A stretch of 64,000 nt of DNA, from NCBI GenBank assembly GCA_029237525.1, contig JARBAU010000230.1, positions 1-64,000 on the forward strand, read 5' to 3'. This document shows, in pieces, positions 1 through 64,000 of this stretch (positions within the stretch are counted from its first letter, which is position 1; each line of letters begins with the position of its first letter). The translations under genes were made by a program, and so were the position numbers. The notes under the pieces were generated by a model. That model saw nothing but the letters and a program-made list of their open reading frames with translations. It made no database searches and was not told the DNA's origin. This stretch comes from Nitrososphaerales archaeon. GTDB taxonomy: Archaea > Thermoproteota > Nitrososphaeria > Nitrososphaerales > Nitrososphaeraceae.

Positions 1-213
1 GAACCGAGAGATGGAATAGGTGGTCATTGCCTACCAAAAGATACTAAAATGTTCTTGCAATCATCCAAATCAATAAAAAGTAAGATATTGGCATCAGCAA
101 TAGAAGTGGATGAAGATTATAGAAGGTATAGGCAAACTAGAACTTTAGTTGTGAAAAGCGATTCACAACACTCTTTCGAAGAGAGTAATTCAGATCTTTA
201 CAAGTCAACTTAA
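1..213 (+). CDS. Nucleotide-sugar dehydrogenase, C-terminal end (5' truncated by window edge)
   Basis: Frame 1 is open from the first base to TAA at 211-213 (70 codons). Residues 6-13 read GGHCLPKD within five codons of the edge; this is the active-site motif of UDP-glucose/GDP-mannose dehydrogenases, whose cysteine forms the thiohemiacetal during oxidation of a sugar C6 hydroxyl to a uronate. In the usual enzyme about 150 further residues, including the UDP-binding domain, follow this motif; here only about 57 do, so the protein is either a short variant ending in the central dimerisation domain or has lost its third domain. It lies 57 bp upstream of a PIG-L deacetylase on the same strand, which suggests sugar metabolism. 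Substrate cannot be told. Confidence 0.75.
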   Translation, partial: EPRDGIGGHCLPKDTKMFLQSSKSIKSKILASAIEVDEDYRRYRQTRTLVVKSDSQHSFEESNSDLYKST

Positions 214-270
214 CCTCAAAATAAAAGTTGCTGACAGCGTTCAAATAATCATGGTTAGTAGAAAATCTTT

Positions 271-909
271 ATGAAAACAAAGGAATCGATAGTCGTATTC
301 GGTGCACATCCTGACGACATAGAGATAGGGATGGGTGGAACCGTAGCAAAGCTTGCTCAAAAAAATGATTATGACGTCCACTTGGTAATTGCTACGCTAC
401 CGAATTTCGTTAAAACAGATACTAAGGAGGGGCGTCAATCGGAAGCAATGTTGTCTGCAAAAGTAATGGGATGCAAGGATCCAGACCTTCTTGATTTATC
501 CCCAGAAGAAGTGATTTTCAATCGGAAATTCGTGGGAATCATAGACAAGATTATTAAGGAACGAAAACCGGAAGCAGTATTCACCCAGTGGATTGGTGAC
601 TCGCATCAAGATCATCAAGCACTTACCAGAGCAGTCATTGCAGCATGCAGAGATCTGAATAATATTTTCATGTATGAGACCACAATCCCGGGGGGTGTTA
701 CCGAGTGCGCCTTTAGACCGCAGCTTTATGTAGATATTGCAGGAACTATAGAAGTGAAAAAAGAGGCATTGAATTGTTTCGATTCGCAAAAGATTCGGTG
801 CGGTGAATATTGGATAGATGCAATCATAGGTAGATGTAAGTACAGAGGATATCAATTAAATACGAAGTATGCTGAAGCATTTGAAGTTGTCAGAGTATCA
901 AAGTGGTAA
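271..909 (+). CDS. PIG-L/LmbE-family deacetylase (BshB-like)
   Basis: A 212-residue protein of normal family length. Residues 12-16 are AHPDD with E18, and H112-x-x-H115 follows; together these give the zinc-binding and catalytic residues of N-acetylglucosaminyl deacetylases of the PIG-L/LmbE/BshB/MshB family. These enzymes remove acetyl groups from GlcNAc conjugates such as GlcNAc-malate (bacillithiol) or GlcNAc-inositol (mycothiol). Cytosolic, no signal peptide. It follows a nucleotide-sugar dehydrogenase end and is opposed tail to tail by the ATP-grasp/BshC-like pair, which makes a glycoconjugate substrate plausible. Family assignment is firm; the actual substrate is inference. Confidence 0.88.
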   Translation: MKTKESIVVFGAHPDDIEIGMGGTVAKLAQKNDYDVHLVIATLPNFVKTDTKEGRQSEAMLSAKVMGCKDPDLLDLSPEEVIFNRKFVGIIDKIIKERKPEAVFTQWIGDSHQDHQALTRAVIAACRDLNNIFMYETTIPGGVTECAFRPQLYVDIAGTIEVKKEALNCFDSQKIRCGEYWIDAIIGRCKYRGYQLNTKYAEAFEVVRVSKW

Positions 910-939
910 ATCGTATAAAATAATCTTACCAATTAAATG

Positions 940-2019
940 TTAGAAATAATCAGGGACAATTGAATTACTTTCTATTACTCTTCTTTGAGATGACGTATTT
1001 AAATAAGTCGAATAATCAACGTATACTTCGTTCCAGTATCTCATGCATAACAATTTTTTGTATTTTCTTGCGGTACTTTCTTGATTCATGAATAAATTCC
1101 TCAGGATTATATCTGGTTCATTGATCCCTGCTACTGCTCGCATTGGAGACGTTGCAGAAAATCTTGGATTTATCTCAAAAACCTTCACTTCATCTCCTAC
1201 TTGCATTGCTTGTACATTGACAGGTCCACGAGCCCCAATTTTTAAAGCAATTGCTTCAGCAGGCTGGCGTATATCACTGAAGTTATCAATTATCGCCTTA
1301 TAAGTCTGACCGTGCTTGATTGTCTTTTGAATAGAAATAGATGACAGTACTTTAGTACCTTGTTTGTCAATGGTTACACCAGTCGTGTACTCGGTGCCAT
1401 TTGTTCCAATATACTCCTGAAGTATAGGTTTCCATCCAGCTTCCTCAATTTTCGAAATGTTATACTGTAGCTCGTTTTCATCCTTTACTACTGCAAAATA
1501 TAGAGAACCATATCCTTCTCTCGGTTTTACCACAAGTGGAAAACCGTAGCGAGAAATGAAATTGCACTTGTCATCTGGTAGGCTTGATTCTGTTCTTGAA
1601 AAGTTATTACTTGCCAAGAATTCATAAGTCTTCCATTTGTCTCTAGCAAGTTCTAACACAGTTAAAGGATTAGAAATGATTTTTGCGTTAGTTTCAGCTT
1701 CTATTCTGCGTTGGTATTTGCCGAGAACCAACAGCTCTTCATCGGAGCCGATAAAAATTGCATTTATGTCATTTTTTTTAGATATTGAAATGATACTATC
1801 AATATAATCTGGCGACGATGAAGCTGGCACCAAAAACCCAATAGCGTTGCACCTATACAACCCTGCAGCTTGAGTATTGGCATCTGCAGCAAAAATTCTA
1901 TAAGAAATTGAATCTTCGTTTAAATAGAGATTTGCCCAATTCAAGCATTTCATAATTCCTTCCCCTATTATACCACCAGCTGCAGTGACAAGCACATTAA
2001 GCTGAATTCTTTTACTCAT
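940..2019 (-). CDS. ATP-grasp ligase, carbamoyl-phosphate-synthase-like fold
   Basis: About 359 residues from ATG 2019 (a TTG at 2037 would add six). The N-terminus has a Rossmann-like VTAAGG strand/loop; the middle contains KPREGYGS, the ATP-grasp lysine and glycine-rich loop; near residue 290 FEINPRF supplies the metal-binding Glu and Asn. The fold couples ATP hydrolysis to ligation of a carboxylate with an amine or thiol through an acyl-phosphate. TTATAA at about 2038-2043 on this strand suits a nearly leaderless start at 2019. It lies 43 bp downstream of the BshC-like gene, same strand, so co-transcription is likely. The substrate is unknown; a second ATP-grasp gene lies at 4746. Confidence 0.8.
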   Translation of the reverse strand: MSKRIQLNVLVTAAGGIIGEGIMKCLNWANLYLNEDSISYRIFAADANTQAAGLYRCNAIGFLVPASSSPDYIDSIISISKKNDINAIFIGSDEELLVLGKYQRRIEAETNAKIISNPLTVLELARDKWKTYEFLASNNFSRTESSLPDDKCNFISRYGFPLVVKPREGYGSLYFAVVKDENELQYNISKIEEAGWKPILQEYIGTNGTEYTTGVTIDKQGTKVLSSISIQKTIKHGQTYKAIIDNFSDIRQPAEAIALKIGARGPVNVQAMQVGDEVKVFEINPRFSATSPMRAVAGINEPDIILRNLFMNQESTARKYKKLLCMRYWNEVYVDYSTYLNTSSQRRVIESNSIVPDYF

Positions 2020-2062
2020 TATCCAATCGCATTTCAATTATAACATGATTTTGGTGATCTAG

Positions 2063-3736
2063 TTACATAGTCAAGGAGACCGGCGTAGCGAGATGATCGT
2101 TAGTTATAAGACCCGCCCTCCATTGGGCCTCGACACCATTCATGCCGAAGTTTACTGCATAGTCTATCATGCAAGGCTTCAAATTAATCGCCGATCTTGC
2201 TTTATTAACAGTCTTAATAGTGCGACGAATTGTTCTCTGAGATTCCTTTAATGGAAATACTTCACTTAAAATGTCATTTATAGATTGTCCAGATCTAATT
2301 CTCATTGTACGTTCACTAATCAACGGGACTATACGTTCAGCAAATCCAGAATCCATACCTTTCAATTTATCCAGATATGATTCTAGTTCTTTCTCATTAT
2401 TTACTCTTATATAGTGGAGTGCTTCTGACTGCCCAATACCCGTATAGACATCATCTGAGGGCCAAACAGTGGTTAAAGGCATGGTGACTTTGAGCTGCTT
2501 AAATGCGAGGCTGCTTACTAGCATGTAACCAAGGCTTCCACCTGTTCCGGAAGCATAGCATCGAATACCGAGTTCTCTGGCAAGAAGTAATAAAATTGGA
2601 ATTGCTCTAGGAGATATTGAATGTATCTTGTCACCTGACAAATCAATGTCATTCACCGAGCCAATTTCAATTCTAAGATCATTCTTGCACGCTATACATT
2701 TTCCTACTAGATATAGGTGTTGTGTCTTGGTTTCCACCAATTTGGCAGATCCCTTACTTCCACATTTACAATGCAGCCACACTGGGGCATTAAGATAAGA
2801 GCTCGAACTAACACCAGTGTTGATCCCTTGACTGGTAAATATAGCCTCACTTTCGTTCAAAGCTACGGCATATTTTTTATAATTAGATATCAGGAATTTG
2901 AACCCGTTTTCAAAAACTTCTGGTATGTCAGACAATCTAACGAATAGTGTATCATATCCCCAAATCCTATTCACAAGACGAGAGATTATAAATGAATTAA
3001 AATCCGCGTAGGATTTACATCTTGAATAGGATTCTAGAACTTCATCCCACAAATCATCGAAATTTTTTATTAGCTGAGATTTGTCTTCTCTCCTCAAAAA
3101 TAATGGTGAATTCGCGTTTCTGAGCCAATAATATACTTGGTTACGCCAAAAGTCTATCAAGGAACTTCTTGGAGTATCCATATTGTGCATCAATCGCCAC
3201 CTATCGTGAGCCCTAATGGGAAACCTGAGCTCAAGAATACCGTTTGCATTACGTACACTAGGCAGCTGGGCGTGCCTTATCCAAAACTCATCCATGAAAT
3301 CATGGTCGACAATTAGAAAGAGATTCACAAATTTTCTACTGTTATCTCTATGTTCAGCTATGGATTTTAGGCATTGCAATAGAATTATTTTCTTGTATAC
3401 ACCTGCGAAGGCAAAGAGATTAGGCTGATGGATTGAAACCAATATTTCGGTGGAAGGCTTTTGTAACGCCGAAAGGGATTCGTTGATTTTGGAGTTATTA
3501 GTGCCTGCTTGATGATGGAAATTGTCTATATATTTGACAATCCTTGCTCTATTTGACATAATAGTCCCAGCCATCGCCGAGGATTGGTTGGTTCGAGAAA
3601 AAAGTTTATCGATGGCTTCGGAGAGGCTTTCAGGAAAAGAAGAGATATAATCACCGATTACCTGATTTCCAACTGTTTCGAATTTCGAAAATAGAGATCT
3701 CACGCTGTGCCGTTGCCCTATTTCCGATGTAGCCAT
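2063..3736 (-). CDS. BshC-like protein (putative cysteine-adding enzyme relative) with zinc ribbon
   Basis: 557 residues from ATG 3736; upstream in-frame ATG 3754 and TTG 3766 are possible, but a TATAA element at about 3769-3776 favours 3736 as a leaderless start. Around residues 101-110 of this form is SIHQPNLFAF, resembling the GQQ-x-GLF segment of bacillithiol enzyme BshC, followed about 35 residues later by LIVDHDF, like the EDHDF motif of BshC; total length also matches (about 540). The match is recognised by eye and distant. Unlike BshC it carries a likely zinc ribbon, CKCG then CIAC about 22 residues later, and a GTGGSLG glycine loop in the C-terminal third. BshB-like and ATP-grasp genes adjoin. 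No other function suggests itself. Confidence 0.45.
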   Translation of the reverse strand: MATSEIGQRHSVRSLFSKFETVGNQVIGDYISSFPESLSEAIDKLFSRTNQSSAMAGTIMSNRARIVKYIDNFHHQAGTNNSKINESLSALQKPSTEILVSIHQPNLFAFAGVYKKIILLQCLKSIAEHRDNSRKFVNLFLIVDHDFMDEFWIRHAQLPSVRNANGILELRFPIRAHDRWRLMHNMDTPRSSLIDFWRNQVYYWLRNANSPLFLRREDKSQLIKNFDDLWDEVLESYSRCKSYADFNSFIISRLVNRIWGYDTLFVRLSDIPEVFENGFKFLISNYKKYAVALNESEAIFTSQGINTGVSSSSYLNAPVWLHCKCGSKGSAKLVETKTQHLYLVGKCIACKNDLRIEIGSVNDIDLSGDKIHSISPRAIPILLLLARELGIRCYASGTGGSLGYMLVSSLAFKQLKVTMPLTTVWPSDDVYTGIGQSEALHYIRVNNEKELESYLDKLKGMDSGFAERIVPLISERTMRIRSGQSINDILSEVFPLKESQRTIRRTIKTVNKARSAINLKPCMIDYAVNFGMNGVEAQWRAGLITNDHLATPVSLTM

Positions 3737-3767
3737 GTAATTGTTAACTAACATTAGAAATCCCAAC

Positions 3768-3777
3768 CATTATATAA
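3768..3777 (-). promoter_or_regulatory. TATA element of the BshC-like/ATP-grasp operon
   Basis: The segment reads ATTATATAAA and is nearly self-complementary. On the minus strand its centre is about 35 bases from ATG 3736, the spacing expected for an archaeal TATA box serving a transcript with a very short leader. Confidence 0.4.
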
Positions 3778-4004
3778 ATTTCCGTCCAAACGTCTGCAAT
3801 CGTCAACTATTTACTATACGACTCTGAAGGCCAACTAATTTAAGAAGTTTTAATCTATGTCATAGTAGAGAATAGTGTAAGATTATCACCTAAAGTCTTC
3901 ACAAAATAATATAACAGTAAAATGATTGAGAAGATTGTAAGATAAAAACTGATCGAAATTCTCTATACAGCTGATTTGTAATACTTAGAAGCGTTTTTGG
4001 ATTC

Positions 4005-4628
4005 TTACAGTGAGTTTGCAGCGACGATAAGGTCGTTAATATTCTCAAAAGATCCTACTGAGTTGAGACTATGGGCATCGCTTCCCAAGTGAAATCTTAC
4101 TCCCTTAGCTTTAAATGTAAGTATCCAGTCTAACGGCGGTCGACGGTACTTTGAATTTAGTTCAACCACTTTTCGATTTTGAACGATTTCCTCTGCGATC
4201 GAACGTATTTCAGATTCGCTGACCTTCATACCAGGTTCTGGAGCCAGGTGACCTATGACATCAACCGTCGGATCTCTAATAACTGATTTTAGAGCATTTA
4301 TCCAAACCTGTTTATTTCCAAAAACAGAATGAAAGCTCGCTATCACAAAATATTCGGTTCGATATTCGCTCGGACAATCAATATCACCATTTTGAAGAAT
4401 TTTTGCCTCGAATCCGGATAAAATATCTAAAGAGGAGGCAATAGCACACCTTTGTATTTCATCCAGGTATTTCGGAATCCAATCAGATGATTTCCTTACA
4501 TGTTCCGTAAATGCTATCTTCTTTAATCCTTTACTTTTTGCAATTTGAATTACATTGTTTATGGTTAGATCTGGATCAGAATGATCATTATATGTCGAAT
4601 GAATGTGATAATCAGCTAGTTTGTCCAT
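4005..4628 (-). CDS. PHP-domain phosphoesterase-like protein
   Basis: 207 residues from ATG 4628 (a TTG at 4652 would add eight). The protein begins almost at once with DYHIHS, the HxH metal motif of PHP enzymes such as histidinol phosphatase and the PolX/PolIII PHP domain. Further metal ligands are visible: TEH at about residue 38, the His of FHSVFG, the His of IGHL, and GSDAH near the C-terminus. The set is complete, so it is probably an active trinuclear metal phosphoesterase. It sits between the BshC-like gene and a divergent ATP-grasp gene. HisK/HisJ histidinol phosphatase is one option, but no other histidine genes are near; a phosphatase in the neighbouring pathway is equally possible. 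Confidence 0.8.
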   Translation of the reverse strand: MDKLADYHIHSTYNDHSDPDLTINNVIQIAKSKGLKKIAFTEHVRKSSDWIPKYLDEIQRCAIASSLDILSGFEAKILQNGDIDCPSEYRTEYFVIASFHSVFGNKQVWINALKSVIRDPTVDVIGHLAPEPGMKVSESEIRSIAEEIVQNRKVVELNSKYRRPPLDWILTFKAKGVRFHLGSDAHSLNSVGSFENINDLIVAANSL

Positions 4629-4713
4629 AGTATTAACTGCTGCCTTTTGCACTGGTTTGGTTGATAGCTAATGATTAAACTAACCTACTATATATATAAA
4701 TATTTATTACTTC

Positions 4714-4724
4714 GATAAATATAC
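4714..4724 (+). promoter_or_regulatory. TATA element for the divergent ATP-grasp gene
   Basis: GATAAATATAC ends 22 bases before TTG 4746, placing its centre near -27 if translation starts at or next to the transcript end. A longer TATATATATAAA run at 4689-4700 lies further upstream and may serve either direction. Confidence 0.4.
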
Positions 4725-4745
4725 TATACCTCTTGGTAATGTCCG

Positions 4746-5747
4746 TTGGCTAGACCTGAAATATCTGTAGTTCTTGTTCCAGGCGCAGCCGCACCATCGG
4801 GCATAAATGCAATCAAGTCTTTGAGAATGGGCGGATATAAAGGTAAGATTGTTGCTACAGATTCAAGTTATCTTTCAGCTGGGTTTTTCATGTCTGACTT
4901 TAACGAGGTAATCCCTGAAGCTGATAATCAATCATTTCTGCAGAGATTGTTGGAAATAATTAAATCGCATAAGGTTCAAGTTCTTCTGCCTACTTCAGGT
5001 TATGATATATACCCTTACAGTGAGCATCGAAAATTACTGCAGGACATGGGAGTACATGCAATAGTCAGCGATAGAAAGAGCCTTGAAATTTGTCGTGACA
5101 AGATGCAGACCTATCACTTTCTGCGGAATAATTATTCCTTGCCTTTTACTACGGAAAATGCTAACAATATCAACCAGTTCCCAATCATCGCCAAGCCAAG
5201 ATTCGGAAAAGGTAGTCGTGGTATTATTAGGATCGATGACGAATCTGAGCTTAAATATGTTTCATCAAAAATGGATGATTTTATTTATCAGGAGTTCCTT
5301 CCCGGAACAGAGTACACGATTGATGTCCTATCTGATCTGAATGAGAAATCTATGATTGCCGTGCCGCGGATTAGAATTCAGACAAAGGCTGGGATCTCCA
5401 CAAAAGGTAAAATTGTACGAGACTCTAAGCTCGAAGATCAGTGTATGGATATTGCTAATCGTATACGGATAAGAGGACCATGTTGTATTCAGATGAAGGA
5501 ATCTGATGACGGCAGTCTGAAGCTTGTTGAGGTAAATCCAAGGATGGGAGGAGGTACAATTTTCGCAACCCTAGCTGGAGTAAACTTCCCATCACTTTTG
5601 TTAGATCTTGTCGAAAATAAGAAAATTGTTCTACCCAAGATAGATGAAGTTACGATTGTAAGATATTTCGAGGAAATCGTGATTAGAAATGAGGTACATC
5701 GGAATATTGAATCTGATATTATACCCAAACAGAATTATCTGGCATAA
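4746..5747 (+). CDS. ATP-grasp ligase, CarB/PylC-like
   Basis: 333 residues with TTG start; no in-frame ATG precedes it and a TATA element at 4714-4724 supports leaderless initiation. The N-terminal domain is Rossmann-like with VLVPGAAAPSG; IIAKPRFGKGSRG is the ATP-grasp lysine plus glycine loop at about residues 146-158; YQEFLPGTEYT is the conserved hinge strand; LVEVNPRMGGG gives the metal-binding Glu and Asn. The architecture resembles CarB-like ligases including PylC. Divergent from the PHP gene with a 117-bp shared promoter region. With the paralogous ATP-grasp at 940-2019 it suggests successive amide or ester-bond formation in one pathway. Substrate unknown. Confidence 0.85.
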   Translation: MARPEISVVLVPGAAAPSGINAIKSLRMGGYKGKIVATDSSYLSAGFFMSDFNEVIPEADNQSFLQRLLEIIKSHKVQVLLPTSGYDIYPYSEHRKLLQDMGVHAIVSDRKSLEICRDKMQTYHFLRNNYSLPFTTENANNINQFPIIAKPRFGKGSRGIIRIDDESELKYVSSKMDDFIYQEFLPGTEYTIDVLSDLNEKSMIAVPRIRIQTKAGISTKGKIVRDSKLEDQCMDIANRIRIRGPCCIQMKESDDGSLKLVEVNPRMGGGTIFATLAGVNFPSLLLDLVENKKIVLPKIDEVTIVRYFEEIVIRNEVHRNIESDIIPKQNYLA

Positions 5748-6851
5748 CTTCGATCCATTTCACTATTCTAAAATTATCCTCTAGCAGGATCTAATTAACT
5801 CACTAAACTGTTACTCCCTCACTTGCAGTATGATGATTAGTGAGAAATAGTTCAAGAACCTGTGGACCCAACTTCAACCTGAGTTAATCATTTGATTGAA
5901 TGTCATATATGCTCCCTGTTTCTGGTTTTAGTAATGATTGGACAGCTCCGAACACACTTATTCATATTTCACATGCCTGCTGGTAGCTGTAATCTGTTTT
6001 CTAATATGGTGAGAAGCCACCATAGTGACATTGTTAACAACTGGATAAATCTTGCCATGTGTAAATTTAGCTGGCTTTAATTGGCAGAACCTGCGATAGG
6101 TATGAAACGCAATCTGGCCCAAAGTAAGGATTATTCGAGCTTGTTTTAGAATCTGTAGTTTCTTTAGAAGGTGGCCAGACCATTTTTCTATTTTCTATTG
6201 ATAAAGGCAAATTATTTAGAGTGGGCATTTTACCACGGAGATGATTTGAGCCTTTAGAACTTGTCAATCATGTCTCTAATCACTAGTTTGAATGTTCGCC
6301 TTGTTTTCTTATTTATTGGCTGACAGAGCCACCGCCAATAAAAATATGTCTACCTATATCTACACCATAAGCAGCTGGGGTCATATCAATTATTAAAAAC
6401 TTGGCTCTAAGGTCGCAGCAGCTGGGGATATATCTTAATTCATATCTTTCATTTGCGGATCGCTTATTTTTTGATCTGTCTATATTGGCAATGTAATATG
6501 GTAAACGTGGAAACAGTATGCAATAAATAAACCCTCTTGTCAAATCTGAAAAAATAGGATTCACTTGAAAGAATAATATGAAAAAGCTAAGACGAAAACC
6601 CATTCAGTAGTGTTACTGGCACCAGATTCATTAAAAAATCTCGCTCCAGTAAATCAATGCGATCAAGATGATGGTCACACTTAGAAATCAATGTTTAAGG
6701 CCCATGTATGATTGAACAACTTTTCGTCAATAGTAACTACATGACAAAACAAGTGACTCGATATAACTAGGTATCATAAATGATTTCTGATTGAAATCAT
6801 TAAACTTATAATTATTGAAGACTATGTATATGAGGTAAATGGAATAACCTT
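5748..6851. other. 1.1-kb stretch without a convincing gene
   Basis: Only short open frames with poor protein character occur here (for example 5892-6080 plus, 6313-6603 minus). No tRNA, transposase remnant or repeat was recognised. The 3' end holds the promoter region of the DUF92 gene, including the inverted repeat at 6779-6801. Confidence 0.5.
6779..6801. promoter_or_regulatory. 9+9 bp perfect inverted repeat before DUF92 gene
   Basis: Arm AATGATTTC at 6779-6787, 5-nt spacer, exact inverted arm at 6793-6801. It lies 50 bp before GTG 6852, just upstream of where the core promoter should be, so an operator for a dimeric regulator is the natural reading. The regulator is not known. Confidence 0.45.
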
Positions 6852-7670
6852 GTGCTGCCATTGGACCAATCAGTAGGATGGCTTTCAGTAATGATTGCTC
6901 TAACGGCTGTTGCATATAGAATTAACGCGATCGATGCTTCTGGCGTCATTGCTGCAGTACCCGTAGGATTTCTAACGTTATATTTTGGGGGTGTCACGTG
7001 GTTTTTGGCATTGCTTTCTTTCTTTCTAATTGCGTCGTATTATACTAGACATAAATATGAACAAAAGGAATTAGCTGGTTTTTCGGAGAAAAATAGAGGG
7101 GCTAGAGGCTGGGCCAGTGTATTGGCAAATGGGGGATTGCCAGCATTTTTTGCTATAATGTATCATTTTACTGGCAATGATAATTTGTATTTGCTCTTTT
7201 TTTCCGGTTCACTCTCATTCGCACTAGCTGACACGATCGCAACTGAGATTGGATTACTGAGTAGATCCGCGCCCAGATCTATTCTCTCTGGCAAACATAT
7301 TGCAAGGGGGCATTCCGGTGGAGTTACTCTGAGGGGTGAAATGGCAGCGATTGCGGGGACCTTAGTTATTGGCGTAATCTGTGGCTTATTTTTTTCTAAA
7401 GATGAAGGTCAGTTTGCTATTATCCTAATTGCTTGCATTACGTCGGGATTGTTGTCTACGAACCTTGATAGTGTATTAGGAGAGAGTTTGCAATGCAAGT
7501 ATAGATGTACTGTGTGCAATAAATACGCTGAAAGTAGAATAGTTCACTGTGATGTCGTTACAATTCAGCATAAAGGATTGCGATTTATTGACAATAATGC
7601 GGTGAATGTTATAAGCTCGCTATTCGGTGCCGCAATATGTTCCATTTTTATTTTGGCATTTAATACTTAA
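6852..7670 (+). CDS. DUF92/TMEM19-family membrane protein (VTE6-like)
   Basis: 272 residues, GTG start. Several hydrophobic helices span the protein, with the DUF92 signature pieces GARGWASVLANGG, the helix FALADTIATEIG, the phosphate-loop-like GHSGGVTLRGE, and the segment LSTNLDSVLGE. A four-cysteine patch CKYRCTVCNK lies in the C-terminal third. DUF92 includes plant VTE6, a phytyl-phosphate kinase that forms phytyl diphosphate; archaeal members may phosphorylate isoprenoid monophosphates, which would fit salvage of geranylgeranyl chains for membrane lipids. That role is inferred from the family only. The gene appears monocistronic, with an inverted repeat upstream. Confidence 0.85.
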   Translation: MLPLDQSVGWLSVMIALTAVAYRINAIDASGVIAAVPVGFLTLYFGGVTWFLALLSFFLIASYYTRHKYEQKELAGFSEKNRGARGWASVLANGGLPAFFAIMYHFTGNDNLYLLFFSGSLSFALADTIATEIGLLSRSAPRSILSGKHIARGHSGGVTLRGEMAAIAGTLVIGVICGLFFSKDEGQFAIILIACITSGLLSTNLDSVLGESLQCKYRCTVCNKYAESRIVHCDVVTIQHKGLRFIDNNAVNVISSLFGAAICSIFILAFNT

Positions 7671-7819
7671 GAAAAAGGACCTGATGTAACGCTACTGACC
7701 TTTCCATTAGATCGAATATAGATCGGAAAGGCTTGTGTACCAAGCAAGTTACTAAACTTGATGGGGGATGCTTAGTAATCCTTTTTAGTATAATCCTTGA
7801 TATCGATTCCAGTAAATTC

Positions 7820-8668
7820 GTGAGTTCTATTAGAGTAGCGGTAGTACAGATGCAATCATCACAGCATAAGGCAGATAATCTTAACGTTGCCTTGGAATAC
7901 ACCTTGCTTGCTGCAACTAAAGATGCAAAAGCGATCTTATTCCCTGAATTCCTTATGGCATATTCTCCTGAAAATCAAAATGCAAAAGAATTGGTCAGTA
8001 CAGCAGAGTCTGTCAACAATGGAAAGTTTGTCGCTGCATTGCGAAAAGCAGCTAAAACTAACAATATTTCCATTGTGGCAACCATATATGAGAAATCTGC
8101 AAATAATGATCAACGGGTTTACGACACAGCGATAATAATTAATTCAATCGGAAAAATATCTTCTGTTTATAGAAAACTTCATTTATATGATGCTATGGGA
8201 TTTCAAGAGTCACGTAAATTTGTCGCTGGTGATAAGATTAACAAACCAGTTATGCTAGGTCCTACAAAAATTGGCATCATGATTTGTTATGACATTCGAT
8301 TTCCTGAAATGTCCAGAATATTAGTAGGAAATGGGGCTAACACATTAGTTGCACCCTCTGCTTGGGTGCATGGGATATTGAAGGAGGAACATTGGCTGAC
8401 GATGCTCAAAGCTAGGGCTATCGAAAACGGAGCATTCGTGATCGCGCCTGATCAAGTCGGAAATATCTATAGTGGACGGAGTCTGGTCATAGACCCATTC
8501 GGCGTGGTTCTTTTGGATATGGGGAATAAGCAAGGTGTGGATATTGTGGATATTGATGTGTCCCGAGTTAAGGGTATTAGACAGACATTGCCATTGCTCA
8601 AAAATCGTAGAACTGACGTATACAAGAGAGATCTAGATGTATTTTGTAGGGATTGCAATAAAAGATAG
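7820..8668 (+). CDS. Nitrilase-superfamily amidohydrolase
   Basis: 282 residues from GTG 7820; the frame stays open back to 7733 but the extra 29 residues precede the usual first strand RVAVVQM and are probably not translated. The catalytic triad is complete: Glu43 in FPEF, Lys119 in YRKLHLYD, Cys156 in ICYDIRFPE. The enzyme hydrolyses a C-N bond of an amide; the YRKLHLYD pattern is typical of the Nit1/Nit2 (deaminated glutathione or omega-amidase) branch and of related archaeal amidases. Cytosolic. 149 bp after the DUF92 stop, same strand. Exact substrate cannot be read from sequence. Confidence 0.87.
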   Translation: MSSIRVAVVQMQSSQHKADNLNVALEYTLLAATKDAKAILFPEFLMAYSPENQNAKELVSTAESVNNGKFVAALRKAAKTNNISIVATIYEKSANNDQRVYDTAIIINSIGKISSVYRKLHLYDAMGFQESRKFVAGDKINKPVMLGPTKIGIMICYDIRFPEMSRILVGNGANTLVAPSAWVHGILKEEHWLTMLKARAIENGAFVIAPDQVGNIYSGRSLVIDPFGVVLLDMGNKQGVDIVDIDVSRVKGIRQTLPLLKNRRTDVYKRDLDVFCRDCNKR

Positions 8669-8866
8669 CAATGCATGAACTGATCAATACGGTTTCAATC
8701 TAACAACCTAGTGGGGGAACAGTTGTCACACAGTTACAATGAAATAAGTCAGGAGCTAATTTGGATTCTTGTTTGTGCCATGAGATGAATGAATTTCAGT
8801 TCATAAATAGTGTCCTTTAACTATGTTGTCTCTACCTTTTTATACCTAAAAGGGAATATTGCGAAT

Positions 8867-10027
8867 ATGACAAATAAGGTCTGTGTCCTAGGGGCAGGTA
8901 GCACTACGTACGGCAAGCTTAACGAGAGTATTATTGAATTGGCCCTGAATGCTTCGAGAGAAGCTATTATTTCTGCTGGTATCACTCCGAAGGATATTGG
9001 AGCTGGTTACATATCTAATGTTTTTGGCGCTGCCGACAAACAAGTTCATATTGCACCTGTAATCATGAGCAACCTAGGAATTCCCTATGTTCCTGGCCTT
9101 ACTATAGAGTCTGCATGTGGTTCTGGATCGGTCATGCTTCGAGAGGCTTTTGCCAATGTTTACGCTGGGTTTTACGATTGCGTATTGGCGGTTGGTGTAG
9201 AAAAAATTACCCATACTGGAACTGCCCAGAGTACTACTCTTTTCTCTTACTGTTCTGATTTTTTTTATGAAGGTGGTAATGGCGCTTCTTTTCCAGGCCT
9301 ATTCGCTTCCATTGCTAGAGCTTATCTTTCAACCTATAAGGCGACTGAGGAGGATTTAGCGTATGTCGCAGTTAAGAACCACGAGAACGGAATGCTTAAT
9401 CCGAAGGCCCATGTCAAGAGAAGAATAACGGTGGACGAAGTGCTAAGATCGCCCGTCGTTGCATCACCCTTGAAGCTATATGATTGCTGCCCATTTTCCG
9501 ATGGTGCATCAGCACTTATACTTTGTAATGAAAAATTTGCGAAATCCAGTGGTAGACCTTATGTTGAGATAATTGGCTCGGGTAGAGGAGCGTCCCCTGC
9601 AGCAATACAAGGACGAGAAGACATTACGACTATACCAAGCACAGTCAATGCGGCAAAACAAGCCTACAAAATGGCAGGGGTTACACCCAAAGATATTGAC
9701 TTTGCCGAGGTGCATGATTGCTTCACAATAGCTGAGGTAATCGATACTGAAGATCTTGGTTTTTTCGAGAAAGGCAAAGCTGCATCCCTTACTAGGGAAG
9801 GAGAAACTAAATTAACTGGAAGAATTCCCATAAACCCTTCTGGTGGATTAAAGGCCAAAGGTCACCCAATTGGTGCTACTGGTATCGGACAAGTAGTAGA
9901 GGTTTTTGAACAATTCACGGGTAAGGCTGGTCAAAGAACAGTGAAGGATGCAGAAATTGCTCTGACTCACAACTTTGGTGCGACTGGTGCTAGCGCCGCA
10001 GTACATATCTTTAAAAAGGTCAATTAA
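8867..10027 (+). CDS. Archaeal thiolase (acetyl-CoA C-acetyltransferase type)
   Basis: 386 residues from ATG 8867; an in-frame extension back to 8810 lacks homology to thiolase N-termini. Catalytic Cys84 lies in ESACGSGS, the nucleophile motif; AEVHDCF and NPSGGLKAKGHPIGATG supply the other active-site His and Cys regions. The enzyme condenses two acetyl-CoA to acetoacetyl-CoA or runs in reverse. Three bases downstream begins a DUF35 protein, the standard archaeal pairing; in the mevalonate pathway these form a complex with HMG-CoA synthase. In ammonia-oxidising archaea a thiolase also closes the 3-hydroxypropionate/4-hydroxybutyrate cycle. HMG-CoA synthase is not adjacent, so either role is possible. 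Confidence 0.93.
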   Translation: MTNKVCVLGAGSTTYGKLNESIIELALNASREAIISAGITPKDIGAGYISNVFGAADKQVHIAPVIMSNLGIPYVPGLTIESACGSGSVMLREAFANVYAGFYDCVLAVGVEKITHTGTAQSTTLFSYCSDFFYEGGNGASFPGLFASIARAYLSTYKATEEDLAYVAVKNHENGMLNPKAHVKRRITVDEVLRSPVVASPLKLYDCCPFSDGASALILCNEKFAKSSGRPYVEIIGSGRGASPAAIQGREDITTIPSTVNAAKQAYKMAGVTPKDIDFAEVHDCFTIAEVIDTEDLGFFEKGKAASLTREGETKLTGRIPINPSGGLKAKGHPIGATGIGQVVEVFEQFTGKAGQRTVKDAEIALTHNFGATGASAAVHIFKKVN

Positions 10028-10030
10028 CAG

Positions 10031-10432
10031 ATGTCAAATACAAAACAACAAGAAGATCGTCACGGTGTTCGAGATAAATTCGTTAAATCTGCAATTGATG
10101 GAAAAATACTTGCTAATAGATGTACTAATTGTGGTCATTATATGCTAGAAACTGTTTATTTCTGTGAAAAATGTGGCAAGAATACTTTTGAAGCTGAGGA
10201 AGTTGACGGAAGCGGCACAGTGATTACATATACTATACTCGCGGTGGCGCCCGAGGGATTTGAAGACGCAGGATCTTATGCCTGGGTCGTTTTCAAATTG
10301 AAAGATAAACCTATTAGAACTTCGGGCTTTTTGAGTAATATTGTAAATTCAGCTGATTTGCCTATAGGCTCTAGAGTTGCCGTGACTGGTTATGACGAGA
10401 AGCATGGTTTACTACTTAAAAAGTTAGATTAA
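10031..10432 (+). CDS. DUF35 zinc-ribbon/OB-fold acyl-CoA-binding protein
   Basis: 133 residues starting three bases after the thiolase stop, clearly the same operon. The N-terminal half has a rubredoxin-like zinc ribbon, CTNCG and CEKCG about 18 residues apart; the remainder is the OB fold (GSGTVITYTIL, GSRVAVTGY). In archaea this protein scaffolds thiolase and HMG-CoA synthase and its OB fold shields the shared CoA channel. Here it is paired only with the thiolase. Family assignment is firm. Confidence 0.92.
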   Translation: MSNTKQQEDRHGVRDKFVKSAIDGKILANRCTNCGHYMLETVYFCEKCGKNTFEAEEVDGSGTVITYTILAVAPEGFEDAGSYAWVVFKLKDKPIRTSGFLSNIVNSADLPIGSRVAVTGYDEKHGLLLKKLD

Positions 10433-10602
10433 CTGAACTATTTAATAATATCAAAATTTATCGCTTAGTGTATGGGATTGTACCTCGAGAAAAACAGAAA
10501 ATGATGACTGTATGAGCTACTATTGATATAATCACTTTAGTTCAAGAAGAATGCAAAGACTGGAAAGGAGGTACAAAATATCAACTCCATTTCAGTCAAT
10601 CT

Positions 10603-10989
10603 TTAACCAAGTTTTTCAAATTTAGCGATCCAATTTCCATCTTTGGTTTCTAGTACTACATTGCCAATAAATGTACCATTGCTATATACCTTTGCATATT
10701 CTTGATTAATTCCAAAAAAAGCTTGAAAGAGGTTTCCTTTCTTGTGATATCCTGCTTCTATAACCTTTGCCCCAACTTTACTGCTTGCGCGGACGACAAC
10801 CTGCCTCGCAAATGACCAATCGCCTTTCCACGATATCATTTCAAATTCTCCAAAATTTCTTGTTATGAGAAATTTGCCACTTTGTATGGTTTCAAATTTT
10901 TTGTTGTGTTTCTTAGAGTACGCGTTCATCCAATCGACACATCTATTGGACTTCGACCTTTCAGCTGCAAAATTATTGGCTCCAGCCAA
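10603..10989 (-). CDS. Hypothetical protein, 128 aa
   Basis: TTG start at 10989; a stop codon lies nine bases upstream, so the frame cannot extend. The product is basic and soluble with many aromatic residues (MISWKGDW, FLITRNFG, NGTFIGN), giving a likely beta-rich single domain. No cysteine pairs, membrane helix or known motif was recognised. It is convergent with the thiolase operon. The opposite-strand frame 10865-11110 is its shadow. Gene reality is supported by amino-acid composition only. Confidence 0.5.
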   Translation of the reverse strand: MAGANNFAAERSKSNRCVDWMNAYSKKHNKKFETIQSGKFLITRNFGEFEMISWKGDWSFARQVVVRASSKVGAKVIEAGYHKKGNLFQAFFGINQEYAKVYSNGTFIGNVVLETKDGNWIAKFEKLG

Positions 10990-11165
10990 TTCAAGCTATT
11001 CCATATCGATTAGGTATTTGTGCATTTTTCCTTCGACTCCACTTTCACCTATTCTACTCCGACGCATAGGTCTAGTCAATTACTCCACAAGACTATATTT
11101 TCAGTTCTAAGGTAGTGACACCCAAAGGCAAGATTCAGTAATAGTTGCTACCGAGTCATTCTATT

Positions 11166-11294
11166 TCACGGGATGAGGTATACCAAAAAGCTCCCAAGAA
11201 TGATTCCAGCTACAATTAAACAAGTCACTATTATTCCTTTCTTTGTAGTCCTACGTTTAGTGTGGTTTGACTTGTTACCATATCCTTCTTCCAA
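11166..11294 (-). CDS. Small single-span membrane protein, 42 aa
   Basis: A short frame from TTG 11294 to TGA 11166. An acidic/polar N-terminus is followed by a basic stretch (KRRTTKKG) and a C-terminal hydrophobic helix, IIVTCLIVAGIILGSFLVY, ending within four residues of the stop. This tail-anchored pattern with positive residues before the helix is typical of genuine small membrane proteins. A stop codon lies eight codons upstream of the TTG, so an ATT start could add a few residues. The plus-strand frame 11173-11370 is its antisense shadow. Function unknown. Confidence 0.4.
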   Translation of the reverse strand: MEEGYGNKSNHTKRRTTKKGIIVTCLIVAGIILGSFLVYLIP

Positions 11295-11867
11295 TAGTGT
11301 ATCAATTTCAGTATCATCTCATATATATATCACGCCGTATGATTTAGGAAAAACGAAATCAATATTATAGAATAAAACTGAAATATCTTACTTGTGTAAT
11401 CATTTGTCCTAACGGAAATATTATGTCTAGAAATTCCTCAAGAATCTCAATTGAATTTAATGACCTAAGCAATTCTGTCTACTTGATCATGTTAGACTGT
11501 GCCGCACTTCGCATAGTCTTGACAATGAATTTAACACACACTACATTCTATTACATTTTAATTTTTATAATTTCTAGAAGTACGTGTTAGACCCATAGAC
11601 CAAATTCATCTGCCATTCACGATTCGTGTATTTCGCAGGTAAGATTTAAAACTTGTACTAATGGCTGCACCAAGGTTAGAACTTGGCATGTTATTTAAAT
11701 TCTCGACTATGATAAAAATAACACGAAACCCGCAGAGTATTCAAAGATATATATTGTGCCAACTAAATTATATTAATTATGACATTGCAAAACGAAATTA
11801 TCGGGGCGATGTTTTGAAGTATAAGGATAGTTTCTACTCAAAAATGAGAGAGTGACCGCTACAGAAT
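11295..11867. other. Stretch without a supported gene
   Basis: AT-rich; the only frame over 60 codons (11661-11855 plus) gives an ill-ordered peptide with no motif. No RNA gene, repeat or clear operator was recognised. Confidence 0.4.
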
Positions 11868-12371
11868 ATGGAAAGGGAAATCAATAATACATACAAACTG
11901 CAATGCCTGTATCGCAGATATAAAGATATTATATTTTTCAATAAGAATATTATTTTGTCTGGATTAGCATCTTTAGTAGTGGGCAGTTTAATTACTCAAC
12001 TTTATGCATTACACTATGGATATACGAACAATTTTACGAATTCTGTTGTATCCCTAGCTGCAGAATATTCTGTTTTCTTTCCACTGTTTGCGTTTTTGTA
12101 CTATCGTGACAATAAATTTAGATACGTAGATTCAGTTACTGGGAAAAGAAAAGGTGATATAATTAAGACTGACGTCAAAAAATTGATCGCAACTTTTTCT
12201 GTGTCAGAAATGATTTACTCGTCGTCGAAGGTCATAATAGGATATCAAATGCTACAAATGGCATTTTTGGCACCGTACCAAGCTGCTGTTGCTAGTACTA
12301 TGATGTCATGGATCTTGTCAGCAGCTTCAATAAATATTATGATAAAGGTACTTAAGCTTTTTAAACGATAG
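11868..12371 (+). CDS. Hypothetical membrane protein, 167 aa
   Basis: ATG start. A polar 30-residue N-terminus precedes hydrophobic segments at about residues 28-50 and 60-80, a polar basic middle (TGKRKGDIIKTDVKK), and two weaker hydrophobic helices at about 118-138 and 140-160. Four-helix membrane topology is likely. No catalytic motif. Stands alone between AT-rich spacers; family not recognised. Confidence 0.6.
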   Translation: MEREINNTYKLQCLYRRYKDIIFFNKNIILSGLASLVVGSLITQLYALHYGYTNNFTNSVVSLAAEYSVFFPLFAFLYYRDNKFRYVDSVTGKRKGDIIKTDVKKLIATFSVSEMIYSSSKVIIGYQMLQMAFLAPYQAAVASTMMSWILSAASINIMIKVLKLFKR

Positions 12372-12644
12372 TTACTTGAACTTCGGAGAATGTGTTATTG
12401 TTATCAAGGTTATAGGCGAGTTTAGTTATAGTGGGTAGAGTAAGGAATATCGGGAGGATTTTGATTGAGCAATATTTCCCAAGTTGAGCAATAAGCAATG
12501 TTAACCAAGGTTTATTCTCCGGATATCTATTTGTGTAAACAATCATCTACTTTTTGATGTTTGTTCTACTCCAGATTTCAAATCAGAATTGTGAAGTTGG
12601 TTCACAGAAGGAATACTTAAATTATCTACTCAAGCCCTCGTATT

Positions 12645-12661
12645 ACCTCATTGCATGAGGT
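12645..12661. promoter_or_regulatory. 7+7 bp perfect inverted repeat at the GcvH-TusA start
   Basis: Arm ACCTCAT, spacer TGC, exact inverted arm ATGAGGT, ending 11 bases before ATG 12673. It could be an operator overlapping the transcription start or, if transcribed, a 5' hairpin next to the ribosome binding region. The rest of the 12372-12672 spacer holds nothing else I can support. Confidence 0.5.
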
Positions 12662-12672
12662 CTATGAGATAG

Positions 12673-13338
12673 ATGGAAATTGATCATTGCTCATTTCCAG
12701 AGGACGCCCTTTACGATCCAGATAACTTTGTGTGGGCAAAGGTTGAGGGTGATAAATTGGCTCGAGTCGGCATCAATTCTGTACTGTCCTCGTTAGCTGG
12801 GAGATTGATCAAGGTTTCTCTGAAGGGAATAAATATGAATATCACAAAAGGGAGGAGTCTGGGCACAATAGAAAGCGGTAGATATTTTGGAGTAGTGCGA
12901 TCACCAATTACGGGAAGTATAGTTGAAATTAATGATGCAGTAGTGAACAATCCTAAGCTAATAAATGAATTTCCTTATACTGAGGGATGGGTCTCAGTTA
13001 TCAAGAACGAATACTTGAATTTGGAAATCAAGAATCTCAGTACAATCCAAAGTTGTCGTGATATCATAAGATCTCAGATACAACGACTGCATACAAAATG
13101 CTTTGTGGCATTTCCAGACCATGAAATGTATGAAATAGGAGTAGAATGTTCCTCAACCCTTGCGAAATTAGATGACTTGATAAAGCGAGTGGGTGCAGGT
13201 GACGTAATTCACATAGTTTCAGATGACGTAACCGCAGATCTGGAGATGATGAGATGGTCTGAGCTTCGTTCCCAGCCCATAGTCGAGATAAGACAAGAGA
13301 ACAATCTCTTTCATATTTTAGTAAAAAAGTCCTCATGA
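12673..13338 (+). CDS. GcvH-like/TusA-like fusion lacking the lipoyl lysine
   Basis: 221 residues in two domains. Residues 15-112 follow glycine-cleavage H protein closely: VWAKVEGD, the hammerhead strand, SPITGSIVEIND, and PYTEGW. The motif ESVK, whose lysine carries lipoate, reads ESGR (67-70) at the same spacing, so lipoylation is not possible at that site. Residues about 115-220 resemble TusA/SirA: Cys159 occupies the CPxP position but the prolines are gone (CSST), followed by GAGDVIHIVSDD and the last strand FHILVKKS. TusA domains relay sulfur as persulfide; H-protein-like domains serve sulfur metabolism as well as glycine cleavage. A perfect inverted repeat precedes the start. No gcv or sulfur genes adjoin. 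Function unknown. Confidence 0.72.
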   Translation: MEIDHCSFPEDALYDPDNFVWAKVEGDKLARVGINSVLSSLAGRLIKVSLKGINMNITKGRSLGTIESGRYFGVVRSPITGSIVEINDAVVNNPKLINEFPYTEGWVSVIKNEYLNLEIKNLSTIQSCRDIIRSQIQRLHTKCFVAFPDHEMYEIGVECSSTLAKLDDLIKRVGAGDVIHIVSDDVTADLEMMRWSELRSQPIVEIRQENNLFHILVKKSS

Positions 13339-13490
13339 TTCACTCTGTTTTTAATGTAAAAGTATTGTGTTCCAATTTCGGGTGTTTCTTGCGGATTAGC
13401 ATTAGATCCAGACATATCATTTTCGTTCTCTTGCTCTTGTATGAGCAAACAAAATTGAAGTTCATTGTTTCAATGATAATGACGAATTAA

Positions 13491-13661
13491 CTATCCTGAG
13501 CTCATTCCACGAATATTCGATCTATTTCCATTTTGAAAATGTGAACTTGTTGGTGCGGGTATAGGTAAAATGGTAGTGGAAGGGTTAATCGCGATCAGTG
13601 TGGCACTTACGCCAATTATTACAATACTTATCAAAATAATTAGAACTAATTTCTTATTCAT
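13491..13661 (-). CDS. Small membrane or secreted protein, 56 aa
   Basis: ATG 13661 begins MNKK followed by a 20-residue hydrophobic helix (LVLIILISIVIIGVSATLI), then a short proline/serine-rich tail. This is a classical signal peptide or single anchor with a small exported domain. The frame extends upstream to 13736 but that part lacks such order. No motif; function unknown. Confidence 0.5.
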   Translation of the reverse strand: MNKKLVLIILISIVIIGVSATLIAINPSTTILPIPAPTSSHFQNGNRSNIRGMSSG

Positions 13662-13847
13662 CGATTGAGAAGTGAGCTTATTTAAAATAAATGCTTCGGG
13701 GGGCTTTTTCAAAATACAGATAATAGTGAGCAACATTTAGAGGGCTAGGTAATAATCCCCAACACATCTTAGATAATGGTGCCAGTGAGGAATTTGACTG
13801 CGGACCCGGCAAGTGCCTTCCAGCAGAGTATAGATCTATTTTGAAAC

Positions 13848-14981
13848 TTAATCAAATGGAATTGGGAGCTTTGGCATTAGCGCATTTTGATCGAACCCTT
13901 TCTTAACCTCGTCAATAATTTTACTGGACAAATCATCCACTCTGTTACTAATGTTGTCTACGGTATTTTGAGGAGAAGCTGCCTTGAATGTTGCACTTAT
14001 CGTTCTATCCTTGTAACCTACTGCCGAAATCTTTGAGTAGATGTTGTATGTAGATTCGGATTTTCCTTCATCTGTCATTTTCCATGATTTTGATATTTTT
14101 CCATCGGGACCGGTAAAGCCCACAAACTGCCTTTCTAGAATTGATGAAGATGTTGGTTGAACATCTGTTGTTACCTTTGCTCCGGCTATCTTAGCATTAG
14201 TTGTGCCATCGGAAACAATAACCTTGATTGTTTGCTTTTGACCAGGCGCAATCGGATCCTTGCCAACGTCTAAGAATGCAACTAGTGTACGTGTAGTATT
14301 CGCGCTAGAATTTGTTTTAGATACGATGTTGGTAGGCTGAATGGGTTTATAAATCGAAGCAGTTAATTGCACTGGACTTGTTTTGCTCGAGTTCGCATGC
14401 AAAAGGCCAGTATTGGATTGATTCTGAACATTGCGAACAGGTATCACCGTGGTCGAATGACTAGGCTCGACTAATTTGTCCGGCTTCCCTGTAATATTAA
14501 TACTATACCATTTGGATATTCCATTAGGCTGGCTTGGTGTATTGCAGGTCAGCTTCGATGTTATTTTATTTAGCCCTGCCTTAATTGAACTATATTTGCT
14601 ACTGATAGTATACTTCCATGATGAATAATCTTCCCCACTGGGAGTGCTTTTTCCAGTAGGTGTGGTTTTTTGGTAGGGTTTCATGTCATTTAATAATAAC
14701 AATACTTGGCAATCAGTAGCGGGATTATCCGAGGATATGCCAGAAACAGTGAGGATGCCACTGGTCGGGACTTGCTGACCACGCGGTGGTGAAACTATTT
14801 TTATCATCGGTACGTGCGATTGCGGTGACTTTGATAAGGATGCACTTGAGTTCTGCATATGAGGGCCTGTCAATGTCCCACTTGAAGAAATGGCCACAGC
14901 TGTATCAACCTGATGACTAATCGAGAGCATTCCAGCAAATATTATCACAATAATAATGATTGTGAGATATGATGTAACCAA
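13848..14981 (-). CDS. Secreted/surface protein with Ig-like domains
   Basis: 377 residues, TTG start. An N-terminal hydrophobic helix (about residues 5-22) is a signal peptide or anchor. Residues about 55-160 form an Ig-like beta domain (IKIVSPPRGQQVPTSGILTVSG), with two cysteines likely in a disulfide. A Ser/Thr/Asn-rich linker follows, then a second beta domain at about 230-335 (GQKQTIKVIVSDG, ISATFKA) of the kind that adds carboxypeptidase-like or Big repeats to cell-surface proteins. The linker has many N-x-S/T sites consistent with glycosylation. Common style in Nitrososphaeria surface proteomes; precise role unknown. Confidence 0.7.
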   Translation of the reverse strand: MVTSYLTIIIIVIIFAGMLSISHQVDTAVAISSSGTLTGPHMQNSSASLSKSPQSHVPMIKIVSPPRGQQVPTSGILTVSGISSDNPATDCQVLLLLNDMKPYQKTTPTGKSTPSGEDYSSWKYTISSKYSSIKAGLNKITSKLTCNTPSQPNGISKWYSINITGKPDKLVEPSHSTTVIPVRNVQNQSNTGLLHANSSKTSPVQLTASIYKPIQPTNIVSKTNSSANTTRTLVAFLDVGKDPIAPGQKQTIKVIVSDGTTNAKIAGAKVTTDVQPTSSSILERQFVGFTGPDGKISKSWKMTDEGKSESTYNIYSKISAVGYKDRTISATFKAASPQNTVDNISNRVDDLSSKIIDEVKKGFDQNALMPKLPIPFD

Positions 14982-15374
14982 GATGTCCTAGTCTATTACT
15001 CAGAACCATTATATTTAGAATCCAAAGCCAAGTTATATTCACAAAAGATAGAAGTTTCATCCAGATTTCCATAGCATATCTTATACTAGTAGAAACCTAC
15101 TTTCTTGAAGAAATAATAATAGCATATTTCATTACAAACTAGTTTATTCTATCTTAATTTTGATGCAAGTCTTGTAGAGCTGCTGTAGTGAAATCTATGC
15201 CTGGAAGAGGGTCTTGTCGCCTTTGCATCATGATTTAGGTTGCAGTCTTTACAAACATTTACCATATCAATTAACAGAGCATTCGGCCCTTGCTAATCTA
15301 ACTAGATAACATTTTTATTCAGTTCTCCTAGTAGACATGCCATTGTTGATTCTCTAAATGATATTGCATCAGAC
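14982..15374. other. Divergent promoter region
   Basis: Separates the surface-protein gene (minus) from uracil-DNA glycosylase (plus). A small AGTAG-AAAC-CTACT repeat lies at 15088-15101. The segment 15306-15374 stays in frame with the glycosylase gene and may be coding from a non-standard start. Confidence 0.4.
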
Positions 15375-15893
15375 GTGAGAATGTGTCGTACTTGTTCATT
15401 ATTTAATACTAGAACTAATGCTGTGCCTGGTGACGGTTCATCAGTTCTGAAAGCAATGCTCGTAGGCGAAGCTCCTGGAAGGAGTGAGGATCAACTTGGA
15501 ACACCGTTCGTAGGAAAGGCTGGAAAAATTTTAGACAATATCTTACGAACGACTGGAATCAATCGATCCCAACTTTATATTACTAATATCGTCAAATGTA
15601 GGCCCCCACACAACAGAAAGCCAAAATCAATCGAGGTAATGGCCTGCAGAATGTATTTGAACAGGGAGATTGCGGTTCTTAAACCGAGGATAATTGGCTT
15701 GATGGGTAGGACGGCATACTCGACTTTAATCGGCGGAAATGGATTTAGTTCGAGCCGTGGTCAAATTTTAGAAATAAATGGACAGTCCTATTTTATTACA
15801 TTTCACCCTGCAGCTGCGATATACAACAAAACTATAAAGGAGTCATTGAGAATTGACTTTACTAAATTGGCATTTGAACTTGGACTGAAATAA
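15375..15893 (+). CDS. Uracil-DNA glycosylase, family 4 (Fe-S)
   Basis: 172 residues from GTG. Removes uracil from DNA to begin base-excision repair. GEAPG (31-35) is the family active-site loop, and four cysteines (Cys4, Cys7, Cys75, Cys91) match the 4Fe-4S ligands of family 4 enzymes; HPAA near the C-terminus is the second catalytic loop. Family members usually have about ten more residues before the first cysteine, and here the frame upstream encodes a fitting SLNDIASDV segment but without ATG, GTG or TTG; an ATT at 15342 or ATA at 15306 may be the true start. Monocistronic. Confidence 0.9.
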   Translation: MRMCRTCSLFNTRTNAVPGDGSSVLKAMLVGEAPGRSEDQLGTPFVGKAGKILDNILRTTGINRSQLYITNIVKCRPPHNRKPKSIEVMACRMYLNREIAVLKPRIIGLMGRTAYSTLIGGNGFSSSRGQILEINGQSYFITFHPAAAIYNKTIKESLRIDFTKLAFELGLK

Positions 15894-16149
15894 AATAAAA
15901 TACAAACTTCCTTTTTGTTCGGCTCTTGGGAGAGGGTGTTGATGGACTTTTGCTGTACATTACTCCACTAGTTCCAATCTTCCTACTTTAAAGTATTAGT
16001 GCTAGGAGCCATAATTAACTGATTTCTCCGCGTGGCCATTTCAAACGAAAACGAATCACAGTGGACCGTCGACTGTAATATGTGTTCTAATCGACTCAGA
16101 ATAGTTGGAAAGTTTTTAACGAGGATGGAATTCTTAGAATCAGTATACT

Positions 16150-16374
16150 ATGTCGTCTAATCCTGAACTTGGACTTGCTAGTATGTATAGAGTAATCAAA
16201 AAATCTGGTGCCGAAAGAGTAAGCGATGAGGCTGCCGATGAACTCAGGAAGATTCTAGAGGAAATAGCACAGCGAATAGCGACTCAAGCGCTTGATCTTT
16301 CAGTTCATGCTGGGCGCAAAACCATAAAATCTGATGACATTAGACTAGCAGCTAAGAATATCTTGAAACTATAG
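16150..16374 (+). CDS. Archaeal histone
   Basis: 74 residues, ATG start, a complete single histone fold: helix 1 (SMYRVIKKSGAERVS), long helix 2 (about 27-54) and helix 3 ending AAKNILKL. The RKTIKSDDIRLAAK segment is the hallmark of archaeal histones, and the length is close to the usual 66-70 with a short N-terminal extension. It forms dimers that wrap DNA. Its stop is followed by a 140-bp AT-rich spacer before the TatD gene. Confidence 0.95.
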   Translation: MSSNPELGLASMYRVIKKSGAERVSDEAADELRKILEEIAQRIATQALDLSVHAGRKTIKSDDIRLAAKNILKL

Positions 16375-16515
16375 TGACAAAAGATTCTAGGCCGAATTTC
16401 GATGTATCGACATTGACAGAATATTTTTTCTTTTATATAGTTTAACTTATTTTATCAAGTAGATTTTTTAAAATATCGATTTTTTCGAACACTATAAGTT
16501 AATTAAAAAGTTGTT

Positions 16516-17313
16516 TTGATCAGCTACAATTTGAAAGATGTGATCTTAGCGTATGACGCACATATTCATCTTACTGATCACGAATATTCCGGATATCTTC
16601 ATTCTCTGCTTAACACGTTAAGGAGTCTAAGAATTAATGCATGCTCGGTCACCGTAAATTTAGAAACTTGCTTGCGAAGTCTTAGCCTGTTTAACAGTGG
16701 AACCAAGGATATTGTAACACAGTTTATAGGTATACATCCAGAATTTGCTAACGAGGACATTGAAGAATTTGAAAACCTACTGAACGAGAATCATTTGATC
16801 GTAGATGGCATTGGAGAAGTAGGATTGGATCCATCGTACGAGTCAAAAAATCATGTTTCATATGATCGACAGAAATCTGTTTTAAATACAATGTTAAGCT
16901 GTGCTGAAAGGTACGGCAAACCAGTATCCTTACATAGTCGTAATTCTGTAAATGAGATTTTGGATATCATCAGTACATATCGGCTAAGTGGGGTGCTCCT
17001 TCACTGGTTCTCTGGGACATCCGAACAGCTGACACGTGCAATGGATCTAGGCCTCTATGTTTCGTACGGGCCATCTTTAGTATATTCAAAGTTTATGAAG
17101 GAGTCCTTCTTAAGATCTGATTTAGAAAGGATTTTAGTAGAAACCGACGGACCAGTTAGGTACTATAGATGCTTTGACAATCTTATTTCAATATCTTCCT
17201 CGTTCTTGATTAGCGTGATAAACACTGCATCTTATTTGCTGAAAGTCCCCTTTCCTGTGTTGGCTGAGCAACTTCTCACAAATTCCAAACATTTCCTGGA
17301 CAAAAGCGAATGA
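16516..17313 (+). CDS. TatD-family metal-dependent hydrolase (deoxyribonuclease-like)
   Basis: 265 residues, TTG start. Metal ligands of the TIM-barrel TatD family are present: DAHIHL (the HxH pair), GEVGLD (the Glu), SLHSRN, LLHWFSG and VETDGP (final Asp). TatD enzymes are Mg-dependent 3'-5' exonucleases involved in DNA repair and turnover. The N-terminal eleven residues before the first strand are short, as usual. It is tail to tail with the next minus-strand gene, 25 bp apart. Confident family; nuclease activity inferred. Confidence 0.88.
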   Translation: MISYNLKDVILAYDAHIHLTDHEYSGYLHSLLNTLRSLRINACSVTVNLETCLRSLSLFNSGTKDIVTQFIGIHPEFANEDIEEFENLLNENHLIVDGIGEVGLDPSYESKNHVSYDRQKSVLNTMLSCAERYGKPVSLHSRNSVNEILDIISTYRLSGVLLHWFSGTSEQLTRAMDLGLYVSYGPSLVYSKFMKESFLRSDLERILVETDGPVRYYRCFDNLISISSSFLISVINTASYLLKVPFPVLAEQLLTNSKHFLDKSE

Positions 17314-17338
17314 CTCTCCATATTTAGGTTGAATGTCG

Positions 17339-18067
17339 CTATCTTGTCTGAGTAAATATCTCGTCCAATGTTACAGTGAATGGTCTTGTTCCGGTCAACT
17401 TGAACTTGGTTGAATTTCCTTTACTTCCGACCTTTTGTATATAACCAAGTTTGCGGAATATATCCAATGCAATTTTCCCACGCTGCCTGTTGTTCCCACA
17501 AGCAATTCTGTCCTTATCTTGGAGATTTTGAAGTATGAAACTTCCATCAATTGACTCTGCAGAAACATTTGCAGTGGCTATCCATAGCCTTGAGATGTAC
17601 GAATCAGAATCATTTAATGAACCCATCATAATCGTCTTAGCATTTCCTATTGGCTTAGCTAGTAGTTGCACTGCAAAATTAAGGCTATCAGTCTTTTTTA
17701 CGTAGAATCGATATATGTTCTGTCCTTTGAAATTTCGATCATTTTCTGTATTGTCGAACCAATAAACATAACCATCCGGTTCTGCCATGTATGGTTGAAT
17801 AATCTCGGGCTCCTGAACAGTTACAGAATTGAGCATTTGTTGGGCTAAATCTAGTTTGTCAAAATTAACCACGTATCTGCGTTCATGGTTCGATTCCAAG
17901 GACATAATTATTCCTCTATCCATCAAAGAACGAATAGCATATTCGAGGTTCATTTCATAATGACGGCCAGACTCTAGGCGGATTTGATTCTCAGACAGGA
18001 CATTGTGTATGCCATTTCCAATTAATTGCCTCAATGTCCATTTACGCCATTCTTCAACAGACTTCAA
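17339..18067 (-). CDS. Hypothetical protein with N-terminal winged helix
   Basis: 242 residues, ATG start. The first 70 residues look like a helix-turn-helix domain (WTLRQLIGNGIHNVLSE then a wing ERRYVVNFDKL). The central part is a mixed alpha/beta region with EPDGYVYWFDN and FYVKKTDSLNFAVQLL, and the C-terminus has another HTH-like segment (QRGKIALDIFRKLGYIQK) followed by a beta hairpin. No catalytic motif was recognised. Divergent from a small wHTH gene across a 101-bp spacer with AT-rich TATA-like sequence (ATATTTAAAT). Confidence 0.65.
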   Translation of the reverse strand: MKSVEEWRKWTLRQLIGNGIHNVLSENQIRLESGRHYEMNLEYAIRSLMDRGIIMSLESNHERRYVVNFDKLDLAQQMLNSVTVQEPEIIQPYMAEPDGYVYWFDNTENDRNFKGQNIYRFYVKKTDSLNFAVQLLAKPIGNAKTIMMGSLNDSDSYISRLWIATANVSAESIDGSFILQNLQDKDRIACGNNRQRGKIALDIFRKLGYIQKVGSKGNSTKFKLTGTRPFTVTLDEIFTQTR

Positions 18068-18168
18068 ATACTGAGTAAAGAATGCCTATCGACGAATATT
18101 TAAATCTGCGGCAAAAGCAACCTACATAACTTGTTGCGCCAAACTTTACTCATGTTTTTATAATCCTA

Positions 18169-18537
18169 TTGACAATAAAAGGATCATTGATTCAGAAATA
18201 CTCTACCGCGGACCAGGATTTTACCAAAAATAGACCACTTGAGAAAGTTTTTGGAAACTGCAATGCGAGAGTTTTAGACTTTTTTGTTATTAATCGGGGG
18301 ATGGATTATACTCCAGCTGAAATAAGCGATATTACTCACCTTCCAGTTAAAAGTATTCAAAGATCATTGCTCCACCTTATAAAGTGTGGACTAGTTAAAG
18401 AGACCAATAAAGTTGGAAATTCGAGTATGTATGTACTTGAAAGTTCAGAATTAGCAGTTGTATTGACTCAATACGTCGATACATCTTTAAGTGCAGAGGT
18501 TAAAAATGCGACTATTTCTTATCCGATAGAATCTTAA
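18169..18537 (+). CDS. Winged-helix transcriptional regulator
   Basis: 122 residues, TTG start. Residues about 32-90 are a clear winged helix: RVLDFFVINRG, DYTPAEISDITHLPVKSIQRSL (helix-turn-helix, recognition helix PVKSIQRSLLHLI), then the wing GNSSMYVLES. The N-terminal 25 residues and the C-terminal tail are probably flexible or dimerising. No sensor motif. The divergent partner at 17339 also has HTH features. Target unknown. Confidence 0.75.
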   Translation: MTIKGSLIQKYSTADQDFTKNRPLEKVFGNCNARVLDFFVINRGMDYTPAEISDITHLPVKSIQRSLLHLIKCGLVKETNKVGNSSMYVLESSELAVVLTQYVDTSLSAEVKNATISYPIES

Positions 18538-18670
18538 GGATGTGCGTTCTTTAAATAGCTCCTGAGCTATCTTCTTGGGAGTCCGAAGCCACTCTATAAC
18601 AGATAGCATTCAGATTAAACATCAATAACAATAAAGATAAAATATCCAATATTTGCCAATTATACATAAG

Positions 18671-18904
18671 ATGGATCGAGTTAGACGTATCTCAAGCGAT
18701 TTATTACAGCAATATCCTGAAAAATTTACCACCGACTTTAACGAAAATAAAAAAATTGTACAAGAATTGGCAACAATAAGATCAAAAGTTTTAAGAAACA
18801 AGATTGCAGGATATATTACATCGTATCTCCATAGGAGTTCTGAGAAAGAGATGCCAATATCTGAAGATGAAGAGGATCTTCAGCTAGCAGAACGTAGGGA
18901 TTGA
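18671..18904 (+). CDS. rps17e: Small ribosomal subunit protein eS17
   Basis: 77 residues from ATG 18671 (an upstream frame start at 18653 is less likely). The sequence follows archaeal and eukaryotic S17e: [26 protein letters not shown], and the signature [16 protein letters not shown]. The acidic C-terminal tail EDEEDL is an extension beyond the compact 65-residue archaeal form. Structural component of the 30S subunit. It is followed twelve bases later by the ubiquitin-fold gene on the same strand and then Cgi121, so all three may share a transcript. Confidence 0.9.
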
Positions 18905-18916
18905 TTTCATTTCTAA

Positions 18917-19177
18917 TTGATAACTGTAAATTTGTTAGGAGGTGCTAGAAAGGCACTTGGCAAATCAGAAATATCTCTTGATAGTTGCGAGACATCAGTC
19001 AGCGATATTTTGGACTTTCTGAAAATGAAAGCTGTCGAAAAAGGTATAATCGAACACAACAATCTATTAGTCGTTATCAATGGTAAGGACGCTTCAGTAA
19101 TGGAGGGATACGATACCATCGTTAGAACCGGAGATGTCATAAAGATAGTTACTATCGTCCATGGTGGAATGCTGTAG
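18917..19177 (+). CDS. MoaD/ThiS/Urm1-type ubiquitin-fold protein
   Basis: 86 residues, TTG start. Beta-grasp features: ITVNLLGGARKALG at the N-terminus, NNLLVVINGKD, and IKIVTIVHGGML at the end. The family acts through a C-terminal diglycine that is adenylated by an E1/MoeB-like enzyme and carries sulfur for molybdopterin, thiamin or tRNA thiolation, or is conjugated to proteins. Here two residues, Met-Leu, follow the GG, which would have to be removed before activation. MoaA is encoded at 34.7 kb. Located between S17e and Cgi121, which hints at a tRNA-related rather than cofactor role, but this is inference. Confidence 0.8.
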   Translation: MITVNLLGGARKALGKSEISLDSCETSVSDILDFLKMKAVEKGIIEHNNLLVVINGKDASVMEGYDTIVRTGDVIKIVTIVHGGML

Positions 19178-19188
19178 GAACACTTGAT

Positions 19189-19737
19189 TTGACTGAAGTC
19201 AAAGCTGGTGATACTTTAGTACAAATTCCTGGTATATTTGTTTCAATAATTTTAATCCGCCAATCAGAGGGACAGAACATCCAAAATATCTTAACTGATA
19301 TTAGGAGAGAGCTGAATCCTAATGTTGTATTTCAGATAATCAACGCTAGCATAATTTATGGATTGGAGCATCTTCTGCGAACTGTGACTATAACATTTGA
19401 AGCAAAAAAAAGGGGTAACATTTTTGTTCGCAACGAAGAGATTGACCTATTGCTAAGGTTTTCCTATTCTAGACGAGTCTCTGATGCTATACTTTTCGCC
19501 GGATCATCCAAATCTGGAAGTGCTTGTTTACTTCTCTATTCTAAGAGCAAGAATGCTCTGTATTCGGCAAAAAAAATCTTACACAGAAAATTTTCATGTA
19601 TAGGAGAGATATTGTTGCAACCAGACCTTTTGAAGAAAGATAAAATCTCAGCGAAATTAGGAATTGACCACAATTTTTTTGATGATGCTGATTTTTTGAA
19701 GTACTTAATCGAACGTTCCGCGTTGGTCGTTAGATAG
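19189..19737 (+). CDS. cgi121: KEOPS complex subunit Cgi121
   Basis: 182 residues, TTG start, eleven bases after the ubiquitin-fold stop. The central segment with EHLLRTVTITFEAKKRG, then NEEIDLLLRFSYSRRVSDAI and LFAGSSKSG, matches the conserved tRNA-binding core of Cgi121, the KEOPS subunit that recruits the tRNA 3' end for t6A37 synthesis. The first 25 residues are a short extension. Its 3' end overlaps the convergent THUMP gene by eight bases. Sua5, which makes the threonylcarbamoyl-AMP used by KEOPS, lies next door, supporting the call. Confidence 0.75.
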   Translation: MTEVKAGDTLVQIPGIFVSIILIRQSEGQNIQNILTDIRRELNPNVVFQIINASIIYGLEHLLRTVTITFEAKKRGNIFVRNEEIDLLLRFSYSRRVSDAILFAGSSKSGSACLLLYSKSKNALYSAKKILHRKFSCIGEILLQPDLLKKDKISAKLGIDHNFFDDADFLKYLIERSALVVR

Positions 19738-20266
19738 CATTATTTCGCTTTTCTAAAACAGAGCTAAATATGTGATCAGGCCTCAGTATCGATATTCCGG
19801 CTACGTCGCCAACTATTTCGATCAGAACGATCCAATCGGGTCGCTTAAGTGAGACTTTGTTTGCAAATACACTGGCTACTTTTGTTAAGATGGTGGAGGA
19901 AGACATGGATGTATGTCTTTTTTCTATTGTGATTCTAAATGACTCATTGTCATTGATTTTCTGCCTTAATTTGTTTGATGCATTCAAAATATTCTCTAAA
20001 GTAGCTGGTAATATGATTTCTAGAGGTAACACTCTTAGAATGTAATGAATCTTCCACGGCTCACTTCTAACAAGATTTCTGAGTTTAAGGCTAACTTCAA
20101 ATGGGTCTATTGTAGAGTGTGCAAATACAATTCCTGAAATTTTGGTTAGGTAGCATTGGGGGCTTGGATCTCCAAATTCTCGTAGTATCTCATCAATTTC
20201 ATCTCTAGCATCCTCTTCTCCATGTCGAAAAGTCGAAACTATGAGGTTAGCAATCATTTTAAACAT
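19730..20266 (-). CDS. THUMP-domain RNA-binding protein (Tan1-like)
   Basis: 178 residues. Begins IANLIVSTFRHGEEDARDEI, the first strand/helix of a THUMP-containing Tan1-like protein; a central LRNLVRSEPWKIHYILRVLPLE segment and the late strands SFRITIEKRHTSM and WIVLIEIVGDVAGISI complete the THUMP fold. Tan1 acts with Kre33/TmcA-type acetyltransferase to place ac4C12 in tRNA. The ATG overlaps the end of the Sua5 gene by eight bases, indicating translational coupling; tail overlap with Cgi121 also eight bases. Role as tRNA-binding adaptor is inferred from the fold and the neighbours. Confidence 0.75.
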   Translation of the reverse strand: MFKMIANLIVSTFRHGEEDARDEIDEILREFGDPSPQCYLTKISGIVFAHSTIDPFEVSLKLRNLVRSEPWKIHYILRVLPLEIILPATLENILNASNKLRQKINDNESFRITIEKRHTSMSSSTILTKVASVFANKVSLKRPDWIVLIEIVGDVAGISILRPDHIFSSVLEKRNNAI

Positions 20267-20912
20267 TTGGTCTTAAGTCTATTTTTAGTACTGTCGAAAC
20301 AACTTCATAGATCTTGTCAGATTTAATTGCACCATGTCGAAGAATTCTCATGTCCGAGTCCAGCACCTCTACAATGGTTGATTCTCTTCCTTTTACAAGA
20401 ATACCTCCATCCAACAAAGCATCATAACCGGAGATCCCAGAACTTATAATGTCAGAAGAACTTATACACGGTTCTTGGCCTGAGAAATTTGCACTTGTCC
20501 CTATTAGGAACTTACAACTACTGATCAAATCTCGAGTACATTTGTTATCAGGGATCCTAACTGCAAGCTTGTCGCCTCCAGCAATGACTTGCTTCGATAT
20601 ATTGTCATCGATGCATGGTGAGACGATAGTTAAAGCACCCGGCCAAAAATGCTGAGCAAGCGTTTTTGCGATAGGGTTCAATTGAACGAGTCTTTCAATA
20701 TCTCCAATATTTGATCCCAGAATTGGTAATGCTTTTTTCTGGTCGCGACCTTTGATTTTATAAATTCTCTCTACCGATTTATCAAAATATGGATTACAAC
20801 CTATCCCATAGACAGTGTCTGTAGGATAAATGATGACGCCTCCATCACAAAGAATTGAAGTACATATTGCTATATCCATGCTATTAGAACATTCAAATAT
20901 GTTGGCAGCCAA
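20259..20912 (-). CDS. sua5: L-threonylcarbamoyladenylate synthase (Sua5/YrdC)
   Basis: 217 residues from TTG 20912; ATG 20879 would shorten the N-terminus too much for the first helix. GVIIYPTDTVYGIGC is the conserved ATP/threonine-binding stretch; KGRDQKKALPIL, FWPGALTIV, AVRIPDN and LIGTSANFSGQ follow in family order. It makes threonylcarbamoyl-AMP from Thr, bicarbonate and ATP for t6A37. The C-terminal Sua5-specific domain of longer homologues is absent, so this is the short YrdC/TsaC form. Operon with the THUMP gene, adjacent to Cgi121. Confidence 0.93.
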   Translation of the reverse strand: MAANIFECSNSMDIAICTSILCDGGVIIYPTDTVYGIGCNPYFDKSVERIYKIKGRDQKKALPILGSNIGDIERLVQLNPIAKTLAQHFWPGALTIVSPCIDDNISKQVIAGGDKLAVRIPDNKCTRDLISSCKFLIGTSANFSGQEPCISSSDIISSGISGYDALLDGGILVKGRESTIVEVLDSDMRILRHGAIKSDKIYEVVSTVLKIDLRPNV

Positions 20913-21350
20913 CTCTAGAAACCACTCACTCCACAGTTTAGGAGTTGTAATACTTGTATTGAGTTATGCATGGATATGGTATTGATAAAGTTACTTAAAA
21001 TCCATGTCAATCATCATGGCTTAATTTATTGCATGTAGGGGTAATACATTACAATTATTTGAGCCATTGGAACACCTGTATCAATTTATTAGTCACAAGT
21101 ATTATAAAACATGGTCAAAATAGCCGAAACGTTATGATTAATAATTCTTTTTCTTGTCAATTGCGTTGGAGAGAACAAGTCGTTTGTTTTTCAAAAGACG
21201 AAAGATGGGTTGATTTAATCTATTATGCCCCAATCTTGGGAATCATAATTAGCCACCCTGTCCGATATAAGATTAATACTCATAGTACGGAATCCAATAC
21301 AATGCTCCTTTTGCCTATTCCGGCCGACGCAATTCAAACATATAACTATA
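20913..21350. other. Spacer upstream of Sua5, no supported gene
   Basis: The plus-strand frame 21029-21406 runs into the 3' end of the minus-strand hypothetical gene and has no recognisable order. A small AATAC-TT-GTATT repeat near 20950 lies in the Sua5 promoter region. Confidence 0.4.
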
Positions 21351-21764
21351 CTATCTCAAATCCTCGAGCTCTTTTTCATCTCTATAATATTCAGGATTTA
21401 ATCTGAATCCGGATGTAGATTCGTACGGTATGTCGCTCAACTTTAGATGATATTCAAGTCTACGTCTTTTTAATTGTCTACCAAACCAAAGGACGAATTG
21501 CTGCTCTATCATGCTTCCTTCTTCTTTCATTATTTCTGGGTGCACATCAAGCAAGCTCTCAACAAAGTAAGGATCGAAGTAAAGTCGAAAGAAATCCCAC
21601 CCCATTGCCTTGCCCGTAGAAGAGCATTCACACTGGCTTTTTGCATGTATCCCCCACTCCAACTCTCCTATAAACCCCATTATCCGTTCTCTTTCTCTGT
21701 CAAAATTCAAGCAAGATCCAGATACGATTATCGATGGGGGCTTTTCGGCGAATTTTCTGTTCAA
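21351..21764 (-). CDS. Hypothetical protein, 137 aa
   Basis: TTG start. Soluble and charged, with two parts: an N-terminal segment with Cys18 and a later CECSSTG, and a C-terminal helical region rich in Arg/Lys/Glu (FGRQLKRRRLEYHL) ending EYYRDEKELEDLR. Segment GWDFFRLYFDPYFV is aromatic and probably buried. No family recognised. Same strand as LysRS, starting 72 bp after the LysRS stop, so could be the last gene of the elp3-lysS operon. Confidence 0.55.
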   Translation of the reverse strand: MNRKFAEKPPSIIVSGSCLNFDRERERIMGFIGELEWGIHAKSQCECSSTGKAMGWDFFRLYFDPYFVESLLDVHPEIMKEEGSMIEQQFVLWFGRQLKRRRLEYHLKLSDIPYESTSGFRLNPEYYRDEKELEDLR

Positions 21765-21836
21765 TCTTCTAATATTTACTTATGATATCATGGTATTTAA
21801 AAGTCAGCAATGCTGAAAGCTCGAATCGAGTCTCAT

Positions 21837-23462
21837 TCAAAGATATGACTGGACTAAGTTACATGTCCTTTCTATGCCGAGATCAAGTACGTAGTTGCCG
21901 ATTCTAGGTCCTTTATCTGCACCTACCAAGATCCTATATAGTAGGGTGAAGAATTCTTTGATTCCTATTCCATTTCTTCTGGAAATATCAAAGATCATTG
22001 ATTGTAGATTTCTAGGAGACTCGTCAAACGCTTCCTTTCCTTTGAAATCTTCTAAGCCTTGGATTAATTCCATTAATGCATTTCTGTCCCTATTAGTTAG
22101 GCCCAATTCGGAGTTGCCATCATTCTTTAGCCCGTGGTCATCAGCCCAGTTTGCGGCTAATCTGATTTTGTTTGTTAGGACTGCCTCCTTCTCGGCAATG
22201 ATGCCGTACTTTGCCAGCCTTCCATAAACTTTCTCTACTCTTTGGTCGTCATCAGAGAAGAGCAATCCTTGCTGTACCAATAGTCTATATGGAACATGTT
22301 TTGTGGGATTGGAAGGAGGTTTTAAGTGATTTATGTATTCATAAACACCTTTCAGCTTAGCAAGTTTTGTCCGATTTTCTTCCGAAATTATTCCAAAATA
22401 TAGATCCTCGTAATAATCATACTCATCCATCAAGGAGGGTATATCGTCTAAGGAAACGTGTCTTGTTCCTGTCACTCGCTTATATAACAACAACAAAAGT
22501 GATTCAGGTGTTCCATAACTTAACCACATTTGAGGTGTTAAGACATTGCCCTTTGATTTGCTAATTTTCTGTCCAATCTTATCAAGAAACATTTCATATC
22601 TAAGATGTAACGGATGGGAGTAGCCTAATACGTCATTGGATACCCAGTCATTTATTCTCACCGAGTCCATAATGTCCTTTCCATAAGCTTCAAACTTGAT
22701 ATCGAATGCTTGCCATCTAGCGGCGAATTCTACTTTCCAAGCTAGCTTGCCATTTCCATTATTAATGTTTGATTCACCATAATATCCGCATCCCTTCACT
22801 ATTTGATTTCCAATTCTAGTGTCTGAGCACGAATATGAGACTTTCTTTTCCTCAGAAAGGTATCTCTCCGCTTTTGCAACATACAGTCGACCACAATTTC
22901 GACAAATTGGGAAATACGGGAGCGTCTGATTATATTTGTCCTGACCTATCATGGCTTGAATTCCTATCCCAAGACGATCACTATTCCGTAGAATAGTATC
23001 AATTTGTGCTGACAACATATTTTTCTTGTATGCTTCGGTTCCACTTTGAAATTTGTAACGAACTCCAACTCTATCGAGCCCTTCTAGAAGCAAACTGCTC
23101 ATATGAGCGCCATATGATGTATGACAATCACCAAATGGGTCTGAAATCTCTGAAACCGGCTTAGCGATCTCATTTTTCAAATACTCAGGTAATCCATACG
23201 GTATCTTCCGGAGGCCGTCCATATCATCTGAATAGGTAACAAGCTCACTTTTGTAACCCAGGTTCTGCAGTGCAAGAGTAACACCATAAGCCCTAACCGC
23301 ATCTCCCATACTACCTATATGAGGAATACCGGAAGCTCCCAAACCACTTTCAACCCGTATGAGATCAGTATTTCTACCTAATTTCTGTTCCCTTGATACA
23401 AGATCATGGGCGATCTTGTCGATCCAAGTACCTTTACCGAGGATCTCCCCATCGAATTTCAT
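21837..23462 (-). CDS. lysS: Lysyl-tRNA synthetase, class I
   Basis: 541 residues, ATG start. The class I signatures are both present: GIPHIGS (45-51, HIGH variant) and KISKSKG near residue 297. CRNCGRLYVAK about residue 187 is the zinc-ribbon insertion characteristic of the archaeal class I LysRS, and the C-terminal half is the alpha-helical anticodon-binding cage. It charges tRNA-Lys with lysine. The ATG overlaps the elp3 stop by four bases, so translation is coupled to a wobble-modification enzyme whose substrates in other organisms include tRNA-Lys. Confidence 0.95.
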   Translation of the reverse strand: MKFDGEILGKGTWIDKIAHDLVSREQKLGRNTDLIRVESGLGASGIPHIGSMGDAVRAYGVTLALQNLGYKSELVTYSDDMDGLRKIPYGLPEYLKNEIAKPVSEISDPFGDCHTSYGAHMSSLLLEGLDRVGVRYKFQSGTEAYKKNMLSAQIDTILRNSDRLGIGIQAMIGQDKYNQTLPYFPICRNCGRLYVAKAERYLSEEKKVSYSCSDTRIGNQIVKGCGYYGESNINNGNGKLAWKVEFAARWQAFDIKFEAYGKDIMDSVRINDWVSNDVLGYSHPLHLRYEMFLDKIGQKISKSKGNVLTPQMWLSYGTPESLLLLLYKRVTGTRHVSLDDIPSLMDEYDYYEDLYFGIISEENRTKLAKLKGVYEYINHLKPPSNPTKHVPYRLLVQQGLLFSDDDQRVEKVYGRLAKYGIIAEKEAVLTNKIRLAANWADDHGLKNDGNSELGLTNRDRNALMELIQGLEDFKGKEAFDESPRNLQSMIFDISRRNGIGIKEFFTLLYRILVGADKGPRIGNYVLDLGIERTCNLVQSYL

Positions 23463-25120
23463 ACTTGGCTCAGCACCTTAGTGACATAAGGCCCATTTTG
23501 ATTATAGCCAAACTTTCGATAGTATCTCCTTGTTCCAACTGCGCTAATCACTGACAACTTTTTCAACCCTAATTCATTTTTGACTATGCGTTCAGCTTCG
23601 TTTAACATTCCGACCCCTAGTCCTTTATGCTGATATTTCCCAGATCCGCTTTTTTGTCCGATTTCGACTGCCCGGCCGTAGACATGCAGTTCTCTAACTA
23701 TGGCCGCCCCATTCTCACCTGTTGTTTTCAAACACTTCATTACAGGGCTATTGGTATATCGCAAGCGCAAAAAGCCTAGTATAACTGAATTGTCTTTACT
23801 TTCATATGAAAGAAACACCTCGTGACCATTGGATGCATCATAATCCAATCTATTCATTATCAATTCATCCAATTGATAATTTGAATTCCCATTCTGATGA
23901 CCGATTTCTCTGCATCTAATACAATTACACTTCAACCCTGACTTATTCAATTCATTAGTAGCTAGTTGTCTTAGGTTACCGTGCTTCGGTCCGTCTATGA
24001 TATCTTTAGATTCAATTTCTCGTTGAACGCGCATGATTCTGACCCAAGGAGGGACTATTTTTTTTACCTCAGTTAGGACTTTTAGCATATCATTATCACT
24101 GTATGCCTTGTATTTGCCATTTTTATACAGGTTGAATAAACCTGTATTCACTAGAACAAGTGTTGGGTAGATTTTTACCATGTCCGGCTTATAAAAAGGA
24201 TGATAAAACAATGTTTTGAAATCGGCAACGTCCTTTTCGAAAGTTGTTCCAGGTAATCCTGGCATCATATGCGCGACAATCTTACAACCCGCATTTCGAG
24301 CCACTTTGAATGACTCAATTACTTCTTTAAGAGTATGTCCACGATTAACGATTTGATATACTCTCTCTTGTAACGACTGTACACCAATTTCTACTCTTGT
24401 AACTCCTAATTCTAGCATTAACTCTATGTGTTTCTGTCTACAATAATCGGGTTTTGTTTCAATCGTCAATCCCACACACCTCGAACTGCTAGTTTCGTTA
24501 CAATTTTTCGCGTCCATAAGGTTAGTTGCCGGACTTTGGATCCCCTTATAAATATTTAAGGCATTAAAACATCCTTTTACGAAGTCTCTTTGATACTCGT
24601 CAGGCATGAAGGGAAATGTTCCCCCAACTATAACCAGCTCTATCTTCGATATACTGTGGCCACGTGTTTCTAACTGACATAACTTACTGGTTACCTGGTC
24701 AAATGCATCGTATTTTGATCTTTGAGCTATTTTAGTGGATGGTTCAGATCCGGTATAACTTAGTGGCGTATTGTACTCAATTCCTCCTGGACAGTAAATA
24801 CATCTACCATGTGGACATTCGTATGGTTTTGGCATCACAGTGACTATGGCAACTCCAGAGGCGGTTTGAATAGGTTTTACCATAAGAATTTTTCGATAAT
24901 TGCTGTCTAAGGGTAAGAATCGGATTATGTTTTCGTTTTTTGGCAATGACTTCAAATGGAATGAAGTAGATACCTCGCGTAGTATTTTGAATATTTCAGG
25001 TCTTGTCATGTCAGATCTTTTCGATAGTATTTCTGCAATCGCATTGCAAGCCTCGAGAGAAACATTATGCGAATCTAAATATATTCCTGTAGAACTTTTT
25101 GTAGTATACTTTTCTTCCAA
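23459..25120 (-). CDS. elp3: Elp3: radical SAM/GNAT tRNA U34 carboxymethyl transferase
   Basis: 553 residues, TTG start. The radical SAM cluster motif is CPHGRCIYCPGG, the three-cysteine arrangement of Elp3, followed by VIVGGTF and the TIM-barrel motifs TIETKPDYCRQKH and GVQSL. The last 150 residues are the GNAT acetyltransferase domain (GLGVGMLNEAERI, the acetyl-CoA loop, and RRYYRKFGY). Archaeal Elp3 acts alone to form cm5U34 in tRNA from acetyl-CoA and SAM. First gene of a two- or three-gene operon with lysS. Confidence 0.95.
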   Translation of the reverse strand: MEEKYTTKSSTGIYLDSHNVSLEACNAIAEILSKRSDMTRPEIFKILREVSTSFHLKSLPKNENIIRFLPLDSNYRKILMVKPIQTASGVAIVTVMPKPYECPHGRCIYCPGGIEYNTPLSYTGSEPSTKIAQRSKYDAFDQVTSKLCQLETRGHSISKIELVIVGGTFPFMPDEYQRDFVKGCFNALNIYKGIQSPATNLMDAKNCNETSSSRCVGLTIETKPDYCRQKHIELMLELGVTRVEIGVQSLQERVYQIVNRGHTLKEVIESFKVARNAGCKIVAHMMPGLPGTTFEKDVADFKTLFYHPFYKPDMVKIYPTLVLVNTGLFNLYKNGKYKAYSDNDMLKVLTEVKKIVPPWVRIMRVQREIESKDIIDGPKHGNLRQLATNELNKSGLKCNCIRCREIGHQNGNSNYQLDELIMNRLDYDASNGHEVFLSYESKDNSVILGFLRLRYTNSPVMKCLKTTGENGAAIVRELHVYGRAVEIGQKSGSGKYQHKGLGVGMLNEAERIVKNELGLKKLSVISAVGTRRYYRKFGYNQNGPYVTKVLSQV

Positions 25121-26093
25121 TTAGGCAAAAATACTTCAGACAATTAATATTAATTTTCCTTCTTCTAAGGTATCATCAAATATCCAAGCATGAATATAGT
25201 TAAAAGACCATTTCAATACAAGTTAAACCCCTTGATTACGTGTAGAGGGGCTTTCATTCATTTATATAATTTAAGATGGATTTTCTCAAAATTCTCCCAA
25301 ACAAAAATCACAAATAGCTCACAAATGCAAATATAGATATCGCAGAGTCAAACTACTATTGTGATTTGACCTTTTGATTTGGATAAAAAGTGGGGTTCAC
25401 TCTGTTTAAAACACAATTAATAAATCGATTACGTGATTTGCTATCTAATTATAAAAAGAGTTTAAATGATGGAATTACTAAGGGATTGGCCTCTGCGTAT
25501 TACATGATCCAATGAATATTATCATAATATAATGCTATTAGAAATTCCTATCCTTTGTAATCAACACATCTAAAAATTATGTGATCAGTTTCACCAAATT
25601 CTACTTCAAGCGATAATTCTATATGTTATTTGCTTCACTACACTTGACCTGTAATAACTTAATTTCCACAGCATAAATATATCTTATATCTGTTGTGTTA
25701 TTGTGATATCGATCCCAATACTGCTTACTTCAACCTATCTTTACTAGGAAGATTTTCAAATTATTTAATAAAACCGCCATCCAATAGATATGTTTATTAC
25801 TTGATATAAGAGATTACATCCAAAATATCGTCTTATACCATCTAATTTGTGACATTGTCAATAAATGTTTGAAACAATCGCAGCTAAATGCTCTGTGACA
25901 CCAACCTTCTTAAATCAGACTTATCCGCACGAAATGAATATGGAAAATGATTTCAGATATTTAATGAAACTCGATAGCTATATTCAAACTGTCCGAAAAG
26001 TGGAATCTAAATGAATAATCACTGTAGATTTAAGGATAGGAGTATATAACAACATGATAGATAGGAGAATATTTAACAGAAATGTTTGGAATG
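25121..26093. other. Nearly 1 kb AT-rich spacer
   Basis: Flanked by two minus-strand genes (purM downstream end and elp3 start). No open frame of note on either strand. A weak hairpin CCCCTT/GAGGGG sits at 25228-25250. No tRNA, repeat array or insertion element recognised; could hold an untranslated RNA but there is no direct sign. Confidence 0.45.
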
Positions 26094-27161
26094 TTACAAA
26101 GTAAAAGTCCTTCCTCCAGTTTTAATTTGTATGTTTCCGCTGCCAGGACCAATTATGCGACCTATACAACTACAGGACATCCCATACCTTTCAATTGTTT
26201 CAATAGCATTATCTACGCTTGATCCAGGAATTACTAAGCAAAAACCAATGCCCATGTTGAAGGTTTTATACATTTCCTTGATGCGAATATGACCTTCCTT
26301 TTGAATGAGCTTGAAAATGTCCGTAGGTACTGGAAGGCTATCAAGCCTATAATTCACTCTGTTGTTAAGACGAGAAAATTTTGTAAAGGAACCACCTGTC
26401 ACGTGTAACAATCCGTGGATAGGGATGTTGTCATTTTCGATCAACGTGACAATAGGGCGAACATATATTCTAGTGGGTGCTAGAATCATTTCACCAATCG
26501 TTTGATTGGTTTCGCCCACACAATCACTAAGAGAATGTTTCGACAGAAGAACCCTTCGTGCCAGGGTGTATCCATTTGAATGAAGACCGCTACTCGCAAT
26601 TCCGATGATGATGTCTCCCTTCTTAATCTTGCTTCCCATAATTATCTTATTTTTTTCTGGTATTATTCCAAATGCCATACCGACTAAATCGAAAGCTTTC
26701 TTTTGGCTTCCCTTTGAAAGAAGTTCGGGGATTACTGCTGTCTCTCCGCCTACAATTGGTACACTTGCATCTTTGGCCCCACGGACTAGTCCCTTAACAA
26801 TATCTCCAAGTAGAACAGAATCTGGATCCGTTATCGCAATGTAATCGATAAATCCAACAGGCTTAGCACCGACACAAATTATGTCGTTCACATTCATGGC
26901 AACACAGTCAATACCAATTGTATCAAAACGGTTCATCATTTGGGAAACGATTATCTTAGTTCCTACACCATCTGTGTGTAAGGCAAAAATTTTGCCATCG
27001 ATTTCGATAAGTCCAGCATAGTGACCAAATCCAGACAGCACCCTCCCATGAGTAAGGAACGATCTAGATGTTGAAATTATCCTTCCGATGGTGTTCTGAG
27101 CTTTAATTATCTTCTTCATGTCTATTCCTGTGCTTTTGTACGTTACTTTTTTTGCCCTCAA
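26094..27161 (-). CDS. purM: Phosphoribosylformylglycinamidine cyclo-ligase (PurM)
   Basis: 355 residues, TTG start. Converts FGAM to aminoimidazole ribotide with ATP in purine synthesis. Family landmarks in order: YKSTGID at the start, FALHTDGVGTKI, CVAMNVNDIICVGAKP, VGGETAVIPELL, GIASSGLHSNGYTLAR and HVTGGSF. These correspond to the ATP-binding and Mg sites of the PurM/ThiL superfamily. Length is typical. Isolated from other purine genes here; a long AT-rich spacer follows. Confidence 0.95.
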   Translation of the reverse strand: MRAKKVTYKSTGIDMKKIIKAQNTIGRIISTSRSFLTHGRVLSGFGHYAGLIEIDGKIFALHTDGVGTKIIVSQMMNRFDTIGIDCVAMNVNDIICVGAKPVGFIDYIAITDPDSVLLGDIVKGLVRGAKDASVPIVGGETAVIPELLSKGSQKKAFDLVGMAFGIIPEKNKIIMGSKIKKGDIIIGIASSGLHSNGYTLARRVLLSKHSLSDCVGETNQTIGEMILAPTRIYVRPIVTLIENDNIPIHGLLHVTGGSFTKFSRLNNRVNYRLDSLPVPTDIFKLIQKEGHIRIKEMYKTFNMGIGFCLVIPGSSVDNAIETIERYGMSCSCIGRIIGPGSGNIQIKTGGRTFTL

Positions 27162-27326
27162 GTAAAATTATTGTTAATGCTGCATACATATTACCCTTTA
27201 ATATGCCTCAAATAAATGGAATAGTAAGCAACGACTCGCCACTATATCTTGTAATTATTCTATTCTAATATTTATCTAGATGGCTGACAGATATTAACTT
27301 GATATTGCTGCACTTTGTAGATACTA

Positions 27327-27346
27327 AATGCATTTTTGAATGCATT
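27327..27346. promoter_or_regulatory. Paired AATGCATT inverted repeat between purM and dtxR
   Basis: Two copies of the self-complementary AATGCATT (27327-27334, 27339-27346) separated by TTTG make a perfect 8+8 bp inverted repeat. It is 165 bp from the purM start and 191 bp from the DtxR gene. Operator is a guess from symmetry. Confidence 0.35.
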
Positions 27347-27491
27347 ATTTCTAATTTCTATTCATTTGTATACCAAAGAAACTCTCAATTCTAGCTTTAA
27401 TTCGCTCTAATGGCTATATTATTAAATTTATGTACTGATATAGATATGCATACATAAGTATAACAATGTTATAGAGGTGCGTTTCATAATA

Positions 27492-27518
27492 AGGTTAATA
27501 ACATATCGCCGGTAACCT
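27492..27518. promoter_or_regulatory. AGGTTA/TAACCT half-sites before DtxR-family gene
   Basis: AGGTTA at 27492-27497 and its exact inverse TAACCT at 27513-27518, ending 19 bp before ATG 27538. These hexamers equal the half-sites of the classical DtxR box, though the spacing here is 15 rather than about 3. Location fits autoregulation. Confidence 0.4.
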
Positions 27519-27537
27519 AGCAGTACTATAGACATTT

Positions 27538-28014
27538 ATGACTACTCCTAGCAAAATCGAAGGAAATAAGGATGAAGCAGAAGTACTGTATATTGGAACT
27601 GCTGAGTCAGAGCACATCGAAATGTATTTGAAGGCAATTTGGTACTTGAGGGAAAAAGGCGACACAGTTAAAGTGAGCTCCGTAGCTAAACTGCTTAATG
27701 TAACCCAACCTTCAGTAGTTCAGATGTTGCATAGACTAGACAATGCTGGTCTTGTGAGTTATAAAAAAGGTAACCTAGTGGAGATTACTTTGAAAGGGGA
27801 AAGGATAGGAAAACAAATGATCCGCAATACTAGGTTACTTGAAGTTATGATGAGAGATGCTCTCAAAATTGAGATTGATGAAGAGATGGTTTGCGGGATT
27901 GAACATCACATGAAAAAGATATTTACTGACGCTTTGTGTACGCTATTAAACCATCCCAGAACTTGTCCGCATGGGCTAAATATCCCATTAGGGAAGTGTT
28001 GTAAAAAGTTGTAA
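27538..28014 (+). CDS. DtxR/MntR-family metal-dependent repressor
   Basis: 158 residues, ATG start. SEHIEMYLKAIWYL is the characteristic opening helix; KVSSVAKLLNVTQPSVVQMLHRLDNAGLV the winged HTH; then the dimerisation/metal domain with EMVCGIEHHMKKIF and the C-terminal HPRTCPHGLNIP. The Cys-x-x-Glu-His-His and CPHG residues are metal ligands in the family, which senses Fe(II) or Mn(II). There is no SH3-like third domain, as in MntR. DtxR-like half-sites precede the gene. Downstream 1.1 kb is empty, then an ABC transporter. Confidence 0.92.
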   Translation: MTTPSKIEGNKDEAEVLYIGTAESEHIEMYLKAIWYLREKGDTVKVSSVAKLLNVTQPSVVQMLHRLDNAGLVSYKKGNLVEITLKGERIGKQMIRNTRLLEVMMRDALKIEIDEEMVCGIEHHMKKIFTDALCTLLNHPRTCPHGLNIPLGKCCKKL

Positions 28015-29153
28015 TGTTCAGATTAATTATACTAATATCTGCTTTGATATTCCAACAATTATGTGAAATCCACATAAAAATAAATCCAAAATAGTCAATC
28101 AGATATTGAGTGATAGATCATCCTTATCAAAGTAAATTTTGCATTCTTGTTCTATTATTATGTGAATATATGCGTCAACGATTATCGTTGGTTAATTCGG
28201 AGTGTAACTGTTAATTATAAAAAATTACCGAATAATAATGCATGATTCAAAGATATGGAAAGAGACATCTTAGTTTTGACGAGATTTAGTAAAGTAAATG
28301 AGAGAACAAATAGATAAAGCGGGTCATTGAAATTATCGTTCAACAAGGGCCGCGTTTGCTTGCGTGTTTTTGGCACGTTGTAAAAGCATTTAGACAATTT
28401 TGTGTTATAAGGAAAATTGAAATCGAATACTCTGGCGGTTGGACTAAAGACCCTCCAAACAAGTATTCGCAGATTAAACAGGCCACGCAATGGCATTTGA
28501 CTTATTGTGCAGTCTAACGAAATTACCTATGAAGGATCACTTGACAAATTCTGGACAATCAATGATCCTACAACTAAGAATAGCTAAGGTCCAGTGATGG
28601 GCTCCCAATCTGACTCATCTCTCTAGTATCACACTCTAGAACAGAGTATCGTAGTCGTTCTAAAGAGCTGAAATTTAAAATTCACTCACGTAAGCAGGGA
28701 GATTAGTGTATACTTAGATATCATCTGCTTCTGAATTTATGGAACAGAAGACTATCATCAAGAGTTATTTTGAAAAGTTAAGTACATCCTATCCATGACT
28801 ATCGGCCAAAAGGGTGGTATATGGCGCAGTATGTCCGCCAATTATTCAAAGACTATGATTCGATTTCAAATGTTTCGAAGTTGGCTTATAAAAGCTTCAC
28901 GAAAATTATTAGCTATATGTAATTTGAGTTAACATTTAATTTAATTTAATGTGTTTCCGAGTTCATGGCTAATGTCATAAGTACATGGTCTAGCAATTCG
29001 AAGTGTTCAAGTCTGGTTGAAAATAGACGAATTATGATAAATTTGGTTGAACTGAGCCTCAGTATTTGACCTATTGAATGCAATATCCACTCCAATACTG
29101 TGTTTAATCGATACACATAACTTGAAGCTACGATAGAGCATCAACTATTTCAA
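28015..29153. other. 1.1-kb spacer with possible gene remnant
   Basis: No intact gene. Plus-strand frames between 28255 and 28587 look protein-like but are broken: an open frame to 28517 containing KIEIEYSGGWTKDPP, then a +1 frame 28507-28587. No start codon joins them. The remainder is AT-rich. A solute-binding protein gene, expected before the following permease, is not found. Confidence 0.35.
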
Positions 29154-29954
29154 ATGGATGTTAAGAACCATGGATTTAATCTTGCAGTGATGGGTTTATC
29201 TCTAGTAACTGTATCTTACCTCGTTTTTCCACTTACTGCGATCTTTATTTTCATCGCATCAACATCCATTCCATCTTCATTAGGTAGACCAGAAATCATA
29301 AATGCTTTCCTACTCAGTGCAAGTACTGCTACAGTTTCCACAACATTACTCTTGGTATTTGGAATTCCGGTCGGATATTTGTTAGCTCGATTTCGACATA
29401 TTCCTGGAGTTTCAATTCTAAGACTGTTAGTTTTCTTGCCACTAGTTTTGCCTCCTTTGGCAAGTGGCGCGTTACTATTGGGAGCTCTTGGTCCTATCTC
29501 TCCAATTATGAGAATGTTTCCCATGATAGATCTTACTCAATCGGTCACAGGAATAATAATCGCGCAGACATATGTTGCCTCTCCATTTATGATCTTTGCT
29601 GCAGAGATTGCGTTCGAGTCATATGATGAATCGCTTGAGCGGGTATCTCGTTTATTGGGTAAGTCTAGATTTCAGACTTTTGTGCATGTATCAATCCCGT
29701 TAGCCAAAAATGGCATAATTATTGGATCAATTATGTCATGGGTCAGGGCAGTCGGAGAGTTAGGAGCAACAATGATGTTAGCATACAATCCTCATACTAT
29801 TTCAATCCAGATATTTGAAGACAATGCTATAGGCGGATTGGCTAGAGCCATTCCAGATATCTTCCTAAGTATAATATTGTCGATAACAGCTTTAACTATT
29901 TTTTGGCTCTATTCGGCTAAATTTACAAAAGGGAGCTTTGCCATGATGAAGTAG
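29154..29954 (+). CDS. ABC transporter permease, molybdate/tungstate/sulfate type
   Basis: 266 residues, ATG start, with about six membrane helices. The EAA loop is seen in ESYDESLERVSRLLGKSRF followed by HVSIPLAKNG, the coupling segment of ModB/WtpB/CysT permeases; SWVRAVGELGATMML is a family-typical late helix. It would move an oxyanion inward together with the ATPase four bases downstream. No binding protein gene precedes it. MoaA at 34.7 kb makes molybdate or tungstate a reasonable substrate, but sulfate cannot be excluded from sequence. Confidence 0.85.
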   Translation: MDVKNHGFNLAVMGLSLVTVSYLVFPLTAIFIFIASTSIPSSLGRPEIINAFLLSASTATVSTTLLLVFGIPVGYLLARFRHIPGVSILRLLVFLPLVLPPLASGALLLGALGPISPIMRMFPMIDLTQSVTGIIIAQTYVASPFMIFAAEIAFESYDESLERVSRLLGKSRFQTFVHVSIPLAKNGIIIGSIMSWVRAVGELGATMMLAYNPHTISIQIFEDNAIGGLARAIPDIFLSIILSITALTIFWLYSAKFTKGSFAMMK

Positions 29955-29958
29955 CGTT

Positions 29959-31050
29959 ATGACTGGACTAGAATTAGTGAATGTAATAAAGAAATTTCCC
30001 GGTTTTACGCTTGGGCCGATCAATTTGAAAGTTGAACCCGAAGTGAGAGTCGTTATAGGACCAACCGGTAGTGGAAAGACTACCATCCTAAACCTCATTT
30101 CTGGGCTATTGAGACCAGATATGGGATCTATATTGTTAAACGATGTCAATATCACAAATCAGCCACTCGAAATCAGAAAAATCGGGTATTTATTTCAAAA
30201 ACCGTTTTTGTTTCCTCACCTGAGAGTATATGACAATATTATTTTTGGTAAAAGAAAAGATGAGTCGATCGGCGATTCTGAAATCATGGCCTTACTTAAA
30301 GATCTTGGGATATGGCGTTTGTGCGATCGAAAAATAGAGGGACTGAGCGGTGGAGAGATGCAAAAGATTTCTTTAGCAAGAATGCTTGTGACCAAACCAA
30401 AGGTAATTCTAATGGATGAACCACTTTCTAACTTAGATGAGTTATCCAAAAGGAACTTGAGAAGGGAACTACGGATGGTGTTAAAGGAAAGGAATATCCC
30501 CACTATTTATGTGACACATTTTGAGCATGATGTATATGCCTTGGCAGACACCATTTCGATTCTATATGACGGTAGATTAGTATATAGTGATACTTTGGAT
30601 GGTTGTCTTAAAGTACAGAAACCCTCCTCTGTTCCATACTACTTCGACTTTTTTGGTGCTGAGGGTAATTTTATAGAAGGTATAGTTATGCAAAGCGGAA
30701 GTGGTATTGCCAAATTCAGATATGGCGCGCAAACGATAGAGATTCTTGGAGAGTATCCAGTAGGATCAAAGGTAGGCATTTTAATTCGACCTGAAGATAT
30801 TATTTTATCCAAACAAGCCCTAAAAACTAGTGCACGCAATGTTTTGCTTGTAAAAATAGTAGATATAAAAAAGCCAGCTGAATCTATAGGAACGATCAAA
30901 GTATATATGATGCTTGAAAAAAGACTGTGCTTGGTAGCTAAAATCACAGAGGAGGCAAGACTGGAAATTGGAATTAGAATAGGTGACGAATTATTCATAA
31001 TCTTTAAAGCATCTGCTCCGACAATCGTACGTGAAGAATTTCTAAACTGA
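29959..31050 (+). CDS. ABC transporter ATPase with TOBE domain (WtpC/ModC-like)
   Basis: 363 residues. Walker A GPTGSGKTT (about 34-42), LSGGEMQKI signature, Walker B VILMDEPLSNLD, and switch His in YVTHFEHD. After about residue 230 comes a C-terminal regulatory region with GSKVGILIRPEDI, typical of the TOBE/MOP-like domain that binds oxyanion in ModC and WtpC. It starts four bases after the permease stop, the same operon. Complete length for the family. Drives oxyanion import. Confidence 0.88.
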   Translation: MTGLELVNVIKKFPGFTLGPINLKVEPEVRVVIGPTGSGKTTILNLISGLLRPDMGSILLNDVNITNQPLEIRKIGYLFQKPFLFPHLRVYDNIIFGKRKDESIGDSEIMALLKDLGIWRLCDRKIEGLSGGEMQKISLARMLVTKPKVILMDEPLSNLDELSKRNLRRELRMVLKERNIPTIYVTHFEHDVYALADTISILYDGRLVYSDTLDGCLKVQKPSSVPYYFDFFGAEGNFIEGIVMQSGSGIAKFRYGAQTIEILGEYPVGSKVGILIRPEDIILSKQALKTSARNVLLVKIVDIKKPAESIGTIKVYMMLEKRLCLVAKITEEARLEIGIRIGDELFIIFKASAPTIVREEFLN

Positions 31051-31333
31051 ATTACTGACTCAAGAAGCTATAAAGAAGATAGTTTAGATGTCATCAATAT
31101 TAAAAGATATCAGTTTCACACTTATTATTCAACTGACTAAACCAATTTGTTTGTCTAGTCTCTTGTATAGTAAAAGTACTTTAGACAGAACTGATTCAAC
31201 TAGTACAATGTCAACATATTGAAATTATTCATTGCTTCTTAACTTTGATCCTATGCAAGTGATATAATCTAGCTTTCAAACATCATGTCCCTTTCGCCTA
31301 TTTTTAGTAGTTACTTCTCTCTTATCGTTATTA

Positions 31334-31654
31334 TCAATTTTCTATCTTTTTATCCAGCCCAAAGTCCTCAATAAGGTCTATCAATTCTCTATATTGCTTC
31401 AAGAATGTGCGTCCCTTACTCGTTATGGATAGCATCCCACTGCTCTCGCATCTGAGGATCATATCTTTACGCTTCAGATCCCCAAAAATCAACGTCATTT
31501 TATCATATGATAATCTTGAGTATTGTTGGACATGAGTTGGCTTGGCTACATTAGCACCTCCGGTGTGATACATGTCATGCTCAATCGCAGTAAGTATATC
31601 ATGAAATAGCTGTAATTTGTGTCTCTTGTATTGTTTCATTACTATTTTTTCCAT
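31334..31654 (-). CDS. Small winged-helix protein (PF14947-like)
   Basis: 106 residues, ATG start. Pattern of archaeal single-domain winged helices common in Nitrososphaeria: HDILTAIEHDMYHTGGANVAKPTHVQQYSRLSYDKMTLIF carries the HTH, then KDMILRCESSGMLSITSKGRTFLKQY is the wing. No ligand domain. Probably binds DNA as a dimer. Solitary, facing the transporter operon tail to tail. Confidence 0.75.
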   Translation of the reverse strand: MEKIVMKQYKRHKLQLFHDILTAIEHDMYHTGGANVAKPTHVQQYSRLSYDKMTLIFGDLKRKDMILRCESSGMLSITSKGRTFLKQYRELIDLIEDFGLDKKIEN

Positions 31655-32451
31655 TTCATGCTACAACATTGAAAATAGACCTATAAACAAAAGTTCTAAG
31701 TGAGACTAATTTAAAAATACTGAATGAATCCGATTTGGTATACAAGCGCTCAGGTACACTATTAAAATACAATTCAGATATCCCTCGTCGATTTAGTTGA
31801 CATTTTGTTTTCTACTAACCAATGGTTAATTGGTCTGACGGAAAATCTTTTGTGGATAAGTGTTAAATTTTCTGATGAGACATCTTGACAAATTGAAATT
31901 AGACTGGGATTGAACGAGCAACATCCATTTGACATCCCACAAATATTCCAACGGTTAGTTTTTATCAAACTTAACAAGTGTGATCTAATCCACTGTATTC
32001 TCTCCACAAATTACGATTTAAAACTGATGTCCACATTGTGATACAAAGTTTTACATAAACGATATTGCTTGTCGATCTTACTATATTGAAAACTAAGTTA
32101 AATTGAGTGTGCTATTTTAGACCAAAGGTTCAGATTCTGGCTATTGTAAATGATTTTAGGTTGTCTTGAATCGTTTCCGTTCTAATCCCATTATCAGCAC
32201 ATAATCCTTGCGACCTGGTATGTCAAAAGCATGTTTCATTCGAATATAAAACCTAAGTCTAGACAAATGCTATGAGCCATTCATTTTAATTGTTTATTCT
32301 GTGCATACGCGAAACCGCGCTTTATCATTTAATTGGTCCTAGAATTTTTGTATATTCCTAACAATTATCTAAACTTCCGGTACTATAGGTTTGTTGTTTA
32401 GATTAGGTGATTTATTATAAATGCAAAATTACTAATGATATCGAGATATTT
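31655..32451. other. AT-rich spacer
   Basis: A 77-codon minus-strand frame at 31774-32007 has scattered cysteines and no recognisable order; I do not support it. Nothing else seen: no RNA gene, repeat or strong palindrome. Confidence 0.4.
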
Positions 32452-34140
32452 TTACGTCAGATTAGGTATAGTCATTTTCATAACCCTCTGCCTAAGTAAG
32501 ATAGCTAGTCCAATTGATAGAAGTGATACAATAACTGCTGTCAAGAATATCAGGTTAAAAGCAGAAAAGGACGGGATGTAACGTATAGTGTCATTTGCGT
32601 TAATTGCCATCTGATGTGTCTGCATGTACATTCCTGCGAGTGCTGGTCCAATTGCACTGCCAATTATTCTAAGCAACGTAGTCATCCCAAGAGATATCCC
32701 GCTAAATTGTTTTGGAGTAGCGAGTATGATAACATTCATCGCACCCACGCTAGTAAGAGATAACCCGGTTGATAAGACCGCTAGGCTTATTGAAATCAAG
32801 AGTTCTGTTGAATGTAGAGCCAGCAATCCAATGAAACTTGCAGTGGTGATGATAGTTCCAAATATAATGGGTTTTAAAGATCCAAGTTTCGAAACTATGT
32901 ATCCAGAGGTAGGCCCGAATACAAGAAGAATAATTGCAAAAGGTAACTGAACTTTGCCCGTGCTTATGGCATCTTCATTAAATCCGACTGGCTCTGGATT
33001 TGTTACTAGAATAGGTATCGTTTGAAATATCATAAACATTGAAAAACCCACCAAAACTATAATCAAATTTGCAGGAAGTATTGCCTTGTTGAGCATGAGC
33101 TTGAAATCTACTAACGGAAATCTTGATCGCTTCTCGATAATAATAAATGAGCAAAATGAGACAATTCCAAGAATAATAAAGGGTAACACCTGACTAGTAG
33201 AGTTATTCGTAGAATGTGTATCCTGGCTACTAGGCGAATAACTATCAGATGCCTTTATACTAGTTGTTCCTGATGTTTCAAGTAACGTAAGAACCAACAA
33301 TAACGACACGATAGTTACAGCTAGTGCGATCGCACCTAGAAAGTCGATCTTTTTGTTAGAATTACTAGAAGGAATTTCATCGGATAATGCATTGAGTTCA
33401 GGCTTAGAGTTGAGATTGATCCCACCTTGTTTAGTTTGAATATAATTTGGATCTTTCTTATGCCATTCACTTTTCTCTTCTATATGTATAAAAAATCGGA
33501 TTATTATTAAAAGTCCTATGGCCACAGGGATTATTGTAAAGAATGTAGTTCGCCATCCGTAATTTTCGACAATAATTCCACCAACTGTTAGGCCTATCAC
33601 AGCACCGGAAGCAAACATGGATGTTATTATACCTTGTCCAATCGACATTTTCTCTCTTGGGAATTGATCTCTTACGATACTAAAGGCAATAGGAAACATC
33701 GACATTCCAACTCCCTGTATTGCACGAGCAATGAGCAAGAACGTTATATTTGAGGCAAATCCTGACAGAGAAACTCCAATTGCATAAATACACATTATTA
33801 TTAGCAAGATCTTCTTCCTACCGTAGATGTCTGACAACTTGCCTGCAATCGGGGTCATTACTGCTCCGGTAACCAAGTATGCGGTAAGTATCCACGATGA
33901 CATGCTATACGAAACGTGGAAGTTAGCTATAAGATCTGGAATAGCTGGGATCAGCATGGTTTCTGCGTACATTATCATTGTAGCAATACAACTTAGTATG
34001 ATGACCACTTTCCAGGCATATGCCGAAATACTTGGTTGTTTGCCAGAATAAGGACTCGAAACATGTGTACGAGCCGATTCAATATCACCTATACCTTCAT
34101 TTTCGTGTTCTTTTTTATCACCGTAGTATGGTTTTTTCAA
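32452..34140 (-). CDS. MFS drug/proton antiporter, 14-helix (DHA2-like)
   Basis: 562 residues, ATG start. A 45-residue polar N-terminus precedes the first helix. Helix 1-2 carry MYAETMLIPAIPDLI and SWILTAYLVTGAVMTPIAGKLSD; the loop 2/3 motif is GKLSDIYGRKK, the MFS motif A; GQGIITSMFASGAVIGLTVGG is the antiporter motif C region. A 60-residue cytoplasmic loop with Ser/Asn runs splits the two halves. Family members export drugs or metabolites with proton exchange. Substrate unknown; monocistronic. Confidence 0.9.
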   Translation of the reverse strand: MKKPYYGDKKEHENEGIGDIESARTHVSSPYSGKQPSISAYAWKVVIILSCIATMIMYAETMLIPAIPDLIANFHVSYSMSSWILTAYLVTGAVMTPIAGKLSDIYGRKKILLIIMCIYAIGVSLSGFASNITFLLIARAIQGVGMSMFPIAFSIVRDQFPREKMSIGQGIITSMFASGAVIGLTVGGIIVENYGWRTTFFTIIPVAIGLLIIIRFFIHIEEKSEWHKKDPNYIQTKQGGINLNSKPELNALSDEIPSSNSNKKIDFLGAIALAVTIVSLLLVLTLLETSGTTSIKASDSYSPSSQDTHSTNNSTSQVLPFIILGIVSFCSFIIIEKRSRFPLVDFKLMLNKAILPANLIIVLVGFSMFMIFQTIPILVTNPEPVGFNEDAISTGKVQLPFAIILLVFGPTSGYIVSKLGSLKPIIFGTIITTASFIGLLALHSTELLISISLAVLSTGLSLTSVGAMNVIILATPKQFSGISLGMTTLLRIIGSAIGPALAGMYMQTHQMAINANDTIRYIPSFSAFNLIFLTAVIVSLLSIGLAILLRQRVMKMTIPNLT

Positions 34141-34715
34141 TTTAATGAGGGGGCTAAAATTTCAAGACTCGTTATTTCATTTTAAAGAACATTCAGTAAT
34201 TGTATATACCGTTTTGTATTGTAGAAATTCAATTACAGTAGCATAGGCTATGATAGTATCATTATGGGAAAGAAGTTTATTCATTACAAATTCAGATCCA
34301 AAGTTTTCTCGAAAGTTTTCAGAATGATTCTTGTGATCTCATGTTTAAACTCAATGTTTTTCAATGATTCTTTAACACCAAGATGTTACTTGAATTCTCG
34401 TTCCCAAAGTGAGTTTACTGATTTGTATGGTCAAGTCCAAATTTGATCCCTTTATAAATGCATTAACATCATCTCCTATGATAATTTTAATGCCAATCTC
34501 AAAATCGTAAAAATACATAATCTTCTAATAGATTGTAAGCCGCATAATGCTATATATGCCTTTGAGATGCTGCCTGTCAGTATCGAAGATTTACTCATTT
34601 CATGACTTGAGCGTAATGGCATTTTCAGTAATTTTAATGATAATATTAGGCTGATATTTTGATTCTATCGTTGGGATGGTAAGATAAATCCGACCAACCA
34701 TTCTATGTCAAGTGA
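34141..34715. other. Promoter region and spacer
   Basis: Lies between the MFS gene start and the moaA stop, both minus strand. The 60-codon plus-strand frame 34264-34446 has no protein character. No palindrome or RNA gene recognised. Confidence 0.4.
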
Positions 34716-35720
34716 TTAACCCCCAATTCTGTGCATAAGGTTCATTCTTGCTCTCAACGATTCGGTACGTATTAGCCTTATGATACCTTCTGGTTTGTAC
34801 TTTATGGAATCCAAGATACTTGATTTAATAACTTCGTCAGTTTTTCCATTTCTCAATAGACCTTTCAAATCAGTTCCTGGTTTTTCATACAGACAAGTCA
34901 GTAATCTACCATCTGATGTTAGTCTTATCCTGTCGCAGTTGGTACAAAATGGCTCAGATATAGATGGAATAAATCCCAATCTACCTCTATCGTCATTCAA
35001 AGTAAATAGCCTAGCCGGTTCTGAATAATCGTTGTATAAAGGAGAAATATCTATCCCCTCACTAGCTAACTTTTTGATTATTTCAGCCTTGGTTACTACT
35101 AAATGATTATTCCACATGCTAGTTCCGTCCAATGGCATAAATTCTATAAAGCGAACAGTAAAATTTGTCTTTCTTGACAACTCTGTAAATTCTATGATCT
35201 CGTCATCGTTCCATCCTCTGATGACGACCACATTTAATTTAACGGAAAGTCCAACATCATTAGCTACTTGTATACCTTGAAGTACCTTGTCGAGTCCATC
35301 GACACCGTTAATCGCTTTAAATCGACTCTCCTTCAGTGTATCTAAACTAACATTCACGCTTTGTAAACCTGCATCCTTGAGTCTAGCTGCGTTAGTCTGA
35401 AGTCCAATGCCATTTGTAGTCATGCCCATATGCTCTATCTGATGTATTCTAGAAATGAGCTTAATCAGGGAGGGTAAGTTTGGTCGAACTAATGGCTCGC
35501 CACCAGTGAGTCTCACTTTGACAATGCCTAAATCAGCCAAAATCCTAACAACTCTAATTATCTCATGAAAATTCAGGATATTTTCCTGTTCGAACCAATC
35601 TACGTTGTTGACAGGCATGCAATAGATGCATCGCATATTGCACCTGTCAGTGACTGAAATACGTAATTTCTTAGCGGTTCTACCGAATCTATCAATTAAT
35701 TTATTATTCAGGTGGGTCAA
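34716..35720 (-). CDS. moaA: GTP 3',8-cyclase (MoaA)
   Basis: 334 residues. Radical SAM protein with N-terminal cluster CNMRCIYC at about residues 27-34 and a second 4Fe-4S site from CTNCDRIRL plus the later LLTCLYE cysteine; RLTGGEP is the SAM-binding motif. The last residues are Gly-Gly, the tail that in MoaA inserts into the active site. It converts GTP to 3',8-cyclo-dihydro-GTP, first step of molybdopterin synthesis. Stands alone here; the ubiquitin-fold MoaD/Urm1 gene is at 18.9 kb and an oxyanion importer at 29 kb. Confidence 0.96.
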   Translation of the reverse strand: MTHLNNKLIDRFGRTAKKLRISVTDRCNMRCIYCMPVNNVDWFEQENILNFHEIIRVVRILADLGIVKVRLTGGEPLVRPNLPSLIKLISRIHQIEHMGMTTNGIGLQTNAARLKDAGLQSVNVSLDTLKESRFKAINGVDGLDKVLQGIQVANDVGLSVKLNVVVIRGWNDDEIIEFTELSRKTNFTVRFIEFMPLDGTSMWNNHLVVTKAEIIKKLASEGIDISPLYNDYSEPARLFTLNDDRGRLGFIPSISEPFCTNCDRIRLTSDGRLLTCLYEKPGTDLKGLLRNGKTDEVIKSSILDSIKYKPEGIIRLIRTESLRARMNLMHRIGG

Positions 35721-35908
35721 GACACCAACCTTATTAAATACTTATTATCGAATCTTACTAAAATAGGTTTTATGCTGGCCAGATGCATTTGGATCACCTT
35801 TTCAGAATGAAAAGATTAAGCCCATTCACAGATCTATTACGATAGAATAGTCTCATTATTCAGATTTCATTGTAATATGCGGTAATTCAAATGTAGAAAA
35901 ACGTTGAA

Positions 35909-36448
35909 CTATAATTCACCAAACATGTTATAATATTCATTCGCAATCTTATCTGATAGACTATTCTTATATTTGGAAAGTACGTCTGAAACGAGTTGAA
36001 CATTGGAAATTCTGTATAGTTGTAATTCCTGACCATGAATTATTGAAATAATTCCGCTTTCCGATAATCTTTTTAGATGCCATGAGATCGTAGATGGAGC
36101 CTTTTTCATGTGTTCCGAGATTTCCCCAAATGTGCACAGATCGTGTTCGAGTATAAATAGCACGATCTGTCTCGAGGATTTGTTCCTAATCTGGCCCATT
36201 ATACATGTCTCTTCTGTTTGCATGTCCAAAGGAAAGTATTTTGGCCTTCTACCGTGTAGTCTTTCGACCTTAATTTTCTGAGTTTTTTCTAGAATTTTTA
36301 TGTGGTACTCGAGCGCACCGTTGGTCAATCCGCTAAGTCTGAGCAGTTCCCTATATCTTATACCTGGGCTACGTTTGATATGATCCAAAATCAAACTCTT
36401 AAGATCAATAGGTGCAATGTCGCACTGATCCGTGTGGATATTAGACAA
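35909..36448 (-). CDS. Tandem winged-helix (ArsR-like) regulator
   Basis: 179 residues, ATG start. Two winged helices are visible: residues about 12-70 (GIRYRELLRLSGLTNGALEYHIKILE with wing RRPKYFP) and about 88-150 (CTFGEISEHMKKAPSTISWHLKRLSESGII with wing GQELQLYRIS). This duplicated layout is common among archaeal regulators of membrane and surface functions. It starts four bases after the stop of the membrane protein gene, so both are one operon, and a 17-bp palindrome found again in the surface-protein promoter lies just ahead of that operon. Autoregulation and control of the surface module are inferred. Confidence 0.85.
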   Translation of the reverse strand: MSNIHTDQCDIAPIDLKSLILDHIKRSPGIRYRELLRLSGLTNGALEYHIKILEKTQKIKVERLHGRRPKYFPLDMQTEETCIMGQIRNKSSRQIVLFILEHDLCTFGEISEHMKKAPSTISWHLKRLSESGIISIIHGQELQLYRISNVQLVSDVLSKYKNSLSDKIANEYYNMFGEL

Positions 36449-36452
36449 TTTC

Positions 36453-36935
36453 CTATTTTTCCACCTTTAGCACTCCCAGACCGAATAGTGTTAGCATAAG
36501 TAATAGCAACATGTGAGGCAATCCCACATATATTCCGCGCTGCATGGCGGGACTAGTCCCCGGTATAACTTCAAGTAAAAATAACAATTCAACGATCAAA
36601 AGAGACGAAAATCCCACAGAAGTATACAAGATCTTTGTACTTCTCGTTCTCCGATACGCTAGCAGTGAAGCTGTAATCAGAAATGTAGAAATTGCAATGC
36701 TCGCGACGTGCATTGATATGAAATAGATCAAATGAGGTCTGTGAATATGTGGAATTATTAGTGGGACAAAAACGACTAGTGTTATAATTGAAATTAGTGC
36801 CAACAATTTAGGCTTGCTCTCAACAATCTTAGTAAGATGGATTCGCAGAGCTGCAGTACACTCAACGAGCCTAATTCCCAAGCTGTGATAAATTGGTTGA
36901 AGCTTCATAAATAGATGACCTGATTCGTTAGTCAC
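36453..36935 (-). CDS. Four-helix membrane protein in operon with the regulator
   Basis: 160 residues, start at 36935; first gene of the two-gene operon. After a 40-residue amphipathic N-terminus, hydrophobic segments lie at about 43-62, 70-90, 103-123 and 135-155. Histidines cluster near the second helix (PHIHRPHLIYFISMH), which could bind a metal or haem, although this is only an observation. Small membrane proteins paired with winged-helix regulators are frequent in archaea and are thought to sense membrane or redox signals. No catalytic motif. Confidence 0.65.
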   Translation of the reverse strand: MTNESGHLFMKLQPIYHSLGIRLVECTAALRIHLTKIVESKPKLLALISIITLVVFVPLIIPHIHRPHLIYFISMHVASIAISTFLITASLLAYRRTRSTKILYTSVGFSSLLIVELLFLLEVIPGTSPAMQRGIYVGLPHMLLLLMLTLFGLGVLKVEK

Positions 36936-36977
36936 ACATTAATTAATATCAGTAGAGCGTTATTTACTTTTCAGAGT

Positions 36978-36994
36978 GCATTCGTCGAATGTAC
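36978..36994. promoter_or_regulatory. 17-bp palindrome (site 1) before regulator operon
   Basis: Core CATTCGTCGAATG is a perfect odd palindrome; with the next two positions each side (TG and TA) 16 of 17 positions keep symmetry except one pair. It lies 43 bp before the membrane-protein start. The same core recurs at 41454-41466. Confidence 0.65.
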
Positions 36995-37136
36995 AGCAAT
37001 CGTACTTTCCGATGATGTGATAATGGTGTATTCAAAAATCTATTGGATTTCTAGATTTCCTTACAGATTGTATTATTAAATTTAGCGCTATATTGGAATC
37101 AAATGTTCGTCAGGGAAAAATATATTCTAGTGCTTT

Positions 37137-40100
37137 TCACTTTTTGCTTATATTTGACTTCCTGTCAATATTTTGATGCTCAGTTTCTGGAGACTCGGAA
37201 GAATCAAGCAGCTTCTCAATATCATCCTCATCCTCAACTGTCTGACCAGATTCTGAAGCAACAATTGCATCTGCTTTCGCTTTTCTCCTTTTTCTAATCA
37301 GCCTTATAATTATGAACGCTACAATCGCAACAATCACTAATAACAAGATTGGCATTGGAATACCGAGAATTGTGTTTTGCGAATGACGATCGCCGCGTGT
37401 GTGGGAAATCTGAGGTTTTACCTGCAAAGTCTGATTTATCGTCACTTCATGGCTATTTTTGAGGTCATCACTATATGTTATCTTTAGCGATACAGGATGA
37501 CTACCCTGAAGAGTTGAGTTATCGACATTTGTAAGCGGGATGCTAAATGGTAGGGGTGAGTCAGGTTGGAGGTCACCCAAGTATTGAGGAGGTGGTAACA
37601 AGAACGATGCCACAGACGGTACTAATCCAGATGACTGGGAGGCATTATTTCGATGTTGGTCCGATGACTGGCCTTCATGATGCGCACGGCTGTTATCTTG
37701 CTGCCGTGCTGAGCTAGTTGCAAACGGCTGGTTTACCAGCTGAGCAGTAGTATATAGGCCTATCGTGTTTCCTTGATTCAAAAGATTTCCCACCAGATTA
37801 GGTGTTCCTGCGACATAGTTTATAGCCAAATCAGTAACGCTAACGTGTATATCGCCTACCACATTTCCGCCTAGAACAAATGATCCAATTTTGGATTGTC
37901 CACCAGAAATATATTGTAGCGTTACTAAAAATGATACAGGCGCAGCAATCAAGGAAGTTGATGCGTAGATTTTGGTTGTGAATTCATTTTTTGAATGGGG
38001 AGCTAAGCTTGGAAGGCTCCAGAGCGAATCCCCAACAATCTTCAGGTCATCTGATTCTGATGCTATTGATGCTACTGCATTTGTAATAGGAAAGTCGTTG
38101 TTATTCGTTATTGTGAATTTCATGTCTTGCACCTTACCTGCAGTTAGAATGAGCGATGAACTATTCAGATTATTGTTCGGGTTGTCACTACTCTTAACGT
38201 TTGAGTGTGGGTTATTTACGGTCGCCCCATATGCAATATTATGCATGTGCTGATCTTGGCTGTAGGGGGAATTGCCATCATTATCTATATATGTGGCAAA
38301 TTCTGGTCTCAGGTGTTCAGTGGTGGAAGAGTCTAAAGTTGAATGGAGAAGATCTGGACTTGATTGATTGTGATCGTTGAAAGAATATGCACTTGCAGTA
38401 ACGCCTGAAGCAGTGATACCATTTGAATCGCCTCCTTGGTTACTATTTATAGATCCTGTGCTGTTCGTTGGGGGACCTGAAGGGCCTACGCTGAGTCCAG
38501 CTTCCGGAGGAGTCGGTAACACAAGTAACCCTACCGATGCACTGGTACTCTTTGAATCACCAGTTGACGCAGTGTATGAAATTTGAAGATTCAAGTTTTG
38601 TAAAGTGCCACCAGCGGATTCTGAAGGATATATAACGGGATCGATTTCTGCAGTGCCGTTTACAGGTATAGTTCCTAGGTTGAAGGTTCTGGATCCTAGA
38701 TTTACGGCCGGAACGGTGGAAGTCGGAGATGTAGTGGTTACTTGGCCGGGAGTACTGGTGGCAGTAGTAGTGGACGTGTTGTTGGTGTTACTCGTAGTCC
38801 CAGGCTGATTGACAACTACGTTATTTGCAATACTGTTACCACTTATGCTTGTAATAGTGACAAGAACGCTATTCGCATCGGCTGTTCCTTTATTCTTGAT
38901 GTCTATGACAGCTGTGTTTGAGAATCCTGGCTTCAAACTAGTAGTCTTGGAACTTGTATCTAAAATAACTTTGCCAGGCAGCGAAATAGGCACCATATAT
39001 GTTTGAGTATTATATACACCTGGCTCAAGAGATGGCACCTTAAAATAGTATATTCTAAGTGATGCACTGTAGTCGCCAACCTTCACCCCTTTACCAATAT
39101 TAACCTTGAAATAAAGGGTGTAAGTCTGCCCTGATTTTACTACATTGGTAAAACTGGCAATCGCTGTCTGCTGTTGCTGCAGATCTTGTGGCTGTAGATT
39201 GGAAATACCAGTTTGCTGTATCTTAGGACTGTGATCGTTATTACCAACTGAGCCTCCTATGCTAGTCGCAGAGGTAAATCCAGGTGGAAGTGTGAGATAT
39301 CCGATTATTCCATTAATGTCCGAAAATTCTGTGTTACTTAATACTACTGCAAATATTGATTGTCCCTCCCCAGGCCCAACTTCTTGCTGAGGAGGTATCG
39401 GAAGCGCAGAAGAAGTAGATGAGCACACGGACAATGTAGAAGAATTGCCGTTAGCTGAACAAACTGACGAATTTGCAGCCCAGTAGGAATCAACAAAGCC
39501 ATTTGTGAAGATACTACCTCCTGTACCGTGAATATTTTGTATTTGATTGGGACTGTTGATATCAAATTTGTTCTGAGTGTCAGATATTGATCCAAGATCA
39601 AAATTCTGCCCTACAGTTCTATTTATTGTCAGTTGATGGGGATTTTTCAGATCATCGTTGTAGGTTATATTCAGTGCAACTGGATACAATAAAGGCTGGT
39701 TCCCTGACTGTACATTTGTGAGTTGAGGCTCATTATGATTAGCTGTAGATTTCTCGATGGTATTTTGGGACTCTCCTTGTACTTCATTATCCGTGATCAA
39801 AGTATTAATGTTATTTTGCTGTGTAGATACTCTTTCTTGTTGTTTAATAATCCTGAGTGGTATACTGAACGGTACAGGAGAGTTTGCAGGAATACTTCCA
39901 AGATAATCTGAGGATAATGGTAAGATAGTTATTCCCTTAGGTACACTTTGAGAGTTTGTCGTGTTGTTGTTTGCCAGACCTTCAGACTGAACCATTTGGA
40001 TATTAGTAAAGAGAGCTGGGGTGTTGCCCTCATTCAACAAGTTGCCGACGAGGTTGGGGGTACTGCCTAAATATCTTATACCCACATTATTAATTTCTAG

Positions 40101-40652
40101 CTTAATGTCACCTACCACGACTGCACCTATGTCAAATGAATCAGTTTTTATCTGCTGCCCATTTTGGATATATTGTGCAGTCACTGTAAAAAAAACTGGC
40201 GATCCAATCAACGTAGGTGAGGCGTAAACTTTTGTTGATAACACAATGTTCGAACCAGGTCTTAGACTCTGCATATTCCATTGTGTATCACCAAGAATTC
40301 TGACTGAGCTAGATTGTGATACCAACGAAACGGCCAGGTCGGAAATCCTTGGCAATTGCTGGTCCTGTGAGTTAAAGCCTTGCAGTGACTGTGTATTAGC
40401 TTGGCCATAGGATGGTCCTCTGATACTAAAATTAAAATCCTGGATCTTGCCGGCGGTGATATGGATTAAGGACTGGTCTGGTGTACTGTTTGATTGAATA
40501 GAGTGCACTACTGAAGTTCGAACAGATGTAGGTGATGCAGCTAAGACTCCATCCATGTTTGAGATAGATCCGCTAATAAGGATTGATACCAAGCACAATA
40601 TAATTATGAGATTTTTATGTAATTGAAGATTAAAAATATTAATTTTCAACAT
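37137..40652 (-). CDS. Large membrane-anchored surface protein with duplicated domains
   Basis: 1171 residues, ATG start. N-terminal signal helix (about 13-35, ILCLVSILISGSIS) and one C-terminal membrane helix (about 1095-1115) followed by a basic stop-transfer RKRRK and an acidic tail; the bulk is therefore extracellular. Two copies of a roughly 260-residue beta unit lie at about 63-350 and 835-1080, each with a TAGK-QD opening, VVGDI, TPNLVGNLLN-GNT, FSIPL and ITY-DDLKN-H. The middle (about 375-760) has QEVGPGEG and CARDB-like strands (PGFSNTAVIDIKNKG) and is shared with the protein at 41589. Many N-x-S/T sites. It overlaps the ABC ATPase gene by 14 bases, so they act together. Confidence 0.85.
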   Translation of the reverse strand: MLKINIFNLQLHKNLIIILCLVSILISGSISNMDGVLAASPTSVRTSVVHSIQSNSTPDQSLIHITAGKIQDFNFSIRGPSYGQANTQSLQGFNSQDQQLPRISDLAVSLVSQSSSVRILGDTQWNMQSLRPGSNIVLSTKVYASPTLIGSPVFFTVTAQYIQNGQQIKTDSFDIGAVVVGDIKLEINNVGIRYLGSTPNLVGNLLNEGNTPALFTNIQMVQSEGLANNNTTNSQSVPKGITILPLSSDYLGSIPANSPVPFSIPLRIIKQQERVSTQQNNINTLITDNEVQGESQNTIEKSTANHNEPQLTNVQSGNQPLLYPVALNITYNDDLKNPHQLTINRTVGQNFDLGSISDTQNKFDINSPNQIQNIHGTGGSIFTNGFVDSYWAANSSVCSANGNSSTLSVCSSTSSALPIPPQQEVGPGEGQSIFAVVLSNTEFSDINGIIGYLTLPPGFTSATSIGGSVGNNDHSPKIQQTGISNLQPQDLQQQQTAIASFTNVVKSGQTYTLYFKVNIGKGVKVGDYSASLRIYYFKVPSLEPGVYNTQTYMVPISLPGKVILDTSSKTTSLKPGFSNTAVIDIKNKGTADANSVLVTITSISGNSIANNVVVNQPGTTSNTNNTSTTTATSTPGQVTTTSPTSTVPAVNLGSRTFNLGTIPVNGTAEIDPVIYPSESAGGTLQNLNLQISYTASTGDSKSTSASVGLLVLPTPPEAGLSVGPSGPPTNSTGSINSNQGGDSNGITASGVTASAYSFNDHNQSSPDLLHSTLDSSTTEHLRPEFATYIDNDGNSPYSQDQHMHNIAYGATVNNPHSNVKSSDNPNNNLNSSSLILTAGKVQDMKFTITNNNDFPITNAVASIASESDDLKIVGDSLWSLPSLAPHSKNEFTTKIYASTSLIAAPVSFLVTLQYISGGQSKIGSFVLGGNVVGDIHVSVTDLAINYVAGTPNLVGNLLNQGNTIGLYTTAQLVNQPFATSSARQQDNSRAHHEGQSSDQHRNNASQSSGLVPSVASFLLPPPQYLGDLQPDSPLPFSIPLTNVDNSTLQGSHPVSLKITYSDDLKNSHEVTINQTLQVKPQISHTRGDRHSQNTILGIPMPILLLVIVAIVAFIIIRLIRKRRKAKADAIVASESGQTVEDEDDIEKLLDSSESPETEHQNIDRKSNISKK

Positions 40653-41361
40653 TTACAACTTCTTTTTCAATTGTACCATCACGGATATGAATCGCTCGGT
40701 CAGTTCTAGCAGCGAGATCTGGATTGTGTGTGACCATGATTATAGTTCTCGAAAATTTGTTCGAGAGCATAGTTAGTAAACCAAATACATCCTCGCCAGT
40801 TTTTGTATCCAGATTGCCAGTAGGCTCATCCGCAAGGATAATTTTTGGATTATTCATTAATGCTCTAGCGATTGCTACTCTTTGTTGCTGACCGCCGCTA
40901 AGATTGGTTGGTTTGAACTTAGCTTTATCTCGGATACCAAGAAATCCCAGAATTCTTATTGCACGGCGCCGTCTATCTTTGTCGCTCATTCCACCAGTAA
41001 TTCCAGGAAACTCTACGTTCTTTAAAACGGTCGTTCTATTAATCAAGTTATATGATTGGAAGATAAAGCCAATTGTGTTATTTCTTAAAGTAGAAAGCTG
41101 AGAATCATTCAAAGTAAAAATATCAATTCCATTAATAAATACCTTGCCGGACGTAGGTCTATCCAGTGCGCCTAGCATATTCATGAGGGTCGATTTACCA
41201 CTACCTGAAGGTCCAACTATGGATACGAACTCGCCCTTGTTTACAGAGAATGATACATTTTTCAACGGAACCACCTTGCCCATAGAAGACATGTATACCT
41301 TTGTTAAATTTTCAACCTTCAACGTTTCGGTATCATACCTGTAATCATAATGCGTATTCAT
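40639..41361 (-). CDS. MacB/LolD-type ABC ATPase
   Basis: 240 residues, ATG start. Walker A GPSGSGKST, Q-loop FIFQSYNLI, signature LSGGQQQRVAIARAL, Walker B IILADEPTGNLD, and the switch-His VTHNPD are all intact. The LSGGQQQRV and ADEPTGNLD wording is that of the MacB/LolD/FtsE group, which powers mechanotransmission or lipoprotein handling with FtsX-like permeases rather than import. No permease gene is found on either side; instead it overlaps the large surface protein. It shares a divergent promoter with the 601-residue surface protein. Confidence 0.93.
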   Translation of the reverse strand: MNTHYDYRYDTETLKVENLTKVYMSSMGKVVPLKNVSFSVNKGEFVSIVGPSGSGKSTLMNMLGALDRPTSGKVFINGIDIFTLNDSQLSTLRNNTIGFIFQSYNLINRTTVLKNVEFPGITGGMSDKDRRRRAIRILGFLGIRDKAKFKPTNLSGGQQQRVAIARALMNNPKIILADEPTGNLDTKTGEDVFGLLTMLSNKFSRTIIMVTHNPDLAARTDRAIHIRDGTIEKEVVNVEN

Positions 41362-41451
41362 AATAATTTAATTCTCCCCAAACGATACTATTATTAGGTA
41401 TATTATCCTGTCAATTTAATTTAACTTCTTTTACTTATAAAAATCATTCGA

Positions 41452-41468
41452 TACATTCGTCGAATGTA
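41452..41468. promoter_or_regulatory. 17-bp perfect palindrome (site 2) in divergent surface-gene promoter
   Basis: Left arm TACATTCG, central T, right arm CGAATGTA, perfect over all 17 positions. It is 90 bp from the ABC ATPase start and 120 bp from the 601-residue protein start, so it could control both. Same 13-bp core as the site at 36980-36992. A half-site TCATTCGAT lies immediately next to it. Confidence 0.7.
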
Positions 41469-41588
41469 CCGCGTGGGGGTACTTTGAAATCCATCTACAC
41501 TTTGTTAAGATGAAATTGATAAATGTAAATATTAATTCAAATCCTCCATCATCCATATATCTGTAACTCGCAAAACAACAAAAAGACG

Positions 41589-43394
41589 ATGCGCCTGCCT
41601 TATTCAAAAAGATCTATTGAAAATAGTACGAATAATAGAAAGAGAATATTTCATAGTTGTCATAATAAAATAAATTGTGAGACTGCAATTTTCAGCATCT
41701 TTCTTATTTTGTCAGGATCAATTAGCTCAATAATGCTAGTGCCTGAACTAAATATTTCCCCCACGGCGCCTCAGTTAGCTAATGCCGAGCCTACTTCTGG
41801 TGCGCCATCGATTTTATTTTCTTCTAATTTTTCAAATTTTTCTAATACCTCTCCACCAATACCTCAGAAGCAGAATATTTTTTGTGGTAACATACAAATT
41901 GCAAAATCCTTGTCGAATAATTCAAGTTCGTCCTCTCCGATTTCACCCACGCAGACTCAGCAGAACGATACATTCTTTTGTGGCAATAACATACGCAATG
42001 GTAATTCTAATTCTAATTCCTCAGTTATTCCTAAATCTAGATTTTTACTAATTAGTAAGAATCTTTCGATAAACAAAACTAAATCGACATCTAGTGCGAC
42101 ATTCAAGAACATAACTGATGGTCCGGTCAGGTTCGATTTTGTGAATTCTTATTGGACAGATAACACTGCACCTGGAGGTGTTGACGCTGGGTCCTCATCG
42201 GACAGAACACCTGCGGCGCCGTTGGAGCCTGTCATTAGGCAAGAGGTTGGACCAGGCGAAGGGACTTCAATATTAGCAGTAGTACTAATCAATAGGGGCT
42301 TTGTAGATGTTACAAGTATAAGGGGTACATTACACCTTCCAGCTGGGTTTCGTGCAATAGTTCCTCCAGACGATAACGACCCTGTAAGCAACTTGACTAA
42401 CGCAACTCAGAGTGTTCATTCTATTGTTCCGGCCGACAATTCTAGTCTACTAAATTCTAGCCTGAGTACTGGTAGTAGTAATAACACTCCAAATAGCATT
42501 GCTGATGGCAGGACTGCAGTTGCAAGCTATAATGGACTAGTTAAAGCTGGACAAACATTCATTCTGTACTTTCCAGTGTATATCGAATCCTCTGCTCAGG
42601 TGGGAAAAGTTTATCACGGATCGCTTAGGTTACATTTCTTTACTCTAGAGCAAGAAAGGAAAATAAAGTCAGAATTTAATACGGCATCAAAAGCACGGGC
42701 ATTTGGTCTCTCGCGACAAATTAATGCCACAGCTACTGTCCAGATATTAAAATCACTTGACAAACTAAACGCAAAAGATAAATCAAATTTAAAAACTACG
42801 AATAGAGTAACACCTTTCGAGTCAACTTCGCGATCTATCGATGTACCGTTTGAACTTAGTGGCAAGGTGATATTGGATGTGTTTGCAATTCCCGAAACAC
42901 AATTATTGAACGGAAGTAGGAATCTTGCATCGTTATTATCTGCGAGTCAGTTAAACGTATTAACTGCAAATCCAGGATCTCCGACGAAAGTGGCACTTGT
43001 TATAAGAAATGAGGGGTCTGCTATAGCTAACGGCGTCATTGCTGATATTATGTCGAGAAATCAAGCCGCAACCGCTAACAACATCATTTCTCCGGCGGTA
43101 GGAAACCTATCTATTTCAAGTAATGTCGTCCAACAAAATAATATCATTCCTCTCATAATTCTAGGTAGTAGTACATTCAACATTGGATCAGTTCAAGTTA
43201 ATCAGGTCAAAAAAGTAGATACTGCAGTTTTTCCTAGTATCGCCGTAGGAGGTACACTTGAAATTTTGACAATCCACATAACTTACAACGATGCTTATGG
43301 GAACAAGAAGACTACTGATAAAATAATAGGTGTCCAAATACTGCCCCAGAGCCCACAATCTGCGCTAAATGTTTCACCCTCTGGTCGCCAATAG
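41589..43394 (+). CDS. Secreted surface protein, paralogue of the 1171-aa protein core
   Basis: 601 residues, ATG start. Hydrophobic export helix at about 36-56 (FLILSGSISSIMLV, strikingly like the signal of the 1171-residue neighbour). A Ser/Asn-rich stretch with two C-x-x-N-type repeats (NIFCGNIQ, TFFCGNNI) is followed from about residue 180 by the shared core: FVNSYW, RQEVGPGEG, LHLPAGF, LVKAGQTFILYF, LSGKVILD, LGSSTFNIGS and the end QSALNVSPSG. It stops exactly where the neighbour continues into its second repeat and anchor, so it lacks a C-terminal membrane helix. Divergent from the ABC ATPase. Confidence 0.85.
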   Translation: MRLPYSKRSIENSTNNRKRIFHSCHNKINCETAIFSIFLILSGSISSIMLVPELNISPTAPQLANAEPTSGAPSILFSSNFSNFSNTSPPIPQKQNIFCGNIQIAKSLSNNSSSSSPISPTQTQQNDTFFCGNNIRNGNSNSNSSVIPKSRFLLISKNLSINKTKSTSSATFKNITDGPVRFDFVNSYWTDNTAPGGVDAGSSSDRTPAAPLEPVIRQEVGPGEGTSILAVVLINRGFVDVTSIRGTLHLPAGFRAIVPPDDNDPVSNLTNATQSVHSIVPADNSSLLNSSLSTGSSNNTPNSIADGRTAVASYNGLVKAGQTFILYFPVYIESSAQVGKVYHGSLRLHFFTLEQERKIKSEFNTASKARAFGLSRQINATATVQILKSLDKLNAKDKSNLKTTNRVTPFESTSRSIDVPFELSGKVILDVFAIPETQLLNGSRNLASLLSASQLNVLTANPGSPTKVALVIRNEGSAIANGVIADIMSRNQAATANNIISPAVGNLSISSNVVQQNNIIPLIILGSSTFNIGSVQVNQVKKVDTAVFPSIAVGGTLEILTIHITYNDAYGNKKTTDKIIGVQILPQSPQSALNVSPSGRQ

Positions 43395-43833
43395 ATTAAA
43401 CGTTTCAAATTTTGGAATGATTTGATCTATACTCTCTGTAGGGCTAGCGCAAATGAGCACTTATACTAGCCTATAGTATTAGGCCATATATTAGTACGGC
43501 CTTATTATCCTACGTGATAGATCTGATCTGTCAGGACTCGTTAACAAATTGACGCTAGGAGTGAGTGGATTGTTTGCCAATGGTCATTCGTTATCTACGA
43601 TAGAATTGAGCCATAGCGGACATACTTGCCAACTTTAGTATTCGGTAAGATTATTATCTCATCGTCACATTATACTCTGAGGTCCTTGAGATACATACTG
43701 TCCAATTAAATGACTTGTATAAACAAAATAGGATAAACCCGGAATTACACTTTAAAACTGTCTTGGCTAAGTTCTACGGAAGATACGGTTCAGGCACATT
43801 TAAAGGTGTAATTATCTATGATCCATCTCAAAT
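43395..43833. other. Spacer after the surface-protein gene
   Basis: No gene. AGGCC and GGCCT arms around 43481-43503 could form a 5-bp hairpin after the 601-residue gene, but no T run follows. The start of the next gene is preceded by AT-rich sequence. Confidence 0.35.
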
Positions 43834-44571
43834 TTGGCAAAACACAATTGTTCACCATCATCTGTAAGGGAATCTTTAGAGCTTTTGTCGAAAAATTGGT
43901 CTATAGATCCTCAGATTTACGATTTACAGCTAGGAAAAAGAAATGACGTATATGACACCAGTTTAAGAGTAGATAGGGTCACATTCCATATACCAACCCT
44001 TTCAAGAGAAAATCTATTTGTTTTGTGGAAATGTTTGTGGCCAGATTGCCATAATTGTTGTGATCGACAAGGTAGGTTGCCCCTTACTATGGATGACATA
44101 CATGTAATAACTCGAAAAATGGGGTACACGCTACAGTCTGATTTTCTCAAAAATGAAGCAAGAATATCAAGTTGGAATGAGAATGACGAAAAAGGAAATG
44201 TATCTAATTTATTTTCAATGCTATCGTTGAAGCGAAAGCAAGATGAGAGTGAAGACGAGGACGGAACTCCTGTTAGTTGTAGATTTTTGACCCAAGATGG
44301 TGCTTGTGAGCTACATCCAGAAAAACCTGGAGTATGTTGGTTATATCCTTTCGCATCATGGATAAATATTGAAAATAATTTACCAGTAGTTCATGCTACA
44401 TTCCAGTTTACAGGGGACTGTCCTGGATTTTATCTGAGTGATTCATTAGATCAAATAATGCCCGTATTAGAGGAATATTCAAAGACAATATATAAATACA
44501 ATATGGCGGTCAGAAGGACAGTAAGAAATAGCTACGGTCTTATCAATTTTGTTTCTTCTACCCCATCTTAG
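43834..44571 (+). CDS. YkgJ-family cysteine-cluster protein
   Basis: 245 residues, TTG start; a nearby ATG at 43818 is out of frame. Cysteine cluster CLWPDCHNCCDRQGRLPLT is the YkgJ/UPF0153 opening, completed by CRFLTQDGACELHPEKPGVCWLYPF and a final GDCPGF. Such proteins are predicted to bind iron-sulfur or zinc. The acidic middle (DESEDEDG) is a flexible insertion. Cytosolic. 32 bp upstream of an ArsA-type ATPase on the same strand, so co-expression is likely. Biochemical role in the family is unclear. Confidence 0.85.
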   Translation: MAKHNCSPSSVRESLELLSKNWSIDPQIYDLQLGKRNDVYDTSLRVDRVTFHIPTLSRENLFVLWKCLWPDCHNCCDRQGRLPLTMDDIHVITRKMGYTLQSDFLKNEARISSWNENDEKGNVSNLFSMLSLKRKQDESEDEDGTPVSCRFLTQDGACELHPEKPGVCWLYPFASWINIENNLPVVHATFQFTGDCPGFYLSDSLDQIMPVLEEYSKTIYKYNMAVRRTVRNSYGLINFVSSTPS

Positions 44572-44603
44572 TATCGATCACAAACTTGACTAAATATTAG
44601 GTC

Positions 44604-45818
44604 ATGAGACTAATAATTTATACCGGGAAAGGAGGCACAGGCAAGACTGTGACATCCTCATCCACAGCCATAAAACTGGCCGACCGAGATCACAAAACTT
44701 TGTTGATTTCCTCAGACCCAGCGCATACTTTGGGGGACGCATTTATGTTACCTAATGAGAATGCAGAAAGCTATGGTGCACGTGAAGTTATACCAAAATT
44801 ATTTTTACTGCAAATCGATCCCATTGCTGAGATCAACAAAAAATTTGATAACTTACTTTCTTACATGGCGTCACTATTGTCACAAAAAGGACTGGATGAG
44901 AGCATATCATACGAAATCGCAATGATGCCAGGAATGACTCAGATATTCTCTTTGTTAAAAATTGATGAAATAATACACGACAATTCGTATGATGCAATAG
45001 TTATGGATATGCCTGCCTCTGGAGAAGCATTACGATATCTCTACCTTCCAAAGCTTGTAGGAAACGTAGGTAGAAAGTTAATGGGAATTTTTGGACTTTT
45101 TTCTGGTTTTTCAAAAATATTTCAGACTTTCTCTATTATTTCAGCTCCGAATAATATCTCGCAATTTGAACAAGATTTCTTCGATCGGCTTAAAAGCCTA
45201 GCGAAGATCATTACCGATTACAAAATAACAAGTATAAGATTGGTTGCCAACCCTGATTCATTTAGTATAGAAAATGCTAAAAGATCTCTAATGTTGGCAA
45301 ACCTATATGGAATCAACGTTGACCTAGCAGTAATTAATAAAATTTGGCCAGCCGCGAAATCTGAAATAGCAAATGATCCATCCGACACTTACTTTAAAAA
45401 TTGGTCAAATTTTCAAAAGGCAAAGATAGAGGAAGCACGGGTCAATTTCTATCCGATCCCAGTCAGAGAAATTCCTATGCATCAAACAGAATTAGCTGGT
45501 ACTGAAATGCTGCGTCAGAATGCGAATCTGCTTTTTGGGGAGGAAAATCCCATGATGATTTTCTATCATGGAAATCCGCTATCTGTCATTCACAACGGTA
45601 AAGATAAGTTGTCATTAGTCGTAAAGGTCCCGTTTACAGAACAAAAAGATTTCGACATCAAACGTGTTAGTGGCGGCGAGGTGATAATAAGAGTGCAAAG
45701 CCCGACAGGAAGTATAGCAAATGTGCTCCCACTTCCTGCAATTGCCTACAATATGAAGATTGTTAAGGTTCTCTTACAGAATAACAACCTGACCCTGACT
45801 TTTGAAAAGATGATTTGA
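44604..45818 (+). CDS. ArsA/Get3-family ATPase
   Basis: 404 residues, ATG start. Deviant Walker A GKGGTGKT at 8-15, switch I-like SSDPAHTLGDAF, and the A-loop/switch II DMPASGEALRYL. The helical middle with MMPGMTQIFSLL resembles the client-binding domain of Get3-like proteins. The last 80 residues (VVKVPFTEQKDFDIKRVSGGEVIIRV) form a beta domain like the HSP20-type tail seen in some archaeal ArsA relatives. No arsenic genes are adjacent, so tail-anchored protein targeting or another chaperone role is as likely as arsenite transport. Confidence 0.88.
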   Translation: MRLIIYTGKGGTGKTVTSSSTAIKLADRDHKTLLISSDPAHTLGDAFMLPNENAESYGAREVIPKLFLLQIDPIAEINKKFDNLLSYMASLLSQKGLDESISYEIAMMPGMTQIFSLLKIDEIIHDNSYDAIVMDMPASGEALRYLYLPKLVGNVGRKLMGIFGLFSGFSKIFQTFSIISAPNNISQFEQDFFDRLKSLAKIITDYKITSIRLVANPDSFSIENAKRSLMLANLYGINVDLAVINKIWPAAKSEIANDPSDTYFKNWSNFQKAKIEEARVNFYPIPVREIPMHQTELAGTEMLRQNANLLFGEENPMMIFYHGNPLSVIHNGKDKLSLVVKVPFTEQKDFDIKRVSGGEVIIRVQSPTGSIANVLPLPAIAYNMKIVKVLLQNNNLTLTFEKMI

Positions 45819-46078
45819 ACTCTTGAAATATTTGAGGTTATGATAAATCAAAGTCACTACGGTTTAGCTTAAAATTGAACGCTGACTTTGGGAATTAGAA
45901 TTAGATGTCTCGAAGAAACCTCCGATCCAATTTCGGCACTCAATGAGTCTATTTTTTTGATTTAGGAATACTAATAGATGAAACAGTAACAGGATGACAT
46001 AAATCGTCTAATCTGACGATAGGTCTGCATTTGAATACTAAAGACTAGTAATTTGTTCAATCTCCGAATATAACACAA

Positions 46079-46267
46079 CTATATTATGTGAAGGCGTTTA
46101 GCACACTCTATGTGATAATAACTACGAGGTATACCAGTACTTACAATAACGTCTGTTCCGTTAATTTTTACCCCGCAAAAATAACAAGCCCCATTTTGCC
46201 TATTTTTAATAATTGAGCTTATACGATGAGTAATATTATATTGAGTTATTATTACCGGCCGTGGCAA
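46079..46267 (-). CDS. Small zinc-finger protein, 62 aa
   Basis: TTG start. CYFCG at about residue 28 and YHIECAKRL near the C-terminus form a probable C-x2-C ... H-x2-C zinc site. N-terminal half is basic with HRISSIIKNRQNG. Single-finger proteins of this size are common in Nitrososphaeria. No partner gene; function unknown. Confidence 0.5.
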   Translation of the reverse strand: MPRPVIITQYNITHRISSIIKNRQNGACYFCGVKINGTDVIVSTGIPRSYYHIECAKRLHII

Positions 46268-46749
46268 ATTTCAAAATATCTTAACTAGGTCTAACTATAT
46301 ATGATTCGATTCCTTTCTCGTTCTTAATTTTATTATGAATTCTTCTATTCAAGAGAAGATGTTTGATCTAATTTCTCTCGGCGTGAAATTGGCATATGTG
46401 AAAATCTCAGAGTAAATAACTGGAATAATTCACTATTTCGATTAATAATTAGGAACACTGGATGAGTTTTACAGTATAATGAGCATGGAAAATCTATTAA
46501 AATGAAAAATAATACTGTCTTGGTATTTTTTGAACAAGAATACTCAGCACTATGTCTAAACAATATCAACAACATGAATCAAGCGATTCACTCCTCTATG
46601 GTGTAGCTAACAGTGCTTGCGAAGGTTCTAATGCAATTTCTGAACTGCAGATCTTCTTTGAATTTAAGATTTGGATAATCTGAAATTCTTCTAAACAGAC
46701 ATTATCATTATATCATGATTATTTCCATACTGTACATGTAGAGCTAAAG
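46268..46749. other. Spacer with one possible 43-codon frame
   Basis: A plus-strand ATG frame at 46552-46683 encodes a 43-residue peptide with LLYGVANSACEGSNAI, without motif; it may or may not be translated. The minus-strand frame 46345-46575 is unconvincing. No RNA gene or repeat recognised. Confidence 0.3.
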
Positions 46750-47277
46750 ATGACAATTATCGGAAATAGTTATAGATGGCTGCATGGAAGATTTGCTAAT
46801 AGACCGACTAATTTCAGTTGGATAATTACTTCCAAGCTTGCGGGAAGCGGAATCCCAATGAGCAAGGCCCAACTTGATTGGGTTATCAAAAATGGGATAA
46901 ACGTGATTGTCACGGTCAGAGAAGTTCCTTTGCCATCAAAATGGCTAGATTACATCAGAGGTAATTCTGTTAACTATCTACACGTTAATGTAAAGGACTA
47001 CGGTGCTCCTTCCTTAGACGAATTAGATATGACTGAAGAATATATCAGACACCATATCGAAAATGGTAGGTCAGTAATGGTTCATTGCGCGGCTGGTAAA
47101 GGCAGGACGGGTACTATACTAGCATCTTATTTACTTAAAGAGGATCCGGTCTTGACAGCTCATCAAGCACTAATGAAAATACGAAAGCTGAGACCAGGTT
47201 CCGTGCAATCTGAAACCCAGGAACAGGCAGTGGAAATGTATGAAAAATTTTTGAAGAGTAAACATGGTTCTGAATAA
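46750..47277 (+). CDS. Dual-specificity/tyrosine protein phosphatase
   Basis: 175 residues, ATG start. The catalytic P-loop is HCAAGKGRTG with Cys113 and Arg119; Asp83 in VKDYGAPS is well placed as general acid. FSWIITSKLAGSGIPMS is the N-terminal strand typical of DUSP23-like archaeal and eukaryotic phosphatases. Dephosphorylates Ser/Thr/Tyr or small phosphates in the cytosol. About 200 bp ahead of thiC, same strand, probably separate transcript. Substrate unknown. Confidence 0.92.
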   Translation: MTIIGNSYRWLHGRFANRPTNFSWIITSKLAGSGIPMSKAQLDWVIKNGINVIVTVREVPLPSKWLDYIRGNSVNYLHVNVKDYGAPSLDELDMTEEYIRHHIENGRSVMVHCAAGKGRTGTILASYLLKEDPVLTAHQALMKIRKLRPGSVQSETQEQAVEMYEKFLKSKHGSE

Positions 47278-47478
47278 ATTCGATGAATCTCGCCAATTCA
47301 TACCAAAGGGTACAACAATCTAAACGAATTATACATGCTGGGCAAGTACGCTTTCGAATAATTATCACTCACTGGAGTGCTAGTGGAATACAAGATACAG
47401 TTCATGAGATAGATGGGTTCTGATAAGCCCGAGACGTACTTTTTTATACCCATCTTTTCATATTCCAATTACATAATT

Positions 47479-48834
47479 ATGGCTACCCAAGTTACGTCAG
47501 CCAAAAGAGGAGTCGTGACTCCTGAGATGATTCAAGTCGCAAAAGATGAAGACTTGAGTGTAAATCTTCTTAAAAATGGGATATGCAACGGATCTATTAT
47601 AATTCCACATAATACGGATAGAAAACAGAATGATGTAAGACATGTTGGAATTGGGCATGGTCTAAGGACAAAAGTCAATGTGAACATTGGTACTTCAACT
47701 TTGTATCAAAACTTGGATGAAGAAATCTCTAAAGCAAAAGTAGCTGTAAAATATGGCGGGGACACAATTATGGATCTCTCAGACGGAGGAAATCTGGATT
47801 TTATTAGAGAAAAACTACTCGAAGCTGCGCCTATCACATTTGGCACGGTCCCAGTATACCAGGCTTATGCCCACGGAGTAGAAAAATACAAGAATCCACT
47901 TAGTATTACTGCAGATGATTTCCTGCGTGCATTTGAGAAGCACGTTAAGGATGGAGTAGATTATACTACTATTCATTCTGGTATTACGAAGGAATTAGCA
48001 CAACGAGTACTTAAGGTTCGAAGACATGGGGGAATAGTGTCAAAAGGTGGAACTATTACAGCAGCGTGGATGTTGAAATACGACAAAGAAAACCCGTTTT
48101 TTGAACACTTTGATTACATGTGCGAAATAGCAAGAAAAAATGATGTGACCTTTAGCCTAGGAGATGCACTAAGACCAGGCTCGATATTGGATTCTCATGA
48201 TGAGCTCCAAGTTGCGGAGATGATTAATGTAGCAAGGTTGGCAAAGCGGGCCCAAGAATATGATGTACAAGTAATGATCGAAGGTCCTGGACACGTACCG
48301 TTGAATGAAGTTGCCGCAAATGTGAGACTCGCAAAATCATTGCTCGGTAATATTCCATATTATGTTCTAGGACCATTAGTCACGGATATCGCAGCAGGCT
48401 ATGATCACATTGCTAGCGCAATAGGTGCTGCAATTTCTGCAGCTGAGGGGGTTGATCTTTTATGTTATTTAACTCCATCAGAACATTTGGCTCTGCCAAC
48501 TGCCGAAGAGGTCAAGGAAGGTCTGATTGCATATCGAATTGCGGGGCATGCGGGAGACCTGGTAAAGATTAGAGATAAGGCCATCAAATGGGATAGGGCA
48601 ATTACAGAATCTAGGCGTACGCTAAACTGGGAAAAACAAATAGCTTTGTCCATAAACCCTGAAGAAGCAGAAAGGATTCATACGAGAAGACAGGGCCAAC
48701 ACGAAGGGAATAATGTTCCTTGTACTATGTGTGGTTCCGCGTGTGTTTACATTATGTTGCCCCAACAAAGAAAGGAAATGTATCCTCATCAAGACTCTGA
48801 AAAACCTGAAAACCAGAACGTAATCGAAATGTAA
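47479..48834 (+). CDS. thiC: Phosphomethylpyrimidine synthase (ThiC)
   Basis: 451 residues from ATG 47479; the frame continues to 47413 but that extension is unlike ThiC. Radical SAM enzyme that rearranges aminoimidazole ribotide to HMP-phosphate for thiamin. Landmarks: TIHSGI, HDELQVAEMINVARL, VQVMIEGPGHVPL, HIASAIGAA, and the C-terminal 4Fe-4S motif CTMCGSAC. AIR comes from PurM, encoded at 26 kb. No TPP riboswitch core was found upstream; a CACTC/GAGTG mini-hairpin lies at 47366-47379. Confidence 0.96.
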   Translation: MATQVTSAKRGVVTPEMIQVAKDEDLSVNLLKNGICNGSIIIPHNTDRKQNDVRHVGIGHGLRTKVNVNIGTSTLYQNLDEEISKAKVAVKYGGDTIMDLSDGGNLDFIREKLLEAAPITFGTVPVYQAYAHGVEKYKNPLSITADDFLRAFEKHVKDGVDYTTIHSGITKELAQRVLKVRRHGGIVSKGGTITAAWMLKYDKENPFFEHFDYMCEIARKNDVTFSLGDALRPGSILDSHDELQVAEMINVARLAKRAQEYDVQVMIEGPGHVPLNEVAANVRLAKSLLGNIPYYVLGPLVTDIAAGYDHIASAIGAAISAAEGVDLLCYLTPSEHLALPTAEEVKEGLIAYRIAGHAGDLVKIRDKAIKWDRAITESRRTLNWEKQIALSINPEEAERIHTRRQGQHEGNNVPCTMCGSACVYIMLPQQRKEMYPHQDSEKPENQNVIEM

Positions 48835-49197
48835 TTGAACACTTTATCTAAGAGAATACTGAATTAAGCAGTGAAATTGTAAAGCTAGATAAAAGTACTA
48901 TAATGATAGATTTTTTCGAATTAATATTTTTCAGTTATTGTAAGTCCTATGAATTAGATATTAAGAATCATAAATCCGGTTGCAAACACGATCGTGATTG
49001 AAGGGATTCTTGCTTATTTTATCTTCATTTTAACTGAACTTTCAGGCCTCATTGCATTGCTTCTACAATGGCCATATTCAAATTAAGTGAAATTTCAACC
49101 ATGTATGATCATATACCTCATTTAGTCCTGCTCAGGATGGCTTATATGTTAGTATGCAGTATTTATAGTGATATTTTTGGTTCAGAATAGTTTTCCC
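48835..49197. other. Spacer after thiC
   Basis: AT-rich. A 30-codon GTG frame at 48994-49086 encodes a hydrophobic peptide but has no supporting context. No other signal seen. Confidence 0.35.
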
Positions 49198-49506
49198 ATG
49201 AAGGAATGGCATGTTTTACACATGGAAAAAACAGTTGTGAAGTTTGTACGTGGATTATCGGAAAATGCTTCACTATGGGAGAAAAGACAGCATAAGAGAT
49301 ATGGGACTGTTGCAAACTGCTGTCGGCAAATCGATTATGATATGAAGCATGGCGTTACACAAGATCAAGTGTTATCAATGCTTAATAAATTGCGACACCA
49401 TGATTCCTATTCTGATATTAGGGAAGTTGACGGCTTTTTGGAGAGACTAAATGAAATTGAAAAGCATTTTAGCCCTCAGAAAGAGAAAATCAATATTTGG
49501 CACTAG
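49198..49506 (+). CDS. Hypothetical protein, 102 aa
   Basis: ATG 49198; a second ATG at 49222 could also start. Soluble, mainly helical and charged: VVKFVRGLSENASLWEKRQHKRYG, a CC pair, then VLSMLNKLRHHD and a Glu/Lys-rich tail. No motif or family recognised. Composition and length of the helices make it look like a real gene. Confidence 0.5.
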   Translation: MKEWHVLHMEKTVVKFVRGLSENASLWEKRQHKRYGTVANCCRQIDYDMKHGVTQDQVLSMLNKLRHHDSYSDIREVDGFLERLNEIEKHFSPQKEKINIWH

Positions 49507-49605
49507 ACCGAGCCTCAATAGCCTAAGCTGTTGAAGCTAGTTACTATTATTATATGTGATCTGTAAATAACTGTCTTTTATAACTACGCTCTAATCTAGC
49601 GCGTC

Positions 49606-49848
49606 TCAAGATCTAGATTTGCTTCTCGCAAACCAGAGCTGGGTATGGCAGTTGTGAGTACTCATCTGCACTAGTATCATACCTGTGATTTTTTTTATCT
49701 TTTGCAAAGCTTTCATATCTGCAAAAAAATCATTTGTGTTGAATATCAGAAATTCTTTATTAGTGTCTGAAATGTATTCAAAGCCACAATCTTTTGTACA
49801 ATCTAATATGTGCCATATCCACTCTTCACATTCATCTATTGCTAGCAT
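49606..49848 (-). CDS. Hypothetical protein, 80 aa
   Basis: ATG 49848 (a TTG at 49863 adds five residues). Contains ECEEWIWHILDCTKDCGFEYI and an amphipathic FFADMKALQKIKKITGMILVQM helix with a basic C-terminus. Three cysteines in the first third may bind metal. Not assigned to a family. The plus-strand frame at 49685-49879 is its shadow. Confidence 0.45.
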   Translation of the reverse strand: MLAIDECEEWIWHILDCTKDCGFEYISDTNKEFLIFNTNDFFADMKALQKIKKITGMILVQMSTHNCHTQLWFARSKSRS

Positions 49849-50139
49849 TTTAGCTGCACACAACCTAGCCAGTACTTAACTAAGTTTATAACTAATAAGG
49901 TTATTCTCTTTCAAAGACTATTGCGAATTCCTCGGCTAGAGCTAACTTGTTGAATTGGTGCTGCGTATAGAATTGCATTTTTTAGTGAATCGAATTGATT
50001 GATTGAACTAATTAGAGACTTGATGAGTTGTTGAAAAGAACCTGAACTAGCAGTATCGTTGATCGGTATTAACGGTTTGAAGATGATAAACCTGGCATAA
50101 CTAAAGTATAAGTATAATATTCGTTTTCTCCACTCTTAT

Positions 50140-50877
50140 TTGTTGGAACAAATTTCTAAAACCATACAGAATTTTTTCATTTATGAAATACAAAAGCGAC
50201 GGGCAACTGGGGTTGTTATTGGTGTAAGTGGAGGTGTAGATTCATCTGTTGTTGCTACTTTAGCCGTCAAGTCTCTTAGCCCTACCTCAGTTATGGGAAT
50301 TATCCTACCAGAAGAAGGAGTAACACCAAAGGAAGACGTGGAAGATGCATTGGATCTCGCTAATCAATTGTTTATACCATACAAAGTCATCGATATAAGC
50401 AAAATAAAACATGAAATGACAAAGGAGTTACCTTTAGATAAAATGGCACAAGGGAACCTCTCTGCCAGAATTCGAATGTGTATTCTATATTTCTTTGCAT
50501 CCACCAAAAAGATGCTAGTAGCAGGTACAACAGATAAGAGCGAATTAAAACTTGGCTACTATACTAAGTATGGAGATGGATCAGCTGATATTCTACCCAT
50601 CGCGGACTTGTATAAGACTCAGGTGCGGGAAATGGCTCAATATTTAGCCATTCCTGATAGAATAATTAAAAAGGACAGCAGACCAGGGTTGTGGATTGAG
50701 CATACTGCCGAAGGAGAAATTGGGTTGTCTTTTGCAGTGGCAGATGGCATTCTTAAAGATTTAGAAAATGAAAATTTCGATGGAAGCAAGTATCTTGACA
50801 AGGACGTCAAAAGAATTCACGAACTGATGCAGAAAAATATACATAAATCGGAGATGCCAACAATTTGCAAAATTTGA
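50140..50877 (+). CDS. nadE: NH3-dependent NAD+ synthetase (NadE)
   Basis: 245 residues, TTG start. The pyrophosphatase loop GVSGGVDSS (28-36) is followed by NLSARIRMCILYFFAS, VAGTTDKSELKLGYYTKYGDG and DILPIADLYKTQVREMA, the NaAD- and ATP-binding segments. The short length and absence of a glutaminase domain show that it uses ammonia, fitting an ammonia-rich physiology. It amidates nicotinate adenine dinucleotide to NAD+. Monocistronic. Long AT-rich leader region before it. Confidence 0.95.
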   Translation: MLEQISKTIQNFFIYEIQKRRATGVVIGVSGGVDSSVVATLAVKSLSPTSVMGIILPEEGVTPKEDVEDALDLANQLFIPYKVIDISKIKHEMTKELPLDKMAQGNLSARIRMCILYFFASTKKMLVAGTTDKSELKLGYYTKYGDGSADILPIADLYKTQVREMAQYLAIPDRIIKKDSRPGLWIEHTAEGEIGLSFAVADGILKDLENENFDGSKYLDKDVKRIHELMQKNIHKSEMPTICKI

Positions 50878-50919
50878 AAGTATATTTAATTTTTCAGTAA
50901 AGTGAGGGACCAAGGACTT

Positions 50920-51639
50920 TTACTGCTGCGTTGTTGTATTTTGAGTCTGATTATTTTCTTCTGGACTTATAGTACTAAGCCCAATCACTATACTACTTGT
51001 ATTGAGAAGTATTTGCTTAACGTTAGTGGGATTATATAAGACAACATCAGTAACAATGTTCGTTGAATTCCTATTCAATGCCTGCTCAGCACCATCTTTC
51101 GGAGGTATATCAAGATAATAAAGACACATGTAGCCTGGTTTTGACATCTCTTTCAGGACATGTAGTGAAGACTGTCTAAGTACAGGGATCTTCCCTGTGT
51201 ATATCTTAAGTGTGGGTTTAGATTTTGTGTCACAAGAGAGCTTTGCAGTAAGATGGCCACTAGTGATCTTGTAGGGTAGGCTATCGTAAATATGGACATA
51301 ATCTTTTGGTGGTAAGATTTGATTTGACAGTAAAATGGTGCTTGAATCTCCAATTAGATTTTTTTCATATTGGGTACTATTTTCTTTCGTATCCCCAGTA
51401 GTACTATTGTTATTATTAACCTCACCAAAAACAGACGCCATCAATGATTTCGGTGATACATATGAATCCAGAGTTGATTGACTCAACTTGTTGTTCAATT
51501 CACCGACTGGTCCTTTCGACAAATCATTTGTCTGGCCATGAGCGGCGGCATTAAACATGACATGATAAAGTATTATAAGAAATAGGATTTGAATTATGAA
51601 AGAGATTTTCAAATAGTTGAAGTTGTTACATGAATTCAT
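50920..51639 (-). CDS. Secreted hypothetical protein, 239 aa
   Basis: ATG start. Hydrophobic signal helix at about residues 12-32 ending AAAHGQ, a plausible signal peptidase site. The exported part begins with a Ser/Asn-rich linker with N-x-T sites; a folded beta region spans about 95-220 (DYVHIYDSLPYKITSGHLTAKL, CLYYLDIPPKDG) with two cysteines that may pair. The tail is Gln/Thr/Asn rich. Family not recognised; typical of archaeal surface proteins. Confidence 0.65.
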   Translation of the reverse strand: MNSCNNFNYLKISFIIQILFLIILYHVMFNAAAHGQTNDLSKGPVGELNNKLSQSTLDSYVSPKSLMASVFGEVNNNNSTTGDTKENSTQYEKNLIGDSSTILLSNQILPPKDYVHIYDSLPYKITSGHLTAKLSCDTKSKPTLKIYTGKIPVLRQSSLHVLKEMSKPGYMCLYYLDIPPKDGAEQALNRNSTNIVTDVVLYNPTNVKQILLNTSSIVIGLSTISPEENNQTQNTTTQQ

Positions 51640-51845
51640 CTCATTGGATAATTGTGGATCCTTTAAAAAAATAATAAGTTATTTTTTATTGATACTTCTC
51701 TCATATACTTTAAGTTACTGCAATATCTATTTAGATGACTAATACTCACTGCCCAAAATTGAATTCTTGATTCAAAGCGTACTGGCAGAACCTTCCTCCA
51801 ATAATGTAAAACTGTTCTAGATTGATAGTATGTAAATTTAACCTG

Positions 51846-52457
51846 TCACTTTAATTCGTAAAGTGCTACTGATAATTTCAGAACCATTTTTTCATCGGTG
51901 TTTTCCGCTATAGGAATCAGATATTTTAGTGTCTCCTCCTTGTATCTGTTCATCTGGTATTTGTGGAATGTACTTTTAAGTGATCTGATGTTATCTAGGC
52001 GATCAGCTAGTTTTATATATCTGACTGATTTCGAGCCTTTTGCAATTCCTTGAAAATACTTCTCCAAAATGTCGTCTTTATCCTGATCCGTGTCGTGAAG
52101 AACTGGCCTAGTGACTGTAGATACTGTATTATAAACATCATCACCGAATTCTGATCTTAGTATTCCTTTACTGTCCGCCTGTTTGCTCAATTTTTTTTCC
52201 AGTATGTCGTGTAGGAGTGCAGCACAAATCAAATTCACGTCGAAAAGCTTAAGTTCTTCTGTCAAAATAAGTGCAACCCTCAAGGAATGATTGATATGCG
52301 GCTCGATTTTTCCACTATTTCGATATTGCCCAGCATGAGCTTTCATAGCCAGACTGAAAGCCTTGGTGATCTTTGTCAAATCGAATATTGAATTCTCATA
52401 CGGTTTGAGTAGAATGGAAAATCCTGATTTTGTAAACTCGTTTATATTCCATTTCAT
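51846..52457 (-). CDS. HD-domain hydrolase, SpoT/MESH1-like
   Basis: 203 residues, ATG start. HD-fold ligands appear in order: MKAHAGQYRNSG, HINHSLRVA, LLHDILE (HD pair), and LADRLDNI (final Asp), followed by the helical end of the ppGpp hydrolase domain. The length equals a hydrolase domain alone, without the synthetase, TGS or ACT parts of RelA/SpoT. In SpoT the HD pair is followed by EDT; here it is EKK. Single-domain relatives hydrolyse (p)ppGpp or NADPH. Which substrate applies in archaea is uncertain. Confidence 0.8.
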   Translation of the reverse strand: MKWNINEFTKSGFSILLKPYENSIFDLTKITKAFSLAMKAHAGQYRNSGKIEPHINHSLRVALILTEELKLFDVNLICAALLHDILEKKLSKQADSKGILRSEFGDDVYNTVSTVTRPVLHDTDQDKDDILEKYFQGIAKGSKSVRYIKLADRLDNIRSLKSTFHKYQMNRYKEETLKYLIPIAENTDEKMVLKLSVALYELK

Positions 52458-52573
52458 TCTGTTCTAAGCGTAAATAGTAGTCCTTGATATTATTCGTTAT
52501 TGGACCTATCTGCACTTGTTTTGTTCCAGCAATTTCGTGCAGGTATCGAAGTGTTGCTCTCTAATCGAGAAAG

Positions 52574-53341
52574 TCACTCTGGCTTATCGTAATTTCGACT
52601 TTGATTTAATATCTCCGTGTAGCCATCATCAAATTCTTTTTTGACAATGTTGAACAATTTTAAAAATCGCTGATCGCTAGTTAGCATTTTGTTCAATATC
52701 CTCAAATATTGAGTATTATTAGATGAAGTATCTGGAAGTGATTGTCTAGATTCACTATATTTGACTTCTCCCTTACTCGATATCAATGCTATCCTCAGTA
52801 ACAGTATTTTTGATTGCCAGTCCAATTCGTATTCTAGCATCTTTTTTAAATCTTCAGAATTTGGAGCTTTGAAATTTTTAGAACTCTTTAATAAATTAAA
52901 TAAATTCCTGCAGCATATTCTAAGATACTGAGTGATATCGTAAGATATCATAGGAAAAAATTCTCTAATACTGATGGGGTCAAAATGTGAATACAGAAGG
53001 TTTCTTAAAAGTGTGTTCTCTTGATATTTTAACAAGAGTAGATTAGAATAGTTTTGCATATTTAGGAAGACATATAACAAGCAGCAAGTAGTCAATTCAT
53101 ATGAGACCCCGTCACGCAGTAGATTTCCGCTTTTCTTCTCAATAAGCCCATATTTAATTAATTTCATTAAATAAGGACCCTCATCGAAATCAAATTTGTC
53201 ACGTTTAAGTTTTAAATATGAGGATATTTTTTTCTTAGAATACGATGATTTGATCACCTTGATTAGAACCACTTTTTCTCTTTCTGATAATTCGAAAGTA
53301 TCACATTTCCTTATATCGGCCATAAGCGTATTGATTTCCAT
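52574..53341 (-). CDS. Hypothetical helical protein with winged-helix-like N-terminus
   Basis: 255 residues, ATG start. The first 75 residues (LSEREKVVLIKVIKSS, KKISSYLKLKRDKFDFDEGPYLMKLIKYGLI) have the spacing of a winged helix; the rest is Leu-rich helices with a possible sensor role (ILLLRIALISSKGEV). No cofactor motif. 116 bp upstream of the HD-domain gene on the same strand. Divergent from the cysteine hydrolase across a spacer with a strong palindrome. Confidence 0.6.
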   Translation of the reverse strand: MEINTLMADIRKCDTFELSEREKVVLIKVIKSSYSKKKISSYLKLKRDKFDFDEGPYLMKLIKYGLIEKKSGNLLRDGVSYELTTCCLLYVFLNMQNYSNLLLLKYQENTLLRNLLYSHFDPISIREFFPMISYDITQYLRICCRNLFNLLKSSKNFKAPNSEDLKKMLEYELDWQSKILLLRIALISSKGEVKYSESRQSLPDTSSNNTQYLRILNKMLTSDQRFLKLFNIVKKEFDDGYTEILNQSRNYDKPE

Positions 53342-53476
53342 TTTCGCTTTCCTACAGGAACCTTAAGACGAACATGTTAATATTAACCACTCCGAATCTA
53401 GCAGCGCTGAGAAATTTTTAATGTGGTATTAAATGAATTCGTTTCACAGCTGAAATGGGGCAAGTGTTAGGTATTT

Positions 53477-53503
53477 CTAATTAGAGATACGTATCTAGAT
53501 TAG
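53477..53503. promoter_or_regulatory. Nested palindrome in divergent promoter
   Basis: Central perfect 12-bp palindrome AGATACGTATCT at 53485-53496, flanked by CTAAT (53477-53481) and its inverse ATTAG (53499-53503). It lies between the minus-strand gene starting at 53341 and the plus-strand cysteine hydrolase at 53665. Confidence 0.45.
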
Positions 53504-53664
53504 CAAATTGTCTTTTTATAAACGGCGAAATGAAGCTGTTATACTGAAGAATAAATGATGCGTTCCTTGTTTAGGTTTGACTCAATCCTGATTAGAGTTT
53601 TTACAATTGTCTTTATCCAATGCCCTATACAGTATAAATGAAGGGTTTGTTATTATGCTGGTCT

Positions 53665-54327
53665 ATGAAGTTAAGGGAGTATAAGGTGAATCCAGCTTTG
53701 ATCGTGATCGACGTTCAGAACGGGTTTGTAAGCAAGGGTGGATCCTACGATCTATTAAAGATGGATACCAGTAATTACAGGGCCGTTATTCCCACTATCC
53801 GCAAGCTTATAGAAGCATGTAGATCTTCTGGTGTTCCAATATTTTATACTCAGGCAGTTCGAGAGTCATCCGGAATAGATCTACTTACAAAAACCCATAA
53901 AATATTGCCTAGATCTAGAGAGGAAAGAATAAAAAAGCGACCTATCTGTGTCAGAGGTAGTTGGGATGCGGAAATAGTTGATGAAATCAAACCTTTACAA
54001 TCAGATCATGTTGTATTGAAAAGAAGAGATTCTGCATTTCACGACACAGAGATAGCCGTATGGCTGAGGAGTTTGAGCGTTAATACAATCATTTTTTGCG
54101 GTATAGATACATCGATTTGTGTCGAGACGTCGCTTAGGGATGCATTTAATTTAGGATATGATGTCGTCCTAATCTCAGATGCAACGGCTTCAAGTAATGA
54201 AAAGCATTATGAATCAACTTTAGAAAATGTTAAAGGGTATTATGGGTTAGTCATGGATCTCCCAGAATTCAACAGCCACCTGAATTCAAGCATTTCCAAT
54301 TCGACTAACACTAGAAAGAGAATTTAA
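53665..54327 (+). CDS. Isochorismatase-like cysteine hydrolase
   Basis: 220 residues from ATG 53665 (the frame has an ATG nine codons earlier). Catalytic triad Asp16 in VIDVQN, Lys119 in VVLKRRDSAF, and Cys152 in GIDTSICVETS with the preceding cis-peptide region. The family includes nicotinamidases, ureidoacrylate/N-carbamoyl hydrolases and isochorismatases; the TSICVETS wording suits the amidase branch. Substrate unknown. Convergent with top6A. NadE lies 3 kb away, which makes a nicotinamidase role thinkable but unproved. Confidence 0.88.
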   Translation: MKLREYKVNPALIVIDVQNGFVSKGGSYDLLKMDTSNYRAVIPTIRKLIEACRSSGVPIFYTQAVRESSGIDLLTKTHKILPRSREERIKKRPICVRGSWDAEIVDEIKPLQSDHVVLKRRDSAFHDTEIAVWLRSLSVNTIIFCGIDTSICVETSLRDAFNLGYDVVLISDATASSNEKHYESTLENVKGYYGLVMDLPEFNSHLNSSISNSTNTRKRI

Positions 54328-54352
54328 GACAATTTTACAAAACGTATTCAAA

Positions 54353-55459
54353 TTATATCACACCTGACTCTCGAAGTTTTTCGGGTAGGTAATTCTCTGC
54401 CAGATAGCGAAATCCATGTTTAAAAAATGCATCCAATTCGCATTTTTCTTTTCGTTGGATAAAGAGATTTAGTTCCTTCTGCCATTGCCTATCTTTAAGC
54501 CATGGCTTCTTTTTCATATCATTAGCTCGATTAAGGTCCTCCTCTGAAGCGCTTAATCTTGCCACTTCTGGGATATTATAGTCATAAATGTCTGAAAACA
54601 TCATTCCTAATACCTTCGCGTCTGGTGTGACTAGCCTCTCGCTATCATAGCTGAGTGATTCGCTTCCAATTTTGTATCTCAACGCAATTCCTAGGCCCCA
54701 CGGGTCAGCATCTGCAAATATAACTACGGTTTTTTTCCATTCTTGATTAAGTGCTTTTACCATCATTCTGGTTGCACGATCAGGTTCTCCAGATCCAGTC
54801 ATCAGTATTGCATTGTACTTTTGTATAAATCCGGATTTTCGAATATTGTTAAGCACAGTATCCTTTTCAACCACCATCACAAAGTCAGCCTTGACATTAA
54901 CTATTTCCAAATCTCGAATGTTAGTAGGGACAAGCTGTGAAGTTGCTCTGCTTCCCAGATTGCAATCAATGAGGTCACCTCCCACTCGTAGGGTGATTGG
55001 TCCGGAAATCATTCCCTTTGGTTTGGATGTAACTGAAAATTCTTCTCTGGGAACTCCAGTTATCAATTCAACTGCCTTAATTGCATCATCTGAATTGTCT
55101 TGTGTGTTCCAGAATTTTTGCTTATTTTTTTCATCTCCTACAGTGCTAAGTGTGGCGTAGTACATACCTCTGATAGTACTCTCCATCTCTTCATCTAGAA
55201 GTTTCCTTACTGCGTTTGCCATCACGATGTATTGCGAGAATGTTGGAATCTTCTTAGTATTCTCTGGACTAATCTGGACAGTTTTATCACCAATGGTAAG
55301 CATCCTCTTATCATCAGACCAAATTGTATTATCATATCCGACTTTTGCAATGTCTAAGACAGGCAAGACCTTATCAGAAATGACATTCCTACTTATCTCA
55401 GACATCACTGATTTGATCTTTTTAATTACTTCCAGATGCCGTTTATCTCTAGTAGGCAT
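54353..55459 (-). CDS. top6A: DNA topoisomerase VI subunit A
   Basis: 368 residues, ATG start. The 5Y-CAP domain contains TIRGMYYATL; the Tyr pair at 100-101 includes the nucleophile that cuts DNA. The Toprim domain has Glu198 in VVEKDTVL and the DAD motif (250-252) in FADADPWG, which bind Mg. Spo11-related type IIB topoisomerase subunit, acting with subunit B as A2B2 heterotetramer to relax supercoils and decatenate. Follows top6B by 75 bp on the same strand. Confidence 0.96.
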   Translation of the reverse strand: MPTRDKRHLEVIKKIKSVMSEISRNVISDKVLPVLDIAKVGYDNTIWSDDKRMLTIGDKTVQISPENTKKIPTFSQYIVMANAVRKLLDEEMESTIRGMYYATLSTVGDEKNKQKFWNTQDNSDDAIKAVELITGVPREEFSVTSKPKGMISGPITLRVGGDLIDCNLGSRATSQLVPTNIRDLEIVNVKADFVMVVEKDTVLNNIRKSGFIQKYNAILMTGSGEPDRATRMMVKALNQEWKKTVVIFADADPWGLGIALRYKIGSESLSYDSERLVTPDAKVLGMMFSDIYDYNIPEVARLSASEEDLNRANDMKKKPWLKDRQWQKELNLFIQRKEKCELDAFFKHGFRYLAENYLPEKLRESGVI

Positions 55460-55534
55460 ATCTAGATCTAGTACTCCTGAATAGTACCTTACTTAAATTG
55501 TATAGTATTTCCAATTCTATATGATTTGTAATTA

Positions 55535-57427
55535 TCATTCCTTCACTCTCCGAGCCTTCTTCCCAATGAGTCCTGAAATCCTATTATCTGTTAGTTTGAG
55601 ACGATTGACTAAGTTTTTTTCTGACTCCCGTACTTCTTGCCTGCTTTCTGATACGTTGTTAGTCTTAACCATATGCATATGGTCAGGTGGTACTAATTCT
55701 GTCTCTCCCACTCTATTTTCCACTAATTTGAGGAACGCATCAGAAAGTTTTTTTGCGTCTATATTGATCGACTCTGAAATCGCATCAACTATGAGTGGGA
55801 TATAATGTTTGTATAGTCGAAGCCTGTTTTCGGCTTCTTTAATCTTAATTTCTTTGCGTATCTGTGCGCTCACTTTTTTGTACAGATCACTTAAACACGA
55901 TCTCATGTATTTTTTTAGGCTTCCTTCTGACGCGATACTCTCCTTTCCTGCAGTTTTGTATGGAATCTTTGTGGAGCATATGTGAAAGAAAATATGGATT
56001 GGAAGCAGATCGATGGCGCGGTCTGACTTTACATCTGGGTTGAAGAATTGTTCTTTAACATCCTTCTTGGTAATGCCCATCTTATTAATCTCTACTTCAG
56101 ATACCACTTCACGAGCTACGTCAGAACCCTCGTCATATAGTAACGGTATTTTGTTTGCAAATCTGTATAACCTGAAAGAATTTATATTTCCACCATATGC
56201 AATACCACATTCAACTATTGTTGCTCGATTGACGATTATGCAGGTTTTTGAAGAATATGCGGTAAGTGCAGGTTTTAGCACTCTGACTGATAGTTGAGAA
56301 TTCGGAGTTTCATTAACATTATTGTTCTCTCTTTTAGTTACTATAGTGTATTCTTCCATCATGCCAGCAGTCAATATCTGCTCGCCTACCGGACTAAGGT
56401 GATCAGTATTTGGAGATTGAAATTTGGTTTGTCTACAAGCGTTTACTATTTTTATCAATTCATGCTCGTCATACTTTGTCGCATTTTTAAGTTCTACTCC
56501 AGCCCTTGATAGTATCTCCTTTGCCTTTTCGTTTGACATTTTTTGGAATGAATTACACAAAATTCCTTGAATAGTGGTCTTTTGGTTAGTAAAGCTAAGG
56601 ATGGCCCTTTTCAATGTCTTAAGATCCATGTCTGATGGATGAGGCAACACCTCACTCGAAGGTTCAGGCATTTTATTAGTACGCCGTTCGAACACAATAC
56701 TGCCTTCGTCTGTGGTAAAAGTTATAATAGCATAAGGATTAACTATACTAGATTGACTGATGTAATCATAGATTTTGCTTTTTGTGATAGGAGAAAGTCT
56801 AGCACGCAACATGGCCTCTATTCTGAAACCCGATTTCGAATTAAATGAATTCCCATATTTCTTAGTGTCCTTTGATAAAACAATCGGCTTATTAGTACCA
56901 ATATCTGTTCTAAGTTCAAAATAGAATTCGTCAGTTCCCTCAAGAGTCTTCGTCCAGACTTTAAGAGGATGATCTGTATCCTTAGTAGAAAATGCCGCGA
57001 TCATTTTGAGCCCAACCCCAAACAAACCTCGTTGCTGCTTTTCAACATACTTTCCTGAAGTTAAAAATGAGCATACTGCGACTGGGACCTTATCTGGGGG
57101 AATACCTACCCCGTTATCTTGACAAGTAATAATCCACATGTCATTTAATGAATCATATATTTTTAAAGATAAGGAAATACGTGGTAATATATGATCTACC
57201 TCGCAAGAGTCAAGGGCATTTTCTATTAATTCCCTAACAGCCATGTATAAGATGCGCTCGCCTGTAAAACCTGCCAAAGCCGAATTATCAACAAAAAATT
57301 CGGATTCAGCCTTTCTATCATAACGTACTTTACCGTTATTAGGTAAAGCCCCAGCTTGAGTCCTTTTAGTTTGAGTAGTAATTTCTGTACTTGTACGCTG
57401 TTTCAATCGACTCTTGTATTTCGCCAA
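55535..57427 (-). CDS. top6B: DNA topoisomerase VI subunit B
   Basis: 630 residues, ATG start. GHKL ATPase landmarks: Asn70 in RELIENALDSCE, DNGVGIP (104-110), and RGLFGVGLK, the lid glycines. The H2TH and transducer domains follow (SRAGVELKNATKYDEHEL in the H2TH area; PIHIFFHICSTKIPYKTAGKE in the transducer). A 45-residue basic/Thr-rich N-terminus and a Glu/Arg-rich C-terminus extend the common core. Subunit B binds ATP and gates DNA for subunit A. Operon order B-A. Confidence 0.96.
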   Translation of the reverse strand: MAKYKSRLKQRTSTEITTQTKRTQAGALPNNGKVRYDRKAESEFFVDNSALAGFTGERILYMAVRELIENALDSCEVDHILPRISLSLKIYDSLNDMWIITCQDNGVGIPPDKVPVAVCSFLTSGKYVEKQQRGLFGVGLKMIAAFSTKDTDHPLKVWTKTLEGTDEFYFELRTDIGTNKPIVLSKDTKKYGNSFNSKSGFRIEAMLRARLSPITKSKIYDYISQSSIVNPYAIITFTTDEGSIVFERRTNKMPEPSSEVLPHPSDMDLKTLKRAILSFTNQKTTIQGILCNSFQKMSNEKAKEILSRAGVELKNATKYDEHELIKIVNACRQTKFQSPNTDHLSPVGEQILTAGMMEEYTIVTKRENNNVNETPNSQLSVRVLKPALTAYSSKTCIIVNRATIVECGIAYGGNINSFRLYRFANKIPLLYDEGSDVAREVVSEVEINKMGITKKDVKEQFFNPDVKSDRAIDLLPIHIFFHICSTKIPYKTAGKESIASEGSLKKYMRSCLSDLYKKVSAQIRKEIKIKEAENRLRLYKHYIPLIVDAISESINIDAKKLSDAFLKLVENRVGETELVPPDHMHMVKTNNVSESRQEVRESEKNLVNRLKLTDNRISGLIGKKARRVKE

Positions 57428-57474
57428 CTTAATTTAACTTTTTATAAGCAAAGGATAATACTTTGAGGTTAAAA

Positions 57475-57627
57475 ATCAGACCAATATGGGGTAACCGAGT
57501 TCCTCAATTCGTGTATTCTAAAATTAGCAACATGGACAAAGAATCTTTTTTTTGATTTTTCTACTACAATATAGTCAGATCCGCATCCAACTATATTTCC
57601 TTTCATCAAATCCTTCAACGTCTTCAT
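57475..57627 (-). CDS. Small protein, 50 aa, at head of top6BA
   Basis: ATG 57627 to TGA at 57475. The peptide begins MKTLKDLMKGNIVGCGSDYI and continues VVEKSKKRFFVHVANFRI: alternating hydrophobic strands with basic turns that suggest a small beta barrel. It ends 47 bp before the top6B start, same strand, and its own start is 33 bp from a 27-bp palindrome. No family recognised. Order, context and position support a real gene; not proved. Confidence 0.42.
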
Positions 57628-57660
57628 TACATACAAAATCTACATCAAGCATTATTAAAT

Positions 57661-57687
57661 ATGTATTCATTCTGTGAATGAATACAT
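57661..57687. promoter_or_regulatory. 12+12 bp perfect inverted repeat before the top6 operon
   Basis: Arm ATGTATTCATTC at 57661-57672, spacer TGT, exact inverted arm at 57676-57687. It begins 33 bp upstream of the small gene at 57475-57627 and 233 bp from top6B. Its centre, CATTC-TGT-GAATG, resembles the CATTC-GTC-GAATG core of the two sites at 36.98 and 41.45 kb. Confidence 0.6.
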
Positions 57688-58153
57688 CCAAAAATAAACA
57701 AAATACATGACGTCGTGAAATTGCCGGGCAGATCAGAAGAACGAGAACAAATAAAATATTTTAAGCATTGTCTTTATTTGCTAGATTCTCTGGATTGTAG
57801 TACGATATAATTGCATATCAGAGTGCAATTAAATGATATTTATTAGTTATTGAGATTCGACCAATCATGTTGTGTCTTTGAATTGGCAGAAGTGTTTGTT
57901 AATTTAGTCCGTGTAAATGTGTTTGCACTTGACTATCTTCTATAATTTGCAAAAAGTTTGCTCATCCAAAATTGATAAACCTAGTCTCACGAACCTCAAA
58001 ATTTCAAGGGCAATATACTTCTGAAAAATCGTAAGATATGAGATACCAGAATTTGCAATCGTAACCCCGGGATATTTTATCATGTACATTACAATAAAAT
58101 AGACCACATCTTTTCTACTAAGCCTTAGTTTTTTGTTCTAGTATAGTAATATA
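57688..58153. other. Spacer upstream of aspartate kinase
   Basis: AT-rich, no open frame of note. Contains the promoter of the lysC-ilvE pair; no specific operator or RNA element recognised. Confidence 0.4.
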
Positions 58154-59620
58154 TTGCGCTTTCAATACTCAAAATCCCGATTGGTCACGTTGGTTCCAAT
58201 TGTAATTGCGAAATTTGGTGGTAGCGTCCTTGGGGTAGACGGTGAAGGTATTGATCACACTGTCGACAGAATCAAACAAATATGTGAAAAATCCAAAGTA
58301 GTAGCTGTTTTCTCTGCTCCTCTAACTACGTATGCGGATAGGATTAGCTCTATGACTGATGTATCAATTAGTATTGGTCGGAGTTACGCAGCTTCTGCTC
58401 CTTTAGATCTCGAGACCGTTTCGCAAGTATATCAGAAAATCGCTAAAAAATATCTTAGTAATAGCCTTTATGATGACTTTCAAACTCATTTTGAGAAATT
58501 TAATCATAGAATTATAATTTCTCTGAAGCAGGCAGCAGAGAATAGAAGATTTGTCGATTTGATACGATCAAGAACTTTGGCATACGCGGGGGAAATAACA
58601 ATGTCCTATTTGATGGATTTCATAATGAGGTCGTATGGGATTAGATCTGGTCATGTGGATATAGATGATTGGCCAATTATCACAGACGACAATTTTGAGG
58701 CAGCTAATTTCATACTAGAAGAATCTAAACATCACCTAAATCATCTTATTGATTTGATAGAGAGAAATGATGTCGTATCCATAGGTGGTTTCATTGGCAA
58801 GACTATTGACGGTCTGGAAACCACATATGAACGAGGTGGCTCAGATAGATCTGCCGCAGATCTGGCGATACTATTGCAGTCCAAATACGATGTGAGCATG
58901 GATTTTGCCAAAGACAGTGCAGTACTAAGTGCTGATCCGAAAATAGTCTTTGACAACCTTGAATTTGTGAAATATCTTTCTTATAATGAAGCAAGGTTAG
59001 CAGGTATGTTCGGGATGAAAATCCTTGATCCTGTTGCTATTAAAGAGATTAATGATAACAAACTTGATATTCCAGTCGTAATTACAAATCTTAATGATCC
59101 AACAATAAAGACTACTATTCGTAAAGATGTTCCTTTTACAGAAAGTGAGAATTTTGTGAAAATTATAACTGGCAAAAAGAACTGCGCAATAGTGAGGATG
59201 AATAGCGGTTCAGCTAATCATTTAATAGCATCACTTCAAAAAGAGAAATTGTATCATGATTTCATTAAGCTGTCCCCTTATATACAGGATGAAGTAGAGA
59301 TTACGCGATTGTTATTCTTAGATGCAGACTACCTTAGAAGACATGAACGTCTTATCAAGGCGTACGATTCTAACACGCAGATTGTTTATGAAAGAGGGGC
59401 AGTAACACTGATCGGGGATAAAATGTGGAAAATCCCAGGAATCGTTTCTACGGTTAGTAGTACTGTAGGAGATCATAATATTAATATATTAAACCTAGAT
59501 GCACAAGAGGAGACATCCAGAATATTAATCGTTGTCGAGGACAGAAATACTACAGTAGGGGATACTGTGAAAGCCATTCATGAACATCGAAAGCAAATAT
59601 TCGATGGAGTCAATCAATGA
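58154..59620 (+). CDS. lysC: Aspartate kinase with ACT domains
   Basis: 488 residues from TTG 58154; in-frame TTG 58181 or 58190 are closer to the usual N-terminus, which opens directly with VIAKFGGSV. The kinase core shows GGFIGKTIDG, TYERGGSDRSAADLAILL and DFAKDSAVLSADP, binding Asp and ATP. From about residue 335 the C-terminal ACT repeats (KKNCAIVRMNSGSANHL; DHNINILNLDAQEETSRI) give feedback control. Makes aspartyl phosphate for Lys, Thr and Met. The stop overlaps the next start by four bases. Confidence 0.9.
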   Translation: MRFQYSKSRLVTLVPIVIAKFGGSVLGVDGEGIDHTVDRIKQICEKSKVVAVFSAPLTTYADRISSMTDVSISIGRSYAASAPLDLETVSQVYQKIAKKYLSNSLYDDFQTHFEKFNHRIIISLKQAAENRRFVDLIRSRTLAYAGEITMSYLMDFIMRSYGIRSGHVDIDDWPIITDDNFEAANFILEESKHHLNHLIDLIERNDVVSIGGFIGKTIDGLETTYERGGSDRSAADLAILLQSKYDVSMDFAKDSAVLSADPKIVFDNLEFVKYLSYNEARLAGMFGMKILDPVAIKEINDNKLDIPVVITNLNDPTIKTTIRKDVPFTESENFVKIITGKKNCAIVRMNSGSANHLIASLQKEKLYHDFIKLSPYIQDEVEITRLLFLDADYLRRHERLIKAYDSNTQIVYERGAVTLIGDKMWKIPGIVSTVSSTVGDHNINILNLDAQEETSRILIVVEDRNTTVGDTVKAIHEHRKQIFDGVNQ

Positions 59621-60528
59621 CAAGAATAATTTGGATGGACGGTGTCATTGTCGACTGGGATGACGCAAAAATTCATATACTGACACATAGTTTTCATTAC
59701 GGCACTGCAGTTTTTGAAGGTATTCGTTGTTATAATGCCGCCCAAGGTCTAACAATTTTCAGATTAGACGATCATATTCAGAGGTTGATAGACAGCTGCA
59801 AGATTTATTCCATGAAATTGACGTACTCTGCAGAACAGATCAAGAAAGCTGTACTCGAAACTGTAAAGATAAACGGGTCCGAAAATTACTATGTACGTCC
59901 TATTGTTTATTATGGCTATGGGAAGATGGGTGTAAATCCCCTTCCAAACAAAGTTTGTATGGCAGTCGCTGCTTGGATATGGGATGAATCAACCTATACG
60001 AATCACGGTGGTGGGATTCGAGCAATTGTCTCATCTTGGACAAGGATTGATGGCAGATCTCTTCCCGTCTTAGCAAAAGCAACAGCAAACTATGCTAACT
60101 CTGTTTTGGCAAGAATTGAGGCAATAAATCAAGGATATGATGAGGCTGTTTTATTGAACTCCTATGGCAGAGTGGCAGAAGCTAGTGCCGAGAATGTTTT
60201 TATAGTAAAAGATGATCGTTTGATAACCCCGCCACTGACTGCAGGAGCCTTGCGCGGCATCACGAGGGACAGTATTCTCACTTTAGCGAGAGATATTGGA
60301 TTAGAGTCTTCAATTTCAGATTTTGGAAGGGAAGACCTTTATCTGGCTGATGAAATTTTTTTGTGCGGTACTGCGGCTGGAATAAAGCCGGTAATCGAAA
60401 TCGACCATAGAATCGTTAGTGGGGGTAAAGTTGGGGGATTGACAAAAAGACTTAGTAACAAATTTCAGGATGTGATTGAGGGGAAGGATAACAAGTACAG
60501 TAGAATGTGGCTTACACCCATCCGATAG
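59617..60528 (+). CDS. ilvE: Branched-chain amino-acid aminotransferase
   Basis: 303 residues, ATG start inside the end of lysC (ATGA overlap), so translation is coupled. Fold-type IV PLP enzyme: HYGTAVFEGIRCY at about 27-39, YVRPIVYYGYG, LAKATANYANS with the PLP lysine, GYDEAVLLNSYGRVAEASAENVF, and GTAAGIKPV. Transaminates Leu, Ile and Val with 2-oxoglutarate. Complete family length. Pairing with aspartate kinase links the aspartate and branched-chain families. Confidence 0.95.
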   Translation: MTRIIWMDGVIVDWDDAKIHILTHSFHYGTAVFEGIRCYNAAQGLTIFRLDDHIQRLIDSCKIYSMKLTYSAEQIKKAVLETVKINGSENYYVRPIVYYGYGKMGVNPLPNKVCMAVAAWIWDESTYTNHGGGIRAIVSSWTRIDGRSLPVLAKATANYANSVLARIEAINQGYDEAVLLNSYGRVAEASAENVFIVKDDRLITPPLTAGALRGITRDSILTLARDIGLESSISDFGREDLYLADEIFLCGTAAGIKPVIEIDHRIVSGGKVGGLTKRLSNKFQDVIEGKDNKYSRMWLTPIR

Positions 60529-60615
60529 CCAGTGTTTTTGAGGCTACATTATAGAAAAGTCTATAGAATATCCTTATGGTTATATTAGTGATTTATATAT
60601 TCATTTGAGTTAGAT

Positions 60616-61281
60616 TTGTCATTTTTTACTAAGGAACTGGCGGATCTGAGATCCGATGCAAATCCAAAACGGTGGATCTCCCCTTATCGTAACACATCAA
60701 TAGTGCACCTTGTTCTAATGGTTCTGTATTATCATGCAATTGGAGTATTACTAATGTTAGGTGGATCCTATGCAATTCAGCTATCGATGAATGACCACAA
60801 TCCTTCAAGTGTTCCTAGATACCTAGCGCCTGTCTTAGGGGCTGGTCCTATTGAAGAATCGGTCTTCTTCGGAATTCCTTACTATGCCACTGGAAACATT
60901 GTGGTTGTGATAATTTCTGGTGCTACTTGGGTGATGCTTCATATCTTTAATACTAAATCACTCGATATGGCAAGTCTTTCATTTTCAAACTGGCTCTTTG
61001 TGATGCCTTCTTTTTTTTATAGTTTGAGAACGTGGATAAGTGGGAAAGGATGGTTTGCAATACTTGCTCACTCGTCATGGAATGGAATATTTTTCATGTT
61101 AGGCTGCGCTAACAATGAGTATATGTGCTCCCTGATTCCATCTTCAGGAGCATCATCCCCTACACAGATTGCAGGGATAATTCTATCAATTGCTCTAGTT
61201 ACTGCCCTAACGTACATCTTCTATCGAAGGCGACTGAGGATTAGAGCTGAATCAGACACTAGAAGAAAATCCTTCGATTAA
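60616..61281 (+). CDS. CPBP-family (CAAX protease-like) membrane protein
   Basis: 221 residues, TTG start, five to six membrane helices. Motif 1 is Glu80-Glu81 in GPIEESVFFG; motif 2 His109 in TWVMLH; motif 3 H152SSWN156. These are the metal ligands of CPBP glutamic/zinc intramembrane proteases (Rce1-like). The Arg of the EExxxR motif is Phe here. The basic C-terminus (YRRRLRIRAESDTRRK) is cytoplasmic. Follows ilvE by 87 bp but probably separate. Substrate unknown. Confidence 0.75.
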   Translation: MSFFTKELADLRSDANPKRWISPYRNTSIVHLVLMVLYYHAIGVLLMLGGSYAIQLSMNDHNPSSVPRYLAPVLGAGPIEESVFFGIPYYATGNIVVVIISGATWVMLHIFNTKSLDMASLSFSNWLFVMPSFFYSLRTWISGKGWFAILAHSSWNGIFFMLGCANNEYMCSLIPSSGASSPTQIAGIILSIALVTALTYIFYRRRLRIRAESDTRRKSFD

Positions 61282-61703
61282 AAAATAAGCATTAATGCCT
61301 TGTACCCGTCATATGAATTGGTAATGCACTTAGAGATTTCTAAAGCAGATATGATAACAATAAGCAGGCTGAAGTACCATATTCATGTTTTCCAATTGAC
61401 TTGCGTCTTTCGGGGTGGTAGCTTATCGACATGTTAGCCATGTAGTCTGTGGCGTAACAACATACCCTGTCAGAATTCAATCTATTGCATAGAAGAATCA
61501 CTTATCGGATAAAGTTATTTCCAGGTCAATCTTAAGAGAACTGATAAAATCGATCATAAATTAAAGAGCCATGCGCATTATAGCTATCTAGAAATCAATT
61601 ACAAGACCTATCTTCACAATCAGATGAGATAATTTTAGGTTAGTTTCATAACACCGAGTTTAAATGTTCCTCAAAGGGAATTATTCAAAGGGCTTGAAAG
61701 AGA
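61282..61703. other. Spacer without supported gene
   Basis: AT-rich; only very short frames. No palindrome, tRNA or repeat recognised before the next small gene. Confidence 0.4.
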
Positions 61704-62057
61704 TTGATCAATATCGAACCCGCATTGAGTCGTGGAGACAAAGGCAAGGGAAAACATGCAGCCTCCACAGAAAACAGAAGAATGGTTTGGGAGAGGGTCG
61801 TATGGCCTTTAGTATTAGATCTGAACAGATCGTATTTCACGTTAAAAGAATACCACAGAACTAGAGATGAGTTTTGTAAATCTCATGATATTCCCACTTC
61901 CAAGGTAGCAGGAGGTTTCGTATCTTTGTTAGTAAAAGGAATATTAACAAGAGAAAATAATATTTATTCTATCCATTATAGGCTGATTCCATACATGCGA
62001 AAAAAAGCTTCTTTAGAATATGGATTGCTAATAAGAGAAATTAATACAAAACGCTAG
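61704..62057 (+). CDS. Hypothetical protein, 117 aa
   Basis: TTG start. Basic N-terminus (RGDKGKGKH), then a helical region RRMVWERVVWPLVLDLNRSYFTLKEYHR and a second part with VAGGFVSLLVKGILTRENNIYSIHYRLIPYMRKK that looks like the recognition helix and wing of a winged-helix domain. No recognised family. It ends 43 bp before the tRNA gene on the same strand. The overlapping frame 61664-61864 is a shadow. Confidence 0.5.
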   Translation: MINIEPALSRGDKGKGKHAASTENRRMVWERVVWPLVLDLNRSYFTLKEYHRTRDEFCKSHDIPTSKVAGGFVSLLVKGILTRENNIYSIHYRLIPYMRKKASLEYGLLIREINTKR

Positions 62058-62100
62058 AGTCAAATACTGGTAGGTTATTTCAATTAGATGTAGCTAGGGA

Positions 62101-62240
62101 AGCCCGGTCGAATCTACAGCGGAGTCGTATGTGGATGCCGAATCTAGTGGCCAATCTCCAAGGTAGGGCTAGGGATTTCAGGCTCTGGATCTAAATAGAA
62201 AAGAAACCTGGAGACAGCAGTTCGAATCTGCTCCGGGCTA
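62101..62240 (+). tRNA. tRNA-Gln (CUG) with three introns
   Basis: Acceptor arms AGCCCGG (62101-62107) and CCGGGCT (62233-62239) pair perfectly, discriminator A62240, no encoded CCA. T arm AGCAG-TTCGAAT-CTGCT at 62216-62232. Anticodon stem TCAGG (62178-62182) with CCTGG (62207-62211), loop C-T-CTG-G (62183-62188) plus A62206: anticodon CUG. D arm ATCT-AGTGGCCA-GGAT uses 62142-62153 and 62173-62176. The parts make a 72-nt tRNA only if about 62109-62140 (after T8), 62154-62172 (after A21) and 62189-62205 (37/38, canonical) are removed. Exact splice points may shift by a few bases, since bulge-helix-bulge pairing was not fully resolved. AGCCCGG with A73 fits archaeal tRNA-Gln. Confidence 0.85.
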
Positions 62241-62241
62241 C

Positions 62242-62247
62242 TTTTTT
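62242..62247 (+). terminator. T-run terminator after tRNA-Gln
   Basis: Six T residues begin two bases after the discriminator base, the usual archaeal termination signal. The last T overlaps the stop codon of convergent pckA. Confidence 0.5.
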
Positions 62248-63848
62248 CATAAGATAGGACCGGCGCGCTTTATCTCTGGAGAAACGTCACTGAATTTTTC
62301 GAAATTTTTGACAAAAAGTGAGGCCAACCTAAGTGCCGCAGTATTATATTTCTCCTTATCTGGCCACGTATTTGCAGGATTCAAAATTTCTGAAGGAACT
62401 CCAGGACAGGCTGCAGGTATGTCTAAGTTAAAAATCTCATGATGTTCAAAGGCCTCATTTTCGAGCGTCCCATCGATTACCACTTTTACCATTGATCTTG
62501 TGTAGTTTAGATTTATTCTTTTTCCGACACCGTAAGGTCCCCCAGACCAACCGGTATTTATCAAGTATACCTTAGTATTATGAGCTAGTAACTTTTGTCC
62601 TAACATCTGTGCATATCGATCAGCTGAAAGCAGCATAAATGGAGCTCCAAAGCATTGTGAAAAGGTTTCTTGCGGTTCAGTGATTCCTCTCTCAGTTCCA
62701 GCTAATTTGCTAGTATATCCTGACATGAAGTGATACATTCCACCTTCTCTACTTAATTTGGAGATTGGCGGCATCACTCCGAAGGCGTCGGCAGTAAGAA
62801 ATATTATGACCTTAGGATGACAAGCCAATCCTGGGATGATTGATCTAGGTATGTACTCGAGAGGATACACAACACGAGTATTTTCTGTTATTCCACCATC
62901 ATCAAAATCAGCTAACCTGGTATTCTGATTTACAACCACGTTTTCCATTACTGCTCCAAATCTGATAGCATTCCAAATCTGAGGTTCATTTTCCTTTTTC
63001 AGGTGTATGCATTTTGCATAACAACCACCCTCAAAATTAAATATCCCATTTTGGGACCAACCATGCTCATCATCACCTACCAAGTATCTATCTTTGTCTG
63101 CAGAAAGAGTGGTTTTTCCTGTGCCAGATAGTCCAAAAAATAATGCGGCGTCACCATTTGGTCCAACATTGGCGGAACAATGCATAGGGAAGATTCCTTT
63201 AATAGGTAGAAGATAGCTCATGATTGAAAACATTGCCTTCTTTATTTCACCTGCATATGAAGTAGATCCGATGATGACCATTTTCTTGGAGAAGTTTATA
63301 ATTATGAATGTCTCGCTTTTTGTCCCATCAGTCAAAGGATTGGCTTTAAAATTGTTTACAGAAATCAAGCTAAATTCAGGAACAAATGTCTGAAGCTCAC
63401 TAGCATTGGGTTTTACGAATATCTGCGTAGAGAAAAGGCATTGCCATGCCTTATCTGTAAGAACTCTTATCGGAAGCCTTACTGAAGAATCAGCTCCTAC
63501 AAACCCATCAAAAACGAAAAATTCCTTTTTATCAAGGTGGACTTTTAATCTATCAAATATAAGATCGTATTTTTCTGGAGATAGCCGATGATTTACTTTT
63601 CCCCAGTTTACTGTATTGTGTGTGATCTCGTCATCGACAATAAATCTGTCATCAGGTGACCGTCCAGTATACTTTCCAGTGTTTACAGTTAATGCTCCTG
63701 TAAGAGACAAAATCCCCTCTCTCCTACGAATAGCAACCTCGATCAATGACGCAGGAGACAAATTATGTTGAACCTTGTCTACCCTAATACCGGATCTTTC
63801 CAACTGTTCTTGACATTTGGCGGCCATGGAAGCTCGGTCGATACTCAT
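62247..63848 (-). CDS. pckA: Phosphoenolpyruvate carboxykinase, ATP type
   Basis: 533 residues, ATG start. Converts oxaloacetate and ATP to PEP and CO2, feeding gluconeogenesis. The kinase-1a loop GLSGTGKTTL and kinase-2 DDEHGW are intact; NTGKYTGRSPDDRF near residue 56 and the MHCSANVG, YTSKLAGTE and NTGWSGGPYGVGKR segments are those of the ATP-dependent enzyme rather than the GTP form. Length is normal. Convergent with the tRNA gene, with essentially no gap. Confidence 0.96.
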   Translation of the reverse strand: MSIDRASMAAKCQEQLERSGIRVDKVQHNLSPASLIEVAIRRREGILSLTGALTVNTGKYTGRSPDDRFIVDDEITHNTVNWGKVNHRLSPEKYDLIFDRLKVHLDKKEFFVFDGFVGADSSVRLPIRVLTDKAWQCLFSTQIFVKPNASELQTFVPEFSLISVNNFKANPLTDGTKSETFIIINFSKKMVIIGSTSYAGEIKKAMFSIMSYLLPIKGIFPMHCSANVGPNGDAALFFGLSGTGKTTLSADKDRYLVGDDEHGWSQNGIFNFEGGCYAKCIHLKKENEPQIWNAIRFGAVMENVVVNQNTRLADFDDGGITENTRVVYPLEYIPRSIIPGLACHPKVIIFLTADAFGVMPPISKLSREGGMYHFMSGYTSKLAGTERGITEPQETFSQCFGAPFMLLSADRYAQMLGQKLLAHNTKVYLINTGWSGGPYGVGKRINLNYTRSMVKVVIDGTLENEAFEHHEIFNLDIPAACPGVPSEILNPANTWPDKEKYNTAALRLASLFVKNFEKFSDVSPEIKRAGPIL

Positions 63849-63874
63849 CTATTATACATTGGAGCAGATATGTG

Positions 63875-63885
63875 CATATTTATTT
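63875..63885 (-). promoter_or_regulatory. Candidate TATA element of pckA
   Basis: On the minus strand AAATAAATATG lies 27-37 bases before the ATG, consistent with an archaeal core promoter and a very short leader. The rest of 63849-64000 shows no gene. Confidence 0.35.
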
Positions 63886-64000
63886 GATTTCCCGGTTTTT
63901 AGAGTGAATATGAATTTAACTTCTTGCATTAAATCTAAGATTGGATGAACTATATGACCCAGACTATACTGCATATGACTGGGGTTAGATTTTCGAAGCC

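Follow-up and report, generated by a model that had tools for sequence, protein, structure and literature searches.

The edge of a contig from an archaeon of the order Nitrososphaerales raises the question of what is made by a PIG-L deacetylase, a protein resembling the bacillithiol enzyme BshC, two ATP-grasp ligases and a PHP-family metallohydrolase that are encoded next to one another, and whether these proteins belong to a single pathway. BshC is thought to attach cysteine to glucosaminyl-malate, and the initial annotation read the cluster as a possible single pathway leading to a related but different low-molecular-weight conjugate. All five genes are present at the positions given there, in the window, that is, the whole stretch of 64,000 nucleotides analysed:

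1..213, plus strand: C-terminal remnant (70 residues) of a nucleotide-sugar-dehydrogenase-like protein, central domain with the catalytic GGHCLPKD
271..909, plus strand: PIG-L / BshB-type amino-sugar N-deacetylase (GAHPDD...HQDH)
940..2037, minus strand: ATP-grasp ligase 1, PRK12767/NF009402 family, with a PylC-like N domain
2063..3766, minus strand: archaeal BshC-like protein, 567 aa; candidate starts at 3766, 3754 and 3736
3413..3430, minus strand: HQPNLF motif of the BshC-like protein, residues 113-118; in the alignment it falls on the BshC loop GQQAGL
3296..3307, minus strand: DHDF motif of the BshC-like protein, residues 154-157; in the alignment it falls on the BshC motif (E)DHD
2687..2770, minus strand: zinc-ribbon insert of the BshC-like protein, CxCG...CxxC (C333, C335, C357, C360)
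4005..4652, minus strand: PHP-family metallohydrolase, a looser partner of the BshC-like protein
4746..5747, plus strand: ATP-grasp ligase 2 (ATPgrasp_Ter / PRK12767)

The nucleotide-sugar dehydrogenase reported beside the cluster is there as well, but merely as a C-terminal remnant, because the contig begins at base 1 inside the gene; the N-terminal part is found where a second contig (C90) of the same genome starts. The BshC-like gene, previously delimited as 2063-3736, is confirmed, with a start codon that is ambiguous among 3766, 3754 and 3736, and residues 1-18 are disordered in the structure model.

A distant archaeal relative of BshC

The AlphaFold model of the BshC-like protein (product of 2063-3766; pLDDT 90.9) displays the Rossmann core, the connecting-peptide inserts and the coiled coil of the BshC fold, and its best Foldseek match in the whole PDB is B. 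subtilis BshC, 4WBD (E 3.1e-16, TM 0.61/0.63). Comparison by hhalign with three true BshCs gave 95.7% (E 1e-8) and 96.9% (E 2e-10). The relation to BshC that had been suggested for this product, with the lack of any structural relation named as the finding that would speak against it, is thus borne out. The full relation is visible solely by comparison of folds and of profiles with one another: a single-sequence phmmer search of the PDB returned no match, a search with the family profile returned noise only, the cut-off of Pfam PF10079 was slightly missed (24.1 bits, E 2.9e-5, against 27), and that of the BshC equivalog model was not reached (13.7 bits against 265.8). Since it falls below the curated cut-offs, the protein is filed as a BshC homologue and not as BshC; of that homology we are nearly certain.

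Across 15 diverse archaeal BshC-like sequences, HQPN and the cysteines C333, C335, C357 and C360 are invariant, with HQPNFF replacing HQPNLF in two of them, and the four-cysteine zinc ribbon is missing from all three true BshCs compared. We propose that these proteins make up a separate archaeal clade. HQPN was also considered as a counterpart of the HIGH motif of class I aminoacyl-tRNA synthetases and rejected: it aligns in the loop after strand 1, whereas the HIGH motif of LysRS aligns further along, near the helix start. A class I LysRS profile matched the BshC-like protein without significance (E 0.035).

A scan of the genome collection with the single BshC-like protein as query found nothing, whereas the same scan succeeded with an alignment of the family. 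Within the collections searched, the BshC-like protein is known from archaeal genes only, and no match was obtained when plasmids were searched with the archaeal protein. Canonical BshC exceeds its cut-off in 0 of 389 genomes of the phylum; the matches below the cut-off, which fall on model positions 360-520, seem to be fortuitous coiled-coil alignments.

Linkage of the neighbouring genes

The gene arrangement of the cluster is far beyond chance, because the gene order recurs in most of the Nitrososphaeraceae genera examined and because the only PIG-L gene and the only BshC-like gene found in the source genome are neighbours. In almost all lineages in which the BshC-like gene was found, including Nitrososphaeraceae, Bathyarchaeota and Methanomethylicus, PIG-L is its neighbour, as it also is in Hadesarchaea, Thermoplasmata and Aenigmatarchaeota, and in nearly every locus with flanking sequence, across several archaeal phyla, the two genes lie less than 3 kb apart. 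The PIG-L protein possesses the complete site previously described (GAHPDD and HQDH) and scores 70.5 bits in Pfam against a cut-off of 28.2; its best equivalog model, that of BshB1 (TIGR04001), gives 97.7 bits against a cut-off of 182.5, with the full metal-site motifs present.

Within Nitrososphaeraceae, ATP-grasp 1 occurs in 32 of the 37 genomes that have the BshC-like gene and in none of the 25 that do not (Fisher p 1e-12, phylogeny not corrected for), and gains or losses of the two genes agree within the genera g2, g5 and g6. Its score of 300.7 exceeds the NF009402 cut-off of 218. Beyond Nitrososphaeraceae, no ATP-grasp 1 gene was seen next to the BshC-like gene, and the BshC-like module therefore does not include it everywhere.

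The conserved co-occurrence that had been anticipated is therefore kept in two neighbourhoods, those of the BshC-like gene with PIG-L and with ATP-grasp 1. The check whether the five genes lie scattered in related genomes left the core claim standing: these core pairs are linked, whereas PHP, ATP-grasp 2 and the dehydrogenase are separable. A single five-gene unit was rejected on co-occurrence with the BshC-like gene (p 0.12 for PIG-L subfamily A, 0.005 for PHP), and one fixed pathway finds no support: separate modules survive in genomes without that gene, namely, PHP with ATP-grasp 2, which accompanies PHP and not the BshC-like gene, and the dehydrogenase with PIG-L. The association of PHP, ATP-grasp 2 and the sugar dehydrogenase with the BshC-like gene is looser. 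In three full-length relatives of the dehydrogenase, PF03721 and PF00984 were found and the UDP-binding C-terminal domain was not, and these relatives fall short of the three domains (NAD, central and UDP-binding) of a nucleotide-sugar 6-dehydrogenase.

In 13 genomes of five genera, a gene for a putative archaetidylinositol-phosphate synthase lies less than 1.5 kb from PIG-L (two subfamilies). The synthases score 155-179.5, just under the NF040950 cut-off of 180, and four of these proteins each score highest with NF040950. In the source genome, the synthase and the N-terminus of the dehydrogenase lie at one and the same contig end, the one facing the window, which suggests that PIG-L is next to the synthase there too. 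This adjacency was not seen in genus g6, nor was the synthase seen next to the BshC-like gene in other phyla; the link to inositol lipids concerns neighbours of PIG-L within one archaeal family.

The survey for a linked glycosyltransferase had a divided outcome: none was recognised beside the cluster in the window, but glycosyltransferases surround the PIG-L/BshC-like pair in several other archaeal phyla. A GT4 of the PelF/MshA/BshA type (type-B cluster) or a UDP-sulfoquinovose synthase is found near the pair in other lineages, and flippase-like proteins, sugar aminotransferases and a FemAB-type gene in various lineages.

Possible products of the cluster

The cluster does not serve bacillithiol synthesis, because no BshA reaches its cut-off in the source genome (93.7% complete), the best match being 28.9 bits against 273.7. 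This agrees with the earlier idea of a different conjugate, whereas its being a low-molecular-weight thiol is weakened by the adjacency of PIG-L to the archaetidylinositol-phosphate synthase and by the glycosyltransferases around the pair in other phyla. No archaea with the bacillithiol enzymes were reported by a 2025 BLAST survey (PMC12719100); the few InterPro hits in archaea that a 2020 review listed were mostly from Asgard archaea (PMC7278568). The chemistry of BshC is a weak guide, since its in vitro activity had never been demonstrated as of a 2015 review (PMC4360819).

From homology, the BshC fold, synteny and co-occurrence, all of them observed, we infer a substrate and an acyl group. 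PIG-L would strip the acetyl group from GlcNAc on an inositol phospholipid or a related surface glycan; the BshC-like protein, by analogy with BshC, would then couple the freed amine to a carboxyl-bearing partner, probably an amino acid; and ATP-grasp 1 may use ATP to form one more carboxylate-amine bond on that product, with a carboxylate that the truncated sugar dehydrogenase perhaps makes. PHP and ATP-grasp 2 would be accessory. We give about even chances to such an amide-exchange module on an amino sugar, the product of which would likely be an (amino)acylated glucosaminyl-inositol head group of a glycolipid, or an envelope glycoconjugate. A sequence of deacetylation and re-acylation at an amine is probable; an inositol lipid or a surface glycan as the carrier is an evenly balanced proposition; and cysteine as the added group is possible but rather doubtful. 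Tentatively, and with somewhat less conviction still, we suggest a route in which an archaeal PIG-L and a zinc-ribbon BshC homologue convert GlcNAc-archaetidylinositol to an aminoacyl- (possibly cysteinyl-) glucosaminyl-inositol lipid, with an ATP-grasp partner in soil ammonia oxidisers.

Conceivably, the same enzymes decorate the repeat sugars of a surface polysaccharide or N-glycan through a nucleotide- or polyprenol-linked sugar, with amide-linked substituents installed by PIG-L, the BshC-like protein and the ATP-grasps and no involvement of the inositol lipid. The glycan-related genes around the pair in various lineages speak for this scenario, as do the PgaC-like GT2 that follows PHP/ATP-grasp 2 in Nitrosocosmicus-type genomes and the amino-sugar glycocalyx proposed for Nitrosocosmicus, which lacks an S-layer (PMC11559005). 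However, it leaves the proximity of PIG-L to the inositol-lipid gene in five genera unexplained, the UDP-binding domain is absent from the relatives of the dehydrogenase, and the window has no recognisable glycosyltransferase by the cluster, so we consider it possible but not favoured.

A soluble thiol, the archaeal equivalent of mycothiol or bacillithiol, appears slightly less likely again. Here the BshC-like protein would put cysteine on a glucosaminyl unit, joined either to inositol (GlcN-inositol), as it is in mycothiol, or to some other aglycone, and an ATP-grasp ligase would extend the conjugate. BshB- and BshC-type enzymes do occur together, the set is complete in the type-B cluster through a GT4 from the MshA/BshA superfamily, the inositol gene adjoining PIG-L would fit GlcN-inositol, and archaeal thiols are for the most part unsettled (PMC7278568). 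Nevertheless, the BshA match is far under its cut-off, the polysaccharide enzyme PelF is the nearest relative of the GT4, the product of the inositol gene is a lipid, and, outside Nitrososphaeraceae, genes for glycosyltransferases and flippases surround the pair. Moreover, the BshC-like gene is missing from two single-contig genomes of genus g5 (G132 and G136) and is therefore dispensable; G132 also gave no match to the PIG-L of the window. That the BshC-like protein is a relic class I aminoacyl-tRNA-synthetase-like protein, non-biosynthetic or regulatory, with incidental neighbours, we deem highly improbable: class I LysRS is the second fold match (E 7.6e-8) and likewise has a zinc ribbon, but BshC fits far better by fold and profile, the catalytic-loop motifs are strictly conserved, and the cross-phylum pairing with PIG-L speaks against incidental neighbours.

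What is new is a distant BshC clade in several archaeal phyla, nearly always found with PIG-L, and a new system for resolving BshC chemistry. ATP-grasp 1 becomes a candidate obligate partner of the BshC-like protein in soil ammonia oxidisers, and the cluster gives the amino-sugar envelope or head groups of Nitrosocosmicus-type archaea a genetic basis that can be tested. If real, the aminoacyl-glucosaminyl-inositol lipid route would link the chemistry of GPI anchors, mycothiol and bacillithiol.

Comparison with known systems

The BshC-like protein shares with BshC (PF10079 / TIGR03998; 4WBD) the fold over nearly the whole length, the glutamine/leucine loop, the DHD motif and the pairing with a PIG-L/BshB deacetylase; it differs in its identity of about 14%, under both family cut-offs, in having H-Q-P-N-L-F where BshC has G-Q-Q-A-G-L, and in the invariant zinc ribbon. 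The PIG-L protein resembles BshB1, PIG-L and MshB (PF02585, TIGR04001) in its AHPDD and HxxH zinc site but, unlike BshB1, neighbours the putative archaetidylinositol-phosphate synthase and not bshA. In the mycothiol and GPI routes, a GT4 is followed by PIG-L/MshB acting on GlcNAc-inositol; the type-B cluster has the same GT4 and PIG-L enzyme classes, and an inositol-lipid gene stands beside the archaeal PIG-L. In contrast to mycothiol synthesis, the BshC-like protein stands where MshC, a CysRS homologue, would, and the archaeal GT4 is nearest to PelF. The closest group to both ATP-grasps of the window is that of the PRK12767-type ligases, from the other members of which ATP-grasp 1 differs in being tied to the BshC-like protein by co-occurrence.

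The BshC-like protein and its genes

The BshC-like gene lies near the start of contig C301, whose first 64,000 bases make up the window, in a genome of 3.7 Mb (400 contigs, 93.7% complete). Judged by the named records of the same loci, the relatives are Nitrososphaeraceae, and Nitrososphaeraceae archaeon CRAIB_MAG63 encodes a protein with 76% identity to the BshC-like protein across its length. The genes considered here are:

1-213, plus strand, C-terminal remnant of a nucleotide-sugar-dehydrogenase-like gene
271-909, plus strand, PIG-L (amino-sugar N-deacetylase)
940-2037, minus strand, ATP-grasp 1
2063-3766, minus strand, BshC-like
4005-4652, minus strand, PHP
4746-5747, plus strand, ATP-grasp 2

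The PHP, BshC-like and ATP-grasp 1 genes all run in the minus direction, separated by 238 and 25 bases, whereas PIG-L and ATP-grasp 1 are convergent (30 bases apart) and PHP and ATP-grasp 2 divergent (93 bases). In the 1.1 kb 3' of ATP-grasp 2 (5748-6851), we found no convincing gene and no trace of the PgaC-like GT2 that Nitrosocosmicus-type genomes carry there.

The product of 2063-3766 matches the Pfam BshC model over 126 residues with 24.1 bits (E 2.9e-5), slightly below the cut-off of 27, and the stricter NCBIfam model with 13.7 bits; by curated criteria, the predicted protein is not BshC itself. The relationship to BshC claimed in the initial annotation is nevertheless borne out by comparison of folds and profiles. 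An AlphaFold model built from an alignment of 37 family members (mean pLDDT 90.9) had as its top PDB match Bacillus subtilis BshC (4WBD; E 3.1e-16, TM-scores 0.61 and 0.63, 14% identity), followed by class I lysyl-tRNA synthetase (E 7.6e-8), with no further PDB match at E < 0.01. When compared using hhalign with three annotated bshC genes from plasmid records, the same alignment scored 95.7% (E 1e-8, 344 columns) and a broader archaeal set 96.9% (E 2e-10); by contrast, the broader set against 16 class I lysyl-tRNA synthetases gave E 0.035. The HQPNLF and DHDF motifs align with GQQAGL and EDHD of BshC, respectively. The fold match, the profile matches and the aligned motifs therefore indicate that the predicted protein is almost certainly a BshC homologue. 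A class I lysyl-tRNA synthetase gene, representing the second-best fold relative, is located at 22329-23429.

Gene pairs and neighbourhoods

The order dehydrogenase - PIG-L - ATP-grasp 1 - BshC-like - PHP - ATP-grasp 2 is conserved in most Nitrososphaeraceae genera examined, in a sample that includes many fragmented genomes and in which gene calls outside the window are based on open reading frames. ATP-grasp 1 is present in 32 of the 37 genomes with BshC-like and in none of the 25 without it (62 Nitrososphaeraceae genomes; Fisher p 1e-12, a value that ignores shared ancestry). Four of the five exceptions (G328, G339, G364, G210) are represented by partial contigs, low completeness or a BshC-like fragment only; the fifth, G285, is arranged differently. 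The association still holds inside genera: in g6, both genes occur in one of 10 genomes (G263) alone, and in g5, five of the six BshC-like genomes (among 17) carry ATP-grasp 1. Given this co-occurrence, and given that PIG-L subfamily A and PHP are both retained in genomes without BshC-like, BshC-like and ATP-grasp 1 comprise the tight pair within Nitrososphaeraceae. The dehydrogenase and PIG-L are a pair in g6, and PHP and ATP-grasp 2 form a separate pair, often next to GT2. Some copies appear to be decayed: in G333 (locus L066), stops or frame breaks interrupt PHP and ATP-grasp 2, and in G210:C135, the BshC-like match spans just 99 residues.

In a second arrangement (type B; genera g5 and g3), a different PIG-L lies 29-68 bases from BshC-like, followed by a GT4, a GalE-like epimerase and, farther along, ATP-grasp 1; this GT4 scores 156.8 bits with PelF (cut-off 100), 95 with MshA and 89 with BshA. 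A type-B cluster (L035, 14863-16515) also encodes a conserved protein of ~550 aa with no Pfam or NCBIfam match.

Across archaea, the pair that is kept is PIG-L and BshC-like. In other phyla, the two genes are 0-135 bases apart at L099, L102, L105, L106, L108, L110, L123 and L124; at L044/L045, the distance is ~2.4 kb. These clusters include, with unscanned neighbours named from reading of the sequence by eye, glycosyltransferases (L099, L106, L108, L123, L124), a polysaccharide flippase and a FemAB-type gene (L108), DegT aminotransferases (L044, L045, L102), and genes resembling, as judged by eye, GlmU (L105) and GlmS (L044, L045). A conserved ~300 aa protein is encoded nearby in Bathyarchaeota-type genomes (L123 12839-13738, L099 18153-19073); nothing in Pfam matches the L123 copy. 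The neighbour of BshC-like at L059 is UDP-sulfoquinovose synthase (591 bits, cut-off 575), which at L036 shares a cluster with it. The single-contig genome G109 (L035, L036) has two BshC-like and two ATP-grasp 1 genes in differing contexts, one cluster with UDP-sulfoquinovose synthase.

A possible inositol-lipid link

A CDP-alcohol phosphotransferase that scores highest with the archaetidylinositol-phosphate synthase model (155-179.5 bits, cut-off 180) adjoins PIG-L or the dehydrogenase/PIG-L pair. Thirteen genomes, from five genera, have a PIG-L gene no more than 1.5 kb away from it, with at least two PIG-L subfamilies represented.

PIG-L genes close to the archaetidylinositol-phosphate synthase-like gene
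g4: G082, G285, G338, G729, G730; 121-126 bases
g2: G070, G093, G100; within 1.5 kb
g8: G190; within 1.5 kb
g3: G072; within 1.5 kb
g5: G256, G336, G368; within 1.5 kb

The single CDP-alcohol phosphotransferase found in the window's genome is on another contig, C90, which starts (L164, G000:C90:1-990) with ~43 N-terminal dehydrogenase residues (79% identity to a relative) and then carries the synthase. Because C301 starts with the dehydrogenase C-terminus, so that both contigs end within the same gene, the order synthase - dehydrogenase - PIG-L - rest, interrupted within the dehydrogenase, is implied. The relatives' dehydrogenase has a serine/asparagine-rich stretch where this genome breaks, and in seven relatives (G183, G195, G202, G245, G276, G329, G343), inositol-phosphate synthase likewise starts within 400 bases of the start of a contig, perhaps reflecting an assembly break common to these genomes at the low-complexity linker. 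The dehydrogenases, in which no UDP-binding domain was found, may therefore use a substrate other than a UDP-sugar.

That PIG-L enzymes act on GlcNAc-inositol is well established from the GPI and mycothiol routes, and Methanosarcina probably has a glucosaminyl-archaetidylinositol lipid. Archaetidylinositol is a fairly common phospholipid of archaea (PMC9385802).

A proposed mechanism and comparison with BshC

In the mechanism favoured here, PIG-L would free the amine on GlcNAc carried by an inositol lipid or a surface glycan, the BshC-like protein would put a new acyl group on the exposed amine, and ATP-grasp 1 would form an amide on the same product, with the remaining cluster genes being accessory. 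This mechanism is a proposal, the part shown being homology, conservation and co-occurrence. The template reaction is itself partly assumed, since the in vitro activity of BshC was undemonstrated at the time of a 2015 review (PMC4360819). The missing S-layer and the proposed amino-sugar glycocalyx of the Nitrosocosmicus clade (PMC11559005) are consistent with an envelope role, without proving it.

A pattern scan across 84,980 species produced archaeal matches only: Nitrososphaeraceae, Bathyarchaeota, Methanomethylicus, Hadesarchaea, Methanomicrobia, Thermoplasmata, Aenigmatarchaeota and records labelled Euryarchaeota. BshC above the NCBIfam cut-off was found in none of 389 Thermoproteota genomes. 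Invariant in 15 of 15 BshC-like sequences from several phyla are H113-Q114-P115-N116, F118, K126, D154, C333, C335, C357 and C360; the four cysteines are arranged as in a zinc ribbon, W-x-x-C-x-C-x-x-K ... C-x-x-C, a pattern that distinguishes the archaeal proteins from the three true BshCs compared, in which it is missing.

Follow-up and report, generated by a model that had tools for sequence, protein, structure and literature searches.

tRNA genes with three introns have been described in Thermoproteales (PMC4390854; PMC4033280), as exemplified by tRNA-Glu(UUC) of Pyrobaculum calidifontis and tRNA-Pro(UGG) of P. islandicum (PMC4390854; PMC4090602). For Thaumarchaeota, an alpha2beta2 pattern of the splicing endonuclease has been reported and associated with tolerance in the choice of substrates (PMC4090602). 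The available text of the tRNAscan-SE 2.0 paper describes archaeal tRNA genes with up to three introns and counts 107 non-canonical introns in Thaumarchaeota genomes (PMC8450103). Gain and loss of tRNA introns among close relatives is also represented by the disrupted tRNA-Thr(GGU) of Caldiarchaeum subterraneum, which is tied to mobile-element integration and splitting (PMC3293823).

Here we analyzed a 64,000 nt stretch of DNA from a Nitrososphaerales archaeon (the window), in which the excision of three segments turns positions 62101-62240 of the forward strand into a tRNA-Gln(CUG). Like the multi-intron tRNAs of Thermoproteales, this gene carries three short introns of the bulge-helix-bulge type, non-canonical beside canonical, in a genome with an apparent alpha2beta2-type endonuclease. 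In contrast to those cases, it belongs to the class Nitrososphaeria, concerns another tRNA with introns at positions 10/11 and 21/22, and persists throughout a family in which the loss of one intron can be traced. Its introns are of the same kind and from the same phylum as those counted in Thaumarchaeota by tRNAscan-SE 2.0, and the available text of that paper names neither the gene nor its three-intron state nor its distribution (PMC8450103); the three-intron gene may already be listed, unnamed, in the supplement of the paper or in GtRNAdb. The locus resembles the C. subterraneum tRNA-Thr(GGU) in its gain and loss of introns among close relatives, but no mobile element was seen at tRNA-Gln(CUG). 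Our literature search found no account of this tRNA-Gln(CUG) gene. The multi-intron archaeal tRNA is already known as a kind, and it is seen here with family-wide conservation in a lineage other than Thermoproteales. We regard the locus, with a probability of roughly 95%, as the functional tRNA-Gln(CUG) gene of this genome, from whose single precursor three introns of the bulge-helix-bulge type would be removed.

Structure and surroundings of the tRNA-Gln(CUG) gene

The gene measures 140 nt from the first to the last tRNA base, and all its exons and introns are read on the forward strand. Exon 1 (62101-62110) carries tRNA positions 1-10 (AGCCCGG TC G), exon 2 (62143-62154) carries positions 11-21 (TCTAGTGGCCAA), exon 3 (62173-62188) carries positions 22-37 with the anticodon CTG at 62185-62187, and exon 4 (62206-62240) carries positions 38-73, comprising the T arm, the 3′ acceptor strand and the discriminator A with no encoded CCA. 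They are separated by intron 1 at position 10/11 (62111-62142, 32 nt), intron 2 at 21/22 (62155-62172, 18 nt) and intron 3 at the canonical position 37/38 (62189-62205, 17 nt). The gene is neither split nor permuted, as the exons all lie in order within the 140 bases. Removal of the three introns leaves the 73 nt product AGCCCGGTCGTCTAGTGGCCAAGGATTTCAGGCTCTGGACCTGGAGACAGCAGTTCGAATCTGCTCCGGGCTA, a tRNA in which every stem is formed and the anticodon loop is normal: 7/7 pairs form in the acceptor stem, 4/4 in the D stem (two of them G-U), 5/5 in the anticodon stem (one G-U) and 5/5 in the T stem. At minimum energy, the mature tRNA is not folded into the cloverleaf, as is common for unmodified tRNA in the folding program used. 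The fold of the whole 140 nt precursor does not alone display all three splicing motifs.

A sequence-only reading of this stretch had proposed a tRNA-Gln gene interrupted three times, with two non-canonical introns in the D region and four paired stems including a complete acceptor stem. These points are borne out, as the parse is conserved in 49 family genes and the spliced form is called by ARAGORN. The proposed 72 nt product is corrected to 73 nt. The intron lengths of 32 and 17 nt hold and the second becomes 18 instead of 19 nt; among the insertion sites 8/9, 21/22 and 37/38, the latter two stand and the first moves to 10/11, as read from orthologues without intron 1 and from intron-free genes.

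A candidate TATA-like element, TCAAATA (62060-62066, forward strand), is located 35-41 nt upstream of the gene, and an identical or similar A/T motif precedes tRNA-Gln(CUG) in most relatives. Tail to tail with the tRNA lies a 533-aa ORF (62247-63848, reverse strand), named PEP carboxykinase (ATP) solely by reading its sequence; this neighbor is kept in most of the family and serves as a syntenic anchor. Just upstream of the tRNA, at 62088-62099, a YAGCTC motif (usually GTAGCTCG) is conserved in nearly all relatives bearing intron 1, and the seven genes that lack this intron show a changed or displaced version. We considered a tie between this leader and intron 1 and set it aside: no supported pairing partner was found, and the seven deviating genes all belong to one genus. 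As a separate observation, the last 28 bases of the tRNA, from the end of the variable loop to the discriminator base, are letter-identical in many Methanomicrobiales genomes (L152 onwards).

Neither ARAGORN nor the Rfam tRNA model at its gathering score made a call at the unspliced locus. The Rfam model gave only a sub-threshold match of 26.3 bits at 62181-62240, which we rejected as a mis-registered half of the gene. ARAGORN recognized tRNA-Gln(ctg) across all 73 nt of the fully spliced sequence and nothing in the unspliced gene; its full-length Gln calls were limited to the fully spliced form and the form retaining the anticodon intron.

Conservation in Nitrososphaeraceae

The same gene was parsed in 49 Nitrososphaeraceae genomes. 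Every one of them yields the same four exons and a product of exactly 73 nt, which excludes chance. Introns 2 and 3 are present in all 49 genes and intron 1 in 42, with lengths of 22-37, 15-31 and 14-26 nt for introns 1, 2 and 3, respectively. Identity to the window averages 97.6% in the exons, against 63, 79 and 80% in the three introns, and 64 of the 73 exon columns are invariant; exon 1 is near-invariant across relatives, and exon 2 is conserved in all 49 genes. The sequence-only reading had considered three introns rare outside Thermoproteales. The host is indeed not a member of that order, but the state is no curiosity of a single genome: it is the rule in the family (42/49). The three-intron relatives include the genus g2, Candidatus Nitrosocosmicus (G002, G013, G020 and G026).

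The seven genes without intron 1 (L046, L112-L115, L117 and L118), in which exon 1 runs directly into exon 2, all belong to the genus g12, which contains Nitrososphaera. Because two other g12 genomes (L043 and L116) retain the intron, the simplest reading of these sequences would be a clean loss in part of g12/Nitrososphaera.

Bulge-helix-bulge motifs at the splice sites

Bulge-helix-bulge modeling, suggested as a check by the sequence-only reading, fits all three splice sites with a 4-bp central helix, 3-nt bulges and cuts after the second bulge base; introns 1 and 2 follow this central pattern strictly and intron 3 is relaxed by one C-A mismatch. At intron 1, the central helix is formed by CGGU at positions 5-8 (C5G6G7U8) together with GCCG from the end of the intron, with a 5′ bulge CG^A and a 3′ bulge AA^U; the 6-bp inner helix, AUCUAC/GUGGAU in the window, takes many other still-pairing sequences in relatives. 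Among the 42 genes, 93% of the inner helix cells are paired, two-sided changes occur at 6/6 pairs, and 47 cells are changed on both sides compared to 18.3 in shuffles (0/500 reach 47); as the alignments were cut at predefined splice sites with the loops omitted, these counts lean towards structure, which is addressed by slid controls, in which at most 50% were paired. Unconstrained RNAalifold yields the same core for intron 1.

The central helix of intron 2, GGCC/GGCU with bulges AA^U and AG^G, is 100% paired and includes one compensating pair (GGUC/GACU). Intron 3 has the central helix CUCU/AAAG, the bulges GG^A and AA^A, and a well-kept inner helix, UCU/AGA. Its C34 faces A throughout the family, and the families f13, f7 and f12 have GGGG there. 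Pairing in introns 2 and 3 shows weaker covariation than that in intron 1. These two motifs are relaxed, intron 2 in its weak inner helix, which is short and often mismatched, and intron 3 in the C34-A mismatch.

Splicing machinery and predicted processing

The genome contains two PF01974 splicing-endonuclease genes. L001 aligns with crenarchaeal-type endonuclease chains at 1e-41 and keeps the Tyr, His (IDHAP) and Lys (VKK) residues, and L002 is devoid of the catalytic His. At the level of sequence, this pair of one catalytic and one non-catalytic paralogue is the alpha2beta2-type pattern, which answers the question of endonuclease type raised for this locus by the sequence-only reading. An RtcB ligase gene is also present.

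In the proposed pathway, a single 140 nt precursor carrying three introns of the bulge-helix-bulge type would be transcribed, and a heteromeric alpha2beta2-type endonuclease would cut each intron at both bulges, at the predicted sites TCG^A/GAA^T, CCAA^T/TAG^G and TGG^A/GAA^A. RtcB would most likely ligate the exons and circularize the introns to give the 73 nt tRNA reading CAG codons. Because acceptor nucleotides 5-8 are engaged in pairing with intron 1, this intron is probably excised before the acceptor stem fully closes.

Two other readings of the locus have to be weighed. A decayed tRNA pseudogene, with random insertions for introns and the true CUG gene elsewhere, might be suspected from the failure of standard finders at the locus and from the incomplete assembly; because the genome consists of 400 contigs and is 93.7% complete, a second CUG gene could lie elsewhere. 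However, no other CUG gene was found in these contigs by covariance model, pattern or ARAGORN, the sole other Gln gene found being that for UUG, so that the intact copy which the sequence-only reading had named as grounds for calling a pseudogene did not appear. Together with the invariance of most exon positions across 49 genomes, the compensatory changes within introns and the conserved synteny, this makes decay hardly credible. A functional gene whose boundaries lie at 8/9 and 21/22 with a 19 nt second intron and a 72 nt product, or are otherwise shifted by 1-2 nt, would still form four stems, and the folding energies of the 72 and 73 nt versions are nearly the same (-29.8 and -29.9 kcal/mol). 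Such a shift is nevertheless extremely improbable: the seven Nitrososphaera genes without intron 1 read AGCCCGGTCG-TCTAG over the site (AGCCCGGTCG-TCTAGTGG), that is TCG-TCTAG and not T-AATCTAG, intron-free genes read GGTCAAGGAT, and 3-nt bulges cut after the second base yield exactly the 73 nt joins. Intron 1 is placed at 10/11 and not at 8/9 because of these intron-1-less and intron-free genes. We thus retain the functional three-intron gene with a 73 nt product as the preferred reading.

Intron series in the order and four-intron genes

The 10/11 intron is found in Nitrososphaeraceae and the families f2, f3 and f8, and the 21/22 intron also occurs in f4, f7, f8, f12, f13 and f15. The genes of f4, f7, f12, f13 and f15 have introns at 21/22 and 37/38 only, and those of f2 and f3 combine 10/11 and 37/38 with an intron placed at 24/25 as read from the sequence. 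Several f10 genomes harbor an intron-free 73 nt tRNA-Gln(CUG), and intron 3 is absent in the f10 orthologues L071, L073, L075 and L090. The f9 genomes searched gave the UUG gene only, and no CUG gene was found in them. One gene of f13 (L125 in G061) shows an extra D-loop intron near 14/15, placed likewise, beside those at 21/22 and 37/38.

In the family f8, the tRNA-Gln(CUG) genes of G043 and G102, which represent two genera, carry four introns at 10/11, 21/22, 25/26 and 37/38. The introns measure 38, 19, 45 and 44 nt in L274 (G043:C77, around 11420-11640, forward strand) and 40, 17, 37 and 41 nt in L275 (G102:C181, around 7917-8130, reverse strand). The two mature tRNAs are identical at 73/73 positions whereas the intron sequences differ, and ARAGORN finds a full-length Gln(ctg) only after all four introns are removed. 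In both genes, the final base of the retained 21/22 intron is able to take part in the 25/26 central helix, as G-C in one and A-U in the other; on the basis of these two sequences, such pairing would imply a fixed splicing order. Four introns in one tRNA exceed the published maximum of three, and no report of four introns in one archaeal tRNA was found in the literature. The tRNA-Gln(UUG) genes of f8 (L276 in G074 and L278 in G043) apparently have three introns too, in the D loop, D stem and anticodon loop.

It is very probable that tRNA-Gln(CUG) is an intron hot spot of the order, with up to four introns in f8, and that the three-intron gene of the window is one stage of this series. The series would have formed by stepwise gain and loss, in which introns at 21/22 and 37/38 became widespread in the order and some members of Nitrososphaera later underwent a clean loss of that at 10/11.

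As for the origin of intron 1, the sequence-only reading had taken the D-arm repeat CGAATCTA as a hint of a birth by local duplication. The octamer does stand at both ends of the intron in the window and six g5 genomes, but an exact repeat is confined to these 7 of the 42 intron-1-bearing genes, and the duplication is very unlikely. The first copy consists of exon CG and one strand of the covarying inner helix, varies with its partner in relatives, and differs in 35/42 genes including the sister genome L034, which has CGAACCTG in its place. The second copy spans the 3′ splice site, and the general feature is only the CGA shared by the surroundings of the two splice sites. The repeat does not record how the intron arose. 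Somewhat doubtful, though far from negligible, is the idea that one Gln isoacceptor acquired its 10/11 intron from the other via recombination between near-identical acceptor halves. A probable 10/11 intron of ~23 nt is seen in the tRNA-Gln(UUG) of the window genome as well (L063, G000:C209, around 52145-52240, reverse strand), and the 10/11 introns of UUG genes in f2, f9 and f11 (L144, L145, L150 and L151) end in CCGAA or CCGAG. However, the shared ends are also needed to pair with the common exon CGGU, so that convergence explains them equally. Such recombination is a question of origin and is compatible with a functional three-intron gene as the best explanation of the locus.

Implications

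Three-intron tRNAs are not peculiar to hyperthermophilic Thermoproteales: one is stably maintained across a family of abundant soil ammonia oxidizers. Common tRNA finders overlook an essential tRNA in these genomes. As this one tRNA occurs in nature without introns and with two, three or four of them, it allows tests of how introns are gained and lost and in which order they are spliced, and cultured Nitrososphaera and Nitrosocosmicus are among the organisms suited to such tests.
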